Notes under the pieces: generated by a model | The model's database searches: none | What the model saw: only the letters and a program-made list of their open reading frames with translations | Told to the model about the DNA's origin: nothing | Position numbers and translations under genes: made by a program | NCBI GenBank assembly: GCA_027307235.1 | Contig: DAHUXH010000012.1 | Coordinates: 62,001 to 126,000 of the forward strand | Origin: Vulcanimicrobiota bacterium | GTDB lineage: Bacteria > Vulcanimicrobiota > Vulcanimicrobiia > Vulcanimicrobiales > Vulcanimicrobiaceae | Direction: 5' to 3' | DNA length: 64,000 nt | Part shown: in pieces, positions 1 to 64,000 of the stretch | How the letters are laid out: the number at the start of each line of letters is the position of its first letter | Numbering within the stretch: position 1 is the stretch's first letter

Positions 1-589
1 GCACGGTGAGCGCGCCGGCCATGATGCCGAGGTCACCAATCACAATAAGCCCAAGCCAAACGACGATGGCGACGCCGATGGCGACGACCGTGGTTCGCGA
101 GAACACCGAGATCAGGACGCCCAGCGATGCAGTGCAGAGCATGAGCAGCCACGTTTCAAGAGCGAACTGAAGGACGTCCGTGATGTTTCCCGTTGCTCCC
201 GCATACGACATGACGAGAAACGAGATCGCAAACCCGATCCCGACCGTGCTGCTGAGCGCGGTGATCAGGGCTCCCAGCTTCGCGAAAAAGACCTCGCTGA
301 TCGTGACCGGCAGCGATACCAGGTACGATAGGATCTGCGTTTCACGATCCGAGACGATGCCGAGCGCGCCTGCGAGCAGCGCCATCAGAGACACGACGAC
401 GAGATTGAGATTGATCAGAGTCGCGGCAGTCGGACCGAAACTCACGACGCCCGAGACCTTGCCGACGGCGATGCTGCTGACGCTCACGAGAGCGCATAGC
501 GCACCAAATGCTGCGATGTAGAGCCAAAGCCAACGTTTGCGCCGGATCTGGCGCAGTTCGTGAAGCCAGAGTACCTGCAGATCGTTCAT
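1..589 (-). CDS. nosY: NosY-like ABC permease, 3' end beyond window
   Basis: This is the membrane permease of the NosDFY copper/sulfur-site maturation transporter for nitrous oxide reductase. Reading the minus strand from an ATG at 589 gives an open frame to the window edge (about 196 residues). It begins MNDLQVLWLHELRQIRRKRW and continues with at least five hydrophobic segments, as in the ABC-2 permease family (NosY, usually about 275 residues). Its ATG overlaps the stop of the upstream nosDF gene in an ATGA, so translation is probably coupled. Position after nosZ and nosDF supports NosY over a generic ABC-2 permease. The C-terminal third is missing only because the window ends. Confidence 0.85.
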   Translation of the reverse strand, partial: MNDLQVLWLHELRQIRRKRWLWLYIAAFGALCALVSVSSIAVGKVSGVVSFGPTAATLINLNLVVVSLMALLAGALGIVSDRETQILSYLVSLPVTISEVFFAKLGALITALSSTVGIGFAISFLVMSYAGATGNITDVLQFALETWLLMLCTASLGVLISVFSRTTVVAIGVAIVVWLGLIVIGDLGIMAGALTV

Positions 590-2619
590 GCCGTCAGCCC
601 TTCGTTGTCGACAAAGTCCTGCACGGCCACCATCTCAACGAGCCGACCGTCATGGAGATACGCCACCCGATCGGCGAGACGCCGCACGTCGTCGGTGAGA
701 TGCGATGAAAAGAGAATCGACGTGCCCGCACGCTTTTCTTCATTGAGCAATGCAAGCATGTCGAGCCGGGTTGCGCGATCGAGGCCTGCGGACGGTTCGT
801 CCAAAACGAGCAGTTGCGGTTCTCCAACCAAGCCGCACGCGAGCGCAAGTCTCTGCTTCATTCCACCGGAAAGATCGGAGATCGCCGTCGGACCCACCGA
901 TTCCAGGCCGACTTTACGCAGCGCGGCGCGAGCCTGTTCGTGTGATGCACCGCGCAATTTGCGCACCAGCTCCATCAACTCATCTGCGGACATGTCGACG
1001 CGCGGTAACGCCTGCGGCACGTATCCGATGCGCGAACGCGCCGCCTTTGCTTGCAAACTCGGCCTGCGATCGTGTACGCGCAGTTCGCCCGCATAGGCCG
1101 TCAGCCCAAGCACGCAGCGAAGCAACGTCGTCTTGCCTGCGCCGTTGGGGCCCCACAGCGCAACCGCTTCACCGGCCTGCACGTGAAGCGAGACATTGGA
1201 GATGCCGCGCCCGTTTGAGTAGTGCTTCGTGAGGTCTACGACGCTCAGCGGCAGCGTCCCGGTGTCAACGACGACCGGTTTTGGATGCATGACGCGCCTG
1301 CGTCCGCGTCGTGCGCCGAGAATTAATGCCAACGGAGCGAGCGCCGCAAGCGCGAGAACGCTCACCGCAAACGACCGCCGTGGCGATGCGAGCGACGGCG
1401 TGAGCGCAGGAGCCGGCGGCGTCAATAACGGGTAGGGATCGACAACCTTCGGAGGCACGGCGACGGCGGGAACAGCACGAGCCGCAAAGTCCAGCGCAGC
1501 TGCGAGCGGGCTATAGTTGAACAGCGCCAATTCCGGATGCGCATCCATGAACGACTCGAACGGTCGAAGCGGACGGTACGGAATCGCGCCAACGTCGTGC
1601 GCGCCTGCATAGCCGCCATAATCGCTCCAGTAATTGCCCTTGTGCGCATCGTACCACGTGATCCCGCTGAGTGTGGGCCCGCCGCTGGCAGAGACTTGTT
1701 CGATGTTGTCACGAAACGCATTGAGCGCCACCAGCGTCGATGAGGTCACGGCTTCTGCCGCGAGGCCCGTGCCGTTGTAGGTAAAGGTATTCCCCGTGAT
1801 GCGGTTCGGCATTGTCGGCCGGGTCGGACTCTGCACCAGGTTGAGCCCGACGTGATTGTCGATGAAGGCATTGTCGGCGATCGACGACCCGTCGACGTCT
1901 TCCATGCCGACGCCGTAGCCGGCCGGTCCACGATTGTGCAGGAAGAGATTCTGCCGGATCGTGAGGTTCGCGGCATACATGAAGTTCGATCCGATTTCGC
2001 AGCCCTCGAACGTGTTCATCCTGACCGACATTCGGTCGGAGTACATGTCATGCAGGCCATACCGGCCGTCGGAGACGTGATTCCCTTTGAACTCCATGTC
2101 CGGGGAGAACGACACGAACACATCGCGGTCATGCACGATGGCGTTATCCACGATGTGTACCCCTCGACTCGAAAGCACGCGGATGGCATCACCGCGCGAG
2201 TCGCGCGCTTGCGTCCCGGTGATGACATTCCCGCGAACGATCGAGTTTGGCGAACTGAACATGGAAATGGCGTAGGTGTTGTCATCGAAGCGATCATCGA
2301 CAATCGCCGCGCGCGCTGCGCGCAGGATGATCGCGGCGACCTCGCCGTTATCGTCACCGGTGTGCGAGCCGACCAGATGCAAATGGCGAATCACGACGTC
2401 CGCCGATCGAATGGTCAGAATGGTTCTTCCCTCGATCGCTTGCAGCGTCGCATTCGCCTGACCTTCGATGGTCACTGGTTTTGAAATATCAAATGAACCG
2501 CGATAGGTTCCGCCGTTCACGACGATGGTTGTTCCCGGTTTTGCAGCGACGAGCGCCGCTGTGAGATCGCGAACGCGGCACGAGGCACACACCAGCAGTA
2601 CGTGTGCAGCGGTAATCAT
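586..2619 (-). CDS. nosD-nosF: NosD-NosF fusion protein (677 aa)
   Basis: One continuous frame joins two proteins that are normally separate. Residues about 1-410 are a NosD-type right-handed beta-helix (periplasmic, CASH repeats such as NRITGNTF and GNYWSDYGGY). Residues about 417-436 are one hydrophobic segment followed by RRGRRR, which by the positive-inside rule points into the cytoplasm. Residues about 456-677 are a complete ABC ATPase (NosF) with Walker A GPNGAGKT, signature LSGGMKQR and Walker B LLVLDEPSAGLD. The start at 2619 was chosen because it overlaps the preceding stop as ATGA; the frame is open further upstream but that part lies inside the neighbouring gene. The N-terminus is a weak signal sequence. 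The product would span the inner membrane and energise NosZ maturation with NosY. Confidence 0.88.
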   Translation of the reverse strand: MITAAHVLLVCASCRVRDLTAALVAAKPGTTIVVNGGTYRGSFDISKPVTIEGQANATLQAIEGRTILTIRSADVVIRHLHLVGSHTGDDNGEVAAIILRAARAAIVDDRFDDNTYAISMFSSPNSIVRGNVITGTQARDSRGDAIRVLSSRGVHIVDNAIVHDRDVFVSFSPDMEFKGNHVSDGRYGLHDMYSDRMSVRMNTFEGCEIGSNFMYAANLTIRQNLFLHNRGPAGYGVGMEDVDGSSIADNAFIDNHVGLNLVQSPTRPTMPNRITGNTFTYNGTGLAAEAVTSSTLVALNAFRDNIEQVSASGGPTLSGITWYDAHKGNYWSDYGGYAGAHDVGAIPYRPLRPFESFMDAHPELALFNYSPLAAALDFAARAVPAVAVPPKVVDPYPLLTPPAPALTPSLASPRRSFAVSVLALAALAPLALILGARRGRRRVMHPKPVVVDTGTLPLSVVDLTKHYSNGRGISNVSLHVQAGEAVALWGPNGAGKTTLLRCVLGLTAYAGELRVHDRRPSLQAKAARSRIGYVPQALPRVDMSADELMELVRKLRGASHEQARAALRKVGLESVGPTAISDLSGGMKQRLALACGLVGEPQLLVLDEPSAGLDRATRLDMLALLNEEKRAGTSILFSSHLTDDVRRLADRVAYLHDGRLVEMVAVQDFVDNEGLTA

Positions 2620-3185
2620 GCGGCGTCCATATTCTTCACGCGATTGGCGATTGCCATGATCGCAGCGATGGAGGCCAGACTCGCAAGGTAGAACCCTATG
2701 CCGAATGCGCTGTCGGTGTGAAACTGTCCGACGCCGCCGGAGCCGAAGATGTTGGGCGTCCAAGGCGCAACGCTGCTCGACAGCGCAGCATGAGGGTCGA
2801 GATGGTGTCCGGCATACTGCAACCAGACGGCAAGGTCGACAAAGAACACGGCCGGCAGGGTCGCGGCCGGCAGCGCCAGCAGAGCGCTCCACCGTGTGCG
2901 AAGCGGTACCGCAAGAAGCAAGAGGATCGTGAAGAGCGGACCAACGACGAAGGCCGCCTGCCGTTCGAGCATCGCCACCTTCGCAAGCGGCATGAAACCG
3001 ATGTAGTGATTCAACCCGTCCACTTCATGAACGTCGCCGGTCACGGTGAAGAACCACGTGGTGACGTGCAGCCCTTCGGGGTATTGCGGAGCATGCATGG
3101 TGATCTCCCACCAAGGCAGCAGCAGGGAGACTGCGAGCAGCATCCCCGCCGCCGCGAACCACCTGGCTCCTGAATCGCGCTTCAT
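2616..3185 (-). CDS. nos-operon multi-pass membrane protein
   Basis: A 189-residue integral membrane protein with about four hydrophobic segments: one near the N-terminus (AGMLLAVSLLLPWW), two in the middle and one at the C-terminus. Just after the first segment lies the motif ITMHAPQYPEGL. As I recall, similar membrane proteins follow nosZ in clade II clusters (the nosB position in Wolinella), but I cannot confirm orthology. It sits two bases after the nosZ stop and overlaps nosDF by four bases, so it belongs to the operon. An in-frame TTG at 3191 would overlap nosZ; the ATG at 3185 is preferred. A role in NosZ maturation or electron supply is inference. Confidence 0.75.
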   Translation of the reverse strand: MKRDSGARWFAAAGMLLAVSLLLPWWEITMHAPQYPEGLHVTTWFFTVTGDVHEVDGLNHYIGFMPLAKVAMLERQAAFVVGPLFTILLLLAVPLRTRWSALLALPAATLPAVFFVDLAVWLQYAGHHLDPHAALSSSVAPWTPNIFGSGGVGQFHTDSAFGIGFYLASLASIAAIMAIANRVKNMDAA

Positions 3186-3187
3186 CG

Positions 3188-5194
3188 TCAACGCTCTGCC
3201 ACCAGGAGGTAGCCCATCATCTCGAGATGGAGCGCGGAGCAGAAATCGGTGCAGTAGTACGGAAAGACTCCCGGTTTATCCGCGATGAATTCGAAGTGCT
3301 CGCTCTTGCCGGGCTCGATGGTCAGGCTGACATTGTAGCCGGCGATCGCAAACCCGTGCATGGCGTTCTTGGTCGATTCCGTGTTCGTCAGGCGCCAGAT
3401 GATCTTCTGACCGGCCTTCGCATGGACGACGTCGGGCGTGAAATGACTGCGCGCTTGCGTCATGCTCACGTAGACCGTGTCGCCGTCGATGCGCACGCCT
3501 TCTTTACCGGCTTTGGGAGCATTGGGGTCGATGCCGTTTGAGTGCGGCGTGAAGCCGACGGGGAATACCGACATCGGCTTGAGCAGCGATGCATCGATAA
3601 TCTGCGCGTAGTGCGGCTCCGCATTGCCGACCGGGGCATCGAAGATGACGCCCATCTTCGGCGATGTGACATCCACCAATTGCAGATTTCTCGGGAACAG
3701 TGGTCCGACCGGAGTGAACCGATCGATCGACCACTTGTTGAGTCCGACGATGTATTTTCCGCGCGGCTTCACGGTATCGCCGTGCGGAGCTGCCAAATGT
3801 CCGGTGTTGTACTGGAGCGACGTCTTGTCGACCATCTCCCAGCCCTTGCCGGATTCATCGCCGATCTTCCACTTTGCGACCGCGCTGTCCAGAAACAGAC
3901 TCGTGTATCCGAATCCCTGGTCATCGAATTGCGTATGCAGCGGTCCAAGGCCAATTGGAATCTGCGCAATACGTGTTTCCGTCAGTGGAAGAACCCGTAT
4001 TCCGTACGGGCCTTTTTTCAGGTCGCTGCGGGCAGCCGCCGTCTTGATCTTGGCGATGCTATAGATCTGCACGTACGGATCGAGCTTACCGCTCACGGCG
4101 AGGAACTTGCCATCCGGTGTGACGTCGACGCCGTGCGGGCTTTTCGCTTCGGAGAGGAGATACAAGATGCCGTTTTGCGCCGCTTGAGCAATGCTGATCA
4201 ATGCCATCCCGTTGAACGTGGATGCGCGGCCGGACCGCACAAAGGCCTCGGCAGCTTTCCAGTTGATGACGTGCATCCAGTCGTACGCATTTTGCGACAT
4301 GCTGGCTTCCGGAGGTAGACCGCCGTCCCAGTTGTCCGGATAAGCTAGTTCACTGTTGAACGAGTTCGTGAACGACCAGCCATCGCTATCGAGTTTCCCC
4401 GCGTCGGTGAGGTCTTGAAAGAACGGCGGCAGTTCGATAGAAAACGATTTTTGCGGATCGAGCACGCCTTTGTTCTTGTCGAACTTCCAATACGTCGCCA
4501 ACCCGCGATATTTTTCGCGAAAATTCGCGGCGTTCAGAGGAGCGTATCCCCAGCCTAGCGGTGCCGCGTACTGCGCCGTTTCGATGACGTATTCGGTATT
4601 GGGCGTCACCGCCAGACCGTGGGTGTTGATCATGAGCGGGTTCTTGACGATCTGCTTCGTTTCAAACCGTGCGAGATCGACGACCGCGACTCGTGCATTC
4701 ACCTTATCGTTGATGAAGAGAAAACGGCCGTCGTAGTCACCATCCGTTTCGCTCAGTGCCGGATGATGCGTATCGCCGTGCGTGATCGTTGCGTCCTTGA
4801 AATCGCCGTCATGCAGCGTTGCTTTCGATTCGAAGTCGTAGCCCCAGCCGACGTACGAATCGGGCGTGAAGACCGGAATGACTTTCAGCAACCGCATCGA
4901 TGGAAGCCCGAAGACAACCACCTGACCGCTGTGCCCGCCGGATGCGAACATCACGTAATCGTCATGCTTGCCGGGCGGAACGAAGGTTCGCAGCGCCGCG
5001 TCGACATCGCCCGGATTCAAGCCGCGAGCCTTGATGATCGCATCCGCGTTCCCGCCCGCGGGAGGCGCGTTGCCGACGCCAGCCGGTTCGGCGCTCGATA
5101 TCTGTGCTTGATCGTTCTTCGGCGCATTGCACGCTGCAAGCAGTGCGGAAGCACCGATCGCAGCAACGAATTGCTTTCGGGGAAAGGTACCCAT
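3188..5194 (-). CDS. nosZ: Nitrous-oxide reductase, clade II
   Basis: Reduces N2O to N2 in the periplasm, the last step of denitrification. The 668-residue protein shows the seven-bladed propeller with CuZ-site histidine motifs (GDTHHP, SPHGVDVTPDGK, GPLHTQFDDQG, APHGDT). The C-terminal cupredoxin CuA domain has CTDFCSALHLEM, giving ligands near Cys648, Cys652, His656 and Met659. The N-terminus MGTFPRKQFVAAIGASALLAAC is a Sec-type signal with a lipobox (LAAC) and no twin-arginine motif, which fits clade II NosZ and suggests a membrane-anchored lipoprotein. The frame is open 38 codons upstream, but the signal peptide fixes the start at 5194. It heads the operon nosZ, membrane protein, nosDF, nosY. 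No nosR or nosL lies in the window. Confidence 0.96.
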   Translation of the reverse strand: MGTFPRKQFVAAIGASALLAACNAPKNDQAQISSAEPAGVGNAPPAGGNADAIIKARGLNPGDVDAALRTFVPPGKHDDYVMFASGGHSGQVVVFGLPSMRLLKVIPVFTPDSYVGWGYDFESKATLHDGDFKDATITHGDTHHPALSETDGDYDGRFLFINDKVNARVAVVDLARFETKQIVKNPLMINTHGLAVTPNTEYVIETAQYAAPLGWGYAPLNAANFREKYRGLATYWKFDKNKGVLDPQKSFSIELPPFFQDLTDAGKLDSDGWSFTNSFNSELAYPDNWDGGLPPEASMSQNAYDWMHVINWKAAEAFVRSGRASTFNGMALISIAQAAQNGILYLLSEAKSPHGVDVTPDGKFLAVSGKLDPYVQIYSIAKIKTAAARSDLKKGPYGIRVLPLTETRIAQIPIGLGPLHTQFDDQGFGYTSLFLDSAVAKWKIGDESGKGWEMVDKTSLQYNTGHLAAPHGDTVKPRGKYIVGLNKWSIDRFTPVGPLFPRNLQLVDVTSPKMGVIFDAPVGNAEPHYAQIIDASLLKPMSVFPVGFTPHSNGIDPNAPKAGKEGVRIDGDTVYVSMTQARSHFTPDVVHAKAGQKIIWRLTNTESTKNAMHGFAIAGYNVSLTIEPGKSEHFEFIADKPGVFPYYCTDFCSALHLEMMGYLLVAER

Positions 5195-5400
5195 GCTCGT
5201 TCTGCCACTCCATTCTTCGGCGAAATGCCGCTTCAATTGCAACCTTACGCCAAGAATTGGATGCTTTGCAGAAATCACACGCGGAACGTCTTCAAGAGTT
5301 CTTCCCAAGTTACGAGCATTTGCGCATGCGCACTCGTCTCGTAGCGACCTAAGTCAGAATCAAAGGGTTGATCGATGCCTGTACGCGAATTCGCCCACAT

Positions 5401-5865
5401 ATGGTGAACGATCGGCACGTCGTCGAGATCATTGATGCACAAGAGAGCGATCTTGAAGCGCTCGCGACGCTGTTCAACGACTATCGAGCATTCTATGACT
5501 GCACGCCGGACCTGCAATCTGCCAGGCATTTTGTGTCGCGTCGGATCAAAGAAAAGGCGACTCGGTTCTTCCTGGCGATACTTGGCGGCGCACACGTCGG
5601 CTTCGTACACCTTTTGCCGTCTTTCGACACGCTTGCCATGAGGAGCGCATGGATCCTCGAGGACCTATTCGTCGATCCCGCACATAGGCGATGCGGCGTC
5701 GGCAGCGCGCTGCTGCGTCACGCAGAGGCCTTCGCCGTTCGCACCGATGCCGCACGATTGAGTCTGACCACGGCTCACACGAACGAGATTGCCCAGCGCT
5801 TGTATTTGGGCCACGGCTACGTCCACGACGAAGTCTTCCGCGCTTACCATCGGATGCTTCACTAA
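5401..5865 (+). CDS. GNAT N-acetyltransferase
   Basis: A 154-residue protein of the GCN5-related N-acetyltransferase fold. The acetyl-CoA binding motif A is visible as LEDLFVDPAHRRCGVGSALL (R/Q-x-x-G-x-G/A pattern RRCGVGSA), followed by the C-terminal AQRLYLGHGYVHDEVFRAYH helix-strand element. The substrate is not predictable. The ATG at 5401 was chosen; an in-frame TTG at 5368 would add 11 residues but its purine-rich stretch is too close to act as a ribosome site. The gene is divergent from nosZ, with 206 bases between the two starts, so that interval must hold both promoters. Confidence 0.85.
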   Translation: MVNDRHVVEIIDAQESDLEALATLFNDYRAFYDCTPDLQSARHFVSRRIKEKATRFFLAILGGAHVGFVHLLPSFDTLAMRSAWILEDLFVDPAHRRCGVGSALLRHAEAFAVRTDAARLSLTTAHTNEIAQRLYLGHGYVHDEVFRAYHRMLH

Positions 5866-5887
5866 GGTCTCCGGGATACCGCTTGAA

Positions 5888-8401
5888 TCACTCGTAGCGC
5901 AGTGCTCGGGCCGGATCGAGCAGCGCGGCGCGAAGCGCGGGTACGATGGCAGCGACTGCAGCGCTGATCACGACGACACCCATCACGGTGATATAGACCG
6001 GCGGTTGCACCGTTGATGACCCAAAGAGTATTCCACCAAGTTGGCGCGCTGCCCATGCCGCAAGAGTCATGCCGATGATCATGCCGACGGTGCATTGCAC
6101 GAGGGCCGCCGCCGTGACGTCTGCGACGATCGAGATCGTGCGCGCGCCGAGAGCTTTACGGATGCCGAACTCGTGCGTCCGCTGCTCGACCGAAAACGAC
6201 ACCACCGCATACGTTCCCGCTATGGCGAGTATAAGCGCGATGGCGGCCAGCGCGGCAAAGACCAACGCGATCGTCAAGGGAGCGAAAGCCTTAGCGGCGA
6301 TCAGCGATCCTTCTGGAACAATGGATGGCGCCGCTAGCGTCGGGTAGCTTGCAGCAAAGATGCGATCGATGCGCGACGCGAGATTTGGATTGGGGCGGCC
6401 GAGACGGACTACGAATTCGCGCAGTTCTGGATGCTGTGCCATCGGCACGTACAGTATCGGGACCGCGGCGCGTCCATACTCTTCGACCGCGTTTCGGACG
6501 ACACCGACGACGGCACACGATCGCGGTGTGTCGAAGATGCCCGGAGAAATGACCCGCCCGATGGCGCCGGTGTCGCCCAGATAACTTCGCGCGAACGACT
6601 CGTTGACGATCGCAACGCACGGTGCATGTGCGCGATCGGACGCCGCAAACATGCGCCCAAGGACAAGCCCGATCTGCAATGTACGGAAATAGGCGGGCGT
6701 GACTGCGTCGTAGAACGTTTTTATTTCCTGCGAACTGCCAGGGAAAGCGACATCCGTTTGATCGCAACAGTCGAACGGCGCCTCGAGGGCCGCCGAGACC
6801 GCTTGTACGCCGTCGATTGTGCGTAGTTGCTGCATGACGTTTTGCACAAATCGAAGCGTCAGATCGCCACCGGGCGCCCCGCCCTCGCCGGCAACAACAT
6901 GTTCGTGCGTCGTTGGGGTCGACGTTTGAACAAGGAAGACGCTGCGGGGATCAAAACCGAGTTCGACGTTGGTGAGTGCACGGTAACTGTTCAGCACGAG
7001 CCCGGCCGCCAACACGACGGCGGTGGCGAGCGCTATCTCGCCCACGACGAGTACAACGCGGGCAAACCGCATCGAGCGCCGGACTTGCCTGCGGCGAGGC
7101 AACGCCGGCAACACGCCGGCCACCAGCGTAGTGACGAGGATTAACGCGGTCGCGTAGACGAGAAGGGGACCGTCCACGTGCACGTCATTCCAGCGCGGCA
7201 GCAACTTGGCACCGAACCCGCTCAAGCAGCGCAGCCCAAGCCATGCGAGCATCGTGCCGACCAGCGCGCCGGCACACGACAGGACTGCCGTTTCAGCAGC
7301 AACATGTGAAACGATTCGCTTCCAGGGTGCTCCCAGCGCCGCTCGAACCGCGAGCTCTCCGCCGCGCGACATCGTGCGCGTGAGTTGAAGATTCGCGACA
7401 TTCACGCACGCAATGATCAACACCACGGTCACTGCTGCATAGAGCAGCCATAACAACGGCCGCATCGGACCAACGATCCGATCGATGACGGGCGTTAGCT
7501 GGATCGTTCGTGCCTTTGATGGCGGATCGAAGGTATTCCCATCGGCGATGCTCTTGACGATACGGCCGATGCTCGCCGCTGACGTACCCATGTCCACACC
7601 GGGGCGTATTCTTGCAAGTGCATTGAAGCTGAAATTACTTGGCGCGATCTGCGACGTGTTGTTCGGATCGATGCGGACCCAATACGACCGATGGACGAGA
7701 CCGTAGGGCGTGGGGTCGAGGAACCCGGGCGGAGCTACGCCGATAATCGTGTAAGCGCGCCCATCGAGATTGAGAATCTGTCCCAGGGTTGCGATGCTTC
7801 CGGAATACCGTTGACGCCAAAGGTCATATGAAATGACGGCAGCGCGTCTATCCGCGCTGCCGTTGGAGAAAAAACGCCCCAAAGACGGGTGAAGGCCAAC
7901 CACGGAAAAATAGTCCGCCGAAGCCACAGCGCCGCTGAGTTGAATCGGCCGACCGCGGCCGAGCAACGTGCCGCCGTCGCTCTCGGAGAGTGCGATGGTT
8001 CCATAGCTCCGCATGCGAGCGGCCAGCACAGTCGCATCGGGATAAGAAAGTGAATTCCCCTGGTTTGTTTCTTGGACGAAGAGCAGCCGCTCTGCATGAT
8101 CGTAGGGAAGAGGCCGCAGCAGCACACCCTCTATCACCGCACCGATGCTGAGGTTCACACCGATCGCGAGGCCGATCGTGGTTATGACAACGACGCTATA
8201 CAGCGGCGCCTTCCGCAGAGAGCGCACGGCCAATCGCAGATCGCGCGCGCCATTTTCGAAGCGCATCGACATTCCGGCGACGATTGCGTCGGCGACGGCA
8301 TGAAGGACGCCGCCGTTTTTCGCGTCATCACAAATCGCGCTGCCGTACTGCTCGCGAAACTCACGCGGGCAGAACAGCAGTGCAAGGCGCAGGATCGTCA
8401 T
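5888..8401 (-). CDS. ADOP-type FtsX/MacB-like permease
   Basis: An 837-residue ABC-type permease of the acidobacterial duplicated orphan permease (ADOP) family. It has a short N-terminal domain (ALLFCPREFREQYG), then a MacB-like unit: a transmembrane helix near residues 68-92, a periplasmic core, and FtsX helices including VLIIACVNVANLQLTR. A second core plus FtsX unit follows, ending with the helices around IALVFAALAAIALILAIAGT and the final RAALLDPARALRYE, the usual FtsX-permease C-terminus. No ATPase gene is adjacent, as is typical for ADOP. The start codon overlaps the stop of the upstream PadR regulator (ATGA), the classic PadR-ADOP pairing. The role is unknown; export or envelope stress is the usual guess. 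Confidence 0.9.
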   Translation of the reverse strand: MTILRLALLFCPREFREQYGSAICDDAKNGGVLHAVADAIVAGMSMRFENGARDLRLAVRSLRKAPLYSVVVITTIGLAIGVNLSIGAVIEGVLLRPLPYDHAERLLFVQETNQGNSLSYPDATVLAARMRSYGTIALSESDGGTLLGRGRPIQLSGAVASADYFSVVGLHPSLGRFFSNGSADRRAAVISYDLWRQRYSGSIATLGQILNLDGRAYTIIGVAPPGFLDPTPYGLVHRSYWVRIDPNNTSQIAPSNFSFNALARIRPGVDMGTSAASIGRIVKSIADGNTFDPPSKARTIQLTPVIDRIVGPMRPLLWLLYAAVTVVLIIACVNVANLQLTRTMSRGGELAVRAALGAPWKRIVSHVAAETAVLSCAGALVGTMLAWLGLRCLSGFGAKLLPRWNDVHVDGPLLVYATALILVTTLVAGVLPALPRRRQVRRSMRFARVVLVVGEIALATAVVLAAGLVLNSYRALTNVELGFDPRSVFLVQTSTPTTHEHVVAGEGGAPGGDLTLRFVQNVMQQLRTIDGVQAVSAALEAPFDCCDQTDVAFPGSSQEIKTFYDAVTPAYFRTLQIGLVLGRMFAASDRAHAPCVAIVNESFARSYLGDTGAIGRVISPGIFDTPRSCAVVGVVRNAVEEYGRAAVPILYVPMAQHPELREFVVRLGRPNPNLASRIDRIFAASYPTLAAPSIVPEGSLIAAKAFAPLTIALVFAALAAIALILAIAGTYAVVSFSVEQRTHEFGIRKALGARTISIVADVTAAALVQCTVGMIIGMTLAAWAARQLGGILFGSSTVQPPVYITVMGVVVISAAVAAIVPALRAALLDPARALRYE

Positions 8402-8748
8402 ACCGAAACACGGGCAGGAAGAACGTTTCGCGTTTTTGCGATGCGCAGAACGTCGGCAAGACGCAGCGCTTCCGCTTCAGCGATTCGCCTACCCCATGTC
8501 GTGAGGCGATACGAGCGCCGGCGCGGATCGCTTGAATCGGGATCATCAATCTCTTCAATCCAGCGATCAGCGTGCAACTGCCGTAGATAGCGGTAGAGCG
8601 TCGTCGGCCCTAACTGCACCGCACCGTTGCTGGATAATTCCACTTCTTTGCTGATGCTATAGCCATGACGCTCGCCTCCCGCCAGGGAGAGCAGAATATG
8701 AAAGACACCCGCGCTGAGCGGGAGCGCCGCCGAAGGATCTTTTGCCAT
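8398..8748 (-). CDS. PadR-family transcriptional regulator
   Basis: A 116-residue winged-helix regulator. The N-terminal wHTH has the PadR hallmarks: GVFHILLSLAGGERHGYSI, then the recognition part GAVQLGPTTLYRYLRQLHADRWIEE and the wing DPRRRSYRLTTWGRRIAEAE. The C-terminal dimerisation helix is short. It is translationally coupled to the ADOP permease and probably represses the two-gene operon. An imperfect inverted repeat just upstream of its start codon is a plausible own operator. The inducer is unknown. Confidence 0.92.
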   Translation of the reverse strand: MAKDPSAALPLSAGVFHILLSLAGGERHGYSISKEVELSSNGAVQLGPTTLYRYLRQLHADRWIEEIDDPDSSDPRRRSYRLTTWGRRIAEAEALRLADVLRIAKTRNVLPARVSV

Positions 8749-8753
8749 TTCAC

Positions 8754-8784
8754 GATGACTATATCCATTTTGGCACTAGTCGTC
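8754..8784. promoter_or_regulatory. Candidate PadR operator
   Basis: Arms GATGACTA (8754-8761) and TAGTCGTC (8777-8784) form an inverted repeat with one mismatch in eight and a 15-base AT-rich centre. It lies 5-36 bases upstream of the padR start codon. Position and symmetry suit autoregulation by the PadR protein; binding is inference. Confidence 0.4.
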
Positions 8785-8847
8785 AAGCCGGTCTGTGACG
8801 GACGCACTCCCGGCGGTCCCGCCATGGTTACATGCGCAGTGAATCTA

Positions 8848-10128
8848 TCAGGGGCTGCCGGCCGATGATAGTTCCAACGAATCGCTGACTCGGGCGTATC
8901 TGTCGTAGAGCCACAGTAGCAGCGTCGTGAACAGGCCGACGCCGGTCAGGATGGGCCACACGATCGCCGGGTGCGTCGATTCGCCGAAATTCGAGAGGAG
9001 CGTGCCTCCGAGCCAGCCGCCCACGATTGAGCCGATGCCGATCGGCAAGAACGCAAAGCCCATGTACGTGCCCTGCTGGCCGGCAGGCGCGAGTCGCGAA
9101 ACATATTCATAGTAGCGGGGCGATTGAATGATCTCGCCGAGCGCAAGGACGGCAAGACTCAGCACTGCCATCCACACGCTCGGGTGCAGCGGCATGAGCA
9201 ACCAGGCAACCGATGTCAACATGGTACCCAGTATCAATGATTGAAACGCTCGGATTTTTCGCGTTAGAGCATTGATGGCAACGGTCAGCGTGATGACCAT
9301 CAGCGGATCCGTAATGAGAATGAACGGAGTGTTTGCATTCTTGTCAACGTAATGCACAATATAAATTGGAAGGATGAGATATTGCTGCCAAAAGACGATC
9401 CAATATCCGGAAAAAATTACGAGGAAGAGCATGAACCGGGCGTTACCGAGAACCGTCAGGAAGTCGCGTCCCGTCTGCGCAAGCGACCGCGATTCAACGG
9501 CAGCGCGCGGTTCGCGAAAGAATACGAGAACGACGGCGACCATTAAGAGCACGCTGATCGCTGCAACTAGAAATACGTCTTGCGGCGGCAGTCGTGAATG
9601 CAGCCAGCCCGCCAAAAATGGCCCGAGCGTGCTGCCGATGTTGACCATCGTGTAGTAGATCGAATATCCGATCGAGCGAACCTCTTCAGTCGACGCGCGC
9701 GCCGTCGTGCCGACCACCGACGGTTTCACGAGCGCGACACCGAGCGCAGGCAACAACAGGATGATCCCGGCAAGCAGCGGCAAGGGAATCACGGCGCGCA
9801 CCGGCGCAAGCCACGGCGCGCCGATCGAGCCGACCAAGAAGTATGCGCAAGCTAGGATGAAATATGCCGACGACAGCGCGCGCCGAAAGCCGATGCGATC
9901 GGCCAGCGCACCGCCGAAAATTGCCATCACCCAGACCGCGCCGCCGAAGATACCGCTGAGCGTTGCCGATTGCGCGCTGGAAAACCCAAGGGTCTGATTG
10001 AGATACACAGCGAGTGTCGAGAACACCGCGTAGTAGGAAAGGCGTTCGAAAATTTCGGTCGTGTTCGCAACCCAAAACGGCCGCTCGAACCCGTTGCGGA
10101 TCTCCGACCACCGTCGTCCCATGTTCAA
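8848..10128 (-). CDS. MFS/POT-type transporter
   Basis: A 426-residue polytopic membrane protein with about 12 hydrophobic helices. The N-terminal ANTTEIFERLSYYAVFSTLA resembles the ELFERFSYYG signature of proton-dependent oligopeptide transporters (POT/PTR2), and the loop GGALADRIGFRRA is an MFS A-like motif. Substrate could be peptides or another solute. An AAGGAG ribosome site lies six bases before TTG at 10128 and twelve before ATG at 10122, so the TTG start is favoured. It is divergent from the gamma-glutamyltransferase gene. A peptide transporter beside a gamma-glutamyl peptidase may be a functional pairing in glutathione or peptide salvage, but that is inference. Confidence 0.8.
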   Translation of the reverse strand: MNMGRRWSEIRNGFERPFWVANTTEIFERLSYYAVFSTLAVYLNQTLGFSSAQSATLSGIFGGAVWVMAIFGGALADRIGFRRALSSAYFILACAYFLVGSIGAPWLAPVRAVIPLPLLAGIILLLPALGVALVKPSVVGTTARASTEEVRSIGYSIYYTMVNIGSTLGPFLAGWLHSRLPPQDVFLVAAISVLLMVAVVLVFFREPRAAVESRSLAQTGRDFLTVLGNARFMLFLVIFSGYWIVFWQQYLILPIYIVHYVDKNANTPFILITDPLMVITLTVAINALTRKIRAFQSLILGTMLTSVAWLLMPLHPSVWMAVLSLAVLALGEIIQSPRYYEYVSRLAPAGQQGTYMGFAFLPIGIGSIVGGWLGGTLLSNFGESTHPAIVWPILTGVGLFTTLLLWLYDRYARVSDSLELSSAGSP

Positions 10129-10265
10129 CTAGCGCTCCTTCCTAAAAGCAGGCCTCCCGACGACGTTACGACGGGAGAAAAGAAGACGCCTCGCTGGAGC
10201 CTCATGGGAGTTGAAGCGGCACACCCCTAACCTTCCCCCTGAATCGCTGGCGTCAGGAGGTTGAG

Positions 10266-12020
10266 GTGAGCGTGAGAAACATGGCCGTGTCGGCCGTTGC
10301 GGCATTGCTCGTGCTGACGGGCGCCACGAGGGACGCCGTTCGCGGCGATCGCGCGGAAGGGTGGCTCGAGCAGAGCCGGTCACCGGTCATGGCGCGCAAC
10401 GGCATGGTGACGACGAGCCAGCCGCTCGCAGCGCAAGCGGGGCTACGGATATTGATGGAGGGCGGCAACGCCGTCGACGCCGCAGTCGCCACCGCCGCAG
10501 CCCTCAATGTTACCGAGCCGATGAACGTTGGATTCGGCGGCGATCTCTTTGTCATCATTTACGTCGCGAAGGAGCACCGCGTCCACGTTCTCGATGCAAG
10601 CGGCATCGCACCGAGCGGCGCGACGCTCGCGCGCATGAATGCGCTCGGCTATGCCTACGATCCGAAGCACTGGGGACCGGGATCAGGTATGCCGCCCGGA
10701 GGGATTCTCGATGTGACGGTTCCCGGCGCCGCGTGGGGTTGGGACGAAGTGCTCCGGCGTTACGGCACGTTGCAGCTCTCGCGCGTCCTAGCGCCGGCGA
10801 TCGATTATGCGACACAGGGTTTCCCCATCTCCGAACGCATCGCTCACGATTGGGTTCTCCCCGACGCTCTTCCGCTGCGCGGATGCTGCACGCGCCTCGA
10901 TCCGGATTCGGTCGCTGCATGGTACGTCAATGGAAAGCGTCCGGTCGAGGGGCAGATCTTTCGCAATCCGGAACTTGGTCATGCACTGACATTGCTCGGA
11001 AAATACGGCCGCGACGTCTTTTATAAGGGCGAGATCGCGCGGGCCATTGTTGCAAAGTCGCGCGCGCTCGGCGGAACGATGACCCTCGCCGATTTGGCTT
11101 CCTATCACGGCGTCTGGCGCGAACCGGTTCGCACGACCTATCACGGCTATGACGTGTCCGAACTCCCGCCGCCGTCGCAAGGATTTGCAACGAACGAAGC
11201 GCTCAATATTCTCCAGCAATGCGCCCCGAAACTCGTACCTGGTCAGACGCTTGCATCGCTCGGTCCGGCGAATGCACGCTATTGGCATCTTCTCGTTGAG
11301 GCGAAGAAGCTAGCGTATGCCGATTTGTACCGCTACAACTCCGACCCGCGATTCGCCGCGATTCCGCTCGACCGGCTGCTGTCGGACGACTATGCTGCGT
11401 CGCTGTGCGCCAAGATCGATCCCGCGCATGCTTCGAGCATCGCTCCTCCAGGCGCACCGAGTGGAGCCGGAGACACAATTGTGCTCTCAACAGCCGACAG
11501 ATGGGGCAACATGGTGTCGTGGGTCAACAGCAACTACGACGAATTCGGCTCCGGAATTACTGTCCCCGGATACGGCTTCATTTTACACGACCGCGGCGCG
11601 CTGTTCACGCTCGACCCGAAGAGCCCCAACGTCATCGCACCCGGAAAACGCCCGTTCAATACGCTCTGCGCCGCGTTCGTCATGCACGGCGGCAAGCCGT
11701 TTGCGAGCGTCGGCCTCATGGGCGGCGACATGCAAGCACAAGGACACGAACAGGTACTCGTCGATCTCATCGACCTCGGCACCAACGTCCAGCAGACCGG
11801 CGATATGGCACGATTCCGTCACGACCAAGTTTCAAACACACTGTTCCTCGAATCGCCGCTCTACCGCCTCGTCGGCAAGCAGTTGAGCGCAATGGGGCAC
11901 AAGGTACGCTCGACGACGCGACTTCCGATGGGCGGATATCAAGCCATCATGGTGCTTCCGCACGGCGGCTACAGCGCCGGTTCCGACTTCGGCAAAGACG
12001 GTGAAGCCGTAGGCTGGTAG
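10266..12020 (+). CDS. ggt: Gamma-glutamyltransferase family protein
   Basis: An Ntn hydrolase precursor of 584 residues that would self-cleave and transfer or hydrolyse gamma-glutamyl groups in the periplasm. It has a signal-type N-terminus, an alpha-subunit region with MVTTSQPLAAQAGLRILMEGGNAVDAA, and a processing site where the nucleophile Thr404 sits in GAGDTIVLSTADRWGN. Later motifs are ALFTLDPKSPN and GLMGGDMQAQGH. The GTG start is supported by AGGAGG five bases upstream. The 3' end overlaps the convergent DUF1801 gene by 52 bases. The DTIVLSTAD site differs from E. coli TTHYSVVD in its second residue, so substrate preference may differ. Confidence 0.93.
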   Translation: MSVRNMAVSAVAALLVLTGATRDAVRGDRAEGWLEQSRSPVMARNGMVTTSQPLAAQAGLRILMEGGNAVDAAVATAAALNVTEPMNVGFGGDLFVIIYVAKEHRVHVLDASGIAPSGATLARMNALGYAYDPKHWGPGSGMPPGGILDVTVPGAAWGWDEVLRRYGTLQLSRVLAPAIDYATQGFPISERIAHDWVLPDALPLRGCCTRLDPDSVAAWYVNGKRPVEGQIFRNPELGHALTLLGKYGRDVFYKGEIARAIVAKSRALGGTMTLADLASYHGVWREPVRTTYHGYDVSELPPPSQGFATNEALNILQQCAPKLVPGQTLASLGPANARYWHLLVEAKKLAYADLYRYNSDPRFAAIPLDRLLSDDYAASLCAKIDPAHASSIAPPGAPSGAGDTIVLSTADRWGNMVSWVNSNYDEFGSGITVPGYGFILHDRGALFTLDPKSPNVIAPGKRPFNTLCAAFVMHGGKPFASVGLMGGDMQAQGHEQVLVDLIDLGTNVQQTGDMARFRHDQVSNTLFLESPLYRLVGKQLSAMGHKVRSTTRLPMGGYQAIMVLPHGGYSAGSDFGKDGEAVGW

Positions 12021-12373
12021 CTGGCCTCGGTGGCGCGAAACTTGGCAATTCGCTCAATCAGGCTCTCGGGGACGGGCTCACTCAGCGGAAAACGAATGGT
12101 CCCTTTGTCGATGGGGTATGGGCGCAATTCGGTTTTGAATTTTTCTACAAGGGATTCACTGGCTGCGTACAGCGAGTAGTGCGTTTTCCATGCGGCGAAA
12201 TGCAAGACCGCATCGCCATGAATTTTGTATGTGGGCATGTTGTAGGAGATCAACTCATCGGCCTCCGGCACGGCTCTGCGTATAGCGCTTCGGACGCGAT
12301 CGAGGGCCGCTCGAGCCGCAGGCGGTTGTGCCTGGATATATTCATCTACCGATTGGAACTGCATCTTCGCCAT
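11969..12373 (-). CDS. DUF1801 (YdhG-like) protein
   Basis: A 134-residue cytosolic protein of the DUF1801 family, recognised from VDEYIQAQPPAARAALDRVR, then EADELISYNMPTYKIHG and the FAAWKTHYSLYAAS segment. The biochemical function of the family is not established. The start MAKMQFQ was chosen because GAGGTGG lies just upstream; the frame is open nine codons further. The gene's 3' end runs 52 bases into the convergent gamma-glutamyltransferase gene in a different frame, an unusually long convergent overlap. Confidence 0.85.
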   Translation of the reverse strand: MAKMQFQSVDEYIQAQPPAARAALDRVRSAIRRAVPEADELISYNMPTYKIHGDAVLHFAAWKTHYSLYAASESLVEKFKTELRPYPIDKGTIRFPLSEPVPESLIERIAKFRATEASYQPTASPSLPKSEPAL

Positions 12374-13000
12374 TTTCCACCTCAACGAACCTGGGCTCAT
12401 GTTCGACGAGAATCATTGTGATCAGCTTGGGAGACACGCTCGGGGGAACGACACCGATCAATCGCATGCCGCCTTTGCCGGAGGCACCATACCGCTTCAG
12501 CGAATGGTGATGAACTCATCGGCAACGACACGCTCATGAGCCACCTTCACGGAGTGGCGCGATGAATCCTGAGAAAGCCCGCCCAGTTGTGGCCGCGTGA
12601 CATCGTCGGCCTTAACGGAACACCATGCATTGCGACGCGAATCGCGTCTATCTCAGCGGCGCTGACGCCGTTGCCTTCGGCAACGCTCATGATTTGATTT
12701 CCATTTTGCCATGCAACATTTGCATGTCGCACAAGCACCTGGCGTCCAGGGAACGGAGGTCGACTATCACATTCGCTCATGCTTCCTTCTGCCGCCCGAC
12801 GAGCCGCTTATCCGATATGGCCCGTAACGCCGCGCAAATGTGAAAAGGCCTCGTCGATGACACCCATTGAAAATGGCGTAATTCAGAACGAAAAGACCCC
12901 ACAAAACTGGGGGTCTTTTCTACATCTTCGGATTAATTTCACATTCTGGGCTGAATTTCACAACGAGCCCCTGGTTAGGCGGATTCATTGTGAGTCAACA
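12374..13000. other. 627-bp stretch without a clear gene
   Basis: Short open frames occur on both strands but none is convincing. On the minus strand, 12780-12547 could encode 77 residues, and a different frame immediately after it ends in VAHERVVADEFITIR before a stop near 12500, with further open sequence up to the DUF1801 gene. This looks like remains of a decayed minus-strand gene, unidentified. The only clear element is the terminator hairpin at 12891-12919. Confidence 0.4.
12891..12919. terminator. Terminator downstream of rpsF-ssb
   Basis: AAAAGACCCC pairs perfectly with GGGGTCTTTT around a nine-base loop. The A and T tracts make it usable in both directions. It lies about 80 bases after the ssb stop on the minus strand and probably ends the rpsF-ssb transcript. 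Confidence 0.8.
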
Positions 13001-13420
13001 TCAAAACGGGATTTCGTCTTCGAGTTCGTCTTCGAATTTGGTGGAGGGGGTGGGGGATGACGCTTGGGAACTGCCGCTGTCGTAGCTGCTGCCTTCGCCA
13101 GATTGGCGCGAGCCGAGCATCTGCATGTTGTCGATGACGACTTCGGTGGCCTTGCGCTTGTTGCCGTCTTTGTCGTCGTAGGAGCGAATGACCAGGCGCC
13201 CCTCGACGAGCGTGTTCGAGCCCTTTTTCAAATACGTGTTGCAGGTTTCGCCGAGCTTGTCCCACGCGACGATGTCGACGAAGGTGGTGTCTTCGCGATT
13301 GCGCGGGTTGTTGACGGCGAGCGTGAACTTCGTCACGGATTTGCCGGACTGCGTATAGCGAATCTCAGGATCACGCGTGAGGTTCCCGACGAGGATCACG
13401 CGGTTGTACGAACCAGCCAT
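13001..13420 (-). CDS. ssb: Single-stranded DNA-binding protein
   Basis: SSB of 139 residues that coats single-stranded DNA in replication and repair. The OB fold covers residues about 1-105 (MAGSYNRVILVGNLTRDPEI, KFTLAVN, FVDIVAWDKLGE, LVEGRL). It is followed by a Ser/Gly-rich linker and the acidic tip EDEIPF, the partner-binding tail of bacterial SSBs. It follows rpsF with 61 bases between them. The usual partners rpsR and rplI do not follow; a terminator does. Confidence 0.97.
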   Translation of the reverse strand: MAGSYNRVILVGNLTRDPEIRYTQSGKSVTKFTLAVNNPRNREDTTFVDIVAWDKLGETCNTYLKKGSNTLVEGRLVIRSYDDKDGNKRKATEVVIDNMQMLGSRQSGEGSSYDSGSSQASSPTPSTKFEDELEDEIPF

Positions 13421-13441
13421 GCTTCTATTCTTCCTTTCGCG

Positions 13442-13461
13442 CGTGCCAACTGTGTGGCACG
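13442..13461 (-). other. Hairpin between rpsF and ssb
   Basis: CGTGCCA and TGGCACG form a perfect 7-bp stem with a six-base loop, in the gap between the rpsF stop and the ssb start. There is no U tract, so it is not a simple terminator. It may be a processing or stability element in the shared mRNA. Confidence 0.4.
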
Positions 13462-13481
13462 GCGCCGGCGGCTAGGGGAAC

Positions 13482-13838
13482 CTAGTACGGCGCGGGCATC
13501 GGGGCCTGCGGCGGAGGCGCCAGAAGGGCGGCCTTCATCGCGGCAAGCGCATTCTTGTCGAGCGCGATCGTGAGTTCGCGGATAACGTCCTCGTGAAGCC
13601 CAAGCTGGCGCTCGACTTCCTTTGAGGTCGCGGCGTCGCTGCGGTAGTGGACGGCCACGTAGTGGCCCTCGCGCACGTCCTTGATCTCATAGGCCAGGCG
13701 CTTCTTGCCCAGCTTCTCGGTGTTGACGATCTCGCCGCCTCGGCCGGTGATGATGCCGGCGAACTGCTCGGCCCGGGCATCCACGTCGGCCTCTTCGAGC
13801 GACGGACGCAGGATATAGGTGATCTCGTAATCGTTCAC
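13482..13838 (-). CDS. rpsF: 30S ribosomal protein S6
   Basis: Ribosomal protein S6 of the 30S platform, 118 residues. The sequence reads VNDYEITYILRPSLEEADVD with GGEIVNTEKLGKKRLAYEIK and REGHYVAVHYRSDA, all S6 hallmarks. The GTG start at 13838 is set by the conserved YEITYILRP start and an AGGGAAAG site upstream; the frame is open far upstream but that region has no S6 homology. The C-terminal tail is Ala/Pro-rich (LLAPPPQAPMPAPY). First gene of an rpsF-ssb unit, divergent from the RND pump. Confidence 0.96.
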   Translation of the reverse strand: MNDYEITYILRPSLEEADVDARAEQFAGIITGRGGEIVNTEKLGKKRLAYEIKDVREGHYVAVHYRSDAATSKEVERQLGLHEDVIRELTIALDKNALAAMKAALLAPPPQAPMPAPY

Positions 13839-14009
13839 AGGTTCTTTCCCTACTACGGACGCCCGCGGCGCGGGCGGCCCAACGGCGGGCAGTGGGTACT
13901 GGCCTCCGCAGAGCGGGGCCGGAAACTTTGGAAGAATAGCACACCGGTCCGTGCGGAGCAAGCACCCGGCGCTCAGGGGGCTTTGAGGCGCCGCATTTAA
14001 GGTTAGCCC

Positions 14010-17000
14010 GTGTCGATCGCTCATTTTGCCGTCAACCGCCGCGTCGCGGTCTCGATGATCGCCCTGGCCATCGTGGTCCTCGGCGTCTTCGCCTTCCCGC
14101 GCCTGCCCCTTGCCCTGCTTCCTCAGTTCACGCCGCCGGTCGTCTCGGTCAGTGTCTCCTACCCCAACGTCGCGCCGGACTCGATGGAAACGCTGGTTAC
14201 CCGGCCGATCGAAAACGCGGTGAGCCGCGTCGCGGGCGTGGACACGATCAGCTCCACCTCGTCGCAAGGTCAGACCAACGTGCGCGTGCAGTTCCACTAC
14301 GGCGTCAACATCGACACCGCCGCCGTGGACGTGCAGCAGCAAGTCGATCGCATTCGCGGACAGTTGCCGAACGACCCGAACCTGCAGACGCCGCAGATTC
14401 AAAAAGCCGACCCGAATGCATTGCCGGTCGTTCGCTCCTACGTCACCGATCCCAACATGACGCAGCGCGACCTCGGCGACCTCTTCACGAACTTCCTAGC
14501 CGACGAGTTCTCGTCGGTCAACGGCGTAGGTTCGGTCAGCGTCGGTTCCGACCAGCAGCGCGCCATCATGATCGAGCCGGACGCCCGGCTCTTGCAAGTC
14601 TACGGCATCAGTCCGCAGCAGATCGTCAGCCGCGTCTCGCAAGAGAACGTCAATCTTCCCGCCGGCATCGCACAGATCGGCAACAACGAATACTTGGTGC
14701 GCTCGGCTGAACTCTACAAAGGCGCCGACCAAATCGGCAACACCGTGATCGCGGTCAAGAACGGCACGCCGATCTACCTGCACGACATCGCAAAAGTCTC
14801 CGACGCGATTCAAGAAGAGTTTTCGTACACGCGCCTCAACGGCATTCCGTCGGTCAACGTGAACATCACCGCGCAGCCCGACGCCAACGTCCTGTCGGTC
14901 TCCGCTGGCGTCTATCAGAAGATGCGCGAACTCGAACACCGCTATCCGGGCATGAAGTTCGGCGTCACGCTCGACCAGCAAGGGTTCATTCAAGAATCGA
15001 TCAACGCGCTCGAACACACCGCGATCTACGGCGCGGTGCTTGCAATTCTCATCATCTTCCTCTTCTTGCACTCGTGGCGCTCGACGCTCGTCGTCGCCAT
15101 CTCGCTGCCGATCTCCATCCTCGGCACGCTCTTTGCCGCGTACGCCTTCCATTTCTCGCTCAACACGATGACGCTCGGCGGCTTGGCGCTGGCGGTCGGG
15201 CTGATCGTCGACGACGCGATCGTGGTCATCGAAAACGTCAACCGGCATCTCGATCGCGGTGAGAATGCCAAGGGCGCGGCTGAATCGGCCGTCAACGAAA
15301 TCTTCAGCGCCGTTCTCGCATCATCGATTACCGTTATCACGGTGTTCGTTCCGCTGGTGTTGATCCCAGGGCTGCAAGGCTTGATCTTTACGCCGTTCGC
15401 GGTGATGGTCATGGTGGCGGTCGGCATCTCGCTGCTGGTCGCGGTGACGACGGTCCCGATGCTCGCGTCGATCATGTTGAGCGCGCGCGCCCGCTTCAGC
15501 AACGGCGTATCGCGATCCAACATCTTCAAACGCTTCGCGCAGCGCTTCGACACCGTCTATCAGCGTTTCGCCAAGTGGTACGCCGGTATGCTCTCAAAGG
15601 CAATCGACCGGCCGCGCTTGGTCTTCGGCACCGCCGCCGCCATCTTCGCGGTGACCCTCGTGCTGCTCAAGCTCGGCATGGTTCACACGGAGATCTTCCC
15701 CGCCGAGAACTCTCGATTCATTCGCATGTTCATGCGCATGCCGACCGGCACGTCGCTCTCCATCACGAATTCCATTGCAAAAGACATCGAGTCACGCTTG
15801 CAGCGCGACCCGCGCGTTGACGCGGTCGGCTCGTCGGCGGGCGGCGGCGAAGGGTCGAGCAACACGATCTTCATGGCGATCGCGCTCAAACCGGGAACGA
15901 CCAGCACGCAAGCCGCGCAGTTCGTCCGGCAATGGCAGATCGGTCTGCAGGGAACCACGACCGGCCGCTTCAGCGGAGGCACCATCGATCCCAAGCGCGT
16001 GGCGCGCTTCCGGGCCCTTTACGGCAAGCCGATTCCGGGCATCGCGGTCTTCGGCAGAACGATCGATATCATTCAGCAAGTCCTCTCGCAGGGCCAGGAC
16101 GCGCTCGACATTCAAATCTACGGGCCCGATTTCAAGAAGCTCTACGACATCGCCAAGAACGAAGCTATCCCCGCGCTGAGCGGCGTGCCCGGGTTGTCGC
16201 GCCCGGATGCGCGCGTCACCGACTCACAGCCGGAACTCGACGTGCAGATCGACCGGGAGAAAGCCGCATCGCTCGGCATCTCCACGCAACAGATTTCGCA
16301 GACGGTCTCAACCGCGACCAACGGCTCGACGGCATCATTCTTGCAGCTCAACGGCACGGAATATCCGATCATCGTTCAATATCCGCGCGACCAGCGGCGC
16401 TCTTACGAAGCGCTCGCGAATCTCGCGATCGCCGTGCCCAGTTCAGTGATCTCGTCGGGATCGCTCGGCAGTCCGACGGCCGTCGCGCCGACCGTTGCCG
16501 GACAGGCATTCTCGCTGCAAACGATCCCGCTGAGCGACCTCGCGTCGATCACGATCGGCAACGGTCCCTCGCAGATCACGCGTCAAGACAAGCAGCGCGA
16601 GCTCGACGTCTCCGCTTCCCTGCTCGACGTTCCGCTCAGCCAAGTGGTCGCGCAAGTGACCCCGATCATGGACTCGCTCAACATGCCGCCGGGCTACTAC
16701 TGGAAGTTCGGACCGTCGGTGACGCAGCAGGGCGACACGTTCTCGGCACTCGCGATCGTCGTCATCCTCGCTATCATCTTGATCTACATGCTGCTCGCGG
16801 CGCAGTTCGAATCGATTCTGCATCCGCTCGTCATCATGGTCGCGGTGCCGCTGGCGCTCGCGGGCGTCGTCGCCGGATTGATGATCACGCAACGCGCGTT
16901 CGGTCTGACGGCGTTCATCGGCGCACTGATGCTCGTGGGCATCGTGGTCAAGAACGCGATTTTGGTCGTGGAATTCACCAACCAATTACGGCGTCGCGGC

Positions 17001-17324
17001 ATGTCCGCGCGCGATGCGGTCTTGCAAGCAGCGCCGCTGCGTCTGCGGCCGATCTTGATGACGACGTTCGCGACCGTCGGCGGTATGTTCCCGATCGCCG
17101 CCGGCATTGAGGCCGGCAGCGAGACCCAAGCTCCTCTCGGAACGGTCGTCATCGGCGGCTTGCTGGTCTCCACGCTGCTCTCGCTGATCGTGGTGCCGAC
17201 GCTCTACCTCTGGGTGGCAAAGCACATCGAACCGCGCATGGGCGGATTCCGCATGCCCACCAACGGCGAAGTCAAACCGGGCGCGATAGCAGCCGTCGAA
17301 CTCGAACCGCTCGCTCCGGTCTAG
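14010..17324 (+). CDS. RND efflux transporter, HAE1/AcrB family
   Basis: A 1104-residue resistance-nodulation-division pump that would export hydrophobic compounds using the proton gradient. Visible parts are the N-terminal helix (AVNRRVAVSMIALAIVVLGVFAFPRLP), the first porter domain, and helix 4 with GGLALAVGLIVDDAIVVIEN carrying the proton-relay Asp pair. A second porter domain follows, then a C-terminal helix bundle with FGLTAFIGALMLVGIVVKNAI. The GTG start has a weak AAGG site. No periplasmic adaptor or outer-membrane channel gene is near, so it must borrow partners or work alone. Its TAG stop overlaps the stop of convergent rel as CTAG. Confidence 0.95.
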   Translation: MSIAHFAVNRRVAVSMIALAIVVLGVFAFPRLPLALLPQFTPPVVSVSVSYPNVAPDSMETLVTRPIENAVSRVAGVDTISSTSSQGQTNVRVQFHYGVNIDTAAVDVQQQVDRIRGQLPNDPNLQTPQIQKADPNALPVVRSYVTDPNMTQRDLGDLFTNFLADEFSSVNGVGSVSVGSDQQRAIMIEPDARLLQVYGISPQQIVSRVSQENVNLPAGIAQIGNNEYLVRSAELYKGADQIGNTVIAVKNGTPIYLHDIAKVSDAIQEEFSYTRLNGIPSVNVNITAQPDANVLSVSAGVYQKMRELEHRYPGMKFGVTLDQQGFIQESINALEHTAIYGAVLAILIIFLFLHSWRSTLVVAISLPISILGTLFAAYAFHFSLNTMTLGGLALAVGLIVDDAIVVIENVNRHLDRGENAKGAAESAVNEIFSAVLASSITVITVFVPLVLIPGLQGLIFTPFAVMVMVAVGISLLVAVTTVPMLASIMLSARARFSNGVSRSNIFKRFAQRFDTVYQRFAKWYAGMLSKAIDRPRLVFGTAAAIFAVTLVLLKLGMVHTEIFPAENSRFIRMFMRMPTGTSLSITNSIAKDIESRLQRDPRVDAVGSSAGGGEGSSNTIFMAIALKPGTTSTQAAQFVRQWQIGLQGTTTGRFSGGTIDPKRVARFRALYGKPIPGIAVFGRTIDIIQQVLSQGQDALDIQIYGPDFKKLYDIAKNEAIPALSGVPGLSRPDARVTDSQPELDVQIDREKAASLGISTQQISQTVSTATNGSTASFLQLNGTEYPIIVQYPRDQRRSYEALANLAIAVPSSVISSGSLGSPTAVAPTVAGQAFSLQTIPLSDLASITIGNGPSQITRQDKQRELDVSASLLDVPLSQVVAQVTPIMDSLNMPPGYYWKFGPSVTQQGDTFSALAIVVILAIILIYMLLAAQFESILHPLVIMVAVPLALAGVVAGLMITQRAFGLTAFIGALMLVGIVVKNAILVVEFTNQLRRRGMSARDAVLQAAPLRLRPILMTTFATVGGMFPIAAGIEAGSETQAPLGTVVIGGLLVSTLLSLIVVPTLYLWVAKHIEPRMGGFRMPTNGEVKPGAIAAVELEPLAPV

Positions 17325-19486
17325 GAACCTTGCGTCACGCGATCGCGTTTGGTGACGCGATAGACGCGGCGCACGTCCTTGAGATGCTCGAGCTTGACGA
17401 TGAGGCGATGCAGATGATCGAGATCGCGAATCTGCACGGTGAGGCTGGTGACGGCCGTCCCGTCGCGGCGCGCACGCGCGTTGACGGTGCTTACCTGCGT
17501 CTTGAGTTCCGCGAAGACCGTCATGATGTCTTGCAGCAATTGCGGGCGGTCACCGGCTTCAACTTCAAGATCGACGGCGTGCGTGGCTTCGGGCGTATCG
17601 AGCCAGATCGCTTGTAAGATGCGCTCAGGCGTTGCGTTCATGTACGCGACGTTGGGGCAGTCGGCGCGGTGGATTGAGACACCCTTGCCGATCGTCACGT
17701 AGCCGATAATCGGGTCGCCCGGAACCGGCAGACAGCATTTCGACAGGCGGACGAGCACGTCGTCGACGCCCGCGATGCGCACGCCGCTGCGCTTGCGCGG
17801 GGCGCGACGCGACGGGCGCGCGACCTTGGCGATCTCGATGACGTTGGTTTGCACCAGTTCGTCGCGCATACGATTGGCGACCGCCGTTGCGGAGGCATCA
17901 CCAAACCCAATCGCCGCGAACAGATCGGTGGGCGTCGGATAATTCATGCGGTGCGCGATGCGCTCGATCAATTCTCCGCGCGCGAGATCGACGCGCAGAT
18001 TCGAGCGGGCGAGTTCCGCTTCGAGCGCCTCTTGCCCGGCGAGCACGTTTTCCTCACGATGCTCCTTGCGGAACCACTGCTTGATCTTGTGCTTCGCGCT
18101 ACCGGTCTTGACCACCGAGAGCCAGTCCAGCGAGGGACGGCCGCTCGACTTGTTTACCAGGATTTCGCAGATGTCGCCGTTCTGCAACGAATAGTCGAAC
18201 GGAACGATGCGGCCGTTGACCTTCGCGCCGACGCAATGATTGCCGACGTCGGTGTGCACGAGATACGCGAAGTCCAGCGGCGTGCCGCCGGCCGGCACGC
18301 TGAAAACGTCGCCGCGCGGTGAGAAGACGAAAACTTGGCTGTCGAACAGATCGAGCTTCAGGTTCTCCATGAACATGCGCGAGTCACGCATGTCCTTCTG
18401 CCATTCGAGCAGCGCGCGCAACCACGACAGCTTGTTCTCGAACTGATCGGACCGGCTGCTGCCTTCTTTATAGCGCCAGTGCGCGGCGATCCCGTACTCG
18501 GAGGTCCGGTGCATCTCCCAGGTACGAATCTGAATTTCGAGCGGATCGCCGTGCGGTCCAACCACCGTCGTGTGCAACGACTGGTACATGTTGGGCTTTG
18601 GCATCGCGATGTAATCTTTGAAGCGCCCCGGCAGCGGCGTCCACATGGCGTGCACCGCGCCCAGCGCAGCGTAGCAGTCCTTGACGGAATCGACGATGAT
18701 GCGAATGGCAGTGAGATCGTAGATCGTCGAAAAATCGCGGCCCTTGCGCATCTTTGAATAGATCGAGTAGAAGTGCTTGGGGCGGCCGTGAATCTCCGCG
18801 TTGACGCTCATCTCGGCGAACTCGTTGCGCAGACGCTGCATCGCCTCGTCGACGTCGGCTTCGCGTTCCTTGCGTGTCTTGGCGACGCGATCGACGATGT
18901 CGCGGTACGCTTCGGGATCGATGTAGCGCAGGCACAGATCCTCGATCTCCCATTTGATCTTCCAAATGCCCAAGCGGTGAGCGATGGGAGCGTAGATGTC
19001 GAGGCTTTCGCGCGCGATCGTGAGCTGCTTGTGCGCGGGCAGGCTCGCGAGCGTGCGCATGTTGTGCAGGCGATCGGCGAGCTTGATAATGATGACGCGG
19101 ATGTCCTTGGCCATCGCCATGAACATCTTGCGCAGGTTCTCGACTTGCGCGTCTTCCTTGGACTGATACGGAATGCGCGTCAGCTTCGTGACGCCGTCGA
19201 CGAGCGCCGCGATCTCCTCACCGAACTTCTCGGCGACCTGTTCGCTCGTGACACTGGTGTCCTCGACCACGTCGTGCAGAATCGCCGCGGCGATCGTGTT
19301 GCAGTCCATCTCGAGCTCGGCCAGGATGCCGGCGACGGCGAGCGGATGCTCGATATACGACTCGCCCGAAGCGCGGCGCTGCCCTTCGTGCGCGCCTTCC
19401 GCAACCGCAAAGACCCGCTCTAGCCACGCCGGCTCCAACGCCGGATCGTAGCTTCGGACCTTGTCGATGAGCGAGCCGATGGTCAT
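17321..19486 (-). CDS. rel: Bifunctional (p)ppGpp synthetase/hydrolase
   Basis: A 721-residue RelA/SpoT homologue that makes and degrades the stringent-response alarmones. The hydrolase domain is intact, with HPLAVAGILAEL and the HD pair in AAAILHDVVEDT. The synthetase domain has GRPKHFYSIYSKMRKGRDF and PGRFKDYIAMPKPNMYQSLH; the RFKD motif marks the bifunctional class. Then come TGS (VFVFSPRGDVFSVPAGGTPLDF) and a C-terminal ACT domain. The start MTIGSLIDKV was chosen; eight further upstream codons lack conservation. It follows apt after a long hairpin, an arrangement also seen in other bacteria. Confidence 0.96.
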   Translation of the reverse strand: MTIGSLIDKVRSYDPALEPAWLERVFAVAEGAHEGQRRASGESYIEHPLAVAGILAELEMDCNTIAAAILHDVVEDTSVTSEQVAEKFGEEIAALVDGVTKLTRIPYQSKEDAQVENLRKMFMAMAKDIRVIIIKLADRLHNMRTLASLPAHKQLTIARESLDIYAPIAHRLGIWKIKWEIEDLCLRYIDPEAYRDIVDRVAKTRKEREADVDEAMQRLRNEFAEMSVNAEIHGRPKHFYSIYSKMRKGRDFSTIYDLTAIRIIVDSVKDCYAALGAVHAMWTPLPGRFKDYIAMPKPNMYQSLHTTVVGPHGDPLEIQIRTWEMHRTSEYGIAAHWRYKEGSSRSDQFENKLSWLRALLEWQKDMRDSRMFMENLKLDLFDSQVFVFSPRGDVFSVPAGGTPLDFAYLVHTDVGNHCVGAKVNGRIVPFDYSLQNGDICEILVNKSSGRPSLDWLSVVKTGSAKHKIKQWFRKEHREENVLAGQEALEAELARSNLRVDLARGELIERIAHRMNYPTPTDLFAAIGFGDASATAVANRMRDELVQTNVIEIAKVARPSRRAPRKRSGVRIAGVDDVLVRLSKCCLPVPGDPIIGYVTIGKGVSIHRADCPNVAYMNATPERILQAIWLDTPEATHAVDLEVEAGDRPQLLQDIMTVFAELKTQVSTVNARARRDGTAVTSLTVQIRDLDHLHRLIVKLEHLKDVRRVYRVTKRDRVTQGS

Positions 19487-19540
19487 AGGTATGCCCCCAT
19501 GATGCCACACCGCCTCATGGCTGAATAGGTAGAAGGTGTA

Positions 19541-19599
19541 GGGAAGCTCCGATTTCGTCAGGCCGAGGCGCGGAGGCCTGGCGGAAATCAGAGCTTCCC
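19541..19599 (-). other. Long hairpin between apt and rel
   Basis: Left arm 19541-19564 and right arm 19575-19599 pair over more than 20 positions: GGGAAGCTC, GATTTC and AGGCC blocks match, with one possible G-U and one bulge. The loop is about ten bases. It begins at the apt stop codon. Neither strand has a U tract after it, so an mRNA processing or attenuation element is more likely than a plain terminator. Confidence 0.6.
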
Positions 19600-20111
19600 T
19601 AGTACTTCAGAAAGGAGACGACGTCGATGTTGGGGAGAGCATCGCGGCCTTTGAGGGCTTCGAGCTCGATCAGGAAGGCGAATGCGTGAATCTTCGCGCC
19701 CAGGCGGTCGACGAGGCGGCGCGTCGCGGACGCGGTGCCGCCGGTCGCGAGCAGGTCGTCGACGATGACGATCGTGTCGTTGGAACTGAGCGCGTCCTCG
19801 TGAATCTCGAGCGAGTTCGTCCCGTATTCGAGCGCATAGTTCTCGGCGAGCTTGCTATACGGCAGCTTTCCGGGCTTGCGAACCGGCACGAAACCTGCGC
19901 CGATGGCGTATGCGAGCGGTGCGCCGAGCATGTACCCGCGCGCTTCGATCCCGACCACGTAGTCGATGCCGCGACCCTTGAAGCGTTCGACGAAGTGATT
20001 GACCGCTTCGCTGAAGCCTTGCTTATCCTTCAACAGCGGTGTAATGTCACGGAAAAGGATCCCGGGCAGCGGGAAATCCGGGATTGCACGGACGAGGCTT
20101 GCGATATCCAC
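19599..20111 (-). CDS. apt: Adenine phosphoribosyltransferase
   Basis: Converts adenine and PRPP to AMP in purine salvage. The 170-residue protein matches the family length and shows IPDFPLPGILFRDITPLL, GIEARGYMLGAPLAYAIGAG, the VRKPGKLP loop and the PRPP-binding motif IVIVDDLLATGGTA. It precedes rel on the same strand, linked by the intergenic hairpin. A purine-salvage enzyme upstream of the alarmone enzyme fits the recurrent apt-rel linkage. Confidence 0.97.
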   Translation of the reverse strand: MDIASLVRAIPDFPLPGILFRDITPLLKDKQGFSEAVNHFVERFKGRGIDYVVGIEARGYMLGAPLAYAIGAGFVPVRKPGKLPYSKLAENYALEYGTNSLEIHEDALSSNDTIVIVDDLLATGGTASATRRLVDRLGAKIHAFAFLIELEALKGRDALPNIDVVSFLKY

Positions 20112-20197
20112 GGCGCTGCGATTCGCGAAACGCGTGGGCGGGCCTCTTCGTTATGCGGGTAGCTGGGGCGCATGGCCCCCCTATGAGAGAATGGGAG

Positions 20198-20494
20198 ATG
20201 AAGCAGCGAATCATCGCAACCACCCTCGGAATCGTCATGGCATTTTCGAGCCTCGCCCCGGCCGTCGCCGGCGGCAGAGCGAGCACGCGCAACATCCTCT
20301 TGATCGCCGCCGGGCTCGGAGCGTTCGTCACCAACTACACCCACAAGCTGCGCCTGAAACGTCAGGAGCATCGCGAAACGGTCAAACGCCAAGCCGCCTA
20401 TCGCGACTGGTTCTATCAAAAGTATGGGTACTATCCCACCGACGGTCAGTTCAAGAAGTGGTACTACGAAACGTACGGCGCCGACCCGCGGTGA
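20198..20494 (+). CDS. Small secreted or anchored protein (98 aa)
   Basis: No known family is recognised. The N-terminus MKQRIIATTLGIVMAFSSLAPAVAGG is a signal peptide with a likely cut after AVA. The mature part has a second hydrophobic run (NILLIAAGLGAFVTNY), a basic stretch (HKLRLKRQEHRETVKRQ) and an aromatic tail with DWFYQKYGYYPTDGQFKKWY. The start at 20198 has GAGAG upstream; an in-frame ATG at 20183 is possible. Its last 71 bases also encode the beginning of the next gene in another frame, so the two are probably co-expressed. Confidence 0.65.
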   Translation: MKQRIIATTLGIVMAFSSLAPAVAGGRASTRNILLIAAGLGAFVTNYTHKLRLKRQEHRETVKRQAAYRDWFYQKYGYYPTDGQFKKWYYETYGADPR

Positions 20495-21290
20495 CGCGCG
20501 GTTCTTCACTTGGAACATCCGGCGCCGCTATCTCGTCGCCGCCGTCCTCTCGATAGTCATCAACGTCCTCGGCGTCGTCCTGCTCTTTCCGCGCTGGACG
20601 ACGCCGTCGCAGCCGCACGTCGTCGCGCAAACGGTGACGCTGAGCGTTTTGCCGCGCGCCACGCCGACGCCGACGCCGCCGCCGGTCGTTCATCCGGCGG
20701 TGATCGCGCCGACGCGCGTTGCCGCGCCGATCATCGACCCCGGCAAATCAGCGCAGCTCCAGCCCATCAAACATCACGGAGAATCCGCGCCGACGGTTCA
20801 CACGCGCTACCATCTCAAGCCGGTGTGGGACCTGCAGACGGGCGCTCAAGGCGCGGGCGCGGGCAAGGGCAGCGGCGCCGGCAGCCTGGGCTTGGGCGGC
20901 AACGGGAACGGCATCAGCGGGAACGGCAACGGAAACGGCGGCACCAATGCCGCGGAGCCATGCGGGTTCGTCGAATTCTCCAATCCGCACGGATCGATCT
21001 ATGACAAGGCGACCGGCGGCTTTTTCGTCGACATTCGCATCACCGTTCACTATCCCGACCGGTCGGTGCAGTCTCTGATCCTGGATTATCCGTTCTACTA
21101 CAAGAGCGAGAACGCCAATCCGTTCTCCGACAGAAACGCCGCCGACGATACGATCGCGGTGTTATTCCAGCAGCCGCCGAGCGACAAGGCCCCGAATGAA
21201 CCAGCGCTCGTGCAATACGTCATGCAGCACTCGACCAAGGACGGCTACACGCGTCTGCAAGACTGCCCGCCGGCGACGGCAGCACCGTAG
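20424..21290 (+). CDS. TonB-like periplasm-spanning protein
   Basis: A 288-residue protein with one transmembrane helix (YLVAAVLSIVINVLGVVLLF, residues about 35-55), then a Pro-rich stretch (PRATPTPTPPPVVHPAV), a Gly/Asn-rich linker and a C-terminal domain of about 110 residues containing GFVEFSNPHGSIYDKA and DIRITVHYPDRSVQ. This layout resembles TonB-type energy transducers, but the C-terminal domain is not clearly TonB. The ATG at 20424 is the only usable in-frame start before the helix, which forces a 71-base overlap with the upstream gene. No ExbB or ExbD lies in the window. Confidence 0.65.
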   Translation: MGTIPPTVSSRSGTTKRTAPTRGDARFFTWNIRRRYLVAAVLSIVINVLGVVLLFPRWTTPSQPHVVAQTVTLSVLPRATPTPTPPPVVHPAVIAPTRVAAPIIDPGKSAQLQPIKHHGESAPTVHTRYHLKPVWDLQTGAQGAGAGKGSGAGSLGLGGNGNGISGNGNGNGGTNAAEPCGFVEFSNPHGSIYDKATGGFFVDIRITVHYPDRSVQSLILDYPFYYKSENANPFSDRNAADDTIAVLFQQPPSDKAPNEPALVQYVMQHSTKDGYTRLQDCPPATAAP

Positions 21291-21293
21291 ATA

Positions 21294-21719
21294 TTACAGC
21301 AGAAACTGCCGCAGGACGGCCATGTCGAGCTTGAACGTGTGTTGCGCGAGCACGGCTTCGACTTTGTACTCGCACGCTTCGAAGAAACGTTGCGCCGTGC
21401 CGCCGTGCGGCACCATCGTCGTCATCTTGTGGCAGTTGTAGTAGTTGGCGACGTCACCTGCTTGACGTAACAGCGCGCGGCCGATTCCGTTCCGGCGACA
21501 TTCCGGCAGCACGACGATCCGTTCGACGTGCGCCAATGACGCGGCGATGCGGATGGTCGCAGCCCCGACGATCGTATCGCCGTCACGCGCCGCGAAGTCG
21601 TGTATTTGTTCGTGCCAGATCACGCTGAACTCATAGAAGGTCTTGAGCGCTTCGCGCGCAGTGACGCGAAAGAACTCGGCGACGTCGTCGGGCCGCGCGC
21701 GCGCGATTTCAACCGGCAA
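21294..21719 (-). CDS. GNAT N-acetyltransferase
   Basis: A 141-residue GCN5-related acetyltransferase. The acetyl-CoA motif is ERIVVLPECRRNGIGRALLR, and the C-terminal half has TMVPHGGTAQRFFEACEYK, where the helix packs after the beta-5 strand. Start: TTG at 21719, with GAGGT eight bases upstream; it overlaps the end of the metallo-hydrolase gene by 11 bases. The longer open frame reaching 21797 lies inside that gene and is not homologous. Last gene of the DUF1800-DUF1501-hydrolase group; substrate unknown. Confidence 0.8.
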   Translation of the reverse strand: MPVEIARARPDDVAEFFRVTAREALKTFYEFSVIWHEQIHDFAARDGDTIVGAATIRIAASLAHVERIVVLPECRRNGIGRALLRQAGDVANYYNCHKMTTMVPHGGTAQRFFEACEYKVEAVLAQHTFKLDMAVLRQFLL

Positions 21720-22503
21720 CGGCGGCGACCTCGGTATCGACGTCGAGCAGCATGCCGTCGTACGCGGCAATCGCGCGCAATCCCAACTCGTCTTCAAGGT
21801 CTTGCGCGAGCAGTGCCGGACCGCGTTCGAGCATTCGTGTGCCGAAATGCTGGAACACCGCGACTTTCGGCCGCACGATCTCCACGACGCGCCGCGCGTC
21901 TTTCCATACGAAATGATCGACGTCGATGACGTCTTCGTAGCGCAGCACGTTGATGATCAGCACGTCGGGATGATGCTCGGCGTAGTCGTTCGCGAGTTCG
22001 TCGAAATACTTGCCGCACGGCAGATACGAGACCGTGAGCCCTTGATACGAAAAGTGCAGGCCGAAGGTTTCCACTCCGTGGCGATGGCGGATCGACGTGC
22101 GAATCGCGACGTCGTCGACCATGTACGGGCCGCCGCGCTCGTGCAGCCGCTCGACGCGTTCGACGAAGTGCTGCGCATAGGGCAGGATCACGTGCTCGCC
22201 GTGGAGCGCGTCGCCGGGCGCGAGCAGCACGCCGCGCCGCCGGAACCCGCCCGAGGTCATCGCCTCGATCGCCGCGTTGACGTCGCCGGCGTGATCCAAG
22301 TGTTTATGCGAGAGCGCGATCGCCGACAGATCGCGCGGATTGCACGGCGGCACGTGCGAAAGCGCACGCACGAGCGCGCCCGGACCCGGATCGACGTGAA
22401 TTTGCGTGTCGCCAAAACGCATCCACATCCCACCCGATGCGCGAATCTGGCGCGCCACGACGAAGCGCGCGCCGCCGGTGCCGAGGAACAGAACCGAAGT
22501 CAT
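21709..22503 (-). CDS. MBL-fold metallo-hydrolase
   Basis: A 264-residue metallo-beta-lactamase fold hydrolase. The metal motif is ALSHKHLDHAGDVNAAIEA (HxHxDH), preceded by the beta-hairpin with DTQIHVDPGPGAL and followed by a late VFQHFGTRM segment that may supply a distal histidine. The layout resembles the RNase Z/PqqB-like group, but no exosite or class marker is clear. It is cytosolic (no signal peptide). Coupled to the acetyltransferase downstream by an 11-base overlap. Confidence 0.85.
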   Translation of the reverse strand: MTSVLFLGTGGARFVVARQIRASGGMWMRFGDTQIHVDPGPGALVRALSHVPPCNPRDLSAIALSHKHLDHAGDVNAAIEAMTSGGFRRRGVLLAPGDALHGEHVILPYAQHFVERVERLHERGGPYMVDDVAIRTSIRHRHGVETFGLHFSYQGLTVSYLPCGKYFDELANDYAEHHPDVLIINVLRYEDVIDVDHFVWKDARRVVEIVRPKVAVFQHFGTRMLERGPALLAQDLEDELGLRAIAAYDGMLLDVDTEVAAVAG

Positions 22504-22563
22504 CGGCCCATTCTTCCGGCAGCGGGCCGCGTATCCATCCGCCCGACGCCGCGCGGCGACGAG

Positions 22564-23793
22564 TTAGGAGATGAGGCCGCCGATCTGCGGATAGTTTCCG
22601 AAGAGCACCGGAGCGGACGGACGGCCGAGCCAGCGTTCGATGACCGTCGCGTAGACGCTGCGAAAATCGGTGGTGTACTTCAGATTTCCCATGTTGGTCT
22701 GCACACCGCCCAAATCCGGGGTTGTTCCGTACAGACCGCCCTTCACGCCGCCGCCGATCAAAAACAGCGGCGAGGCCTCACCGTGATCGGTTCCGCCGCT
22801 GGCGTTGGAGGCGATGCGCCGCCCGAACTCCGAGAACGTCATCGTCAAGACGCGCGTGTCGTTCCCGTGCGCGGCGAGATCGCCGTAGAACGCCGCGATC
22901 GCATCGGAGAACTCGCCGAGCAGCCGGTCCTGTGTGCCGCGCTGACTGACGTGCGTGTCGAAGGATCCGTGCTGGATGTAGAGCACGCGCGTGCCGCTGC
23001 GACTGCCGACGATCTGCGCCGCGAGCGCCAAGCTGCGCCCGAGCGGCGTCGCCGGATAGGCGGCGTCGCTCGTGTAGCCGGCAATCAGCTTCGGCAGTTC
23101 CTCCGAACCGCGTTGCGCATGATCTTCGATCTCGGCGACATGCGCCAAGTACGGCGATTGAAACGGAAAGCGATTGTCGGCGACCAGTTCGGAATACGTG
23201 CGGCGCGCCGCCGCATTGCGATCGCTGACCAGACCGTATCCAGCCAGCGCCGCAACCGACGGCACATCGGTCTTCTGCGCGACCAACACCTCAGGCAGCA
23301 CCTGCGCGAGCGCGATTGCATTGAACAGGTTGTCCGCCGGGAGATTCGCGCCGTCGAGATAGCGGCCGAGCCAACCGGTATGTTCGTATCGATCGGGAAC
23401 CGCCGTCTGCCAAATCTCGGTCGAACGAAAATGCGAATGATCGGGCGCGGGATAGCCGACGCCTTGCACGATCGCGACCATGTTCTTGTCGTAGAGCTTC
23501 TTGAACGCGGTCATGCGCGGATTCAAGCCGACACGCGCATCGATGTGCAGTACGTCGCTCGGCGCGACGGCGATGTTCTGACGAACTTGGTAGTAGGTCG
23601 GATCACCGTGGGGCACGACGCAGTTCAAGCCGTCGTTGCCGCCTTGGAGATTGATCAACAACAAGACACGATTGTCCGCTCCGGGAAGTCCGGGCAGCGG
23701 TGTATCTGCGAGCGCTCGCGCGAACACGTGGTCGGCGTTTGCGACCACGGTAAGACCGGAGAGCGCTCCGAGTAGGAAAGGTCCGCGTTTCAT
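22564..23793 (-). CDS. DUF1501 secreted protein
   Basis: A 409-residue exported protein of the DUF1501 family, related in fold to sulfatase/alkaline phosphatase-like enzymes. A signal sequence (MKRGPFLLGALSGLTVVANA) leads into RVLLLINLQGGNDGLNCVVP, the family's opening motif. Later motifs are YIQHGSFDTHVSQ, TMTFSEFGRRIASNASGGTDHG and PLFLIGGGVKGGLYG. DUF1501 genes almost always pair with DUF1800 genes, as here with 13 bases between them. Function is unknown; reported contexts suggest surface or polysaccharide-related roles. Confidence 0.93.
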   Translation of the reverse strand: MKRGPFLLGALSGLTVVANADHVFARALADTPLPGLPGADNRVLLLINLQGGNDGLNCVVPHGDPTYYQVRQNIAVAPSDVLHIDARVGLNPRMTAFKKLYDKNMVAIVQGVGYPAPDHSHFRSTEIWQTAVPDRYEHTGWLGRYLDGANLPADNLFNAIALAQVLPEVLVAQKTDVPSVAALAGYGLVSDRNAAARRTYSELVADNRFPFQSPYLAHVAEIEDHAQRGSEELPKLIAGYTSDAAYPATPLGRSLALAAQIVGSRSGTRVLYIQHGSFDTHVSQRGTQDRLLGEFSDAIAAFYGDLAAHGNDTRVLTMTFSEFGRRIASNASGGTDHGEASPLFLIGGGVKGGLYGTTPDLGGVQTNMGNLKYTTDFRSVYATVIERWLGRPSAPVLFGNYPQIGGLIS

Positions 23794-23806
23794 CCTGATC
23801 TCCCCG

Positions 23807-25255
23807 TCAGTTCAGTTGGTAGGCGGGCATCGCCATTGCCAGATACGCGCCGCCGCGCACGCGCAATTCAAAGTTCTCAGGACTGAGCGTACCCAGCGCC
23901 GATTCGGCACTTCCGTCGAGATAGGAAGCCAACTGCGCGAATGATTGCTGCGGCACGTCGCCTTGTAGGATCGTCTGCAGCAGCACACCGGCCGCTTGGC
24001 CGGCGCTGCGCGGCAGGGCGCTCAACCACGGCGACTGCTGCATGGCCGCCGAGTTGACCAGTCCGGCGACAAAATTTTGCCGCGCGATCATCATCTGCGA
24101 GGTCAGCCACGCGGCCCCGCCCGGCCATCCCGCGACGTTGGGCGGATAGAAGAGCACTTGGCCCATCTGCGCCATCGCGCGCACCGCCGATGGGTCGATC
24201 TCCGGCATCCCGAACGCCTTGTAGGTGCCGACCACAAATTCCGCCGGACTCTTGACCAGCGCGCGGTACGCGCGTTCGGAGAAGAAGACGTTGCTGCGCA
24301 GCAGCACCGAGAGCACCGGAGCAAGCTGATAGTCGTTTTTTTCCAGCAGATGCGCGACCGCATCGACCAGCTGCGGTTCCGGGTCGTTGTACACGAACCA
24401 GTTCAGCAAGGTCGTTGCCCAAAATGCCGAGCACGCCGGTTGCTGATAGATCACCGTCACGATGTCGCTGCCGTCGAAATTCCCGGTGCGTCCGAGGAAC
24501 GTCTTGACGCCGTCGTCGTGCAAACGCGGATTCTGGACGAACTGCTGCGTGGCGCGGTTGATCGTCCAGCCGGTAAAGGCGCGCGCCGACTGACGAACGT
24601 CTTCTTCCGAATAGTTCCCCCGGCCGAGCGTGAACAGTTCCATCAGTTCCCGCGCGTAGTTTTCGTTGGGATGCGCCTTGCTGCTGCGCGCGTTGTCGAG
24701 GTAGAGCAGCATCGCGGGGTCCTTGCTCACCACGAGCGTGAGGTCGCGCAGATTTCCGAGCGCGTTGTCGCGGTAGAGCTGATTTTGCTGATAGATCAGC
24801 GCCGGCGTGACGTTCTTCTGAATCGCCGCCGTCGTGAAGTGGCCGTGCAACAAGAACGTCATCTTCTCTTGCAGCGGCGCCGGAGTGACCAGCATACGAT
24901 TGAGCCACCAGTGCTGGAGCGCCAGAATCGAGCGGCGTTCTTCCATGCGGAAGCCCATCAAGCGCTGACGCCGCGTGTCCGCATCGAGACCGCGCAGCGG
25001 TCCCTGCGCGAGCAGCGTCTGCAGATCGACGAGTTCGCCCGGCGGCGAGGCATCGGCGGGCGGGAAGTGGATGAGATCGTCGACGGTTTGCTGCATCGAG
25101 CGGGTGAGCATGCGATGCAGCTCGCCGGGAGTTGCGCCGAACCCGGCGCGACGCATCAGATGCGACGCGGCGCGTTCATTCCACGGCCCGGCGTAGGGTA
25201 CCAATGCCGTCGTCACGTCGAGCTGCCCGGTTGGGCGATGGAGACCTGCTGCCAT
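23807..25255 (-). CDS. DUF1800 protein
   Basis: A 482-residue protein of the DUF1800 family. Hallmarks are ASHLMRRAGFGATPGELHRM near the N-terminus, MTFLLHGHFTTA, the RSSKAHPNENYARELMELF motif, and LLRSNVFFSERAYRALVKSP then PPNVAGWPGG. The start MAAGLHRPTG at 25255 was chosen because upstream codons would run into the divergent mccB region. It forms a two-gene unit with DUF1501 downstream. Function unknown. Confidence 0.93.
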   Translation of the reverse strand: MAAGLHRPTGQLDVTTALVPYAGPWNERAASHLMRRAGFGATPGELHRMLTRSMQQTVDDLIHFPPADASPPGELVDLQTLLAQGPLRGLDADTRRQRLMGFRMEERRSILALQHWWLNRMLVTPAPLQEKMTFLLHGHFTTAAIQKNVTPALIYQQNQLYRDNALGNLRDLTLVVSKDPAMLLYLDNARSSKAHPNENYARELMELFTLGRGNYSEEDVRQSARAFTGWTINRATQQFVQNPRLHDDGVKTFLGRTGNFDGSDIVTVIYQQPACSAFWATTLLNWFVYNDPEPQLVDAVAHLLEKNDYQLAPVLSVLLRSNVFFSERAYRALVKSPAEFVVGTYKAFGMPEIDPSAVRAMAQMGQVLFYPPNVAGWPGGAAWLTSQMMIARQNFVAGLVNSAAMQQSPWLSALPRSAGQAAGVLLQTILQGDVPQQSFAQLASYLDGSAESALGTLSPENFELRVRGGAYLAMAMPAYQLN

Positions 25256-25354
25256 AGTGTGATAGTAACGCAGATGGCCTCGCCGCCGTCGTGAGAGCCG
25301 GATGAGAAATGCACAGACCGGAACCCGGCATCGCCGCGCCGAAATCGCGCGGCG

Positions 25355-26938
25355 ATGAGCTTGATCGAGACGCATTTGGATCGCACGAGCGACCGGTACA
25401 CCGTCAACGCCGCACGCATGTCAGCGCTGGTCGGCGAACTGCGCGAGCGCCTGAGTGCGGTGCGGGCGGGCGGCGGCGAAGACGCGACGGCGAAGCATCG
25501 CAAGCGCGGGAAGCTCACCGCGCGCGAGCGCATCGATCATCTGGTCGATCCCAGCAGCGCGTTCCTAGAACTCTCGGCGCTGGCCGCCGGCGGCATGTAC
25601 GACGGCGATTCGCCGTCGGCGGGCATCGTAACCGGCATCGGCACGGTGAGCGGCGTGCAGTGCGTGCTCATCGCCAACGACGCCACCGTCAAGGGCGGCA
25701 CCTACTACCCGATGACGGTCAAGAAACATCTGCGCGCGCAAGAGATCGCCGAACAGAATCACTTGCCGTGCATCTATCTCGTCGACTCGGGCGGTGCATT
25801 CTTACCGTTGCAGGCCGACGTCTTTCCCGATCGCGAGCATTTCGGCCGCATCTTCTACAACCAGGCCCGCATGTCGGGCAAAGGCATTCCGCAGATCGCG
25901 GCGGTGATGGGATCCTGCACGGCAGGCGGCGCGTACGTTCCGGCGATGAGCGACGAAACCGTGATCGTCAAGGGCAACGGCACGATCTTCCTCGGCGGCC
26001 CGCCGCTGGTCAAAGCCGCGACCGGTGAAGAAGTCACCGCCGAAGAGCTGGGCGGCGCGGACGTGCACACACGCGTCTCCGGCGTTGCCGATCATTTCGC
26101 CAACGACGACTTGCACGCGCTCGGCATCGTGCGCGAGATCGTCTCGAATCTCCATCGCGAGTTGCCGCGCCAGTGGGACACCGCAGCGCCTCGCCCGCCG
26201 AAGTACGACCCACGCGACATCTACGGCATCATCCCCGCCGACAGCCGCATCGGGTACGACGTACGCGAGGTGATCGCGCGACTCGTCGACGCTTCCGAAT
26301 TTCACGAATTCAAAGCGCGCTACGGAACGACGTTGGTGTGCGGATTTGCTCGCATCGAAGGACATCCGATCGGTATCCTCGCCAATAATGGCATCCTCTT
26401 CAGCGAGAGCGCGCTCAAAGGTGCGCACTTCATCGAACTGTGCGCGCAACGCGGAACACCGCTGCTCTTCCTCCAGAACATCACGGGATTCATGGTCGGC
26501 AAACAATACGAGAACGGCGGCATCGCCAAGGACGGCGCGAAACTCGTCACTGCCGTCGCGTGCGCGGAGGTGCCGAAGTTCACCGTGGTGATCGGCGGCA
26601 GCTTCGGCGCCGGCAACTACGGCATGTGCGGGCGAGCGTACTCACCGCGTCAGTTGTGGATGTGGCCGAATGCCCGCATCAGCGTGATGGGCGGACCGCA
26701 AGCGGCAAGCGTGCTCTCGACCGTCAAAGGCGAGATGAGCGCTGAAGCCAAGGCTGCCTTTGAAGCACCGATTCTCGAAAAATACGAACGCGAAGGCAAC
26801 CCGTATTATTCGACGGCACGGCTGTGGGACGACGGGATCATCGACCCGCTGGATACGCGGCGCGTCATCGCGATCGGCTTGGAAGCGGCCGCCAACGCGC
26901 CGCAACCGCCGACCCGATTCGGCATCTTCCGTATGTGA
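25355..26938 (+). CDS. mccB: Methylcrotonyl-CoA carboxylase beta subunit
   Basis: Carboxyltransferase subunit that moves CO2 from biotin to 3-methylcrotonyl-CoA in leucine degradation. The 527 residues cover both crotonase-like halves: [39 protein letters not shown] and [17 protein letters not shown] in the first, then [17 protein letters not shown] and [17 protein letters not shown] in the second. [16 protein letters not shown] is characteristic of MCC rather than propionyl-CoA carboxylase. The rest of the pathway genes resume 2.3 kb downstream after an opposite-strand insertion. Divergent from DUF1800. Confidence 0.94.
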
Positions 26939-26942
26939 TGCG

Positions 26943-27713
26943 TCAGTGTGTCGGTGAGGGGCTCGGTGACGACGGCGGTGCAGGTGTCGTCAATTTGAAG
27001 TAGAGCGGATCTTCTACCCACGTTCCGCTCTCATAGTGCAGCATCGATTGAACGCTGGTCTTGGTTGGACAGCACAGCGCCGCTTTGGGACCATAATAGG
27101 GTCCGGCAAGCGCAATCTCATCGACACCTTTGGTCTTGACGATCTGTGCCTTGAGCGAACATCCGTTCTCAACGTGAACCAGCGTCGCGAGTTTTTGTGT
27201 CTTCGCGTCATAGCCCAGAACGTCGACGCGCGTGCTGCCGCAGTCGGCCGCTTCTTCATGCGTCTGAACGACGAGCTGTTCGCCGGTCGTCGGCATCAGT
27301 TGCGCCGCGCCGACGATGTTGAGCAACTGATTGGGAAAATAGAGGCTGGTTCCATGACCCTGCGTGACGGTCGCGAGCAGATCGGGCCCGTCGCCGGGCG
27401 ACTGCGCTCGCAACTGGTAGACGCCGCTGGCGGGGTCGATCTGATAGATCGACAGGTACCACTGAAAGAACGTGTTGCCTTTGGTGTCTTGCGCGACCAT
27501 CTTCTTGCTCGTCACCGCGCGCCACGAGCCGCTGGGCGTCTCACCGGCCGGAAAGAACGGAATATCTTGCACGACGGCGCCGAGCGGCATCGGCGTGAGG
27601 CTCACATTCGGTTCGATCGCGCGCGACACCGCGGCGGCGCAGAGGAGCGCCGCAATGCACGACACGACGGCAAGGGCTCGAATCATTCGCGGGGCTAGAT
27701 TCCCGCGTACCAT
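26943..27713 (-). CDS. Secreted protein of unknown function
   Basis: A 256-residue protein not assigned to a family. It has a signal peptide (IRALAVVSCIAALLCAAAVSRA) and a mature part rich in beta-type sequence, with cysteines in EEAADCGSTR, VENGCSLKA and AALCCPTKTS. It ends in a Pro/Ser tail. The ATG at 27713 has AGGGG five bases upstream and overlaps the molybdoenzyme gene by 19 bases; an alternative ATG at 27686 lacks a ribosome site. As last gene of the cytochrome b/molybdoenzyme operon it may be a periplasmic partner, but this is inference. Its end is four bases from the convergent mccB stop. Confidence 0.7.
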   Translation of the reverse strand: MVRGNLAPRMIRALAVVSCIAALLCAAAVSRAIEPNVSLTPMPLGAVVQDIPFFPAGETPSGSWRAVTSKKMVAQDTKGNTFFQWYLSIYQIDPASGVYQLRAQSPGDGPDLLATVTQGHGTSLYFPNQLLNIVGAAQLMPTTGEQLVVQTHEEAADCGSTRVDVLGYDAKTQKLATLVHVENGCSLKAQIVKTKGVDEIALAGPYYGPKAALCCPTKTSVQSMLHYESGTWVEDPLYFKLTTPAPPSSPSPSPTH

Positions 27714-28432
27714 TCATACCCCTGGTCCTCCCAGTAGCCGCCGTGACCGCCGAAGAGCGTAGCAAACGAGCCGACGATCTCTAGACGCGCGACCCACTTG
27801 GCGCTCTTGTAGCCAAGCTGCGTGGGAACGCGCAACCGTACTGGCGCTCCGTGGTCGGGATCGATCGCTCGATCGTTCAGGCGCAGGCTGAGCAGCGTCT
27901 GCGGGTGGCGCGCCTGCCGGATATCGAGGCTTTCGTAATACTGTGTGCCGCCGTCATCGACGTCCATGCAATGAAAGACGACGAAGCGTGCGTCATCGCG
28001 CGGCTGCGCGAGATCGAGCACGTCGCTCAAGCGCACGCCGGTCCAACTGCCGATCGCGCTCCAGCCTTCGACGCAGTCGTGCCGCGTGATCTGCGTCGTC
28101 TGCGGCATGCGCTGCAACTGCGCGAGCGAGAGCGTCATGCGACGCTGCACCGCGCCGTCGACACGCAGACGGTACGACGCGAATCCGTCGCGCACGAAGC
28201 GTTCGTACTGCGAACTCTGTGGTGCCGGCAGCCCGTTGACGCGAAAATCGCGATCGACGTCTTGCTCTCGATATTCGCGCGCGAGCCCGTGCGTTCCGAT
28301 CAGCGGATAGTTCAGCGACTCCGCGCCGCGCAAAAGCTCGTGAAAGCTGCTGTCGTTGAGCTTGGTGCCGATCGGGGCGCATGCGCCCAGCGCCGCGGCG
28401 ATCGACGAGGCGACGAAGAGACGCCGCTTCAC
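27695..28432 (-). CDS. MsrP/YedY-like molybdopterin oxidoreductase
   Basis: A 245-residue periplasmic molybdenum enzyme of the sulfite-oxidase/MsrP fold. The N-terminus KRRLFVASSIAAALGAC has a twin-arginine-like pair and a lipobox, so export by Tat and lipid anchoring are both possible. The Mo-cofactor cysteine is Cys120 in TRHDCVEGWSAIGSWTGV. Other family motifs are GTQYYESLDI and GAPVRLRVPTQLGYKSAKW. The GTG start overlaps the cytochrome gene's stop (GTGA) and has GGAG seven bases upstream. E. coli MsrP repairs oxidised methionine with quinol electrons through MsrQ; here a different cytochrome b would feed it. Sulfite or another substrate is possible. Confidence 0.88.
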   Translation of the reverse strand: MKRRLFVASSIAAALGACAPIGTKLNDSSFHELLRGAESLNYPLIGTHGLAREYREQDVDRDFRVNGLPAPQSSQYERFVRDGFASYRLRVDGAVQRRMTLSLAQLQRMPQTTQITRHDCVEGWSAIGSWTGVRLSDVLDLAQPRDDARFVVFHCMDVDDGGTQYYESLDIRQARHPQTLLSLRLNDRAIDPDHGAPVRLRVPTQLGYKSAKWVARLEIVGSFATLFGGHGGYWEDQGYEWYAGI

Positions 28433-29229
28433 GCGCCGTCTCCTTCGTGCTCGCCCAAACGGTACCAGCCGGTGATCATCGCATTCATTTGATTGACGAA
28501 CCCTTGCGTCAGCACCAGCAGGACGTGACCCGCGAAGAAGGCGAGCAGCGCGAGCATCGCGGCAAAATGCCACAACCGTGCGAACTGCCGTCCGCCGAAG
28601 AGTACCGTGAGCCACGGAAACGCGGCGTCGACGCCGGGCGCGAGCGCGATGCCGGTGAGTACAACCAGCGGCGCGAGCACGAACATGAGCAGCGTGTACG
28701 CTGCCTTCTGCAGCGGGTTGTAGACGCCGTGCGGCGGCGCTTCTTTGCGCATGTGAAAATAATACGCTTGCATCGGCCACAACTTGGGAAGGTCGGACGG
28801 ACGCAACACGAGTTTTTGCAGACTGCCCTTGATTGCGCTGGACACGAGCCACGTCAGCCAACAGACGGCGGCGATCCATGCGAAGAACAGATGCCAGCGA
28901 CGGCCGTCGGCGAGGTCTTGATACGACGGAATCGTCAGCCACCCGGGAAACGCGCGCGCACCCGCGCCGCCCGCGCCGTCATCGGTCCAGCCGAGCGCGC
29001 CCGTCGTGGTGAAGGTGCGCCCGAAGAGCATCGTCTCTCCGACCCCGTCTCGCGGCGAACCGATGGCGAACACACGATGCGCCGGATCACTCTTGTCGGA
29101 GGCGTCGAGATACGGCGCGGCGTTGAATATCTGCAAACCGCTCGAAACCAGCACGGCAAAGGCGACGACCCACAGCCAGTGGGCGATGCGCGTCGCGAGC
29201 GCGTAGCGGTGGATCGCACGGACCGTCAT
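28429..29229 (-). CDS. Cytochrome b561-type membrane subunit
   Basis: A 266-residue membrane cytochrome with four to five helices. Haem-ligand candidates are His8 and His17 in AIHRYALATRIAHWLWVVAF and later histidines in GRRWHLFFAWIAAV, RLWHFAAMLALLAFFAGH. The fold is that of thiosulfate/formate dehydrogenase-type cytochrome b561 proteins, which pass quinol electrons to a periplasmic enzyme. The start at 29229 has GGAGG seven bases upstream; the long frame beyond it is antisense to the hydratase gene. It is coupled by four bases to the molybdoenzyme, its likely electron acceptor. Confidence 0.87.
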   Translation of the reverse strand: MTVRAIHRYALATRIAHWLWVVAFAVLVSSGLQIFNAAPYLDASDKSDPAHRVFAIGSPRDGVGETMLFGRTFTTTGALGWTDDGAGGAGARAFPGWLTIPSYQDLADGRRWHLFFAWIAAVCWLTWLVSSAIKGSLQKLVLRPSDLPKLWPMQAYYFHMRKEAPPHGVYNPLQKAAYTLLMFVLAPLVVLTGIALAPGVDAAFPWLTVLFGGRQFARLWHFAAMLALLAFFAGHVLLVLTQGFVNQMNAMITGWYRLGEHEGDGA

Positions 29230-29283
29230 CTCTGCACCTCCTCTGTAGGCCTGTTTGGTTGGGGGCGAGAACGTCGCACCGGC

Positions 29284-30063
29284 ATGGCCTCCCAAACCAT
29301 TCGTCTTGAGATCAACGATGACATTGCGCGCGTCATCTTGGCGCGCCCCGACGTCCGCAATGCGTTCAACGCGACCGTGATCGCCGAACTGCGCGACGCC
29401 TTCGAGCAGCTTGACGCCTCCGACGTGCGTGCCATCGTTCTCTCGGGCGAGGGGAAGACGTTCTGCGGCGGCGCCGACATCAACTGGATGCGCGCATCGC
29501 TCAACCTGACCTTCGACGAGAACGTCGCCGACGCAGAAGCCATGAGCGACATGTTCCGCTCGATCGATCGGGTGAGCAAACCGACCATCGCTCGCGTGCA
29601 CGGCGCCGCGCTCGGCGGCGGAGCCGGCTTGGCGGCGGTCTGCGACATCGTGGTCGCCGCCGACGACGCGCTCTTCGGTTTTACCGAAACCAAGCTCGGC
29701 ATCATTCCGGCAGTCATCTCGCCGTTCGTCATCGCCAAAATCGGTGCGTCGCACGCGCGCCGGCTGTTTCTCACCGGTGAGCGCTTCGACGCGCGTCGCG
29801 CGCGAGAGATCGCGCTCGTGCATGACGTCGTTGCGGCGGACGCGCTCGACGCAACGATCGAACGCATCATCGCCGAACTGCGCACGGCCGGACCCGAGGC
29901 GGTCGCGAAAGCCAAACAACTCGTGCACGGAGTACGCGCGGCCACCTATGAAACCACGCGCCGCCTGACCACCCGCGCCATCGCCGAAACGCGCACCACC
30001 CCCGAGGGGCAAGAGGGGTTGCGCGCGTTCCTCGATCGCCGCCCTGCGAACTGGACGCCGTGA
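29284..30063 (+). CDS. liuC: Enoyl-CoA hydratase, likely methylglutaconyl-CoA hydratase
   Basis: A 259-residue crotonase. It has the oxyanion-hole motifs GKTFCGGADINWMRASL and RVHGAALGGGAGLAAVCDIVV, then FGFTETKLGIIPAVISPFVI. The GADxNWM and TETKLGIIPAVISPFV signatures are typical of 3-methylglutaconyl-CoA hydratase (LiuC/AUH), which hydrates the MCC product to HMG-CoA. It is followed by mccA with overlapping GTGA and lies between the two MCC subunit genes, which strongly supports the leucine pathway. The open frame upstream of 29284 is antisense to the cytochrome gene. Confidence 0.9.
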   Translation: MASQTIRLEINDDIARVILARPDVRNAFNATVIAELRDAFEQLDASDVRAIVLSGEGKTFCGGADINWMRASLNLTFDENVADAEAMSDMFRSIDRVSKPTIARVHGAALGGGAGLAAVCDIVVAADDALFGFTETKLGIIPAVISPFVIAKIGASHARRLFLTGERFDARRAREIALVHDVVAADALDATIERIIAELRTAGPEAVAKAKQLVHGVRAATYETTRRLTTRAIAETRTTPEGQEGLRAFLDRRPANWTP

Positions 30064-31952
30064 TCCGACGCCTGCTGATCGCTAATCGCGGTGAGATCGC
30101 CGTGCGTATCGCGCATGCCGCGCGTGAGATGGGCATCGTCCCGCTCGGCGTGTATTCCGATGCCGACACGGATGCGTATCATCTCTCGTTCATGGCGGAT
30201 GCAGCGCGCATCGGCCCGCCGCCTGCCCCTGAATCCTATCTCGACGCCGACGCGATCGTCGCAGCGGCCAAGACGCTGCGCGCCGATGCGGTGCATCCCG
30301 GATACGGTTTTCTCTCCGAACGCCCGCTCTTTGCAAAAGCGGTGCGCGACGCCGGGCTGATCTTCGTCGGCCCGACGCCTGAAGCGATGGCGGCGATGGG
30401 AAGCAAGATCGAAGCCAAACGTCGCGTGCGCGCTGCACAGGTGCCGACGGTTCCCGGATACGACGGCGACGATCAGTCAGGCGAACGGCTGCGTGACGAA
30501 GCGCAGCGCATCGGCATGCCGTTGCTCGTCAAGGCCAGCGCCGGCGGCGGCGGACGCGGCATGCGCGTCGTGGACCGTATCGAGGAGTTCGACGAGGCGC
30601 TGGCGGCAGCCAAACGCGAAGCGCTCGCGGCCTTCGGCGACGACGCGGTGCTGCTCGAACGGTATCTGCGCCGCCCGCGTCACATCGAAATTCAAGTTCT
30701 CGCCGATCATCACGGCAACGTGGTCCATCTGGGCGAACGCGAGTGCTCGATTCAGCGTCGCCATCAGAAAGTCGTCGAAGAAGCTCCGTCACCGGCGGTC
30801 GATGACGCATTGCGCGCCGAGATGGGCGCGGCAGCGGTGCGCGCCGCCGCTGCGGTCGGATACACCAACGCAGGCACGTGCGAGTTCATGCTCGACGAGA
30901 CCGGCGCATACTACTTCCTTGAGATGAACACGCGGCTGCAAGTCGAGCATCCGGTGACCGAACTCGTCTACGGACTCGATTTGGTGCAGTGGCAGTTGCG
31001 CATCGCCGCCGGCGAACGTCTCACGCTCGCGCAAGCCGAGATTCGCCCGCGCGGTTGGGCGATCGAGATGCGCGTCAATGCCGAAGACCCGCGCAACCAC
31101 TTGCTGCCCTCGACCGGCACGATTGCGCGCTGGTCGCCGCCGGACGGACCCGGCATTCGCGTCGACGCCGGTGTCACGACCGGCAGCGAGATCGGCGTCT
31201 ACTACGATTCGATGCTGGCGAAACTGATCGTCTTCGGCAGCGATCGTGCTGCGGCGGTGCGTCGCATGGCGAGCGCGCTCGACGACTTCACCATCGACGG
31301 CCTGCGAACGAATCTGCCGCTGCTCCGCTGGATCGCGCGCGACGAGGCGTTCATCGCGGGCGCGCTCCACACCGGATTCCTCGCCGAACGCCTGGACGAG
31401 TCGATCTTCGCGCCGGCCAAGGCTTCACGCGAAGCACTGGCACGTGCGTGCGCACGCGCGCTCGCCGGCGGCGCGGCGCCATGGCGCATCGCCGGCGTCG
31501 GCATGCCGATCGCGCTCGAATGCAACGGCGAACGCTACGCGCTTGAAGCCACCCGCATCGCCGACGGCGTCTACCATTTGCGCGGTGCGTTGACCGGCGA
31601 CCTGCGTGTACGCCACAACGCCGATCGCCTCGTCGCGTCACTCGACGGCATCGAGCTGGGCAACGTTTTCGACGACGGGTTTCGGCAGGCCGCGCCGCCG
31701 AGCGCCGATGCGCGGACGCAGGCGGCCGGCGGTCCCGCCGACGGCCGTGTGATCGCGCCGATGCCCGGGAAGATCGCGAAGATTGCGGTCGCGCAGGGCG
31801 ATGCGGTCGAGGAGCGCAGTCTCTTGATCGTGCTCGAAGCCATGAAGATGGAGCACCGCATCGAGTCGCCGAGCGCGGGGACGGTGAAAGCGGTGTTGGT
31901 TCGCGAAGGCGACGTCGTCGCCGCCGCGCAAGCGCTCGTCGAGATCGAATGA
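30060..31952 (+). CDS. mccA: Methylcrotonyl-CoA carboxylase alpha subunit
   Basis: The biotin carboxylase plus biotin carrier subunit of MCC, 630 residues. The carboxylase domain begins IRRLLIANRGEIAVRIAHAA and has the ATP-grasp Gly loop KASAGGGGRGMRVV, HIEIQVLADHHGN and ERECSIQRRHQKVVEEAPSP. The C-terminal lipoyl-type domain carries the biotin lysine Lys596 in EAMKMEH. The linker domain matches MCC length. The start is GTG inside the preceding stop, so it is coupled to the hydratase. The hydrolase gene follows with an ATGA overlap. Confidence 0.94.
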   Translation: MIRRLLIANRGEIAVRIAHAAREMGIVPLGVYSDADTDAYHLSFMADAARIGPPPAPESYLDADAIVAAAKTLRADAVHPGYGFLSERPLFAKAVRDAGLIFVGPTPEAMAAMGSKIEAKRRVRAAQVPTVPGYDGDDQSGERLRDEAQRIGMPLLVKASAGGGGRGMRVVDRIEEFDEALAAAKREALAAFGDDAVLLERYLRRPRHIEIQVLADHHGNVVHLGERECSIQRRHQKVVEEAPSPAVDDALRAEMGAAAVRAAAAVGYTNAGTCEFMLDETGAYYFLEMNTRLQVEHPVTELVYGLDLVQWQLRIAAGERLTLAQAEIRPRGWAIEMRVNAEDPRNHLLPSTGTIARWSPPDGPGIRVDAGVTTGSEIGVYYDSMLAKLIVFGSDRAAAVRRMASALDDFTIDGLRTNLPLLRWIARDEAFIAGALHTGFLAERLDESIFAPAKASREALARACARALAGGAAPWRIAGVGMPIALECNGERYALEATRIADGVYHLRGALTGDLRVRHNADRLVASLDGIELGNVFDDGFRQAAPPSADARTQAAGGPADGRVIAPMPGKIAKIAVAQGDAVEERSLLIVLEAMKMEHRIESPSAGTVKAVLVREGDVVAAAQALVEIE

Positions 31953-32743
31953 GGTCGCCGCGCACCCTCGTTCTGGTGCCCGGCTATAGCGAAGACCCCG
32001 CGCACTTCGAAGCGTTCGAGTTCGGCCGCGGCGCGCACCCCGGCTTGCGCGATCATGGATTCGCGTGCGTGCGGTTTCCGCGCCATACCGAGCGTCTGCG
32101 CGAACGCATCGACCGCTTCGCGGAGTTCATGGAGGCACTGCGCGCCGACGGTATGCCGACGCCGTTCGTGCTGGTCGGCTATTCGCTTGGCGGACTGGTG
32201 GTGCGCGGCTATCTGCGCGCGTATCCCAATCGTACGCACGACGTCGAGCACGCCGTCACGATCGCGACGCCGCACTGGGGCATCGCAACGGCACCGCTTT
32301 CCATATTGTCGCGCCTCTTCTTCATCCCCGACCGCGCGCTGCCCGACCTAGACTTCAATTCCGACTTTTTGCGCTGGCTCAACGAGACCGGCGGCCACTG
32401 GGAGACGATGCCGGACGGCAACACCATCTACACGCTCGACCACGAACCCTATATCGCGCCGCCGCACGTCGCGGTGCATACAATCGTCGGCATGATCCCG
32501 TCGCGCGGACTCGCCAGCGACGGGCTCGTCAATGCCGATTCGGCGACGCTCGGCAGCCGGCTTCCGGCGCATTTCATCATCGGGCCGCACGCCAACCACA
32601 TGAACTTGATCGGGTACTTCGAACTCCACGTCATGCTCTTGGCGGGATTTTGGGTGAACGACGACGTCTGGCCGATGACGGTTCGCGCGATCGCGCGCAT
32701 GACGGACGCGCAACTTCCGCAGCTCCACAGGAATCGTAGGTGA
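31949..32743 (+). CDS. Alpha/beta-hydrolase in leucine operon
   Basis: A 264-residue serine hydrolase. The nucleophile elbow is FVLVGYSLGGLVVRGYL, the fold opens with LVLVPGYSEDPAHFEAF, and a candidate catalytic His is in GPHANHMNLIGYFELH. HAVTIATPHWGIATAPLS resembles lipase/PGAP1-like hydrolases. It overlaps mccA by four bases and is followed by HMG-CoA lyase after one base, so it is translated with the leucine pathway, though no step obviously needs it. An acyl-CoA thioesterase or ester-releasing role upstream of the pathway is possible. Confidence 0.82.
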   Translation: MRSPRTLVLVPGYSEDPAHFEAFEFGRGAHPGLRDHGFACVRFPRHTERLRERIDRFAEFMEALRADGMPTPFVLVGYSLGGLVVRGYLRAYPNRTHDVEHAVTIATPHWGIATAPLSILSRLFFIPDRALPDLDFNSDFLRWLNETGGHWETMPDGNTIYTLDHEPYIAPPHVAVHTIVGMIPSRGLASDGLVNADSATLGSRLPAHFIIGPHANHMNLIGYFELHVMLLAGFWVNDDVWPMTVRAIARMTDAQLPQLHRNRR

Positions 32744-32744
32744 C

Positions 32745-33653
32745 ATGAGTCTTCCCGCACGCGTGCGCGTCTGCGAGATGGGCGCGCGCGACGGTTTGCA
32801 GAACGAGCATACCGTCATCTCCACCGGCGACAAGGTGCGCTTCATCGACCTGCTCACCGACGCAGGCTTCGACTACGTCGAGGCGACCTCGTTCGTGAGC
32901 CCTAAAGCGATTCCGCAGCTCGCCGACGCGGCGGACGTCTTCACGCGCATCCGCAAGAAGCCGGGCGTACGCCACACCGTTCTCGTCCCGAACATGAAGG
33001 GGTACGAACGCGCGCGCGCCGTCGGCGCCGATTCGATCGCGGTCTTTACCGCCTCCTCGGAAGCCTTCACCAAACGCAACATCAACATGACGATCGACGA
33101 ATCGATCGCGGTCTTCGGCGACGTGGTCCGCCGCGCCAAAGCGGAGGGCGTCTGGGTGCGCGGCTACGTCTCGACGGCGTTCGGCTCGCCCTTCGGCGAC
33201 CGCGTGACGCCCGCGATGGTCGTCAACGTCAGCCGCAAGCTGATGGCGCTCGGATGCGATGAACTCTCGATCGGCGACACGATCGGCGTCGGCGTTCCGA
33301 GTCAAGTCGATGAACTCGTGCCGGCGCTTGCCCGCGAGATTCCGCTCGACCGCCTGGCGTTTCATTTTCACGACACGCGCGGAACGGCGCTCGCCAACGT
33401 GTACGCTGCGTTGCAGCATGGCATTTCTATCTTCGACGCATCGAGCGGCGGGTTGGGCGGATGTCCGTACGCACCCGGCGCGACCGGCAACGTGGGCACC
33501 GAGGACGTGCTCTACATGCTGCACGCAATGGGAATCGAAACCGGCGTCGATCTCGACAAGGTTCGCGCGGCGTCGCGGTTCATCGCCTCGGTGCTCGATC
33601 ACATGTTGACGAGCAAAGCGTTTCAAGCCATGGAGGCCTTAAGCAAGAAATAA
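32745..33653 (+). CDS. mvaB: Hydroxymethylglutaryl-CoA lyase
   Basis: Cleaves HMG-CoA to acetyl-CoA and acetoacetate, ending leucine breakdown. The 302-residue TIM barrel has VRVCEMGARDGLQNE at the N-terminus, EATSFVSPKAIPQLADA, and HFHDTRGTALANV with metal-binding His residues. The signature loop GLGGCPYAPGATGNVGTED includes the catalytic cysteine. It is the last gene of the cluster and starts one base after the hydrolase stop. Isovaleryl-CoA dehydrogenase is not in the window. Confidence 0.95.
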   Translation: MSLPARVRVCEMGARDGLQNEHTVISTGDKVRFIDLLTDAGFDYVEATSFVSPKAIPQLADAADVFTRIRKKPGVRHTVLVPNMKGYERARAVGADSIAVFTASSEAFTKRNINMTIDESIAVFGDVVRRAKAEGVWVRGYVSTAFGSPFGDRVTPAMVVNVSRKLMALGCDELSIGDTIGVGVPSQVDELVPALAREIPLDRLAFHFHDTRGTALANVYAALQHGISIFDASSGGLGGCPYAPGATGNVGTEDVLYMLHAMGIETGVDLDKVRAASRFIASVLDHMLTSKAFQAMEALSKK

Positions 33654-33669
33654 GATCGCACAATTGTGG

Positions 33670-33689
33670 GATAACGTTGGCACGTTATC
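33670..33689. promoter_or_regulatory. Candidate operator before phosphoesterase gene
   Basis: GATAACGT and ACGTTATC form a perfect 8-bp inverted repeat with a TGGC centre, ending nine bases before the phosphoesterase ATG. It is AT-rich in a GC-rich region. It could be a repressor site or an mRNA hairpin over the ribosome site. Confidence 0.4.
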
Positions 33690-33698
33690 ATCACGGTC

Positions 33699-35153
33699 AT
33701 GCGCATTTCACATCTTCTCCGCATCGCAGCAACGCTGACTGCGAGCGCGACCATACTCTCGGCGTGCGGCGGCGGAACGCCTGCGCCCCCGGTGACGCCT
33801 GCGTCGACCACGGCACCCGCGAGTGCGCCCCAAGTGGCAGGCAGCCCGATTTCACACGTCATCGTCATCGTGCAAGAAAACCGCACGATGGACAATCTGT
33901 TCTCGACGTCATTCTTGACGAACGGCGGTCCCTATCCGGGCGCGAACGTCGCGACGACCTGGACGGATCCGCTCGGAGCAACGCATCCCCTCGCGCAAGT
34001 TCCCTTCGAGTTTCCGGCCGATCCGAGCCACTCGCATACGTCGCTGCTCGCCGAATGGGATGGCGGAAAGATGGATGGATTCTTCACCGATCAAGTGTCG
34101 CCGGTCGCCGGCACGTCAACGCCGCCCAACGGCTTCGTGTACGCGCAGGTGCCGGATTTCGAAACCCTGATCTATCACTCGCTCGCATCGCGCTACGCGC
34201 TCGCTGACAACATGTTCAGCTCGCGCCTCGTGCCTTCGTTCCCGGGTCATCTCATGCTGATCGCGGGACAGAGCGATCCGTCGGACGACCCGACCGATCC
34301 GCTCGTCTGGGGATGCGACTCGCAGCCCGGTGCGACGGTTCCCGTCTTCAATCCGAGCGCCGGCCCCGAAGCGATCACCACGCCGGGTCCCGCTCCGTGC
34401 TTCGACTATCAGACGCTCGGCGATCTGCTCGATCAAGCGCACGTGACCTGGAAATACTACACCGGACAAATCGGCAGCATCGACGGCGGCGTCAGCTCCT
34501 ATGATGCCATCAAGCACATTCGCAACGGCCCGGATTGGACCAACAACATCTCCAACCCGAACACCAACGTGCTCAACGACATTCAGAACTGCACGCTGCC
34601 CGCGGTGTCATGGGTCATGCCGCCGGCGCTGGCCTCCGACCACGCAGGCGACTTGAGCAACGGCGGCCCGGGCTGGGTCGGGACGATCTACCTCGCCATC
34701 GCGCAGAGCCAGGCATTGCAGAAGAACGCCGCCTGCCAGTACTACGGCAATACCGCGATCATCCTGACGTGGGACGACTCGGGCGGCTGGTACGACCATG
34801 TGGCACCGCCGATGGGCCCCAACGGCACGAGCATGGGCTTCCGCGTTCCGCTGCTGGTCGTCTCGTCATTCGCGAAATCCGGCTTCGACCCGAACAACAA
34901 GCTCGCACCGCCGTACGTCTCTCACACGCAGCGCGACTTCGGTTCGATCCTGCGCTACATCGAGAAGAACTGGAATCTCGGCACGCTCGGGGCACGCGAC
35001 ACCGGCGCCGACGATCTCAGCGACATGTTCAACTACACGCAAAACCCGATCCCGCCGGTCACGGCCGCGGACATGCAGCGGATGATCAACCTCAGCGACT
35101 GGAACCGCGTCAAGACCATGAAAGCCACCATCCCGGTCGACGACGACAAATAG
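33699..35153 (+). CDS. Phosphoesterase family lipoprotein
   Basis: A 484-residue secreted enzyme of the alkaline phosphatase superfamily related to phospholipase C/acid phosphatase AcpA (PF04185). The signal peptide ends in a lipobox (ATILSACGGG), then a Pro/Thr/Ala linker. Catalytic-domain motifs are SHVIVIVQENRTMDNLFSTS (Glu/Asn region), FPGHLMLIAGQ, and AIILTWDDSGGWYDHVAPP with metal-binding Asp and His. Expected substrates are phospholipids or phosphate monoesters. It is a single transcription unit or is read into the glycosyltransferase; a strong hairpin follows it. Confidence 0.9.
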   Translation: MRISHLLRIAATLTASATILSACGGGTPAPPVTPASTTAPASAPQVAGSPISHVIVIVQENRTMDNLFSTSFLTNGGPYPGANVATTWTDPLGATHPLAQVPFEFPADPSHSHTSLLAEWDGGKMDGFFTDQVSPVAGTSTPPNGFVYAQVPDFETLIYHSLASRYALADNMFSSRLVPSFPGHLMLIAGQSDPSDDPTDPLVWGCDSQPGATVPVFNPSAGPEAITTPGPAPCFDYQTLGDLLDQAHVTWKYYTGQIGSIDGGVSSYDAIKHIRNGPDWTNNISNPNTNVLNDIQNCTLPAVSWVMPPALASDHAGDLSNGGPGWVGTIYLAIAQSQALQKNAACQYYGNTAIILTWDDSGGWYDHVAPPMGPNGTSMGFRVPLLVVSSFAKSGFDPNNKLAPPYVSHTQRDFGSILRYIEKNWNLGTLGARDTGADDLSDMFNYTQNPIPPVTAADMQRMINLSDWNRVKTMKATIPVDDDK

Positions 35154-35175
35154 GTCATCGTCAACCCTGGGGGAA

Positions 35176-35209
35176 ACGAAGCCCGGTGATGCAGATCACC
35201 GGGCTTCGT
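35176..35209 (+). other. Hairpin enclosing the glycosyltransferase start codon
   Basis: A perfect 15-bp stem (35176-35190 with 35195-35209) and a GCAG loop. The bases A35189, T35190 and G35191 form the ATG of the next gene, so the start codon lies at the tip of the stem. The stem core GAAGCCCGGTGAT is GC-rich. There is no U tract after it (TCTTGCCG), so intrinsic termination is doubtful and translational control is more likely. Confidence 0.7.
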
Positions 35210-36337
35210 CTTGCCGTCCTAGCCCCGATCGCGTGGCCCTCGCCGCCGGAGGGGTACGGCCCGTGGGAGCAGATCGCGTTCAACATCGCCGACGGCATGC
35301 GACGGCGCGGCGCCGACGTCACGCTCTTTGCCACCGGCAACTCGCGCTTCGACGGGAAGCTCGTCTCCGTCGTGCCGGTCGGCATCAACGAAGACCCGGC
35401 ACTCAACGGCGAGGTGTTCACCGCGCTGCACATCGGCGAACTCTTCCGCCGCGCGCACCAGTTCGACCTCATTCACAACAATTTCGACTGGAAGCCGATG
35501 ACGTACGCGCTCGCAACCGACGCACCCCCGTTGCTGACGACGGTTCACGGTTTTTCATCGCCGCAGATTCTCGCGGCATATTATGCGTGCGCTCACCGCA
35601 GCTTCTTCTGCTCGATCAGCGACGCGGATCGCGATCCCGGCTTGGCCTATCTGGCGACGACGTACAACGGCATCGATCCCGCGCAGTTCACCTTTCGTGA
35701 GAAGCCCGGCGACTATCTAGTGTTCTTGGGGCGCTTCCATCCCGAAAAAGGAACGCACCTCGCCATCGAGATCGCCAAGCGCGCGGGCGTGCGTTTGAAG
35801 ATCGCGGCAATTCCGCAAGACGAGCGCTATTTTCGCGAGATGATCGCGCCCCACATCGACGGCGATCGCGTCTGCTATCTCGGCGAAGTCCAGCGCGCGG
35901 CGCGCAACGAACTGCTCGGCAATGCGCTCGCGCTCGTACACATGACGACGCGGCCCGAACGTTTCGGCCTGTCGACGATCGAAGCGATGGCGTGCGGAAC
36001 GCCGGTTCTCGGCGCGCGCATGGGATCGTTGCCGGAGATTGTGATCGACGGCACCACCGGCTTTCTGTGCGATTCCGTCGACGAAGCGGCGGCGCGCGTC
36101 CCGGCGCTTGCGTCGCTCGACCGCCACGCTTGCCGCCGCCGTGTGGAAATGGAATTCACAATCGAGCGCATGATCGATCGCTACCTCGACGTCTATGCAC
36201 GCGCGCTCGATTTGCACACTCCGCCCCCGGCGACGCAGGAGCACGTGCGTGCGCGCGCGCACGATTGGTGGGACCGGCCGATGGCCTTCACCGACATCTC
36301 CGAGAAACCAAAAAGCCTTATCTTTGATGGTCCCTGA
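35189..36337 (+). CDS. GT4-family glycosyltransferase
   Basis: A 382-residue retaining glycosyltransferase with two Rossmann domains. The N-terminal domain starts LRLAVLAPIAWPSPPEGYG, the C-terminal domain has YLVFLGRFHPEKGTHLAIEI and the sugar-nucleotide motif TTRPERFGLSTIEAMACG with the E-x7-E type glutamates. This pattern is common in glycosyltransferases for glycans or glycolipids; donor and acceptor are unknown. The upstream frame is open to 34535 but overlaps the phosphoesterase gene without homology; GGGGG lies before the start ATG, which is inside a hairpin. Confidence 0.9.
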   Translation: MQITGLRLAVLAPIAWPSPPEGYGPWEQIAFNIADGMRRRGADVTLFATGNSRFDGKLVSVVPVGINEDPALNGEVFTALHIGELFRRAHQFDLIHNNFDWKPMTYALATDAPPLLTTVHGFSSPQILAAYYACAHRSFFCSISDADRDPGLAYLATTYNGIDPAQFTFREKPGDYLVFLGRFHPEKGTHLAIEIAKRAGVRLKIAAIPQDERYFREMIAPHIDGDRVCYLGEVQRAARNELLGNALALVHMTTRPERFGLSTIEAMACGTPVLGARMGSLPEIVIDGTTGFLCDSVDEAAARVPALASLDRHACRRRVEMEFTIERMIDRYLDVYARALDLHTPPPATQEHVRARAHDWWDRPMAFTDISEKPKSLIFDGP

Positions 36338-36734
36338 AGAACCCGAACACGAGCATCACCCGCTCATCGACCGACTTGGCATCACCGCCGAGCAGCGCGC
36401 TGCCGTCATCAACGTGCGCAGCGCCGCATTGCTCGAAGAACTCGGCGAACGCTGCAACAAGGCCGTCAGCACGAAGCTGCATGGCGCGTATGACGTGATT
36501 CTCTTGCGCGTCGACACGCGTGAGGATCTCGACCGCATCGCCACCGCGAAATCTCACCTCAAATCAGAGGGAGCACTGTGGGTCTTCCATCCGAAGGCCG
36601 ATTCGGCGGACATGAAGGCCGACGACGTTCGGGAAACCGCCGTTGCGGGCGGACTGATCGACAGTAAGACCGTCCACTACACCACAACGCATACAGCGAC
36701 GCAGTACGTCATCCCGGACCACCCGCGCGGGTAA
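36327..36734 (+). CDS. DUF3052-like protein
   Basis: A 135-residue cytosolic protein. HPLIDRLGITAEQRAAVINV, the middle YDVILLRVDTREDLDRIATA and KSEGALWVFHPKA resemble the DUF3052 family, a small alpha/beta domain of unknown function that senses or binds something through its central strands. The ATG at 36327 overlaps the glycosyltransferase end by 11 bases. Its stop is two bases from the convergent purK stop. Family assignment is moderate. Confidence 0.65.
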   Translation: MVPEEPEHEHHPLIDRLGITAEQRAAVINVRSAALLEELGERCNKAVSTKLHGAYDVILLRVDTREDLDRIATAKSHLKSEGALWVFHPKADSADMKADDVRETAVAGGLIDSKTVHYTTTHTATQYVIPDHPRG

Positions 36735-36735
36735 G

Positions 36736-37866
36736 TTATTCCCAGTGGAGCAAAGCGTGCGCGTCATGCGCACGCTTGAGCACCGCGTCATCCACCGGAC
36801 CGTCGACGAGCATCGTGAAGTGCCCCATCTTGCGGCGCGCAACCGCATGTTTCTTTCCGTAGAGGTGCAGCACGATGGACGGATCTTCGAGTAGTTGATC
36901 GACGCCCATCAAATGATCGCCGGTCCCGGTGCCGAGGATGTTCATCATCACCACGTTCGCGTGCAGGCGCGGCGGCGCCAGCGGCAGATCGCAGATTGCG
37001 CGCACGTGCTGCTCGTACTGCGAGCACTGCGTCGCGTCGATCGTGTAGTGGCCGCTGTTGTGCGGACGCGGAGCGATTTCGTTGACCAGCAGTTCGTCAT
37101 TGCGCGTCAGAAAAAATTCGACGCAGTACGTGCCGACGATGCCTAGGCGGCGGCCGATCGTCGCGGCCATCGCCTGCGCGCGTGCGGCCACGTCGTTGTC
37201 GATGCGCGCCGGGGCGATCGTGGTGATCAAAATGCCGTGCTCGTGCATGTTCTCGGCGACGGGGTAACTCACGACGTCGTCGCCCGCGCTGCGCGTCGAG
37301 ATGACGCTCAGCTCCTTGGCGAAGTTGACGATCCGTTCGAAGATCAGCGGCACGCCGTGTTGCTCGGCGAAGATGCTGCGCACGGCGGAAGTCCCCTCGA
37401 CGCGCCACTGGCCCTTGCCGTCGTACCCGCCGCGCGACGTCTTGAGAATGGCGGGGAATCCGATCGTCATCGCGGCCTGCGCTTCATCGTCGGGACGCTC
37501 GATCGCTTCGAAATCGGTGGTCGGCACGCCGCTCGCGCGCACGAAGGCTTTCTCGCGCAGACGGTCCTGCGTGATCTCGAGCACTTTGCTCGACGGTGAA
37601 ACTGCGAATCCGCGCTCTTCGAGCAGACGCACCGAGCCGATGTGGATGTTCTCGAACTCGTAGGTGACCACGTCGGTACGGTTGCCGAGGTCTTCAATCG
37701 CGTCGAGGTCGGTGTAGTCGGCCACGATCTGTTCGTCGGCGACTTGTCCGCAGGGCGAATGCTCCTGCGGATCGAGCGCGATGACATGGTAGCCCATGCG
37801 CTTGGCGTCGAGCGCGATCATGCGGCCGAGCTGGCCGCCGCCGATGACTCCGATGGACGCGATCAC
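36736..37866 (-). CDS. purK: N5-carboxyaminoimidazole ribonucleotide synthase
   Basis: ATP-grasp enzyme that carboxylates AIR in purine synthesis. The 376 residues begin [20 protein letters not shown] and include [22 protein letters not shown], the ATP loop [17 protein letters not shown] and [17 protein letters not shown], all PurK signatures. It starts four bases inside the end of purE (ATGA), a standard purEK operon. Length is normal. Confidence 0.97.
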
Positions 37867-38345
37867 GGTTGTTTGGCGGCAGCCTCGTCGTGCATGCGCG
37901 TAACGTACCGTTCGAGCCGGTGCGCGACATTCGCGTCTTGCAGCGCGATGATGCGCGCGGCGAGCAGCGCCGCGTTAGCAGCCCCGTCGATCGCGACGGC
38001 CGCCACCGGAACGCCTTTGGGCATCTGCACGATCGAGAGCAGCGAATCCAGCCCCTTGAGGGCCTTGGAGCGCACCGGCACGCCGATGACCGGAAGCAGC
38101 GTCTTCGCGGCCGTCATGCCGGGAAGATGCGCCGCGCCGCCCGCGCCGGCGATGATGACGCGCAGGCCGCGCGACTGCGCGGTCTGAGCATACTCGAACA
38201 TCTCGTCGGGCATGCGGTGGGCCGAGACGACCCGGACTTCATGCGCGATCCCGAGATCGTCGAGCATGTCGCTCGCCGCCGACATCGTGTCGAGGTCGGA
38301 CAGGCTACCCATGATGATACCCACGAGGGGGCTACCGTCGCTCAT
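37863..38345 (-). CDS. purE: N5-CAIR mutase
   Basis: Converts N5-CAIR to CAIR in purine synthesis. The 160-residue protein shows [36 protein letters not shown] and [17 protein letters not shown] with the substrate-binding Ser, Asp and His residues of PurE. The start at 38345 was chosen by these motifs; the longer open frame is antisense to the GH5-like gene. Coupled to purK. Confidence 0.97.
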
Positions 38346-38396
38346 TGTTCGGCAGTTTCGCGCTGAAGATGAAAGCGCCCTCGGTTCGCGCGTCGA

Positions 38397-39584
38397 ATGG
38401 GCCGCTCGATGAGCGCGTTTTTGCTGGGTGTCAACTACTGGCCGCGCCGCAGCGCGATGTACATGTGGCAGCGCTTCGACCTCGGCGAAATTCGCGAGGA
38501 CTTCGCGCGCATCGCGGGGCTCGGCATCCGCGCCGTGCGTTTCTTTCTCTCGTGGGAGGCCTTTCAGCCGCAGCGCGACACCGTCGATCGCACGGCCTTG
38601 AAGCGCTTCGACGCGGTGATGCAGGCCCTGAGCGACGCGAATCTCCTCGGTATGCCGACGCTCTTCTGCGGGCACATGAGCGGCGTGAACTGGCTGCCCG
38701 CCTGGACGCTCGACGCACGCACGTCGCACGGTCGCTTCCGCACGATCTCCGGCGGCGTGGTGAGCCCGCGCGGCATCGGCGACTTCTATGCGAACGACGG
38801 TCTCATGCGCGCGCAGTTACAGCTTGCGTGGGCGATCGGCGAGCGCGCGCGCCGCCATCCCTCGCTGCTCGCCTGGGACATCGGCAACGAATTTTCGAAC
38901 ATGCGCGAACCCGCGTCGCCGCTTGAAGCCGCGACCTGGAGCCTGATGCTGACGGAAGTGCTGGAGCAGGCGACCGGTGCGGACGTCACCGGCGGAATTC
39001 ACGGCGAGGACGTCACGCGCGATCGCAACCTGCGGCCGTCCAGCATCGCGTATCCGTGGTCGTTCGCGACGATGCACGGTTATCCGGTCTACAGTTCCTT
39101 CGCGCACGCGAACGACGATCCCGAAGTCGTGCCGTTTCTCGCGATGCTCACCGAATCGCTCACGCACAAGCGCGTGCTCTTCAGTGAACTCGGAAACCCG
39201 ACATGTCTGAACGGCGCGCAGCGCGCCGGCGCGTTCGCGTGCTTGACCGAAGACGAGATGGCACGCTATGCGTACGCCGTGCTCGACCGTTTGCAGCGCC
39301 GCGGCGCGATCGGTGCGTTTTGGTGGTGCTTTGCCGATTACGACGAGCGCCTGCGTGAGCTTGCGCCGTTCGATCGCGCCCCGCATGAGTTGACCTTCGG
39401 CATCGTGCGCAGCGACGGCACGGAGAAGCCGGTGGCACGGGCAATCGAGCGCTTCGCGCGGGAATCGCGCCGCGTCGCCGAGCCCGCGCACGTCGAGCCG
39501 ATCGACGAAACGGCGTTCTACGCGTCGTTGCCGAATGGGCTCGACGATGTCTACCGTCGCTATTGCCGTCTCGTCGGAGCGTGA
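38397..39584 (+). CDS. GH5-like glycoside hydrolase
   Basis: A 395-residue TIM-barrel hydrolase of clan GH-A type. It opens [20 protein letters not shown] and has a [18 protein letters not shown] strand-helix pair. The acid/base glutamate is Glu165 in WDIGNEFSN and the nucleophile candidate is Glu264 in [10 protein letters not shown]. There is no signal peptide, so it is probably cytosolic. Substrate is likely a beta-mannoside or beta-glucoside, but this is inference. Starts at 38397 or 38409 are both possible. The SDR gene overlaps its end by 50 bases. Confidence 0.83.
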
Positions 39585-40677
39585 ACGCGCCGCCCGGCGC
39601 ACGATCGTCATCACCGGCGCGAGTTCCGGCATCGGTCGTGAGCTAGCGCTGCTGGCGGGACGCCTCGGTTTCGACGTGGTCGCGGTCGCGCGCCGCACCG
39701 AACGTCTCATCGATCTCGCCGCACAGATTCGCAGCGAAGGCGGCGCCTGCATCGCCGTCGTCGCCGACGTGCGCGACAAGGATGCTCCGGCGCGCATCGT
39801 CGCCGAGACGCTCTCCGCGTTCGGCCGGATCGACGTCCTCGTCAACAATGCGGGCACCGGCGCACCCGGCACGCTGCTCGAGCAAACCGACGACGCGTTG
39901 GACGGGCAGTGGGATCTGCACGTCGGCGCACCGCTGCGCCTATCGCGCGCGGCGCTGCCCCATCTCGAAAAGACGCGCGGTCAGATTCTGTTCTTCGGCT
40001 CGGGTCTTGCGCGCGTTCCCGCCGCGCAGTTCGGCGCGTACTGCGCGGCCAAAGCGGCGGTGCGCGCCGCCGCCACGCAATTGCGCCGGGAACTGCGCTC
40101 GCGCGGTATCGCGGTCACCTACGTCGACCCAGGCGCGGTGGACACCGAGTTCTCGCAAGCCTCCGGCATGCAACGCAGCAAAGGAGCATGGCTCGTGCCG
40201 CCCGAGCGCGTCGCGCGGCGCGTGATGCGTGCGATTCGCACGCGCCAAGCGGTGCTGAACGCCGTGCCGCTGCAGACCTTGGGCGTCGCGCTCGGCGAGA
40301 TGTTCCCGCGCTTGGCGGACATCATCCTGGCGCACGTCGCCGACACACCCGCGCCCCCGGCAGCGGCCGGCACCCAGCCACAACCGCAGCCACCGCCGCC
40401 CTCGCCTCCGCGCGCCGCGCCGTCGTCATTGGATGAAGCGCTCGCGCCGGTCGCGCGGCGCATGGAGCGGGTGAAGATGCCGGCGTCGTTCGTTCGCGAG
40501 CTGCTGGTGCCCGGCGCGGCGCTCGACCTCGCGGAGGTGTCGATGCGCTGGGCGGGGATGCCGAACAAGAACGAACGCGCCGCGACCGCCGAGGTGCTCG
40601 ACGCCCTTACCGCAGCCGGGTTTCTCGAAAAGACCGGCCCCGAATCGTGGCGCGCCACCCGGCAACCACTTGACTAA
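39535..40677 (+). CDS. SDR oxidoreductase with C-terminal extension
   Basis: A 380-residue short-chain dehydrogenase. The Rossmann motif is TIVITGASSGIGRELAL, followed by VLVNNAGTGAP, the serine strand ILFFGSGLA and the catalytic YCAAK pair in FGAYCAAKAAVRAAA. After the SDR core (about residue 275) comes a Pro/Gln linker (PPAAAGTQPQPQPPPPSPP) and an extra domain of about 75 residues ending in AEVLDALTAAGFLEKTG, which looks helix-turn-helix or winged-helix-like. A start at 39547 (MSTVAIA) would reduce the overlap with the upstream gene. Substrate unknown. Confidence 0.85.
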   Translation: MGSTMSTVAIAVSSERERAARRTIVITGASSGIGRELALLAGRLGFDVVAVARRTERLIDLAAQIRSEGGACIAVVADVRDKDAPARIVAETLSAFGRIDVLVNNAGTGAPGTLLEQTDDALDGQWDLHVGAPLRLSRAALPHLEKTRGQILFFGSGLARVPAAQFGAYCAAKAAVRAAATQLRRELRSRGIAVTYVDPGAVDTEFSQASGMQRSKGAWLVPPERVARRVMRAIRTRQAVLNAVPLQTLGVALGEMFPRLADIILAHVADTPAPPAAAGTQPQPQPPPPSPPRAAPSSLDEALAPVARRMERVKMPASFVRELLVPGAALDLAEVSMRWAGMPNKNERAATAEVLDALTAAGFLEKTGPESWRATRQPLD

Positions 40678-40710
40678 CTAATTCTTTAAGACTATATTCT
40701 TAAAGAATTA
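40670..40710 (+). promoter_or_regulatory. Sigma-70 promoter with overlapping operator
   Basis: TTGACT (40670-40675), a 17-base spacer and TATATT (40693-40698) match the sigma-70 consensus closely. A perfect 12-bp inverted repeat, TAATTCTTTAAG at 40679-40690 and CTTAAAGAATTA at 40699-40710, surrounds the -10 element exactly. A protein bound there would block RNA polymerase. It drives the DUF4097 gene; the -35 lies over the end of the SDR gene. Confidence 0.7.
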
Positions 40711-40743
40711 AGTCTGCTTGCTCCGTTTAGAAAGGTCGCCGTC

Positions 40744-41538
40744 ATGAAGATTCCGGCATTGGCCGTCGCCATCTCCGTCTGCGCGCTCGCGGTGCCCGCT
40801 GCCGGCGCCTTCGCCGCCGGCGCAGCGCCGGTCACCTGGTCCGCTCCGATGCATGCCGGTCAGACGCTTTCGATTCGTAACATCAACGGCGACGTCACGG
40901 TCGAGCGCGCGACGGACGGCACCGCCTCGTTCGTTGCCTATCGCAGTTCCCAGCAGGGCGACCCCAACGCCGTCCGCATCGTGGAGAAACAGACCGACTA
41001 CGGGTATGTCGTCTGCGCGCTCTGGCCCAACGGCGGCGACGACAGCGAGTGCGGCTCTGGGAATCATGGCCATCAGAACCCCCGTAACAACATCCGGGTG
41101 CAGTTCACGGTGCGCGTGCCCGACGGCGTCAACGTGACGCCCGCGACCGTCAATGGGGCGATCGCCGCGACCGGGCTCACCGGCAGCGTCGACGCGGTTT
41201 CGGTGAATGGAAACATCACGATTCGCACCACCGGCCCAGCGAAAGCTAACACCGTCAACGGCAGCATCGCAGCCGCGTTCGGTGCGACCAGCTGGTCCGA
41301 TGACGCCGTGCGTTTCACGACCGTCAACGGCGACATCACGCTCACGCTGCCCCGCAACGCGAACGCGCACGTCACTATGCACTCGCTTTCGGGCCACTTC
41401 TCGTCGTTCGGCAATCTGCACGTTCATCACAGCTTCCCCGGAGTCAGCGGGAGCGCCGAGGAGCAGTTCGGCGACGGAAGATCCGAACTCAAATTGAGCA
41501 CGGTCAACGGCAGCATCACCCTCAAGCCGCAACCGTAG
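40744..41538 (+). CDS. DUF4097-type secreted beta-helix protein
   Basis: A 264-residue exported protein with a clear signal peptide (IPALAVAISVCALAVPAAGAFA). The mature part is a repetitive beta-helix with recurring TVNGxI/NGDITx units (RNINGDVTVER, TPATVNGAIAATG, SVNGNITIRT, TVNGSIAAAF, TVNGDITLTL, TVNGSITLKP), as in the DUF4097 family. Function is unknown; relatives are found near anti-sigma and envelope stress genes. It is served by the promoter with overlapping palindrome just upstream, so it is probably tightly regulated. Confidence 0.87.
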   Translation: MKIPALAVAISVCALAVPAAGAFAAGAAPVTWSAPMHAGQTLSIRNINGDVTVERATDGTASFVAYRSSQQGDPNAVRIVEKQTDYGYVVCALWPNGGDDSECGSGNHGHQNPRNNIRVQFTVRVPDGVNVTPATVNGAIAATGLTGSVDAVSVNGNITIRTTGPAKANTVNGSIAAAFGATSWSDDAVRFTTVNGDITLTLPRNANAHVTMHSLSGHFSSFGNLHVHHSFPGVSGSAEEQFGDGRSELKLSTVNGSITLKPQP

Positions 41539-41599
41539 CCCGCGCAGACGAGGTTAACGCAACGTAGCGCTCCCTCCCCGTAGGAAAGGACTGCCAGCT

Positions 41600-42196
41600 T
41601 TGCCACACCTCGTCTCCCGCCTCGGCGGCTGCCTGCTTGCCGCCGTCGTGACAGCCGGCCTGCTCACCGCGAATGCCGGCGCGTTGCCGTCATCCTGGAA
41701 AATCGACCCCGTCCACTCCTCGGCGGAGTTCACCGCCGTTCACTTGGGTATCTCGCACGTCACCGGAACGATTCCGATCGAAAGCGCGAAAGTCGTCGTG
41801 CCGGACGGTTCCAACGTCCCGTCGTCCGCGGAAGCCACGCTCGACATCAAGGGCATCGACACGCACAACGATTCGCGCGACAACGATCTGCGCTCGCCGC
41901 ATTTCTTCGACGTCACGAACGATCCGACCATGACGTTCACCAGCACCAGCATCACCTCGACCGACGGCAAGACCTTCACGATGCAGGGCAACTTGACGAT
42001 GCACGGTCAGACGCATCCGGTAACCTTCACCGGGCAGTTTCTCGGGCGCGGTCCGGGCATGCGCGAAGGTCAGCAGCGCATCGCGTTCGCGGCCAACGCG
42101 ACCATCGATCGCACGCAGTGGGGCATGACCTACGGTTATCCGGTCGTCAGCAACTCGATCGATCTCACCGTCGAGATCGAAGCCGTCAAGCAGTAG
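41600..42196 (+). CDS. YceI-family periplasmic protein
   Basis: A 198-residue secreted lipocalin-like barrel that binds polyisoprenoid or amphiphilic lipids in family members. Signal peptide about residues 1-28; then SSWKIDPVHSSAEFTAVHLG, the signature SRDNDLRSPHFFDVTNDPTM and NLTMHGQTHPVTFTGQFLG, all YceI motifs. The start is TTG at 41600 with GGAAAGGA nine bases upstream. It follows DUF4097 with 61 bases between and may share its transcript. Confidence 0.92.
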   Translation: MPHLVSRLGGCLLAAVVTAGLLTANAGALPSSWKIDPVHSSAEFTAVHLGISHVTGTIPIESAKVVVPDGSNVPSSAEATLDIKGIDTHNDSRDNDLRSPHFFDVTNDPTMTFTSTSITSTDGKTFTMQGNLTMHGQTHPVTFTGQFLGRGPGMREGQQRIAFAANATIDRTQWGMTYGYPVVSNSIDLTVEIEAVKQ

Positions 42197-42199
42197 CGA

Positions 42200-43030
42200 T
42201 TACGAGCGGCGCCGCGCTGCGACTCGCAGTTGCTTCCCGGCGATCGAGATGAAAAAGACGATCGTCGCGAGCAACACGATCGTGGCGCCGCTCGAACTCT
42301 GCAAGAAATACGACAGGTACAACCCACCGACGCTGCAGAGCACGCCGAAGACCGCCGAGAGCGTCATCATCGGGACGAAGCGCTCCGTCAACTGATAGGC
42401 GGCGGCGGCGGGCGTCACCAGCAGCGCCGCGACCAACACGATACCCACCGATTGCAGCGACACGATGATCGTGAGCGCGAGCATGGTGAGCAAGATGTAC
42501 TCCGTGCGCTCCGCATCGATGCCGCTCGCCTGCGCGACGATCGGATCGAACGACGTGTAGAGCAGCGGGCGCCAGAGGATCATCCCGGCAATCGCGATCG
42601 CGGCCGAGAGACCGAGAATCAGCCAGAGATCGCGCGCCCCCACCGCTAGAATGTTGCCGAAGAGAAAGCTTTCGAGGTCAACCGCAAAGCTGCTCTGGCG
42701 GCTCATCAAGAAGACGCCGAGCGCGAATGCGCCCGTGAAGAGCACGCCGATCGTCGTATCCAACGAGATGCGGCCTTTGCGATGCACGTACCCGATACCC
42801 AGGGCCGTGAGCACAGCGACCACCGAAGCACCGATGTAGTAATCCATCTTGTTCAGATAAGCGATGACGATGCCCGCGAATGATGCGTGCGCGATGCCGT
42901 CGCCGATGAACGACAGACGTCGCAAAATCACGTATGTTCCCATCGTCGAGCAAAGGATGCCGACGGTCAGCGCCGCCGCGAACGCGCGTTGCATGAACGG
43001 GTATTGAAACGGGGCGATCAAAGCGTCCAT
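42200..43030 (-). CDS. znuB: Metal ABC transporter permease
   Basis: A 276-residue permease of the ZnuB/MntB/TroC family with about eight hydrophobic helices. It opens PFMQRAFAAALTVGILCSTM and has GTYVILRRLSFIGDGIAHAS (the ATPase-contact loop) and LQSVGIVLVAALLVTPAAAA. It imports zinc or manganese with the ATPase and binding protein encoded just upstream on the minus strand. The gene is the last in the operon and starts one base after the ATPase stop. Confidence 0.93.
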   Translation of the reverse strand: MDALIAPFQYPFMQRAFAAALTVGILCSTMGTYVILRRLSFIGDGIAHASFAGIVIAYLNKMDYYIGASVVAVLTALGIGYVHRKGRISLDTTIGVLFTGAFALGVFLMSRQSSFAVDLESFLFGNILAVGARDLWLILGLSAAIAIAGMILWRPLLYTSFDPIVAQASGIDAERTEYILLTMLALTIIVSLQSVGIVLVAALLVTPAAAAYQLTERFVPMMTLSAVFGVLCSVGGLYLSYFLQSSSGATIVLLATIVFFISIAGKQLRVAARRRS

Positions 43031-43031
43031 G

Positions 43032-43817
43032 CTAACGGCGAATCTCCGGGTGTTCGGCGTGATGTTCGTGCGGCTCGTGATCGAGACGCAGATGGCCGTG
43101 GGTGTGGACGTGCTCGCGAATGCTCGCGTAGGCGCCGGATGCGACGACCTCGCGCGGCGTGCCCTCGGCGAGAATGCGCCGGTCCAGCACGACCAAGCGG
43201 TCGAACCATTCGTTGACGTGTTCGAGATCGTGCGTCGTCATCATCACCGGCAAACCGCCGGCGACGCGTTCGCGCACGACGCGGCGCAACGCATCTTCGG
43301 TTTTCGCATCGACGCCGGTGGTGGGCTCGTCGAGCAAGAGCAGTCGCGGTTCCTGCGCGAGCGCGCGAGCGACGAACGTACGCTGCTGCTGCCCGCCCGA
43401 GAGGTTCGCGATATGTCTGTCCGCGAGCGACAGTATATCGAGCGAGTCAAGCGCACGCTCCACCGCCGCGCGATCGCGCGCATTGAAAAACGAAAACGCG
43501 CGTTTATGGGGAAAGCGCCCCATCGCGACGACGTCCCACACCGTCGCCGGAAACGACCAATCTACGTGCTCGATCTGCGGCACGTAGGCGATCGAGCCGG
43601 ACGGCAACGACCGCGGATCGGAGCCGAGCACCGCCAGGCGGCCGGATGAAGGGCGTAGCAACCCTGCGACCGTCTTGAGCAAGGTCGATTTGCCCGAACC
43701 GTTGGGACCGACGATTCCCATTGCTTCGCCTGCTTTGACCGTGAGCGTGACACCGTCGAGCGCGGTAAACCCATCGTATTGCACGACAATGTCGCGCAGT
43801 GCGACCGCTTCGTTCAA
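43032..43817 (-). CDS. znuC: Metal ABC transporter ATPase with His-rich tail
   Basis: A 261-residue ATPase with Walker A GPNGSGKST, signature LSGGQQQR, Walker B RLLLLDEPTTGVD and switch His in MMTTHDLEHV. The last 28 residues form a histidine-rich tail (HVHTHGH and PHEHHAEH blocks, nine His). Such a tail could bind zinc in the cytosol and report metal status. It overlaps the binding-protein gene by four bases and is followed by the permease. Confidence 0.93.
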   Translation of the reverse strand: MNEAVALRDIVVQYDGFTALDGVTLTVKAGEAMGIVGPNGSGKSTLLKTVAGLLRPSSGRLAVLGSDPRSLPSGSIAYVPQIEHVDWSFPATVWDVVAMGRFPHKRAFSFFNARDRAAVERALDSLDILSLADRHIANLSGGQQQRTFVARALAQEPRLLLLDEPTTGVDAKTEDALRRVVRERVAGGLPVMMTTHDLEHVNEWFDRLVVLDRRILAEGTPREVVASGAYASIREHVHTHGHLRLDHEPHEHHAEHPEIRR

Positions 43818-44698
43818 TGCAGCGCCTTCACGATGACGTCGGTGTCATAGCGCAACATGGAGATATAGTCTTTCACGCGACCGCTCTGTGCGATCGAGTC
43901 GTCGTACAGATCGGAGACGGTCTTGATGCCGGCGCTTTGGGCGAGGGCTTGCGCGAGCTTCGGGCTGTACTCCGGCTCCGCGAAGACCGCGCGCACACCG
44001 TTGCTTTTCGCGAGGTCGATGAGTTTGGCGAGATCTTGCGGGTTGGGGTCTTGGCCGGGGTTCTTCTCGATCACGCCGATGTTGCGGATGCCGAAGCGCG
44101 CATCGTAGTAATCCCATGCGCTGTGGAAGACGATCATCACCCGATGCTCGGGCGGTATGGTCGCGATTTGCTTCTGGATTTGCAGTTCGAGGTAGACGAG
44201 CTGCTGCTGGTACTTAGCCGCGTTGGCGCGGTAGTCGTCGCTGTTGGCCGGATCGGCTTTGATCAGCGCATCGCGCACGTTGTCGACGTAATGCGCGGCA
44301 AGTTGCGGGTCCATCCAGGCATGCGGATTACCGTTGCGCAGGATGACGCCGTCGGTGCAGGTGACGCGGACGAGGTTGGGGTTCTGCACGTTGTCGACCA
44401 TGCGGTCGAGCCACGACTCGATGCCGCCGCCGTTCTGAACGAGCACGCGCGCCTGCGAGAGCTTCATGATGTCTTGCGGGGTCGGCTGAAATTCTTCAGG
44501 CGAGGCGCCGACCGGCACGATATTGTGTACCTCGACGTGGTCGCCGCCGACCGCTTCCGCAAACGAGTTGAGGGTCGAGAAGGTCGTAGCGACGACGAGC
44601 TTTCCGCTCGCATCGGCGGCGCGATCGGTGTGCGCGCACGCCGCAAGCGCGACGAGCGCGACGACGGCGAGCAGCGGTGCTAGCGACAGGCGCGGCAT
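43814..44698 (-). CDS. znuA: Metal-binding lipoprotein of ABC importer
   Basis: A 294-residue solute-binding protein of the ZnuA/TroA cluster A-I family. A lipobox (ALAAC, Cys21) anchors it to the membrane. Ligand positions: the usual first His is replaced by Glu68 in PVGASPEEFQPTPQD; His126 in NPHAWMDP and His192 in VFHSAWDYY are present, and an acidic ligand is likely in DLYDDS. The central His-rich loop of ZnuA is absent. So the metal may be manganese or zinc. Its start overlaps the Fur-family gene by 19 bases. Confidence 0.9.
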   Translation of the reverse strand: MPRLSLAPLLAVVALVALAACAHTDRAADASGKLVVATTFSTLNSFAEAVGGDHVEVHNIVPVGASPEEFQPTPQDIMKLSQARVLVQNGGGIESWLDRMVDNVQNPNLVRVTCTDGVILRNGNPHAWMDPQLAAHYVDNVRDALIKADPANSDDYRANAAKYQQQLVYLELQIQKQIATIPPEHRVMIVFHSAWDYYDARFGIRNIGVIEKNPGQDPNPQDLAKLIDLAKSNGVRAVFAEPEYSPKLAQALAQSAGIKTVSDLYDDSIAQSGRVKDYISMLRYDTDVIVKALH

Positions 44699-45063
44699 CG
44701 TCCAAAAAACTCCATGGAATGGCTTTCAAGTAAGAATCCGTTGTGTTGGTCGAGGTCCTCGGTGAATTGGTCGATCGCCTCGCAATCGACGTCCTCGACG
44801 CGGCCGCAGCCGCGGCAGATCGCATGGTGATGGTGATCGCCGTCGCACGAGAGGTACGTCGTCTCACCCGCCTCGTCGGTTCGCTGGCTGACCGCCCCCT
44901 GCGCACGCAAGAACTCCAGCGTCCGGTAGACGGTGGAAAGCGACACCTCGGCCGATTCCCGCTCCAACCGCGCGTGAATCTCGGCCGCGGAGAGATACTG
45001 CCGCGCCTCGCGCAAAATCGCGGCGATCCGCATCCGAGGCCGGGTAGAATAAGCAGCCCGCAT
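44680..45063 (-). CDS. Fur-family metalloregulator (Zur-like)
   Basis: A 127-residue ferric-uptake-regulator family repressor. The winged helix has LSAAEIHARLERE and VSLSTVYRTLEFLRAQGAVS; metal sites are seen in the DGDHHHHAICRGCGRVEDVDC region and the terminal CRACR, which gives two CxxC pairs for the structural zinc. It is the first gene of a fur-znuABC-type operon, so it probably represses the importer when zinc or manganese is sufficient. A perfect palindrome lies ten bases upstream of its start codon. Confidence 0.92.
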   Translation of the reverse strand: MRAAYSTRPRMRIAAILREARQYLSAAEIHARLERESAEVSLSTVYRTLEFLRAQGAVSQRTDEAGETTYLSCDGDHHHHAICRGCGRVEDVDCEAIDQFTEDLDQHNGFLLESHSMEFFGRCRACR

Positions 45064-45072
45064 ACCCTTCTA

Positions 45073-45091
45073 TTTGCGAACCGTTCGCAAA
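45073..45091. promoter_or_regulatory. Candidate Fur/Zur box
   Basis: TTTGCGAA, CCG, TTCGCAAA: a perfect 8-bp inverted repeat with three-base centre, starting ten bases upstream of the Fur-family ATG. Its placement suits autoregulation of the operon. The sequence is not the E. coli Fur or Zur consensus. Confidence 0.55.
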
Positions 45092-45120
45092 ATCATCCTG
45101 CCCCCGCCCGACACAATCGC

Positions 45121-45150
45121 TAGACAGGGCCAACCTAAACTACGTATAAT
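45121..45150 (+). promoter_or_regulatory. Promoter of tRNA-Ala
   Basis: TAGACA (-35-like, five of six) and a perfect TATAAT (45145-45150) are 18 bases apart. The -10 lies 18 bases before the tRNA, so the transcript has a short leader. Confidence 0.75.
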
Positions 45151-45167
45151 CCCCCGCGTTGCCCCAT

Positions 45168-45243
45168 GGGGATGTAGCTCAGCTGGTAGAGCACTTGCTT
45201 CGCATGTAAGGGGTCAGGAGTTCGAGTCTCCTCATCTCCACCA
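45168..45243 (+). tRNA. tRNA-Ala (anticodon CGC)
   Basis: A complete cloverleaf: acceptor GGGGATG/CATCTCC with the G3-U70 wobble that identifies alanine tRNAs, D arm GCTC/GAGC, anticodon stem CTTGC/GTAAG with loop TTCGCAT (anticodon CGC, reads GCG), T arm AGGAG/CTCCT with TTCGAGT, discriminator A, and an encoded CCA. A promoter precedes it and a terminator follows. It borders the accessory region on its right. Confidence 0.97.
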
Positions 45244-45247
45244 CGTC

Positions 45248-45285
45248 AAAACCCGCATCCCGTAAGGGTTTGCGGGTTTTTCTTT
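45248..45285 (+). terminator. Terminator of tRNA-Ala
   Basis: AAAACCCGCA pairs perfectly with TGCGGGTTTT across a 13-base loop, followed by TCTTT. It starts four bases after the CCA end. Confidence 0.9.
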
Positions 45286-45375
45286 GGCGCGGCTGACCGA
45301 AGCGATCGGCCGCATTTACGACAATCGTACGACAACTGGGTTCGAGGGCTGCAAAGATTTGGTGCGCCGTCTGCG

Positions 45376-45582
45376 CTACGCGACGCCCGGTATGGTTGAA
45401 GAGATGGCCGTACCGTCGCAGAGCGCCTCCAGAGCCTGACGAGCTTCATCGAGGTTGCTCGCTGCGGCGGCCAACGCACGATCGATCCGGTGGATCGATG
45501 CGGGTTCAATCTTCGTCGATCGAGGCTCGACGAATTCGTCGCGAATCACACTGATGTGGTCAGCGCTTCTGATCTGTTCCAT
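45376..45582 (-). CDS. Small hypothetical protein (68 aa)
   Basis: A 68-residue acidic protein starting MEQIRSADHISVIRDEFVEP, with GGTGAG just before the ATG and a helical C-terminal half (IDRALAAAASNLDEARQALE). No family is recognised. The size and the neighbouring abortive-infection genes would fit an antitoxin or anti-phage accessory protein, but there is no direct evidence. It lies after the abiE terminator and would be transcribed separately. The longer open frame to 45993 overlaps abiEii and is not used. Confidence 0.4.
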   Translation of the reverse strand: MEQIRSADHISVIRDEFVEPRSTKIEPASIHRIDRALAAAASNLDEARQALEALCDGTAISSTIPGVA

Positions 45583-45600
45583 GGTCTCACCAAAGTGCCG

Positions 45601-45629
45601 AGAAAAAGAAAAGGCCCCGTGAAAGGGCC
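45601..45629 (-). terminator. Terminator after abiE operon
   Basis: On the minus strand GGCCC and GGGCC pair around a TTTCACG loop, followed by TTTTCTTTTTCT. It lies about 100 bases after the abiEii stop. Confidence 0.75.
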
Positions 45630-45730
45630 ATGCCGCTGGCCCGGATTTCACCCGCATTATATTGCGAGTAAAAGTCGAGCGTAGCGCTGCACTCCCAATT
45701 ATCTCGCGACAGATTAGTTGCGTCAACACA

Positions 45731-46615
45731 CTACGATACCGAAGACGCCGGGCGATAGGCCGCAATGAGATTTTGCACGGTCCACCCATCGCGTGGATTC
45801 GCCGCCAGTAGTCCTTTTTCAACGTCGTCGACGTCACGCAGGAATGCATAGCGCTTGCGAACGGCTTCAACCCACTTCTCGATCTCCACGGGTGAGGTGA
45901 GGAATCCAATCGCTTCTTCCCGGAACTCATTACGCGCGCGAGGGCGCAATATGTTTTCCGGATCGAACGGTGCTCTTCCGAGCCCCGTAACATTGATGTC
46001 GCGCCACACCTTCAGAACCGTGAGCCGGCGCACAAGGGCTTCATCGAATGCCCGAGAGCTGAACCACGCAAGGTCGTAAAGATCGCGAGCCAGACTATCG
46101 CGACGATACCGGGCAAGTTTCTCCGCCAGCAACTCCTCAATCGTGATTACGGGAGTAGCGCGCAAAGAGAGGCCGTAGGCTCGATGAATCGGCATGGGTA
46201 TTGGAGCGATCGTCTCCGCGGGGATCCACGGTAACTCTTGCGCGATGTCGATGCGAGCAGGAATCCTCGGCGAGCCCAAGTTCGACTCGATATGCAAGAG
46301 CGCGCGACGGGCTGGTACCAGCTGCTCGACCTTGAACGCAAAACCGTCGATCGACGCGCCATCCAGGCGCTCAAAGACGAGCTCCGCAAGCCCTTGCTCG
46401 TTGACGGCGAAATCGAGATCTGTCGAGAATCGACCAGCCGAACCAAGCCGAAACTTCCGCAGGGCAGTTCCGCCCTTGAATACAAGGTCAAGATCGAACA
46501 GGCCCGCCTCGTGAAGCAGATGCAAGGCGTGATCCTGCGCAACGTCGATGAGCGCGCCATCCCGAAACATCTGCTGTCCCTGGCAATGGCGGAGCAAGAG
46601 CCCTTCGGTAATCAC
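45731..46615 (-). CDS. abiEii: AbiEii-type nucleotidyltransferase toxin
   Basis: Toxin of the AbiE type IV toxin-antitoxin system, a DNA polymerase beta-like nucleotidyltransferase that blocks phage growth by aborting infection. The 294 residues contain the core motif FKGGTALRKFRLGSAGRFS followed by TDLDFAV, with Gly48-Thr50 and Asp66/Asp68 as catalytic residues, then ITIEELLAEKLARYRRDSLARDLYDL typical of the family. It overlaps the antitoxin gene by four bases. GC content looks lower than in flanking chromosomal genes, suggesting acquisition. Confidence 0.9.
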   Translation of the reverse strand: MITEGLLLRHCQGQQMFRDGALIDVAQDHALHLLHEAGLFDLDLVFKGGTALRKFRLGSAGRFSTDLDFAVNEQGLAELVFERLDGASIDGFAFKVEQLVPARRALLHIESNLGSPRIPARIDIAQELPWIPAETIAPIPMPIHRAYGLSLRATPVITIEELLAEKLARYRRDSLARDLYDLAWFSSRAFDEALVRRLTVLKVWRDINVTGLGRAPFDPENILRPRARNEFREEAIGFLTSPVEIEKWVEAVRKRYAFLRDVDDVEKGLLAANPRDGWTVQNLIAAYRPASSVS

Positions 46616-47463
46616 GTTTTCACGCTGGGTACGAGCAGTGAATCAATCAGGTTATATTCACGCACAAAGCGGCTGTGTGCGCGATTCCTTCCGAGATACA
46701 CGAGTCCGCTAGGTCGCGCTTTATCCATCAATTCCCGAGCAAGATGTTTGAAGTTCGCCTGGTCTGCGAGGTACGCAAGCCTTACTCGTGCTGGATCGGG
46801 CGCACCGTCGAGTTCTCGTTCAAGGTCTGCAGCATCCGCGCGTCTGAATGCCTCCTCAAGCCACTCCATGACGTTTGGCCAATCGCGGTAGTAGTGAGGA
46901 ACGATCGCCATTTTCGCAAGGAGCGTTGGAACGCGCCACACCGGTAAGTTGTCCTTCTGTTCCGGTTCAAGCACGCCCCAAATTCGCGTAACACGAAAGT
47001 TGCTTAGCGCTGGCGGCAGCTTCCGTTGACTTGGATAGGTAGCGAGGACTTGTCTCACGGGCTGACGTGCGCTAAGCCCCTGGAGCCATGCCGCCGAGTC
47101 GTACGCCAAGGCGACAGGTAGGCTGCGCCTCATGAGCGTCGCCCGGAGCTCGATAAAGGGGTCCCCAGAAGAAACGGCGCCGGCGCGGGCGGCTGGTGCA
47201 AATTCCCAATACCCTCGGGTCCGTAACGGAAGCAGCCAGCCGTGGCGTTGGAGCTCGCGCGCAACAGTTGAGGGATCGTCTTTGATCCCGAGCTCGCGAA
47301 GGTAGAGCTCGATGTCTTTGAGGGTCAGAATGCCGGGCTGGAAGAGTTCAAGGTATTCAACGACAGCAGCCAGCCACCGAGGGATGGGCCTTGGCGACTG
47401 TCGCAAGGTACCCGTTTGGGGTGCGATTGGCGATTCCATGTGGGGTCTTGATGACAGTAGCAT
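46612..47463 (-). CDS. abiEi: AbiEi-type antitoxin
   Basis: Antitoxin and repressor partner of AbiEii, 283 residues. A winged-helix N-terminal domain (QPGILTLKDIELYLRELGIK, DPSTVARELQRHGWLLPLR, TRGYWEFAP) precedes an AbiEi C-terminal domain (ALAYDSAAWLQGLSARQP, PTLLAKMAIVPHYYRDWPNV). AbiEi proteins repress their own operon. The start at 47463 has GGGGAG upstream; the longer frame to 47613 runs through the promoter region. Repeated TGACAGT elements lie around the start. Confidence 0.83.
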   Translation of the reverse strand: MLLSSRPHMESPIAPQTGTLRQSPRPIPRWLAAVVEYLELFQPGILTLKDIELYLRELGIKDDPSTVARELQRHGWLLPLRTRGYWEFAPAARAGAVSSGDPFIELRATLMRRSLPVALAYDSAAWLQGLSARQPVRQVLATYPSQRKLPPALSNFRVTRIWGVLEPEQKDNLPVWRVPTLLAKMAIVPHYYRDWPNVMEWLEEAFRRADAADLERELDGAPDPARVRLAYLADQANFKHLARELMDKARPSGLVYLGRNRAHSRFVREYNLIDSLLVPSVKT

Positions 47464-47537
47464 TTCCTGCTCCCCACTGTCAATTGACTCCCTATCTTCT
47501 CCTATGGATACACACAGTAACGGGATAAGATGACAGT
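47452..47537. promoter_or_regulatory. Repeated TGACAGT motifs at abiE promoter
   Basis: TGACAGT at 47452-47458, its inverse ACTGTCA at 47476-47482, and TGACAGT at 47531-47537. The first two flank the abiEi start codon as an inverted pair. A 10-bp palindrome GTCAATTGAC (47479-47488) overlaps the middle copy. This suits cooperative autorepression by AbiEi. Confidence 0.5.
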
Positions 47538-47545
47538 TGGGAAGG

Positions 47546-48034
47546 TCAGCAGAGGCTCGGCCTGGGCCAAGACGCCCGACACCCGACCCGGGCCCCAATA
47601 GCGGGAATCCCATGGCACCCGTTGACGGCCACTCCGGCGGCCGTGACGTCGACCTCGTCGCCGGCGATCGCGGCGGCCGACTTCAGCAACGGCTCCGTGC
47701 CGTGCGGGCAAGGCCCGGCGCCGAGGTAGCCGCGCGACCGGCCCAGGGCCGCAGCGGCACCCGGCGCACAGGCGACGACGACCATGCCGCGTTCCACGCC
47801 GGCCGTCGGCAGTGGCGACAACGAATAGATCCCGATCGGCATGCTGGCGGTGAAGTTGATCCGCAGGTGAGCGTGCTGAATCGCAAGCGCCGTCAGCGCG
47901 GCAGCTGCGCCTACGATTGTCAGCCTGATCGCACGCCATGTATTCCCGTTCGCAAACGTCGCGACCGCAATCGCTGCAGTGACGACGACGGCCGCGACGA
48001 GCGTCAGCGCCCCCATCAGAACCGGTTGGCTCAT
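47546..48034 (-). pseudogene. traF: TraF-type signal peptidase, 3' truncated
   Basis: Conjugal-transfer S26 peptidase that matures the pilin of plasmid transfer systems. The N-terminal membrane segment is followed by the catalytic-serine motif INFTASMPIGIYSLSPL and a candidate lysine in TEPLLKSAAAIAGDEVDV, then VAVNGCHGIP. The typical C-terminal third, with its DSRYFGP-type motif, is missing; the last 25 or so residues (ARVGCRASWPRPSLC) are unrelated. The break lies near the abiE promoter. Starts three bases after the VirB1-like stop. Confidence 0.7.
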
Positions 48035-48037
48035 GGC

Positions 48038-48670
48038 TCAGAAGACGACGACGTTGGACTGATTCGAAACGAGTATCGGCGCGCGCGCAGGCGTGACGAC
48101 CTTGTGGGTGACGCGCGCCGACGTATCCGGTGCGACGGCCACACGAATAAGGACGGCTGAATGCATCGCCGCTTGTCGCGCATCAACGCGCGATGCCGCA
48201 GTATATTGTTCGTGAATCCCTGCGGCGGCCAGGACGTTTCGCACGTAGCCAGCTCCGCCGTCCAGGCGTCCCGTATTGTACATACCGATCGCGTGCCGCA
48301 GCGCGACCTGACCGCCACCGTAGTGTCGCTCCGCCGCATCGTAATCCGCTGCCAGGATAGCGGAACCGGCACGAAGATTCGTACAGGCATCGAACGCCGT
48401 ATGTACGTTGACGCCGAGATGAGCGAAGTTCATGCTGTCGACTTGCGCGATTCCCAGATCGAGAAGATGCCCGGCTTCAATGAGACGATTCGCTAGCGCT
48501 TCTGCACTTGCACGATCGCGCGGATAGTACGAACGGTGCGTCGTATCGTCGTCGATCGCGAGTGGGTTTCCGTCGCTTTCGACTTGCACGATCGCGGCCA
48601 TCGTCGAAGGCGCGACACTCGGAGCGCATTGTGCTATGAGCCCCGCTAGGGCGAGTCCTTGAAACATCAT
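48038..48670 (-). CDS. virB1: VirB1-like lytic transglycosylase
   Basis: A 210-residue peptidoglycan hydrolase that opens the cell wall for type IV secretion. It has a signal sequence, catalytic Glu in AAIVQVESDGNPLAID, then LLDLGIAQVDSMNFAHLGV (Gly-x-x-Gln motif) and NLRAGSAILAADY, YNTGRLDGGAGYVRNVLA, all of SLT domains of the VirB1/TrbN group. It overlaps trbI by four bases and is complete. The C-terminal 50 residues are non-conserved. Confidence 0.88.
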   Translation of the reverse strand: MMFQGLALAGLIAQCAPSVAPSTMAAIVQVESDGNPLAIDDDTTHRSYYPRDRASAEALANRLIEAGHLLDLGIAQVDSMNFAHLGVNVHTAFDACTNLRAGSAILAADYDAAERHYGGGQVALRHAIGMYNTGRLDGGAGYVRNVLAAAGIHEQYTAASRVDARQAAMHSAVLIRVAVAPDTSARVTHKVVTPARAPILVSNQSNVVVF

Positions 48671-49719
48671 GGCGCACCCGCAATCGTGTACGGCGCCGTC
48701 AGCACGATGTCGCGATCGACCATGACGTCGAAGAGATAGCCGGGCGGTACTTGGAGTGTCGGTGGAACCTGCAGCTGACGCTGCGTGAGCTGAATGCTCG
48801 TGTTACCAATTTGCAGCCCGACGGCGCCGGCGATCGTCTGCCCGATGCCCGGAGCCGCGTAGATGCTGCCGGATTGCTGCGGTTGACTCAGTTGAGCGCC
48901 CGCGCCGATGATGCTGAGGAGCAGCGCTGAGTTGAACACCTTGTTGAGGTGCTCGTCGACGTTCGCCGCAAATCCAGCGTAGCCGGCCGGATCGGTTCCC
49001 GCCATACCTGAGATGTCCATGCTCGAGCCGTCGGGATAGAGTAAGCGCGTCCAGGCGACAAGCACGCGGCGCTGACCTTGAACGATGCGACTGTCATACG
49101 TACCAACGAGCTTCGTGCCGCGTGGAATGAGCAGATACGTTCCGGTAACGCTGTCGAAGACGTCGTCGCGCACCTGCCCGACGATCGTGCCGGGAAGATC
49201 GGCGTTAATTCCCGTTAGGAGCGTCGCGGGGATCACGCTACCGGCATGGAGTTCGTACGGCGATGGATCGTCTTGGCGCGCAACGAGGATCCGATCGTGC
49301 GACGTATTGGCACCGGCCGATGCAAGAAACGCTGCGTGCTCGTCCTGTGGAGCTTGAGGCTGCGGACTACCCAGCAGCCCAGGCACCGATGGCGGCGATG
49401 GCGCGACACCCGTACGATCTTGCGGTGTCGCCGGCGCGGGAGCCCCATCCTCGCCCATCCGAACCAGAACCGGCGCACCATCGGCCGCCTCGATCAATGC
49501 CTTCTGACGTTGTTGACGTTCGCGTGCTGCTTCGAGCGCTTGCATTTGCGCCTCAGAAACTGGCGCAACCGCAGGTACGGGTGCCGGAGCCTCGGCCGAT
49601 AGCGGCGGGACACGCGGCGACCGTTGCGATGCCCGCTGACGTCCAGATCGACGGCGAATGGCGGCCTTGCTGTCGGCACCGCACCTCGAAACGCGTCTAC
49701 GAGTCGCTCGATGTGGCAT
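48667..49719 (-). pseudogene. trbI: TrbI/VirB10-like protein, 5' truncated
   Basis: The C-terminal VirB10 domain that spans the outer-membrane core of type IV secretion systems is present: SVIPATLLTGINADLPGTIV, RDDVFDSVTGTYLLIPRGTK, YPDGSSMDISGMAG, LLSIIGAGAQLSQ and PPGYLFDVMVDRDI. The transmembrane helix expected before the Pro-rich part is missing; the first 35 or so residues (MPHRATRRRVSRCG) are Arg-rich and look antisense to the neighbouring plus-strand gene. The real homology starts near 49620. So the gene probably lost its 5' end. Confidence 0.75.
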
Positions 49720-50090
49720 GGGCTAAAGCGTTTTGCGTCTTCGCACAAACCGGCAATATCCTGACGCCCTATCTTTGTGGCCGAAGCAGGACGTACACGA
49801 GCACCGTGCACCTTCGCGGATGCGGCAACTGGTATCTGACTAGTTATCCGAAGAACGTCTTGCCAAGCGCCGATGGCCTATGGAACAAAGCAGGGAACTA
49901 TGCCGGCCCGCGTCGGGAATGCCTTCGCTCCGATGGTCTAGCAAAGAAAATCTTCGCGAGCCAATCCGCAGCGCAGGACGCAATCCGCAAAGGCGGCGGC
50001 GGGCGCAAGTACGAGCCCTACGAGTGTCGCCTGCATCATTGGCACATGGGGCGAAAAGTTACGCGACCGGTGATCGATCAGCGCGACTAG
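49629..50090 (+). CDS. Hypothetical protein with duplicated Cys/His-Trp module
   Basis: A 153-residue protein from ATG 49629 that I do not recognise. Two similar segments are visible: KRVYESLDVAWAKAF leading to PYLCGR and CGNWYLTS, and KKIFASQSAAQDAIRKGG leading to PYECRLHHWHMGRK. Both match a helix followed by a P-Y-x-C ... W-(H/Y) pattern seen in small phage and plasmid zinc-ribbon proteins, though second cysteines are incomplete. An internal duplication is inferred. No good ribosome site is visible, and the open frame extends upstream to 49263 across trbI antisense. Confidence 0.5.
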   Translation: MPADVQIDGEWRPCCRHRTSKRVYESLDVAWAKAFCVFAQTGNILTPYLCGRSRTYTSTVHLRGCGNWYLTSYPKNVLPSADGLWNKAGNYAGPRRECLRSDGLAKKIFASQSAAQDAIRKGGGGRKYEPYECRLHHWHMGRKVTRPVIDQRD

Positions 50091-50263
50091 AGCGGCGTCG
50101 CCTCACCGTTTGCAACATCACAATCTAGGGCATGAAGAAAAGCGAGCGGCCGCCCGGCCACTGCTTGCAATGCAATCGAGCTGAGCTGCTGGGCAATTCA
50201 ACGTAGAGTGGTACAGTAGTACACTAGATTACCTATCAGGCGATCCGTAGAAACGAGGAGCTA

Positions 50264-50497
50264 ATGGCAAATGTGCGCATTGTTCCGACCGCCGATGGCC
50301 CGAATATGATCGTCGGCGCCGTCGATCTAGAGTGGCCGAGCGGCCATACGATCTCGCAAACGGGCGAGCCAGACGAGAGCGGTGCCATCTACCTGTGCCG
50401 CTGCGGCCACTCCAACAACAAGCCGTTCTGCGACGGCTCGCACAAACGTGTCGGCTTCAAATCGACTGAAGGCGATGCGACGGCACACCGTGACTAA
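50264..50497 (+). CDS. CDGSH iron-sulfur protein
   Basis: A 77-residue soluble protein with one [2Fe-2S] cluster. Cys45, Cys47, Cys56 and His60 in YLCRCGHSNNKPFCDGSH form the mitoNEET-type three-Cys, one-His site. GAGGAG lies three bases before the ATG. Its last 23 bases overlap the ferredoxin reductase gene, so the two are translated together, and the reductase is its likely electron donor. The 165 bases upstream hold an imperfect inverted repeat (AGTGGTAC and GTACACT, near 50205-50225) that could be an operator. Confidence 0.94.
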   Translation: MANVRIVPTADGPNMIVGAVDLEWPSGHTISQTGEPDESGAIYLCRCGHSNNKPFCDGSHKRVGFKSTEGDATAHRD

Positions 50498-51713
50498 TGC
50501 GTACGTCATCGTTGGCGGAGGCGTGGCTGGCGTAAGCGCTGCCGAGGCGTTACGAGGCGCGGGCTTCGATGGCCGCGTGGTGCTCATCGGCGAGGAGCAG
50601 GAGTATCCGTATCAGCGACCGCCGCTCTCTAAGGAATTCTTGCGAGGAGAGGTTGCGCCCGACTTCACGTCTCTGCGCTCGCCGGCATTCTATGAAACGA
50701 ACGCCATCGAATTGCACTTGGGCGACCGCGTGACTCGTATCGAACCTCACGCTTGCCGCGTTGAGTGTGCTAGTGGCGTTCGTTTTGCGTACGACAAACT
50801 ACTGGTCGCGACAGGCGGTATGCCGCGAGTGTTGCGTGTTCCCGGATCGAATCTCGCTGGAATTCATTACCTGCGAACACTAGCTCAATCGATCGCTTTG
50901 CGCTCGGAGCTGCAGCGGCATCCGCACGTTCTCGTGGTGGGCGGTGGTTTCATCGGTTGCGAGGTGGCTGCCTCGGCCCGACAGCTTGGATGCGACGTCA
51001 CGATCGCTGGCCCAACGCTTCCGATGGCGCACGCTCTCGGAGTCGAAGTCGGGACGATCTATGCGGACTACCACCGAGATCACGGCGTGCGTGTGAAGAC
51101 CGGCGTTACCGTCACTGAATTTCATGGAGCTGGATCGCTTGAGGAGGCGCTGCTTTCCGATGGCAGCACCATTGAATGCACCATCGCCGTCGTCGGCGTC
51201 GGAATTGAGCCGTCCGTTGGGATGCTCGTCGATGTTGATACGCATGATGGCCTGGTTACGGACGAGTTCTGCAGAACGAGCATCGATAACGTCTTTGCCG
51301 CCGGCGACATCGCGCGCTCATGGCGGCCTCGGCTAGGTCGCCATGTCCGCTTGGAACACTTTGACAATGCGCAGTTGCAAGGTGCCGCCGCGGCGCGTTC
51401 CATGTGCGACGAAATGACCCCGTACGATCCGATACCGTTCTTCTGGTCCGACCAATACGACTGGGACTTGCAATACTACGGGAGCGCCCAGGAATGGGAT
51501 GATGTCCTTTTCCGTGGTCATCCTTCGCAGGGTTCATTTATGGCTTTCTATCGAAAGGACGGCCGCATTGAATCGGCATGCGCCGTGAACCGGTCGCGAG
51601 ACACAACGACGGTCAAGCGCCTCTTAGGCCGGGCCGATGTGCCGGCGTCCAAACTTACAGACGACGATGTACCGTTAACAACTCTGCTTACCGCCCAAGT
51701 GCATGGCGCATGA
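50475..51713 (+). CDS. FAD-dependent ferredoxin reductase
   Basis: A 412-residue pyridine nucleotide-disulfide type oxidoreductase of the rubredoxin/ferredoxin reductase group. FAD motif: AYVIVGGGVAGVSAAEALR; YPYQRPPLSKEFL; NAD(P)H motif: VLVVGGGFIGCEVAASARQLG; second FAD motif: NVFAAGDIARSWR. The C-terminal domain (QYDWDLQYYG) matches the BenD-type reductase family. The ATG at 50475 overlaps the CDGSH gene; a GTG at 50490 is possible. Overlaps DUF488 gene downstream by four bases. Confidence 0.92.
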   Translation: MRRHTVTNAYVIVGGGVAGVSAAEALRGAGFDGRVVLIGEEQEYPYQRPPLSKEFLRGEVAPDFTSLRSPAFYETNAIELHLGDRVTRIEPHACRVECASGVRFAYDKLLVATGGMPRVLRVPGSNLAGIHYLRTLAQSIALRSELQRHPHVLVVGGGFIGCEVAASARQLGCDVTIAGPTLPMAHALGVEVGTIYADYHRDHGVRVKTGVTVTEFHGAGSLEEALLSDGSTIECTIAVVGVGIEPSVGMLVDVDTHDGLVTDEFCRTSIDNVFAAGDIARSWRPRLGRHVRLEHFDNAQLQGAAAARSMCDEMTPYDPIPFFWSDQYDWDLQYYGSAQEWDDVLFRGHPSQGSFMAFYRKDGRIESACAVNRSRDTTTVKRLLGRADVPASKLTDDDVPLTTLLTAQVHGA

Positions 51714-52099
51714 CGACACCGACCATTGTACTAAAGCGCGCCTACGACAAACCCGCCAAAGAAGACGGATTCCGCATCCTCGTCGATCGTCTCTGGCCGC
51801 GCGGCATAAAGAAGGAGGCTCTCCACCTCGATGCCTGGCCAAAAGAGTTGGCTCCAAGCAACGGACTGCGCAAATGGTTCGCGCACGACGCAGCCAAATG
51901 GACCGCGTTTCGTGCGCGGTATCGGTCAGAACTTACTCGCTCGCACGCATCCAAGAGCATCGGTGAACTCCTCGACGCCGCAAAACCAGCAAAAGTAATT
52001 ACGCTGCTGTATGGCGCAAAGGACGCCGAGCACAATGAGGCTATCGTGTTGCGCGGGCTGTTCGAGCGAGTAGCGAAGCGCCGCCGGAGCGATCGCTGA
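51710..52099 (+). CDS. DUF488 (YeaO-like) protein
   Basis: A 129-residue member of DUF488. Diagnostic motifs are VLKRAYDKPAKEDGFRILVD followed by RLWPRGIKKEALHLDAWPKE and LRKWFAHDAAKW; the family's LLYGAKDAEHNEA end is present. The function is unknown. It is the third gene of the CDGSH-reductase operon (ATGA overlap), so a redox or DNA-linked role tied to the iron-sulfur pair is possible. Confidence 0.93.
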   Translation: MTTPTIVLKRAYDKPAKEDGFRILVDRLWPRGIKKEALHLDAWPKELAPSNGLRKWFAHDAAKWTAFRARYRSELTRSHASKSIGELLDAAKPAKVITLLYGAKDAEHNEAIVLRGLFERVAKRRRSDR

Positions 52100-52181
52100 G
52101 CGGCCACGCCCACGTTCGTCTCTCGCCAGGCAGGGTGTCGCCAATAACGAGTAAAAACTCGCCCGTGAACTATCCTGCTGC

Positions 52182-54329
52182 ATGAAAGTAGGCCGATTCG
52201 TGTTTGGAAGCCCAGCCCGCGTCGCGGCGCTCGCCGCAGTCGTCGCACTCGCCGTCACCGCGCCCGTTGCCCCGATTAGCGCTTCGGTGAACCCGTTCTT
52301 CGCGCCGAGTACTTTGCCGCTTGGCGCTCCGCCGTTCGATCGCATCAAAGACAGCGACTATCTGCCGGCGTTCCAAGCCGGCATGGCGGAGCAACTCAAA
52401 GAGATCGAAGCGATCGCCGACAACCCGGCGCCGCCGACGTTCGACAACACGATCGTCGCGATGGAAAAATCCGGGCAAATGCTCAATCGCGTGACGCTCG
52501 CCTTCGAAGGTGTGTCCCAAGCAAACACCAATCCGACCCTGCAGCACATTGAGGAAGTCATAGCGCCCGAAACGGCCGCGCATCAAGACGCGATCTACTT
52601 GAACCACAAACTGTTCGCACGGGTGCAGAGCATCTACAAGAACCAGGAGCGGCTCAAGCTCGATCCGGAATCACGTCAACTCCTCAACGTCGACTACGAG
52701 CAATTCGTGCTTTCCGGCGCGAATCTCAATGCGGCCGACAAAACAAAGCTGCGCGAGATCAACAAGCAGCTTTCCATTCTGCAGGCGGCCTTCGATCGCA
52801 AGTTGCTGGCCGGAACGGCCGCCGGCGCGCTGGTCGTCAAGGACAAGGCAAAACTCGCCGGCATGAGCGACAGTGCGATTGACGCGGCCGCGCAGGCTGC
52901 GGCGAACCACCATACCGATGGATGGCTGATATCGCTGCAAAACACGACCCAGCAACCGGCCCTGCAATCGTTGGACGACCGCGCCACACGCGAGCAGCTT
53001 TTCAAAAACGCCTGGAATCGCACGGAGAAGGGCGACGCGAACGACGTCCGCGACACGATCTCGACGATCGTGATGCTTCGCGCCAAGAAAGCGCAACTGC
53101 TTCATTATCCGAATTACGCCTCATACGCTTTGGTCGACCAAATGGCCAAGACTCCGGCGGCCGTTCAAGCGTTTCTCGCGGGATTGATACCGCAAGAACG
53201 AGCAAAAGCGAAAGCCGAAGCCGACACACTTCAAGCGATGATCGACAAGGACGGCGGGCACTTCCAGCTACAGCCTTGGGATTGGGACCACTACGCCGAG
53301 CAGGTTCGCAAGGCGAAATACGGTCTTGATGACAAGCAGATACGTCCATACTTCGAGCTAAATAACGTGCTGCAGAACGGCCTCTTCTACGCCGCCAATC
53401 AGCTGTACGGCATCACGTTTAAGGAGCGGCACGACATCCCGGTTTACCAGCCGGATGTGCGTGTGTTCCAGGTCTACGATAAGGACGGTTCACCGCTCGC
53501 CTTGATGTATTTTGACTTCTTCAAGCGCGATAACAAAGCGGGTGGCGCATGGATGAGCAACTTCGTGAACCAATCGAAGCTCCTTGGCACGAAGCCGGTC
53601 GTCTACAATGTCGAAAATTTCACCAAGCCTGCGCCGGGTCAACCGGCTCTGCTGAGTGTCGACAACGTCACGGGGATGTTCCATGAGTTCGGTCACGCAC
53701 TCAACGGCTTCTTCGCGGATCAAGAATATGCGTCGCTATCGGGAGCGAATACCGCGCGCGACTTCGTCGAGTACCCGTCGCAGTTCAATGAGCACTGGGC
53801 GCTCTATCCTGCGGTCCTGAAGCATTACGCCGTGAACTATAAGACGCATCAGCCGATGCCACAATCGCTGATCGATAAAATCAAGCGCGCGTCGACGTTT
53901 AACCAGAGCTATAGCTTAGGCGAAACCCTGGCGGCCGACGAACTCGACATGGCCTGGCACACGTTACCTGCCAGCGCGCCGAAGCAAAACGTCGACCAAT
54001 TTGAAACGCAGGCGATCAAAGCGTCGCAGACGGATTTTCAATCCATTCCACCGCGCTACCGTTCGAGCTACTTCCTGCACATTTGGTCGAATGGCTACGC
54101 CGCCGGCTACTATGCGTACATGTGGAGCGAGATGCTCGACGACGACACGTATCAATGGTTCTTGCAGCACGGCGGCATGACGCGCGCGAACGGGCAGCGC
54201 TACCGCGATCTCATCCTCTCGCGCGGTCACTCCGAAGACTACGGTCCCATGTTCCGCGCATTCTACGGTAAGGATCCGGAGGTCGGCCCACTCCTCAAGT
54301 TCCGCGGCTTGACCTCGCCGGGGAACTAG
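52182..54329 (+). CDS. dcp: M3 family peptidyl-dipeptidase
   Basis: A 715-residue secreted zinc peptidase of family M3 (Dcp/oligopeptidase A). A signal peptide (VAALAAVVALAVTAPVAPIS) precedes the helical N-terminal domain beginning VNPFFAPSTLPLGAPPFDRI. The zinc motif is GMFHEFGHALNGFF with His501, Glu502, His505; the distal glutamate region is ARDFVEYPSQFNEHW. C-terminal IWSNGYAAGYYAYMWSEMLDDD is standard. It cuts dipeptides from peptide C-termini, probably in the periplasm. Its stop shares CTAG with the convergent permease gene. Confidence 0.95.
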   Translation: MKVGRFVFGSPARVAALAAVVALAVTAPVAPISASVNPFFAPSTLPLGAPPFDRIKDSDYLPAFQAGMAEQLKEIEAIADNPAPPTFDNTIVAMEKSGQMLNRVTLAFEGVSQANTNPTLQHIEEVIAPETAAHQDAIYLNHKLFARVQSIYKNQERLKLDPESRQLLNVDYEQFVLSGANLNAADKTKLREINKQLSILQAAFDRKLLAGTAAGALVVKDKAKLAGMSDSAIDAAAQAAANHHTDGWLISLQNTTQQPALQSLDDRATREQLFKNAWNRTEKGDANDVRDTISTIVMLRAKKAQLLHYPNYASYALVDQMAKTPAAVQAFLAGLIPQERAKAKAEADTLQAMIDKDGGHFQLQPWDWDHYAEQVRKAKYGLDDKQIRPYFELNNVLQNGLFYAANQLYGITFKERHDIPVYQPDVRVFQVYDKDGSPLALMYFDFFKRDNKAGGAWMSNFVNQSKLLGTKPVVYNVENFTKPAPGQPALLSVDNVTGMFHEFGHALNGFFADQEYASLSGANTARDFVEYPSQFNEHWALYPAVLKHYAVNYKTHQPMPQSLIDKIKRASTFNQSYSLGETLAADELDMAWHTLPASAPKQNVDQFETQAIKASQTDFQSIPPRYRSSYFLHIWSNGYAAGYYAYMWSEMLDDDTYQWFLQHGGMTRANGQRYRDLILSRGHSEDYGPMFRAFYGKDPEVGPLLKFRGLTSPGN

Positions 54330-55552
54330 CCCGAGCGCAATACTTTTAGGACTTGGCGGTAGCTTGGGGACCGGCCATAGAGCAGCATGCCGACGCGATA
54401 GAGTTTTCCGGCGAGGATCGCGATGCCCCAAATCGCAAGGACGTTGAGGGCGACCGCAACGATGATCTCCCCCAGCGGTACGCTTGAAACAACCATGCGC
54501 TCAAACATGACGTACGGCGAGAGCAAGGGGATGAAGCTCGTCACATGCACGTAGGTTGCATCGGGAAGTGCCAGTGCTGACATCGCGATGATAAAACCCA
54601 CGAGCGCGGGCAGCAGCACCGGAAAACTGAGGCTGCCAAGGTCTTCCGTGCGGTTGACGAGCGCTCCGATGGCGGCGAAGAGCATCGACATCTGCAGATA
54701 GCCGAGCAGGAAGAATATCCCGAAACCGATCAGATCGCTCGCGGTCACGCCTGAGAGTGAAAAGGCCGATACCCCGCTTCCGCCCAGGGCGGCCGCACTC
54801 GCAGCGGGCATCGCACCGGTTTGCCCTCCGAGCGCCAGTGCAACCGCAACCCACGAGAGCATCTGCACGATCGCGAGCACAATCGACGCGCACACCTTAG
54901 CCGCCAGCAGCGCGGTTGAACTCACCGACGCCACCAGCAACTCGGCGATGCGGCTGGTTTTCTCCTCGGCAACCGAAGTCATGACGAACTGGCTGTTCAT
55001 CACAATCAGCAAGTACAACAGGGATAGCAAAATGTACGCAATGCCGCGCGCCGCTTCGGACTGTGCGGCGGTACCGAATTTGGACCCGACAACATGCAAG
55101 TCGACGGGAATATCGATGAGCGACTTGACGCGATTGGCCGACGAATTGGTCGCGAGCTCCAAATTGAGCTCTACGAGGTCTCGGCGCAGCGTGACCGTCA
55201 GAATGTCGCCGGGATCTTTCGCATACACCGCGAGATGCAAGCCATCGTCTTTACGCGTAATCATGACGGCGCCGTTCGCATTGCGCGCACGAAGTTCAGC
55301 GGCGCTCAGAACGTGCGTGCCCGGCTCGGTGCCGATGACGTCAAAGTCGCTCTTCAGCAGCGTCTGCGCGCGTGAGGTGAGTTGCGCATCGCCGACGAGC
55401 ACGATTTTCGTCACGGAGCTTTTGGCGAGGTAATTCGGAAATTCGATGAAGAAGGCGATGCCGAGAGCACCGGCAATCAAGCCGATGACAAAGAAGCGCG
55501 AGCGGATGCGGCGGTCTAGCTCCGCCGCGAACACGGTTGCGAATTCGTTCAC
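54326..55552 (-). CDS. NatB-type ABC-2 permease
   Basis: A 408-residue permease of the ABC-2/NatB type. It has an N-terminal helix, a large extracytoplasmic domain (residues about 45-175), then five or six helices: AYILLSLLYLLIVMNSQFVM, ALLAAKVCASIVLAIVQML, IGFGIFFLLGYLQMSML and others. The VAEEKTSRIAELLVASVS motif is characteristic of the ABC-2 family. It works with the ATPase encoded upstream (four-base overlap) as an exporter, perhaps for sodium or a small molecule. Stop overlaps that of the M3 peptidase gene. Confidence 0.9.
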   Translation of the reverse strand: MNEFATVFAAELDRRIRSRFFVIGLIAGALGIAFFIEFPNYLAKSSVTKIVLVGDAQLTSRAQTLLKSDFDVIGTEPGTHVLSAAELRARNANGAVMITRKDDGLHLAVYAKDPGDILTVTLRRDLVELNLELATNSSANRVKSLIDIPVDLHVVGSKFGTAAQSEAARGIAYILLSLLYLLIVMNSQFVMTSVAEEKTSRIAELLVASVSSTALLAAKVCASIVLAIVQMLSWVAVALALGGQTGAMPAASAAALGGSGVSAFSLSGVTASDLIGFGIFFLLGYLQMSMLFAAIGALVNRTEDLGSLSFPVLLPALVGFIIAMSALALPDATYVHVTSFIPLLSPYVMFERMVVSSVPLGEIIVAVALNVLAIWGIAILAGKLYRVGMLLYGRSPSYRQVLKVLRSG

Positions 55553-56448
55553 GCCGCTCCTCTAATCGTATGAATATAGATGTCGTGCAGCGACGGCTCG
55601 ATGCACTCAAAGCGCGTGATCGCGTCGACGTCGATCAGCAAACGCAACAGATCGGGCAGCGCAATCCCGGCCGGCACCTCAACATCAATCGCCCCGTTCT
55701 CTTCACCCAGCGATCGTGCATGCGGGATGCGTTCGAGAACCGCGCGCACCGCAGCGGATGGCGGCTCAACGCGAATCACGCGCGTCGGCCAATCGGCGCG
55801 TAACTGCGCGAGCGTTCCCTGAGCGCGATTCTCCCCTGCCGTAATGATGCAGAACGCGCTGCAGAGCTGCTCGAGTTGCCACATTTGGTGGCTCGACAAC
55901 ACGAGCGTCGTGCCGCGTGCGCGCATGTCGTTGAGCGTCGCGAGGAGCATATCGGCGTTCACAGGATCGAGACCGGAAAACGGCTCATCGAGCACGAGCA
56001 ACTGCGGCTCGTGCACGGCCGCGCAAGCGACCTGGACTTTCTGCTGATTGCCCTTCGAGAGTTCGCCGCACGGCAGGTCACGATATTGCCCGAGACCCAG
56101 TTGCTCGATCCAGCGATCGGCGCGTTTGCCGACGTCGGGATTGCGCAAACCGTGCAGGCGGCCGAAATACAGAATCTGTTCGCGAACCTTCATCTTACTG
56201 TAGAGTCCACGCTCCTCCGGCAGATAGCCGAAGGCGCGGCGCACGTGTCCGTCGATCCGCCGGCCATCCCAGGCGATCGAGCCGCCATCGGGCTCGAAGA
56301 TCCCGAGGATCATGCGCATGGTCGTCGTCTTGCCGGCACCGTTGGGGCCGATCAATCCGAACGTCGAGCCACGAGCGATCTCGAACGACACGTCGCGCAC
56401 CGCACGAACCTCGCCGAAATCCTTCCGAACATGATCGACGACTAACAA
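55549..56448 (-). CDS. ABC transporter ATPase (NatA type)
   Basis: A 299-residue ATPase with Walker A GPNGAGKTTTMRMILG, GYLPEERGLYSKMKVREQI, signature GELSKGNQQKVQ and Walker B QLLVLDEPFSGLDPVNADM. The YLPEERGLY motif marks the NatA/ABC-2 exporter group. C-terminal 80 residues are a typical accessory domain. It couples with the permease downstream by a four-base overlap. Expected to energise efflux. Confidence 0.93.
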   Translation of the reverse strand: MLVVDHVRKDFGEVRAVRDVSFEIARGSTFGLIGPNGAGKTTTMRMILGIFEPDGGSIAWDGRRIDGHVRRAFGYLPEERGLYSKMKVREQILYFGRLHGLRNPDVGKRADRWIEQLGLGQYRDLPCGELSKGNQQKVQVACAAVHEPQLLVLDEPFSGLDPVNADMLLATLNDMRARGTTLVLSSHQMWQLEQLCSAFCIITAGENRAQGTLAQLRADWPTRVIRVEPPSAAVRAVLERIPHARSLGEENGAIDVEVPAGIALPDLLRLLIDVDAITRFECIEPSLHDIYIHTIRGAA

Positions 56449-56562
56449 CCCGATACCCCGTCTTCTTTAAAAACGTCCGACGCCATGGTAGCCTCTAAGT
56501 CGAATGACAGCGGGCTTGAGCGAAGCACGCGCTCGGCTGGAACCGCGTCACCTGAGGGCACC

Positions 56563-57030
56563 ATGAACGATACCGCGCTGCACCGCTTTCCGAATGTCGT
56601 GGGGAAAAACCTCGCCGGAAAAGTCTTCCGGCTTCCGGCGGATTTCGAAGCGCCGCTCAACCTCGTCTTCATCGCGTTTCAGCGCCGGCAACAGGACGAC
56701 GTCGACTCCTGGAAGCCACTCGTCGAGAACGTCGCGCGGCGCTTCCCGCAGGTGCGCGTCTATGAAATTCCAACGCTTTCGCGTTCGTACACACTCTTTC
56801 GCGGCTTCATCGACGGCGGGATGCGCGCCGGCATCCCCGATCCATCAACCCGCGCTGCCACGATCACGCTCTACATCGACAAAGGCCCATACGATGAATC
56901 GCTGGGCATCACATCAGAGGACGAGATCACCGTGATGCTCGTCCGTCCAAGCGGCGAGATCATCTGGCGCGCCACCGGCCGCTACGACCCCGCCCGCACG
57001 CCATCCCTGGACCGATACGTTACTCCCTAG
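56563..57030 (+). CDS. Thioredoxin-fold protein without CxxC
   Basis: A 155-residue protein. FPNVVGKNLAGKVFRLPADF, LVFIAFQRRQQDDVDSWKPLV and MLVRPSGEIIWRATGRYDPA follow the layout of thioredoxin-like proteins (AhpC/TSA or ATP10 type), but no CxxC pair is present. There is no signal peptide. The start at 56563 was chosen because GAGGG lies just before it; the ATG at 56485 has none. Divergent from the NatA gene. Family assignment is tentative. Confidence 0.65.
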   Translation: MNDTALHRFPNVVGKNLAGKVFRLPADFEAPLNLVFIAFQRRQQDDVDSWKPLVENVARRFPQVRVYEIPTLSRSYTLFRGFIDGGMRAGIPDPSTRAATITLYIDKGPYDESLGITSEDEITVMLVRPSGEIIWRATGRYDPARTPSLDRYVTP

Positions 57031-57125
57031 CCACGAGCACGCATCGAAGGCCAACACGTGCACATGTTTCGCTCTCCGGTGTAGGATGGATGCAGGCATT
57101 GCGCAGGAACCAATAGAGGAGAGTT

Positions 57126-57470
57126 ATGAGACGCTTATTTGGAATCATCGGCATCACCTTCATCGTCGCTGTTTTGCTGGTCCCGCCGCAGCCCGCGCGC
57201 GCTGCCCATACGTTTTACGGCATCGTCAGACATGTTTCGACGAGCAACCTGAAGGTCTACAACCCAAAGTCTCATCAAACGCTGTCTTTCGAAATCGTTC
57301 CGAAGTTCAAGCAGATCTTCTCCGAAGATGGGAAAACGACGTATCAGATGGCCCACATTCACCCCGGCCAATATGTGCGCATCGACTACGATCAGCATCT
57401 TCTAGGCGTGCGACACGCAAACCGGATCACGCTCCTCAGCAGTCTCGACAAATACCTGGGCCACCAGTAG
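57126..57470 (+). CDS. Small secreted protein (114 aa)
   Basis: A 114-residue exported protein that I do not recognise. Signal peptide MRRLFGIIGITFIVAVLLVP with a likely cut after ARA; the mature part, AAHTFYGIVRHVSTSNLKVY then FSEDGKTTYQMAHIHPGQYV, looks like a small beta-barrel (OB or DUF5666-like) that could bind a ligand or metal. GAGGAGAG precedes the ATG. It ends 13 bases before the convergent chemoreceptor stop. Confidence 0.7.
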   Translation: MRRLFGIIGITFIVAVLLVPPQPARAAHTFYGIVRHVSTSNLKVYNPKSHQTLSFEIVPKFKQIFSEDGKTTYQMAHIHPGQYVRIDYDQHLLGVRHANRITLLSSLDKYLGHQ

Positions 57471-57483
57471 CGGCCACCCTACG

Positions 57484-59565
57484 TCACCTCGCGAGCGAGA
57501 GTGTTGCGTGCCCGTTCGCGGCTTGATCCGAAAGCGAACCGGCGAAACGTTCGATTTCCGCGACGGCGAACGTAGCGGAAAGTTCGCTCAGGCGTTGTGA
57601 CTGCTGGCGCACTTGTTCGGCGCTTGCAGTCATCTGCTGCATCTGCGCGGCCAGTTCCGCCGTGGATGAAGAGACATCGTCGGCAGTCTGTGACTGCTGT
57701 TGCGCGGAAGCCGCGACGGGCACGATCGCTGCGGTGACGGAACCGGTCGTCTCCTGCATTTGACTGGTTGCCGCGGCGTTTTCCTCGACGATCGCCGACA
57801 CGTTGGTGAGATTCTGTGTCAGCAATGAACTCGATCCTCGCATCTGTTCGGCACGCACGGCCATCTCTTCGGCTGCCTCCGTCGTGCCGGCGACGGCGTC
57901 TGCGACCGCGTGCAAGGCCGAAACAGCGTGTTCGGCACGGCTCATGCCCTGTTCCATTGCCGTCGTCGATGCACGCATCGACGACGCGACACTCTGCGTC
58001 TCGGTCTGAATGCCGCCGAGAATACGGCCGATTTCTTTGGTGGAGGTGGTCGCGCGTTCGGCAAGCTTGCGAATCTCGTCGGCGACCACGGCAAAACCGC
58101 GACCTTGCTCTCCCGCGCGCGCAGCCTCGATGGCAGCATTGAGCGCGAGCAGGTTGGTTTGGTCTGCGATCTCGTCAATCGCGCTCACGATCTGACCGAC
58201 CGCACCGGACCGCTCTTCGAGCGATTGCATCGCGTTCTCGGTGCTCACAGAATGCTCGCGGAGTCCGCGCATGGTTTCGACCGTCATCCGTACCGCGTCG
58301 CTCCCGGTCTGCGCCTGCGCGGCGGCGTCGCGGGCGGCGCTCGCCAATGAATCGCCTAACTGAGCGAGAGCTGCGATCTGCTGGTTAAGTTCGCCCACCG
58401 CATCCGCGGCCGACTGAACGGAACCTGCCTGCTCGGCTGCACCTTTGGCGATCTGCGTCGCGGCGTATTGCAGTTCTTCCACAGCGCTGCTTGCCGTGCG
58501 AAGCTGGTCGGAATGGTCTCGCGCGTCGCGCGCTACCCCCTCGATGTTCATCGAGATGACGCGGATGGCCGTATCGGCTTCTTCCGATGACGCGCTGACC
58601 TGGACGCCCGCAGCCGCAAGCTCACCGGCGCTGCCCTGAACGTTGCGGATGACATCACTCAGCCGCATACGAGTGCGTTCAAACTCCATGGACATGTCGC
58701 CGAGCGCGGTGCCGAGTTCGTTGTAGCTTTGCGCAAGATCCGCGATTTCGTCTCCCGCGTCATCGTCAAGCGCGGCGCGGCGCGTTTGAAACGCATGCGT
58801 CAGGTCACCGGCCGCGAGCGAACGCAGCGCGGCGTTGAGCGCGGCGACGTCTTCTTGAACGACGTCGTTGAGCGCGGAGCGCACGCTTCCGAGGCGTCGC
58901 GTGATGCGCCGCCCGAACAACACCGTGATCAGCACCGACAGGACAACTGCAAAAACAAATGCGATTGCACCGATGATTGACATTGCCTGAAACGTCGCAG
59001 CGAAGCGATCCTTTGCCGCAGCAGTGTTGGCTTGCGCGAGCGACACCAGCTTGAGCGCGAGTTCGGCCTCGTGCGGGATGTCGACGGCATTTGCCGTGAG
59101 GGATGCATTGAGCGCCTGCGTTATTCCCGATGAGTGAATGCCGCGAAAGGCAAGCAATGCGTTCACCGGGTTTTTACGCGTTTGCACCAGTTGAAATTCA
59201 TTTCGTTGATCGATCGTCGCGGAGAGCGGCTGAAGTTCCGACACGACCTGCGCGATCGCGGCATTCCCGGCACCACTATTCTTGATCGCCTCGATGTCGG
59301 CGACGAGCGCGGCTTGCGCGCGCTCGTGCGCTTGGAAATCCGCCGCTTGGCCCTTGAGGACGACGTTTCTGATCGCAAAGCGTGTGCTGACGCGCTGGAA
59401 TACAATATCGTGCGCGGTGAGCTCGATGCCGTTGGCGGCGAGAATCGCCGCGTTGGATGCGGCCAATTGACGAAACCCGATGAAGCCGACGAGGGCAAGC
59501 GCAACGATCAGCAGCGTCGGCACGGCAAAGGCAAGCGCGAGTTGCGCTCCGACCCGAAACTTCAT
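57484..59565 (-). CDS. Methyl-accepting chemotaxis protein
   Basis: A 693-residue membrane chemoreceptor. N-terminal helix ([20 protein letters not shown]), helical periplasmic sensor (residues about 35-185), second helix ([20 protein letters not shown]), a HAMP-like segment ([19 protein letters not shown]), then a long coiled coil whose tip has [20 protein letters not shown] and [20 protein letters not shown], the CheA/CheW hairpin. The ligand is unknown. No other che or flagellar genes lie in the window. Confidence 0.95.
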
Positions 59566-59676
59566 TTTCCGAGTGATCTCCGATTCACGTTCATCGAAAA
59601 GCAGGCACCCGATCGTAAGCGGCTGCCTTCCCTATAAATCGTCAAAAACGCGGAAATAATGATGCCTTATTCTTTC

Positions 59677-59730
59677 CTTAACGTAACCTTAATAATCGAA
59701 TCTTAAGGGTCACGCTTGCAGTGTTATAAT
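59677..59730 (+). promoter_or_regulatory. Activator-type promoter for the 48-residue gene
   Basis: An extended -10 (TGTTATAAT, with TATAAT at 59725-59730) is perfect, but its -35 position reads CTTAAG, a weak match. Upstream, CTTAAC (59677) and CTTAAT (59688) repeat at an 11-base interval, the spacing of PhoB/OmpR-type regulator sites. A third CTTAAG sits over the -35. So activation by a response regulator is plausible. Confidence 0.6.
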
Positions 59731-59736
59731 AGCCGC

Positions 59737-59817
59737 CAATCGGCGCTCCCAAGGGGTGGGGCGAGTCGCCTGCGAGCTGAATCCTGTGGGCACAAGCCCC
59801 CGAGGGAAGGGCGTGTC
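59737..59817 (+). ncRNA. Possible structured 5' leader
   Basis: About 80 transcribed bases precede the 48-residue gene. Possible pairings include GGCG with CGCC and GGG(CACAAG)CCC, and GTGTCA (59813-59818) with TGACAC (59828-59833), which would cover the start codon. It does not match any riboswitch consensus I know. The start of transcription is inferred from the -10. Confidence 0.35.
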
Positions 59818-59964
59818 ATGAGGATACTGACACAGATACTGCGCTTCTTCTCGCGCCTGGGCAGCCGGGCGCCGGCCGCGCACAACGACAACCTGCGTGC
59901 CAACGAATTTGACGACCAAAGCGGTCCCGTGATCTCCCCTTGGCTCAGCACCCTCGAACGCTAG
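59818..59964 (+). CDS. 48-residue microprotein
   Basis: A short protein starting MRILTQILRFFSRLGSRAPA. The first 20 residues form a basic amphipathic helix (ILTQILRFFSRLG) that could sit on a membrane; the rest is polar. AGGGAAGGG lies six bases before the ATG, a strong ribosome site. Expression is supported by a perfect extended -10 and leader. Its stop overlaps that of the convergent GreA-like gene (CTAG). Function unknown; a regulator or membrane-stress peptide is possible. Confidence 0.6.
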   Translation: MRILTQILRFFSRLGSRAPAAHNDNLRANEFDDQSGPVISPWLSTLER

Positions 59965-60407
59965 GAAGACTGATACTCGATCGACTCGATGGTGAGCTTG
60001 ACCGCGCCGGCGGGTCGTTGCACGATGACGGTTTCACCCACGCGGTGACCGAGTAATGCCTGCGCGAACGGCGATATGAAGCTGATGCTCCCGCTCGCCG
60101 GTTCTGCTTCGTCTTCGCCGACGATGGTGACGCGCATCGGTGTACCGTCCAGGGTGCGTGCGGCAACAGTCGCGCCGAAGGCGACGACGTCGCGCGCTTG
60201 CGACGCGGTATCGATCTCGATTGCGCCCGCGACACGCCCTTCGTAGTAGCGTATTTCGCGCTGGTTATCGCTGGCGCGTGCAGCCGCAAGCGCCTCGCGC
60301 AGCAGCCGCAGGCCGCGCGGTGTCACGTAGTTCGGATGCTCGCTGACCGGGCGGTCGATCTCCGCCTCAGGTCGATCGTCGTCGTCTTTGACGAAAGCAC
60401 GGCTCAC
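59961..60407 (-). CDS. GreA/GreB-like elongation factor domain protein
   Basis: A 148-residue protein. An acidic N-terminal stretch (SRAFVKDDDDRPEAEIDRPV) leads to HPNYVTPRGLRLLREALAAA and the C-terminal FKBP-like Gre domain: GATVAARTLDGTPMRVTIVG, ISPFAQALLGHRVGETVIVQ. The N-terminal coiled coil is shorter than in GreA (158 residues), so it belongs to the GreA/GreB-related group that binds RNA polymerase but may not stimulate cleavage. GTG start at 60407 with GGAGG seven bases before. Confidence 0.85.
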   Translation of the reverse strand: MSRAFVKDDDDRPEAEIDRPVSEHPNYVTPRGLRLLREALAAARASDNQREIRYYEGRVAGAIEIDTASQARDVVAFGATVAARTLDGTPMRVTIVGEDEAEPASGSISFISPFAQALLGHRVGETVIVQRPAGAVKLTIESIEYQSS

Positions 60408-60472
60408 GGACGGTCCTCCATCTTCCGGACTACGACGGCGGGAGCGCAAAGCGCTCTTTCGAAGAGGCAATC

Positions 60473-61243
60473 ATGGACGCAAAAATTTCCGGTTCAACCA
60501 TGCCGGTGCTGCAAATCCGCCTCTCGCCCGGCGACAAGATCGTCGCGGAGCCGGGTGAGTTTTCGTGGATGACCAGCAACGTGAATCTGCGAACGACGCC
60601 GATGACTGCAGGTGCGAAAGGTCTCTTCGGCGTGCTCGGCCGCGCGCTCTCGGGCGGCGGCATCTTCATGACCGAGTACACCGCGCAAGGCGGCGACGGC
60701 CTGATCGCATTCGCCGCCAAGGTTCCCGGCCACCTCATGCAGGTCGACGTCACACCCGGCGCCGGCTATCTGATACATCGGCACGGATTCTTGTGCGCGA
60801 CCGACGGGCTCGAGCTATCGATCGGGTTTCAGCGTTCACTCGGCGCGGGCATTTTCGGCGGCGACGGTTTCATCATGCAGCGCCTCTCGGGCACGTGCAG
60901 CGCCTGGGTGGAACTTGGCGGCGAGATCGTCACCTACGATCTGCAGCCCGGCGAAACCATCAACGTCCATCCCGGACACGTCGGCATGTTCCAAGAGAGC
61001 GTGAACTTTGACGTGACGTTTCTCAAAGGTATCGCGAACATGGTCTTCGGCGGCGACGGATTGTTCGTCGCGCGACTCACCGGTCCGGGTAAAGTATGGC
61101 TGCAAACGTTGACCGTGCCCAACCTCGCGCACGCGATCGCACCCTACATGGGAAGAGACAGCACGCCGGCAGCCGTCACCGGCGCTGGCCTCGGCGGCGC
61201 GATCGCGAGCGGACTGCTGCGCGACATCTTCGGCGGCAAGTAA
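60473..61243 (+). CDS. AIM24 / TIGR00266 family protein
   Basis: A 256-residue AIM24-like protein of double beta-barrel fold. It shows the repeated Gly-rich motifs GGGIFMTEYTAQGGDGLIAF and AGIFGGDGFIMQRLSGTCSA, then NMVFGGDGLFVARLTGPGKV with the usual family order. No signal peptide. Function is unknown; distant eukaryotic relatives act in mitochondrial inner-membrane organisation. AGAGG lies before the ATG. Confidence 0.9.
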   Translation: MDAKISGSTMPVLQIRLSPGDKIVAEPGEFSWMTSNVNLRTTPMTAGAKGLFGVLGRALSGGGIFMTEYTAQGGDGLIAFAAKVPGHLMQVDVTPGAGYLIHRHGFLCATDGLELSIGFQRSLGAGIFGGDGFIMQRLSGTCSAWVELGGEIVTYDLQPGETINVHPGHVGMFQESVNFDVTFLKGIANMVFGGDGLFVARLTGPGKVWLQTLTVPNLAHAIAPYMGRDSTPAAVTGAGLGGAIASGLLRDIFGGK

Positions 61244-61261
61244 CGCTGCACACGTAAAAAA

Positions 61262-61303
61262 AGAAAGAGCCCGTGACGCATATGTGCGTCACGGGCTCTT
61301 TCT
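61262..61303. terminator. Bidirectional terminator
   Basis: A perfect 19-bp stem (61262-61280 with 61285-61303) and TATG loop. The minus strand has TTTTTTT after the stem, the plus strand TTTCTATTT. It lies between convergent genes and can end both transcripts. Confidence 0.92.
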
Positions 61304-61318
61304 ATTTGTCGCCGAGCG

Positions 61319-64000
61319 TTACGGTTTGACCGTGCTCACTCCGTCGATCGGCTTCATGTTGGCCGCTTTCAGCGCATCTGAGAGCGGTTGGATGGTCTTG
61401 GTCACGAAGTCGTTGTACTGGGTGACCGCAGCCGGGTAGCGCACGTCGATCTTACTTGCGAACTCGCGCAATGGCGGTGAGATGATGCCACCGCTGACGA
61501 ACGTCAGGTTGCCGATGTCTTCGCGCAGGAAGCCGGGGCGCTGGATCGAGTCCTCGTCGTTGTGATAGTCGGCGGTGAGCACGTTGAAGATCGTGTCGTG
61601 CGCCGCCATCGCCGTGTCGAGTTGCTGCGAAAGCGCGGCGTTGTTCGTCTTCTTGGCCGCGGTTTGTGCGGCTGCGATCGCCTTCTTCGCCGTATCCAGG
61701 TTGTTGAGCATGGTGTCGATCACGGAGTACTTGGCCGAGTACTTCAGCGCGAACTGGTAGGACTCGTCGAACTCCGCTTGCGTCATCTTGGTCCGCGGAT
61801 CGGGTTTGACGACCGCAGGCTGCGTGAACGTCCGCCCGTCGATGGTGAGGCGAATCGTGTAACGGCCCGGCGGAACGCTCGGACCGAAGTTCGGTCCTTG
61901 ATAACGTTCGCGCGCGGCGCCGGTCCACTTCACCGGACCGTTGGTTTGGAAGCCCCACGTGTAGCGGTTCAAGCCGATCTTGTTCGGCAAATAGGGTTGC
62001 TCCTTACCGCCGACTTTGTGCGTGCCTTGCAGCGTGAGGACCGCGTGTCCGAGCGCGTCGAGCACGTCGAGCTTCGGCGGAGTCGGTGACACCGTCTTCT
62101 GATAATACGTGATCATCACACCGTACGGCGGATTCTCGCCGGTGAAATCGGTGTAGGTGCCTTCATCGTTGGAGTGCAGATTGTACTCGTACGACGTGCG
62201 CGGGGTGAAGAGCGCCGCGCCCTGCGCCATTGCTTGCGGCAAACCCTGAATGCCGGCCAGATCGTCGAAGACGTACACCGAGCGGCCATGCGTCGCGATC
62301 ACGAGATCGTTGAACTCCGGCTGGATGCGGATGTCGCGCACCGAAACGGTCGGAATGCCCATCTTGAAGTCTTGCCACGTGGTCCCGGAATCGAACGAGA
62401 TCTTGATGCCGGTCTCCGTGCCGAGATACAGGATGTTGGGATTGCGCGAGTCGGGATGGATGGTGCGCACCAGTTCTTCTTTGCCGAGATTCCCGGCAAG
62501 AGATGACCAGCTCTTGCCGTAGTCGTGCGTCACGTAGACGTACGGCGCGAAATCGCCAAGGTAGTGGTTGTCGAAAATCGCATACGCGGTTCCCGGATCG
62601 AAGTACGACGGCGCCACCGTGGCTACGCGGCCGTACATCGGCGCGCCGCTCGGCGTCACGTCTTTCCAGGTCTTGCCGCTGTCGAGCGTGACGTGGATGA
62701 GTCCGTCGTCGGATCCCACCCAAATCTCGCCTCTGCGAATCGTCGACGGTTCGATGTCGAGCAGCGTGTCGAAGTTCTCCGCGCTGGACACGTCGTGAAC
62801 CAGCGGGCCGCCGGTGGGCTGCTGACGCGACTTGTCGTTACGCGTAAGGTCGGGGCTGATTGCTTTCCACGAAATTCCGTGGTCGGTCGACTGGAACACC
62901 ACGTTGCCGCCAAGGTAGCCGATGTTGCCGTTCCACGGCGCGAACGAGATCGGTGATTCCCAGTTGAAGCGATACTTTGCTTGCGAGATGTCATACGCTT
63001 GAACGCCGTTCCCGATGTACGGAATCCCGCCGAACGAATCAAGCGTCTTTTTGTTGAAAACGGTGATGTTGCCGGTCTCGGAGTCGCTCCAAATCCAGTC
63101 GGGATTGACCGGATCGGGAACGGCCCACTCGCCGTCGCCGCCGTTGACCGATATCACGTGCGAGTTGAGAATACCGCTCGGATCGAGCGAATTCGACGGA
63201 AAGCACCACGCGCTGTTGTCTTGCCAGCCGCCGCAGATCGTGTACGGGTTCTCGTTCGAGAGACCGACACGGTAGACTTCGCCGATCGGAATTTGTCGCC
63301 CGAACGACCAGGTGGTGCCGTCGTCGACGGTGATGGCGTATCCGCCATCTTCACCGATGATGATGCGTTCGGGATTGCTCGGATCGATCCAGATGGCGTG
63401 ATGATCGACGTGATTGCCTCGGCCGATCTCGGTGAACTTCTTACCGCCGTCTTTCGAGAGCGCGAGAAATTCCGAGACCGCGTACACCTTGTCGGCGTCC
63501 TTGGGATCGACCGCGATGTGGCTGAAATAGAAGGGGCGTTGGTCGACGAGCGTGTCGTCGCTCACCATCGTCCACGACGCACCGGCATCGTCGGAGCGGA
63601 ACAAAATGCCGTCCTTCGATTCGATGATCGCGTAGACGCGTTTGGGATTGCTCGGCGCGATCGCGATGGCGATGCGGCCGGTGGTGCCGGCCGGCAAGCC
63701 GCTGCCGGTCAGCTTCTTCCAGGTCTTGCCGCCGTCGGTCGACTTGTACAGCCCGTCATCGGGGCCGCCGCTCTGGAAGTTCCAGGGCATGCGGCGGAAC
63801 TGCCACATACCGGCATAGAGCACGTTTGGATCCTTCGGGTCCATCGCCATGTCGGAGACGCCGCTCATCGGACCGACGAAGAGCGTCTGCGTCCAGGTCT
63901 TGCCGCCGTCTTCACTGCGATAGACGCCGCGATCGTGCGAGTCTTTGAAGATGTCGCCGAGGGCACCGACGACAACGATGTTCGGATTTTGCGGATCGAT
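61319..64000 (-). CDS. BNR/VPS10-type repeat protein, N-terminus cut by window
   Basis: At least 893 residues of a probable extracellular or periplasmic beta-propeller protein. The visible part has many BNR repeats of the type S-x-D-G-G-x-T-W (YRSEDGGKTWTQTLF, YKSTDGGKTWKKLTG, HDYGKSWSSLAGNLG, FDSGTTWQDF). These propellers are followed by a domain with GPSVPPGRYTIRLTIDG and a C-terminal helical part (ALKYSAKYSVIDTMLNNLDT). The frame is open to the window edge, so the signal sequence lies outside. Related proteins are annotated as glycosyl hydrolases or sortilin-like; catalytic residues are not visible, so activity is uncertain. Confidence 0.85.
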   Translation of the reverse strand: MDPQNPNIVVVGALGDIFKDSHDRGVYRSEDGGKTWTQTLFVGPMSGVSDMAMDPKDPNVLYAGMWQFRRMPWNFQSGGPDDGLYKSTDGGKTWKKLTGSGLPAGTTGRIAIAIAPSNPKRVYAIIESKDGILFRSDDAGASWTMVSDDTLVDQRPFYFSHIAVDPKDADKVYAVSEFLALSKDGGKKFTEIGRGNHVDHHAIWIDPSNPERIIIGEDGGYAITVDDGTTWSFGRQIPIGEVYRVGLSNENPYTICGGWQDNSAWCFPSNSLDPSGILNSHVISVNGGDGEWAVPDPVNPDWIWSDSETGNITVFNKKTLDSFGGIPYIGNGVQAYDISQAKYRFNWESPISFAPWNGNIGYLGGNVVFQSTDHGISWKAISPDLTRNDKSRQQPTGGPLVHDVSSAENFDTLLDIEPSTIRRGEIWVGSDDGLIHVTLDSGKTWKDVTPSGAPMYGRVATVAPSYFDPGTAYAIFDNHYLGDFAPYVYVTHDYGKSWSSLAGNLGKEELVRTIHPDSRNPNILYLGTETGIKISFDSGTTWQDFKMGIPTVSVRDIRIQPEFNDLVIATHGRSVYVFDDLAGIQGLPQAMAQGAALFTPRTSYEYNLHSNDEGTYTDFTGENPPYGVMITYYQKTVSPTPPKLDVLDALGHAVLTLQGTHKVGGKEQPYLPNKIGLNRYTWGFQTNGPVKWTGAARERYQGPNFGPSVPPGRYTIRLTIDGRTFTQPAVVKPDPRTKMTQAEFDESYQFALKYSAKYSVIDTMLNNLDTAKKAIAAAQTAAKKTNNAALSQQLDTAMAAHDTIFNVLTADYHNDEDSIQRPGFLREDIGNLTFVSGGIISPPLREFASKIDVRYPAAVTQYNDFVTKTIQPLSDALKAANMKPIDGVSTVKP

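Follow-up and report, generated by a model that had tools for sequence, protein, structure and literature searches.

The locus described here raises the question of what a lone open reading frame of 48 codons does in the genome of a Candidatus Eremiobacterota (2.41 Mb, the host being called a soil bacterium), and of which signal would turn it on. A preliminary description took the region for a small-protein system that is induced by stress and has sites like those of PhoB/OmpR; its promoter and its protein are well supported by the data presented below, whereas the part concerning a leader RNA is not. We hypothesize, with a probability of roughly 60%, that a single gene, induced by phosphate starvation, makes up the locus and that its product is a paralogue of a microprotein of magnesium homeostasis. 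The features concerned, numbered along the window (i.e. the whole stretch of 64,000 nucleotides that was analysed), are as follows:

59665–59695, + strand: predicted Pho box, an 8-bp unit occurring three times in tandem with linkers of 3 bp, CTTATTCT-ttc-CTTAACGT-aac-CTTAATAA (genome-wide pattern search, position weight matrix)
59701–59706, + strand: off-register fourth TCTTAA, occupying the −35 position (sequence)
59722–59730, + strand: extended −10 element TGTTATAAT (sequence)
about 59737, + strand: predicted transcription start (inferred)
59737–59817, + strand: 5′ leader of 81 nt; special structure, riboswitch and conservation unsupported (folding, Rfam and homologue searches)
59801–59810, + strand: ribosome-binding site CGAGGGAAGG, with the GA-rich Shine-Dalgarno GAGGGAAGG about 7 nt 5′ of the ATG (sequence)
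59818–59964, + strand: microprotein of 48 amino acids, MRILTQILRFFSRLGSRAPAAHNDNLRANEFDDQSGPVISPWLSTLER, almost certainly an M-box-independent member of an M-box-associated family (HMM)
59961–60413, − strand: convergent gene with a GreA/GreB C-terminal domain, greA-like (PF01272, E 1.7e-23)
57484–59565, − strand: divergent methyl-accepting chemotaxis gene, the rival target of the repeats (MCPsignal, E 2.6e-38)

The 3′ end of the greA-like gene overlaps the stop codon of the microprotein gene, which is monocistronic, with no co-directional gene after it. A longer reading frame started by TTG (59716, 82 amino acids) was rejected, since its start precedes the predicted transcription start and that part is not conserved. 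Further along the window, a strong and symmetrical terminator-like hairpin (61253–61310, AAAGAAAGAGCCCGTGACGCA...TGCGTCACGGGCTCTTTCT) separates the AIM24 gene from a BNR-repeat-like gene convergent with it.

At the −35 position, CTTAAG agrees with TTGACA in 2 of 6 positions, and a sigma-70 scan displays neither a conventional promoter nor a usable −35 partner at 59722–59730. This confirms the initial view of an extended −10 element, TGTTATAAT, without a proper −35. The direct repeats reported at 11-base spacing are likewise present, in three copies rather than two: CCTTA recurs at 59665, 59676 and 59687 with an exact period of 11 bp, and TCTTAA is added at 59701. Within the 64 kb, the repeat pattern has 2 overlapping matches, compared with 0.27 in shuffled sequences. 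The genome-wide motif work consisted of pattern searches, in which the perfect triple (0 mismatches) is a single occurrence in the 2.41-Mb genome. An inverted-repeat search further detects an imperfect palindrome (CCTTAATAATC/GAATCTTAAGG) at 59687–59708, the right arm of which contains the TCTTAA at 59701.

The next informative matches to the triple lie upstream of pstS (TIGR00975, E 3e-97) and of a gene for a PF04185 phosphoesterase. A pattern of canonical Pho geometry yields 5 matches in the same genome, mapping to pstS, to the window (twice), to another PF04185 phosphoesterase and to one unknown; the neighbour genes of pattern matches were assessed by eye. Only the best pattern matches are informative, because the pattern with 3 mismatches is no commoner than its reversed control (10 versus 24 matches in this genome). 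Among 28 pstS upstream regions, 27 from relatives and one from the genome itself, 7 contain pairs resembling YCTTA-N6-YCTTA, while shuffled sequences average 0.08 and never exceed 1. With a position weight matrix built from the pstS-promoter sites of 6 relatives, the genome under study being left out, the top site of the window is that at 59676, which scores 20.5 bits; the best unrelated site in the 64 kb reaches 12.5 bits. In this genome pstS itself has a degenerate box, scoring 13.7 and 12.3 bits. Elsewhere in this genome, a Pho-box-like site (G000:C18:158280, L150) precedes a short, secreted-looking Ala/Pro-rich open reading frame.

The array in the window, with its three 8-bp CTTA-type repeats and 3-bp linkers, resembles the cyanobacterial SphR Pho box, in which CTTAACCT is repeated three or more times with linkers of 3 bp (PMC1906773), as in CTTAATTC-tat-CTTAATTT-cga-CTTAATCA of Synechocystis pstS2 (PMC1906773). 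It belongs to another phylum, however, is predicted from sequence, and its position relative to the −10 is non-canonical for the clade. Regarding the marks of a PhoB promoter, direct repeats of 8 bp (at least two, with 3-bp linkers) that match the pstS box of the clade are found, and a box ending about 10–11 nt before the −10 is not: about 32 nt separate the end of the triple from it, versus about 11 nt for the pstS boxes of relatives. The triple is displaced upstream by about two helical turns, and nothing but the off-register TCTTAA lies in the gap. A PhoB-like regulator and an adjoining PAS histidine kinase are encoded at C12:245339; no regulator of the genome passes the TIGR02154 PhoB cut-off, this one scoring below it. 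Taken together, there is strong sequence evidence that a PhoB-type regulator would bind the repeats, and Pho control of the microprotein gene appears quite probable. Two related copies in genomes G029 and G060 (the further M-box-free copies, see below) have no Pho box, and evidence for such control is hence confined to a single genome.

Alternatively, the repeats may bind another regulator of the OmpR family or serve the divergent chemotaxis gene, in which case the signal would be other than phosphate. Several full-length OmpR/PhoB-type regulators are encoded in the genome, the repeats are located 100–140 bp upstream of the chemotaxis gene (start 59565), the geometry is unlike that of pstS, and an imperfect palindrome covers part of the region. 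However, the repeat unit has the sequence found in the clade's pstS boxes and in phosphoesterase promoters of this very genome, and the extended −10 is directed towards the microprotein. Overall, we regard this alternative as unlikely and phosphate as the probable signal.

The microprotein matches no entry of Pfam or NCBIfam. A single-sequence search of relatives retrieves an open reading frame with 57% identity in G029 (E 3.2e-7), and a paralogue is found in the own genome (E 1.4e-5). Profile searches extend this to 28 copies in 25 of 149 genomes of the phylum, all of them in the family-level clade of the genome studied here; in a contig scan with the family pattern, the named records with relatives are Candidatus Eremiobacterota MAGs and one titled 'bacterium'. 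Members display an amphipathic N-terminal helix followed by H[ND]DxLRANQF...SPW. In the alignment M1, H22, L26, R27 and A28 are invariant, D24 is nearly so, and an S-[PFY]-W tail is usual. The window copy carries the H[ND]DxLRA core after an N-terminal hydrophobic/amphipathic helix, and an HMM built from the M-box-associated copies alone detects it with E 2.4e-13 (next open reading frame of the window: E 0.9); judged by profile and motif, its membership in the family is hardly in doubt. AlphaFold predicts a helix at residues 2–15 and coil for the remainder (mean pLDDT 69). The hydrophobic moment of the helix RILTQILRFFSR is 0.99, a value reached by 0.1% of permutations, and the short amphipathic protein of the preliminary description is thereby borne out.

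Close pairs with measurable dS display dN/dS values of 0.05–0.45, and the M-box-free pair from G029 and G060, two genomes of one genus, a value of 0.05. Comparison of the window copy with all family members over 9 core codons yields pS 0.88 and pN 0.17. These estimates show purifying selection on the relatives of the window copy. The copy itself has no syntenic orthologue, its conservation being judged through the family members; in G019, the greA-like and AIM24 genes adjoin without the microprotein. In a tree of 27 members, the M-box-free copies are grouped weakly (69/93), on long branches.

An M-box Mg2+ riboswitch (RF00380) is located upstream of 24 of the 28 copies, with bit scores of 113–139, and the own-genome paralogue is such an M-box-associated copy. 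Downstream of the microprotein, the examined operons carry an Nramp-family gene (PF01566), and genes for MgtC (PF02308) and for outer-membrane-protein-like products are often nearby. The family is thus linked to Mg2+ genes. Three copies are M-box-free, namely the window copy, G029:C21 and G060:C129. The window region returns no Rfam match, M-box included, and where an NRAMP gene would follow, the convergent greA-like gene is found instead. The M-box-free copy of G060 directly precedes an M-box operon holding a second copy; both this M-box-free copy (L065) and that of G029 (L063) follow a gene for NADH:flavin oxidoreductase. In G029, the microprotein is succeeded by a gene for a protein of 623 amino acids, which has no Pfam match and whose relatives sit in M-box operons of other genomes.

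The place of 24 copies between M-box and transporter operon is typical of leader peptides, and another tiny open reading frame (MDDGP...) is found there too. The microproteins might accordingly be cis-acting leader peptides, the translation of which regulates the downstream transporter while the product is inert. The window copy, however, cannot be a cis leader peptide because no gene lies downstream on its strand, and therefore the protein itself is the product; given a monocistronic gene that converges on the greA-like one, this protein must act in trans. The dN/dS range given above, M-box-free copies included, and the C-terminal position of the conserved core speak against inert products as well, leaving this explanation improbable. 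The window copy may be seen as a natural experiment: it has neither riboswitch nor downstream gene, and so it is more than a leader peptide.

A further claim concerned a structured leader covering the start codon. The leader is GC-rich and the start codon can be covered by a GTGTCA/TGACAC hairpin, which would suit a cis-regulatory RNA (riboswitch or thermometer) hiding the start site. However, folding of an 83-nt stretch gives −32.6 kcal/mol versus −33.3 kcal/mol for dinucleotide shuffles (z +0.21), leader plus start of the reading frame give z −0.34 against shuffles, and the Shine-Dalgarno is no more hidden than in shuffled leaders (19% unpaired versus 15% ± 7%). No Rfam match is obtained even at E ≤ 10, in agreement with the earlier remark that the leader corresponds to no known riboswitch; 60 relatives contain no similar DNA of note, and the leaders of the other M-box-free copies differ from this one. 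A structured leader is not supported, and a regulatory RNA at this place is highly improbable. The strong ribosome site described initially is present: about 7 nt separate a GA-rich Shine-Dalgarno (GAGGGAAGG) from the ATG. Conservation, to which the preliminary description had looked in leader and protein, is seen for the protein and not for the leader.

That the microprotein would be a membrane-active type I toxin, as its shortness and its strongly amphipathic cationic helix might suggest, is scarcely credible, given a C-terminal core that is conserved and polar, a consistent Mg2+ operon context, and no antitoxin RNA identified.

For a one-gene phosphate-starvation unit, we propose the following mechanism. 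Upon phosphate limitation, a PhoB-type response regulator would bind the three CTTA repeats upstream of the extended −10 promoter without −35. The mRNA from about 59737 would be translated into the 48-residue protein, the leader having no special role. The amphipathic N-terminal helix may then associate with the membrane on its inner face and display the conserved HNDxLRAN...SPW tail, which could act in trans on the Mg2+ uptake system encoded with the relatives, most likely the NRAMP-type transporter. In consequence, Mg2+ transport would be adjusted upon a shortage of phosphate instead of magnesium, both target and direction of this adjustment being putative. A role of the microprotein in Mg2+ homeostasis appears reasonably likely; direct binding to the transporter is more doubtful, the target being named through guilt by association only. 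Cross-talk between Mg2+ and phosphate has a precedent, since MgtC of Salmonella activates PhoR and phosphate uptake (PMC6658541). Our data suggest that phosphate stress may talk to magnesium homeostasis via a tiny protein, and offer a candidate by which the economies of phosphate and magnesium would be linked.

Small membrane proteins such as MgtS of E. coli are part of the Mg2+ response. The microprotein is similar to MgtS as a small protein tied to Mg2+ homeostasis, but its helix is amphipathic and not transmembrane. In M. tuberculosis, an M-box controls the conserved small protein Rv1805A, encoded first in the pe20-mgtC operon, and its homologue Rv0115A has no M-box and an own promoter with a PhoP site (PMC12810186). 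Rv1805A, Rv1535A and Rv0115A are described as restricted to mycobacteria and as conserved at the N-terminus and at Pro7 (PMC12810186). The likeness, a striking one, is in the arrangement, i.e. a small protein in an M-box Mg2+ operon with mgtC, and an M-box-free homologue under the site of a two-component regulator. In contrast to the mycobacterial group, the family described here is conserved in its C-terminal part (HNDxLRAN) and accompanies an NRAMP-type transporter, and the M-box-free window copy has a Pho-box-like promoter. At somewhat less than even odds, we propose that a riboswitch-linked microprotein was duplicated out of its Mg2+ switch and rewired to the phosphate regulon, coupling phosphate starvation to Mg2+ transport; the same move, made independently in mycobacteria, would be a recurrent design. 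That the relatives stand behind an M-box and the window copy has escaped it is visible only with comparative data, and together with the mycobacterial case the role of riboswitch-linked microproteins becomes directly testable.

The family is previously undescribed, a new one tied to Mg2+ riboswitches and NRAMP-type transporters in a little-studied phylum; a literature search retrieved no paper joining Eremiobacterota and riboswitches. M-box control of Nramp-related Mg2+ transporters (NrmT) is established in Clostridium (PMC4072509). As for NrmT (PMC4072509), the M-box is followed here by a PF01566 transporter gene, assigned by PF01566 alone; unlike NrmT, a microprotein and usually an MDDGP mini-ORF stand between switch and transporter. 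This mini-ORF follows the M-box terminator in 22 of 24 loci examined (L055:899–991 and 21 others) and has a strong Shine-Dalgarno (AAAGGGGGTGATG); it begins with MDDGP[SG] (variants MDDGS, MDGGS and MDDVP) and its tail is variable. The early acidic residues and proline are reminiscent of EPDP, a motif of MgtL, the Mg2+-sensing leader peptide (PMC11282234), so that the mini-ORF may add to the riboswitch, in series, another Mg2+ sensor that works through translation. In the genome studied here, the second M-box (L062, G000:C10:161882–162061) is followed immediately by an Nramp gene, and both mini-ORF and microprotein are missing. In G062 (L042:1790–2010), the middle of the M-box is interrupted or replaced, its ends remaining around a foreign-looking insert; despite the disrupted M-box, this locus keeps mini-ORF, microprotein and transporter.
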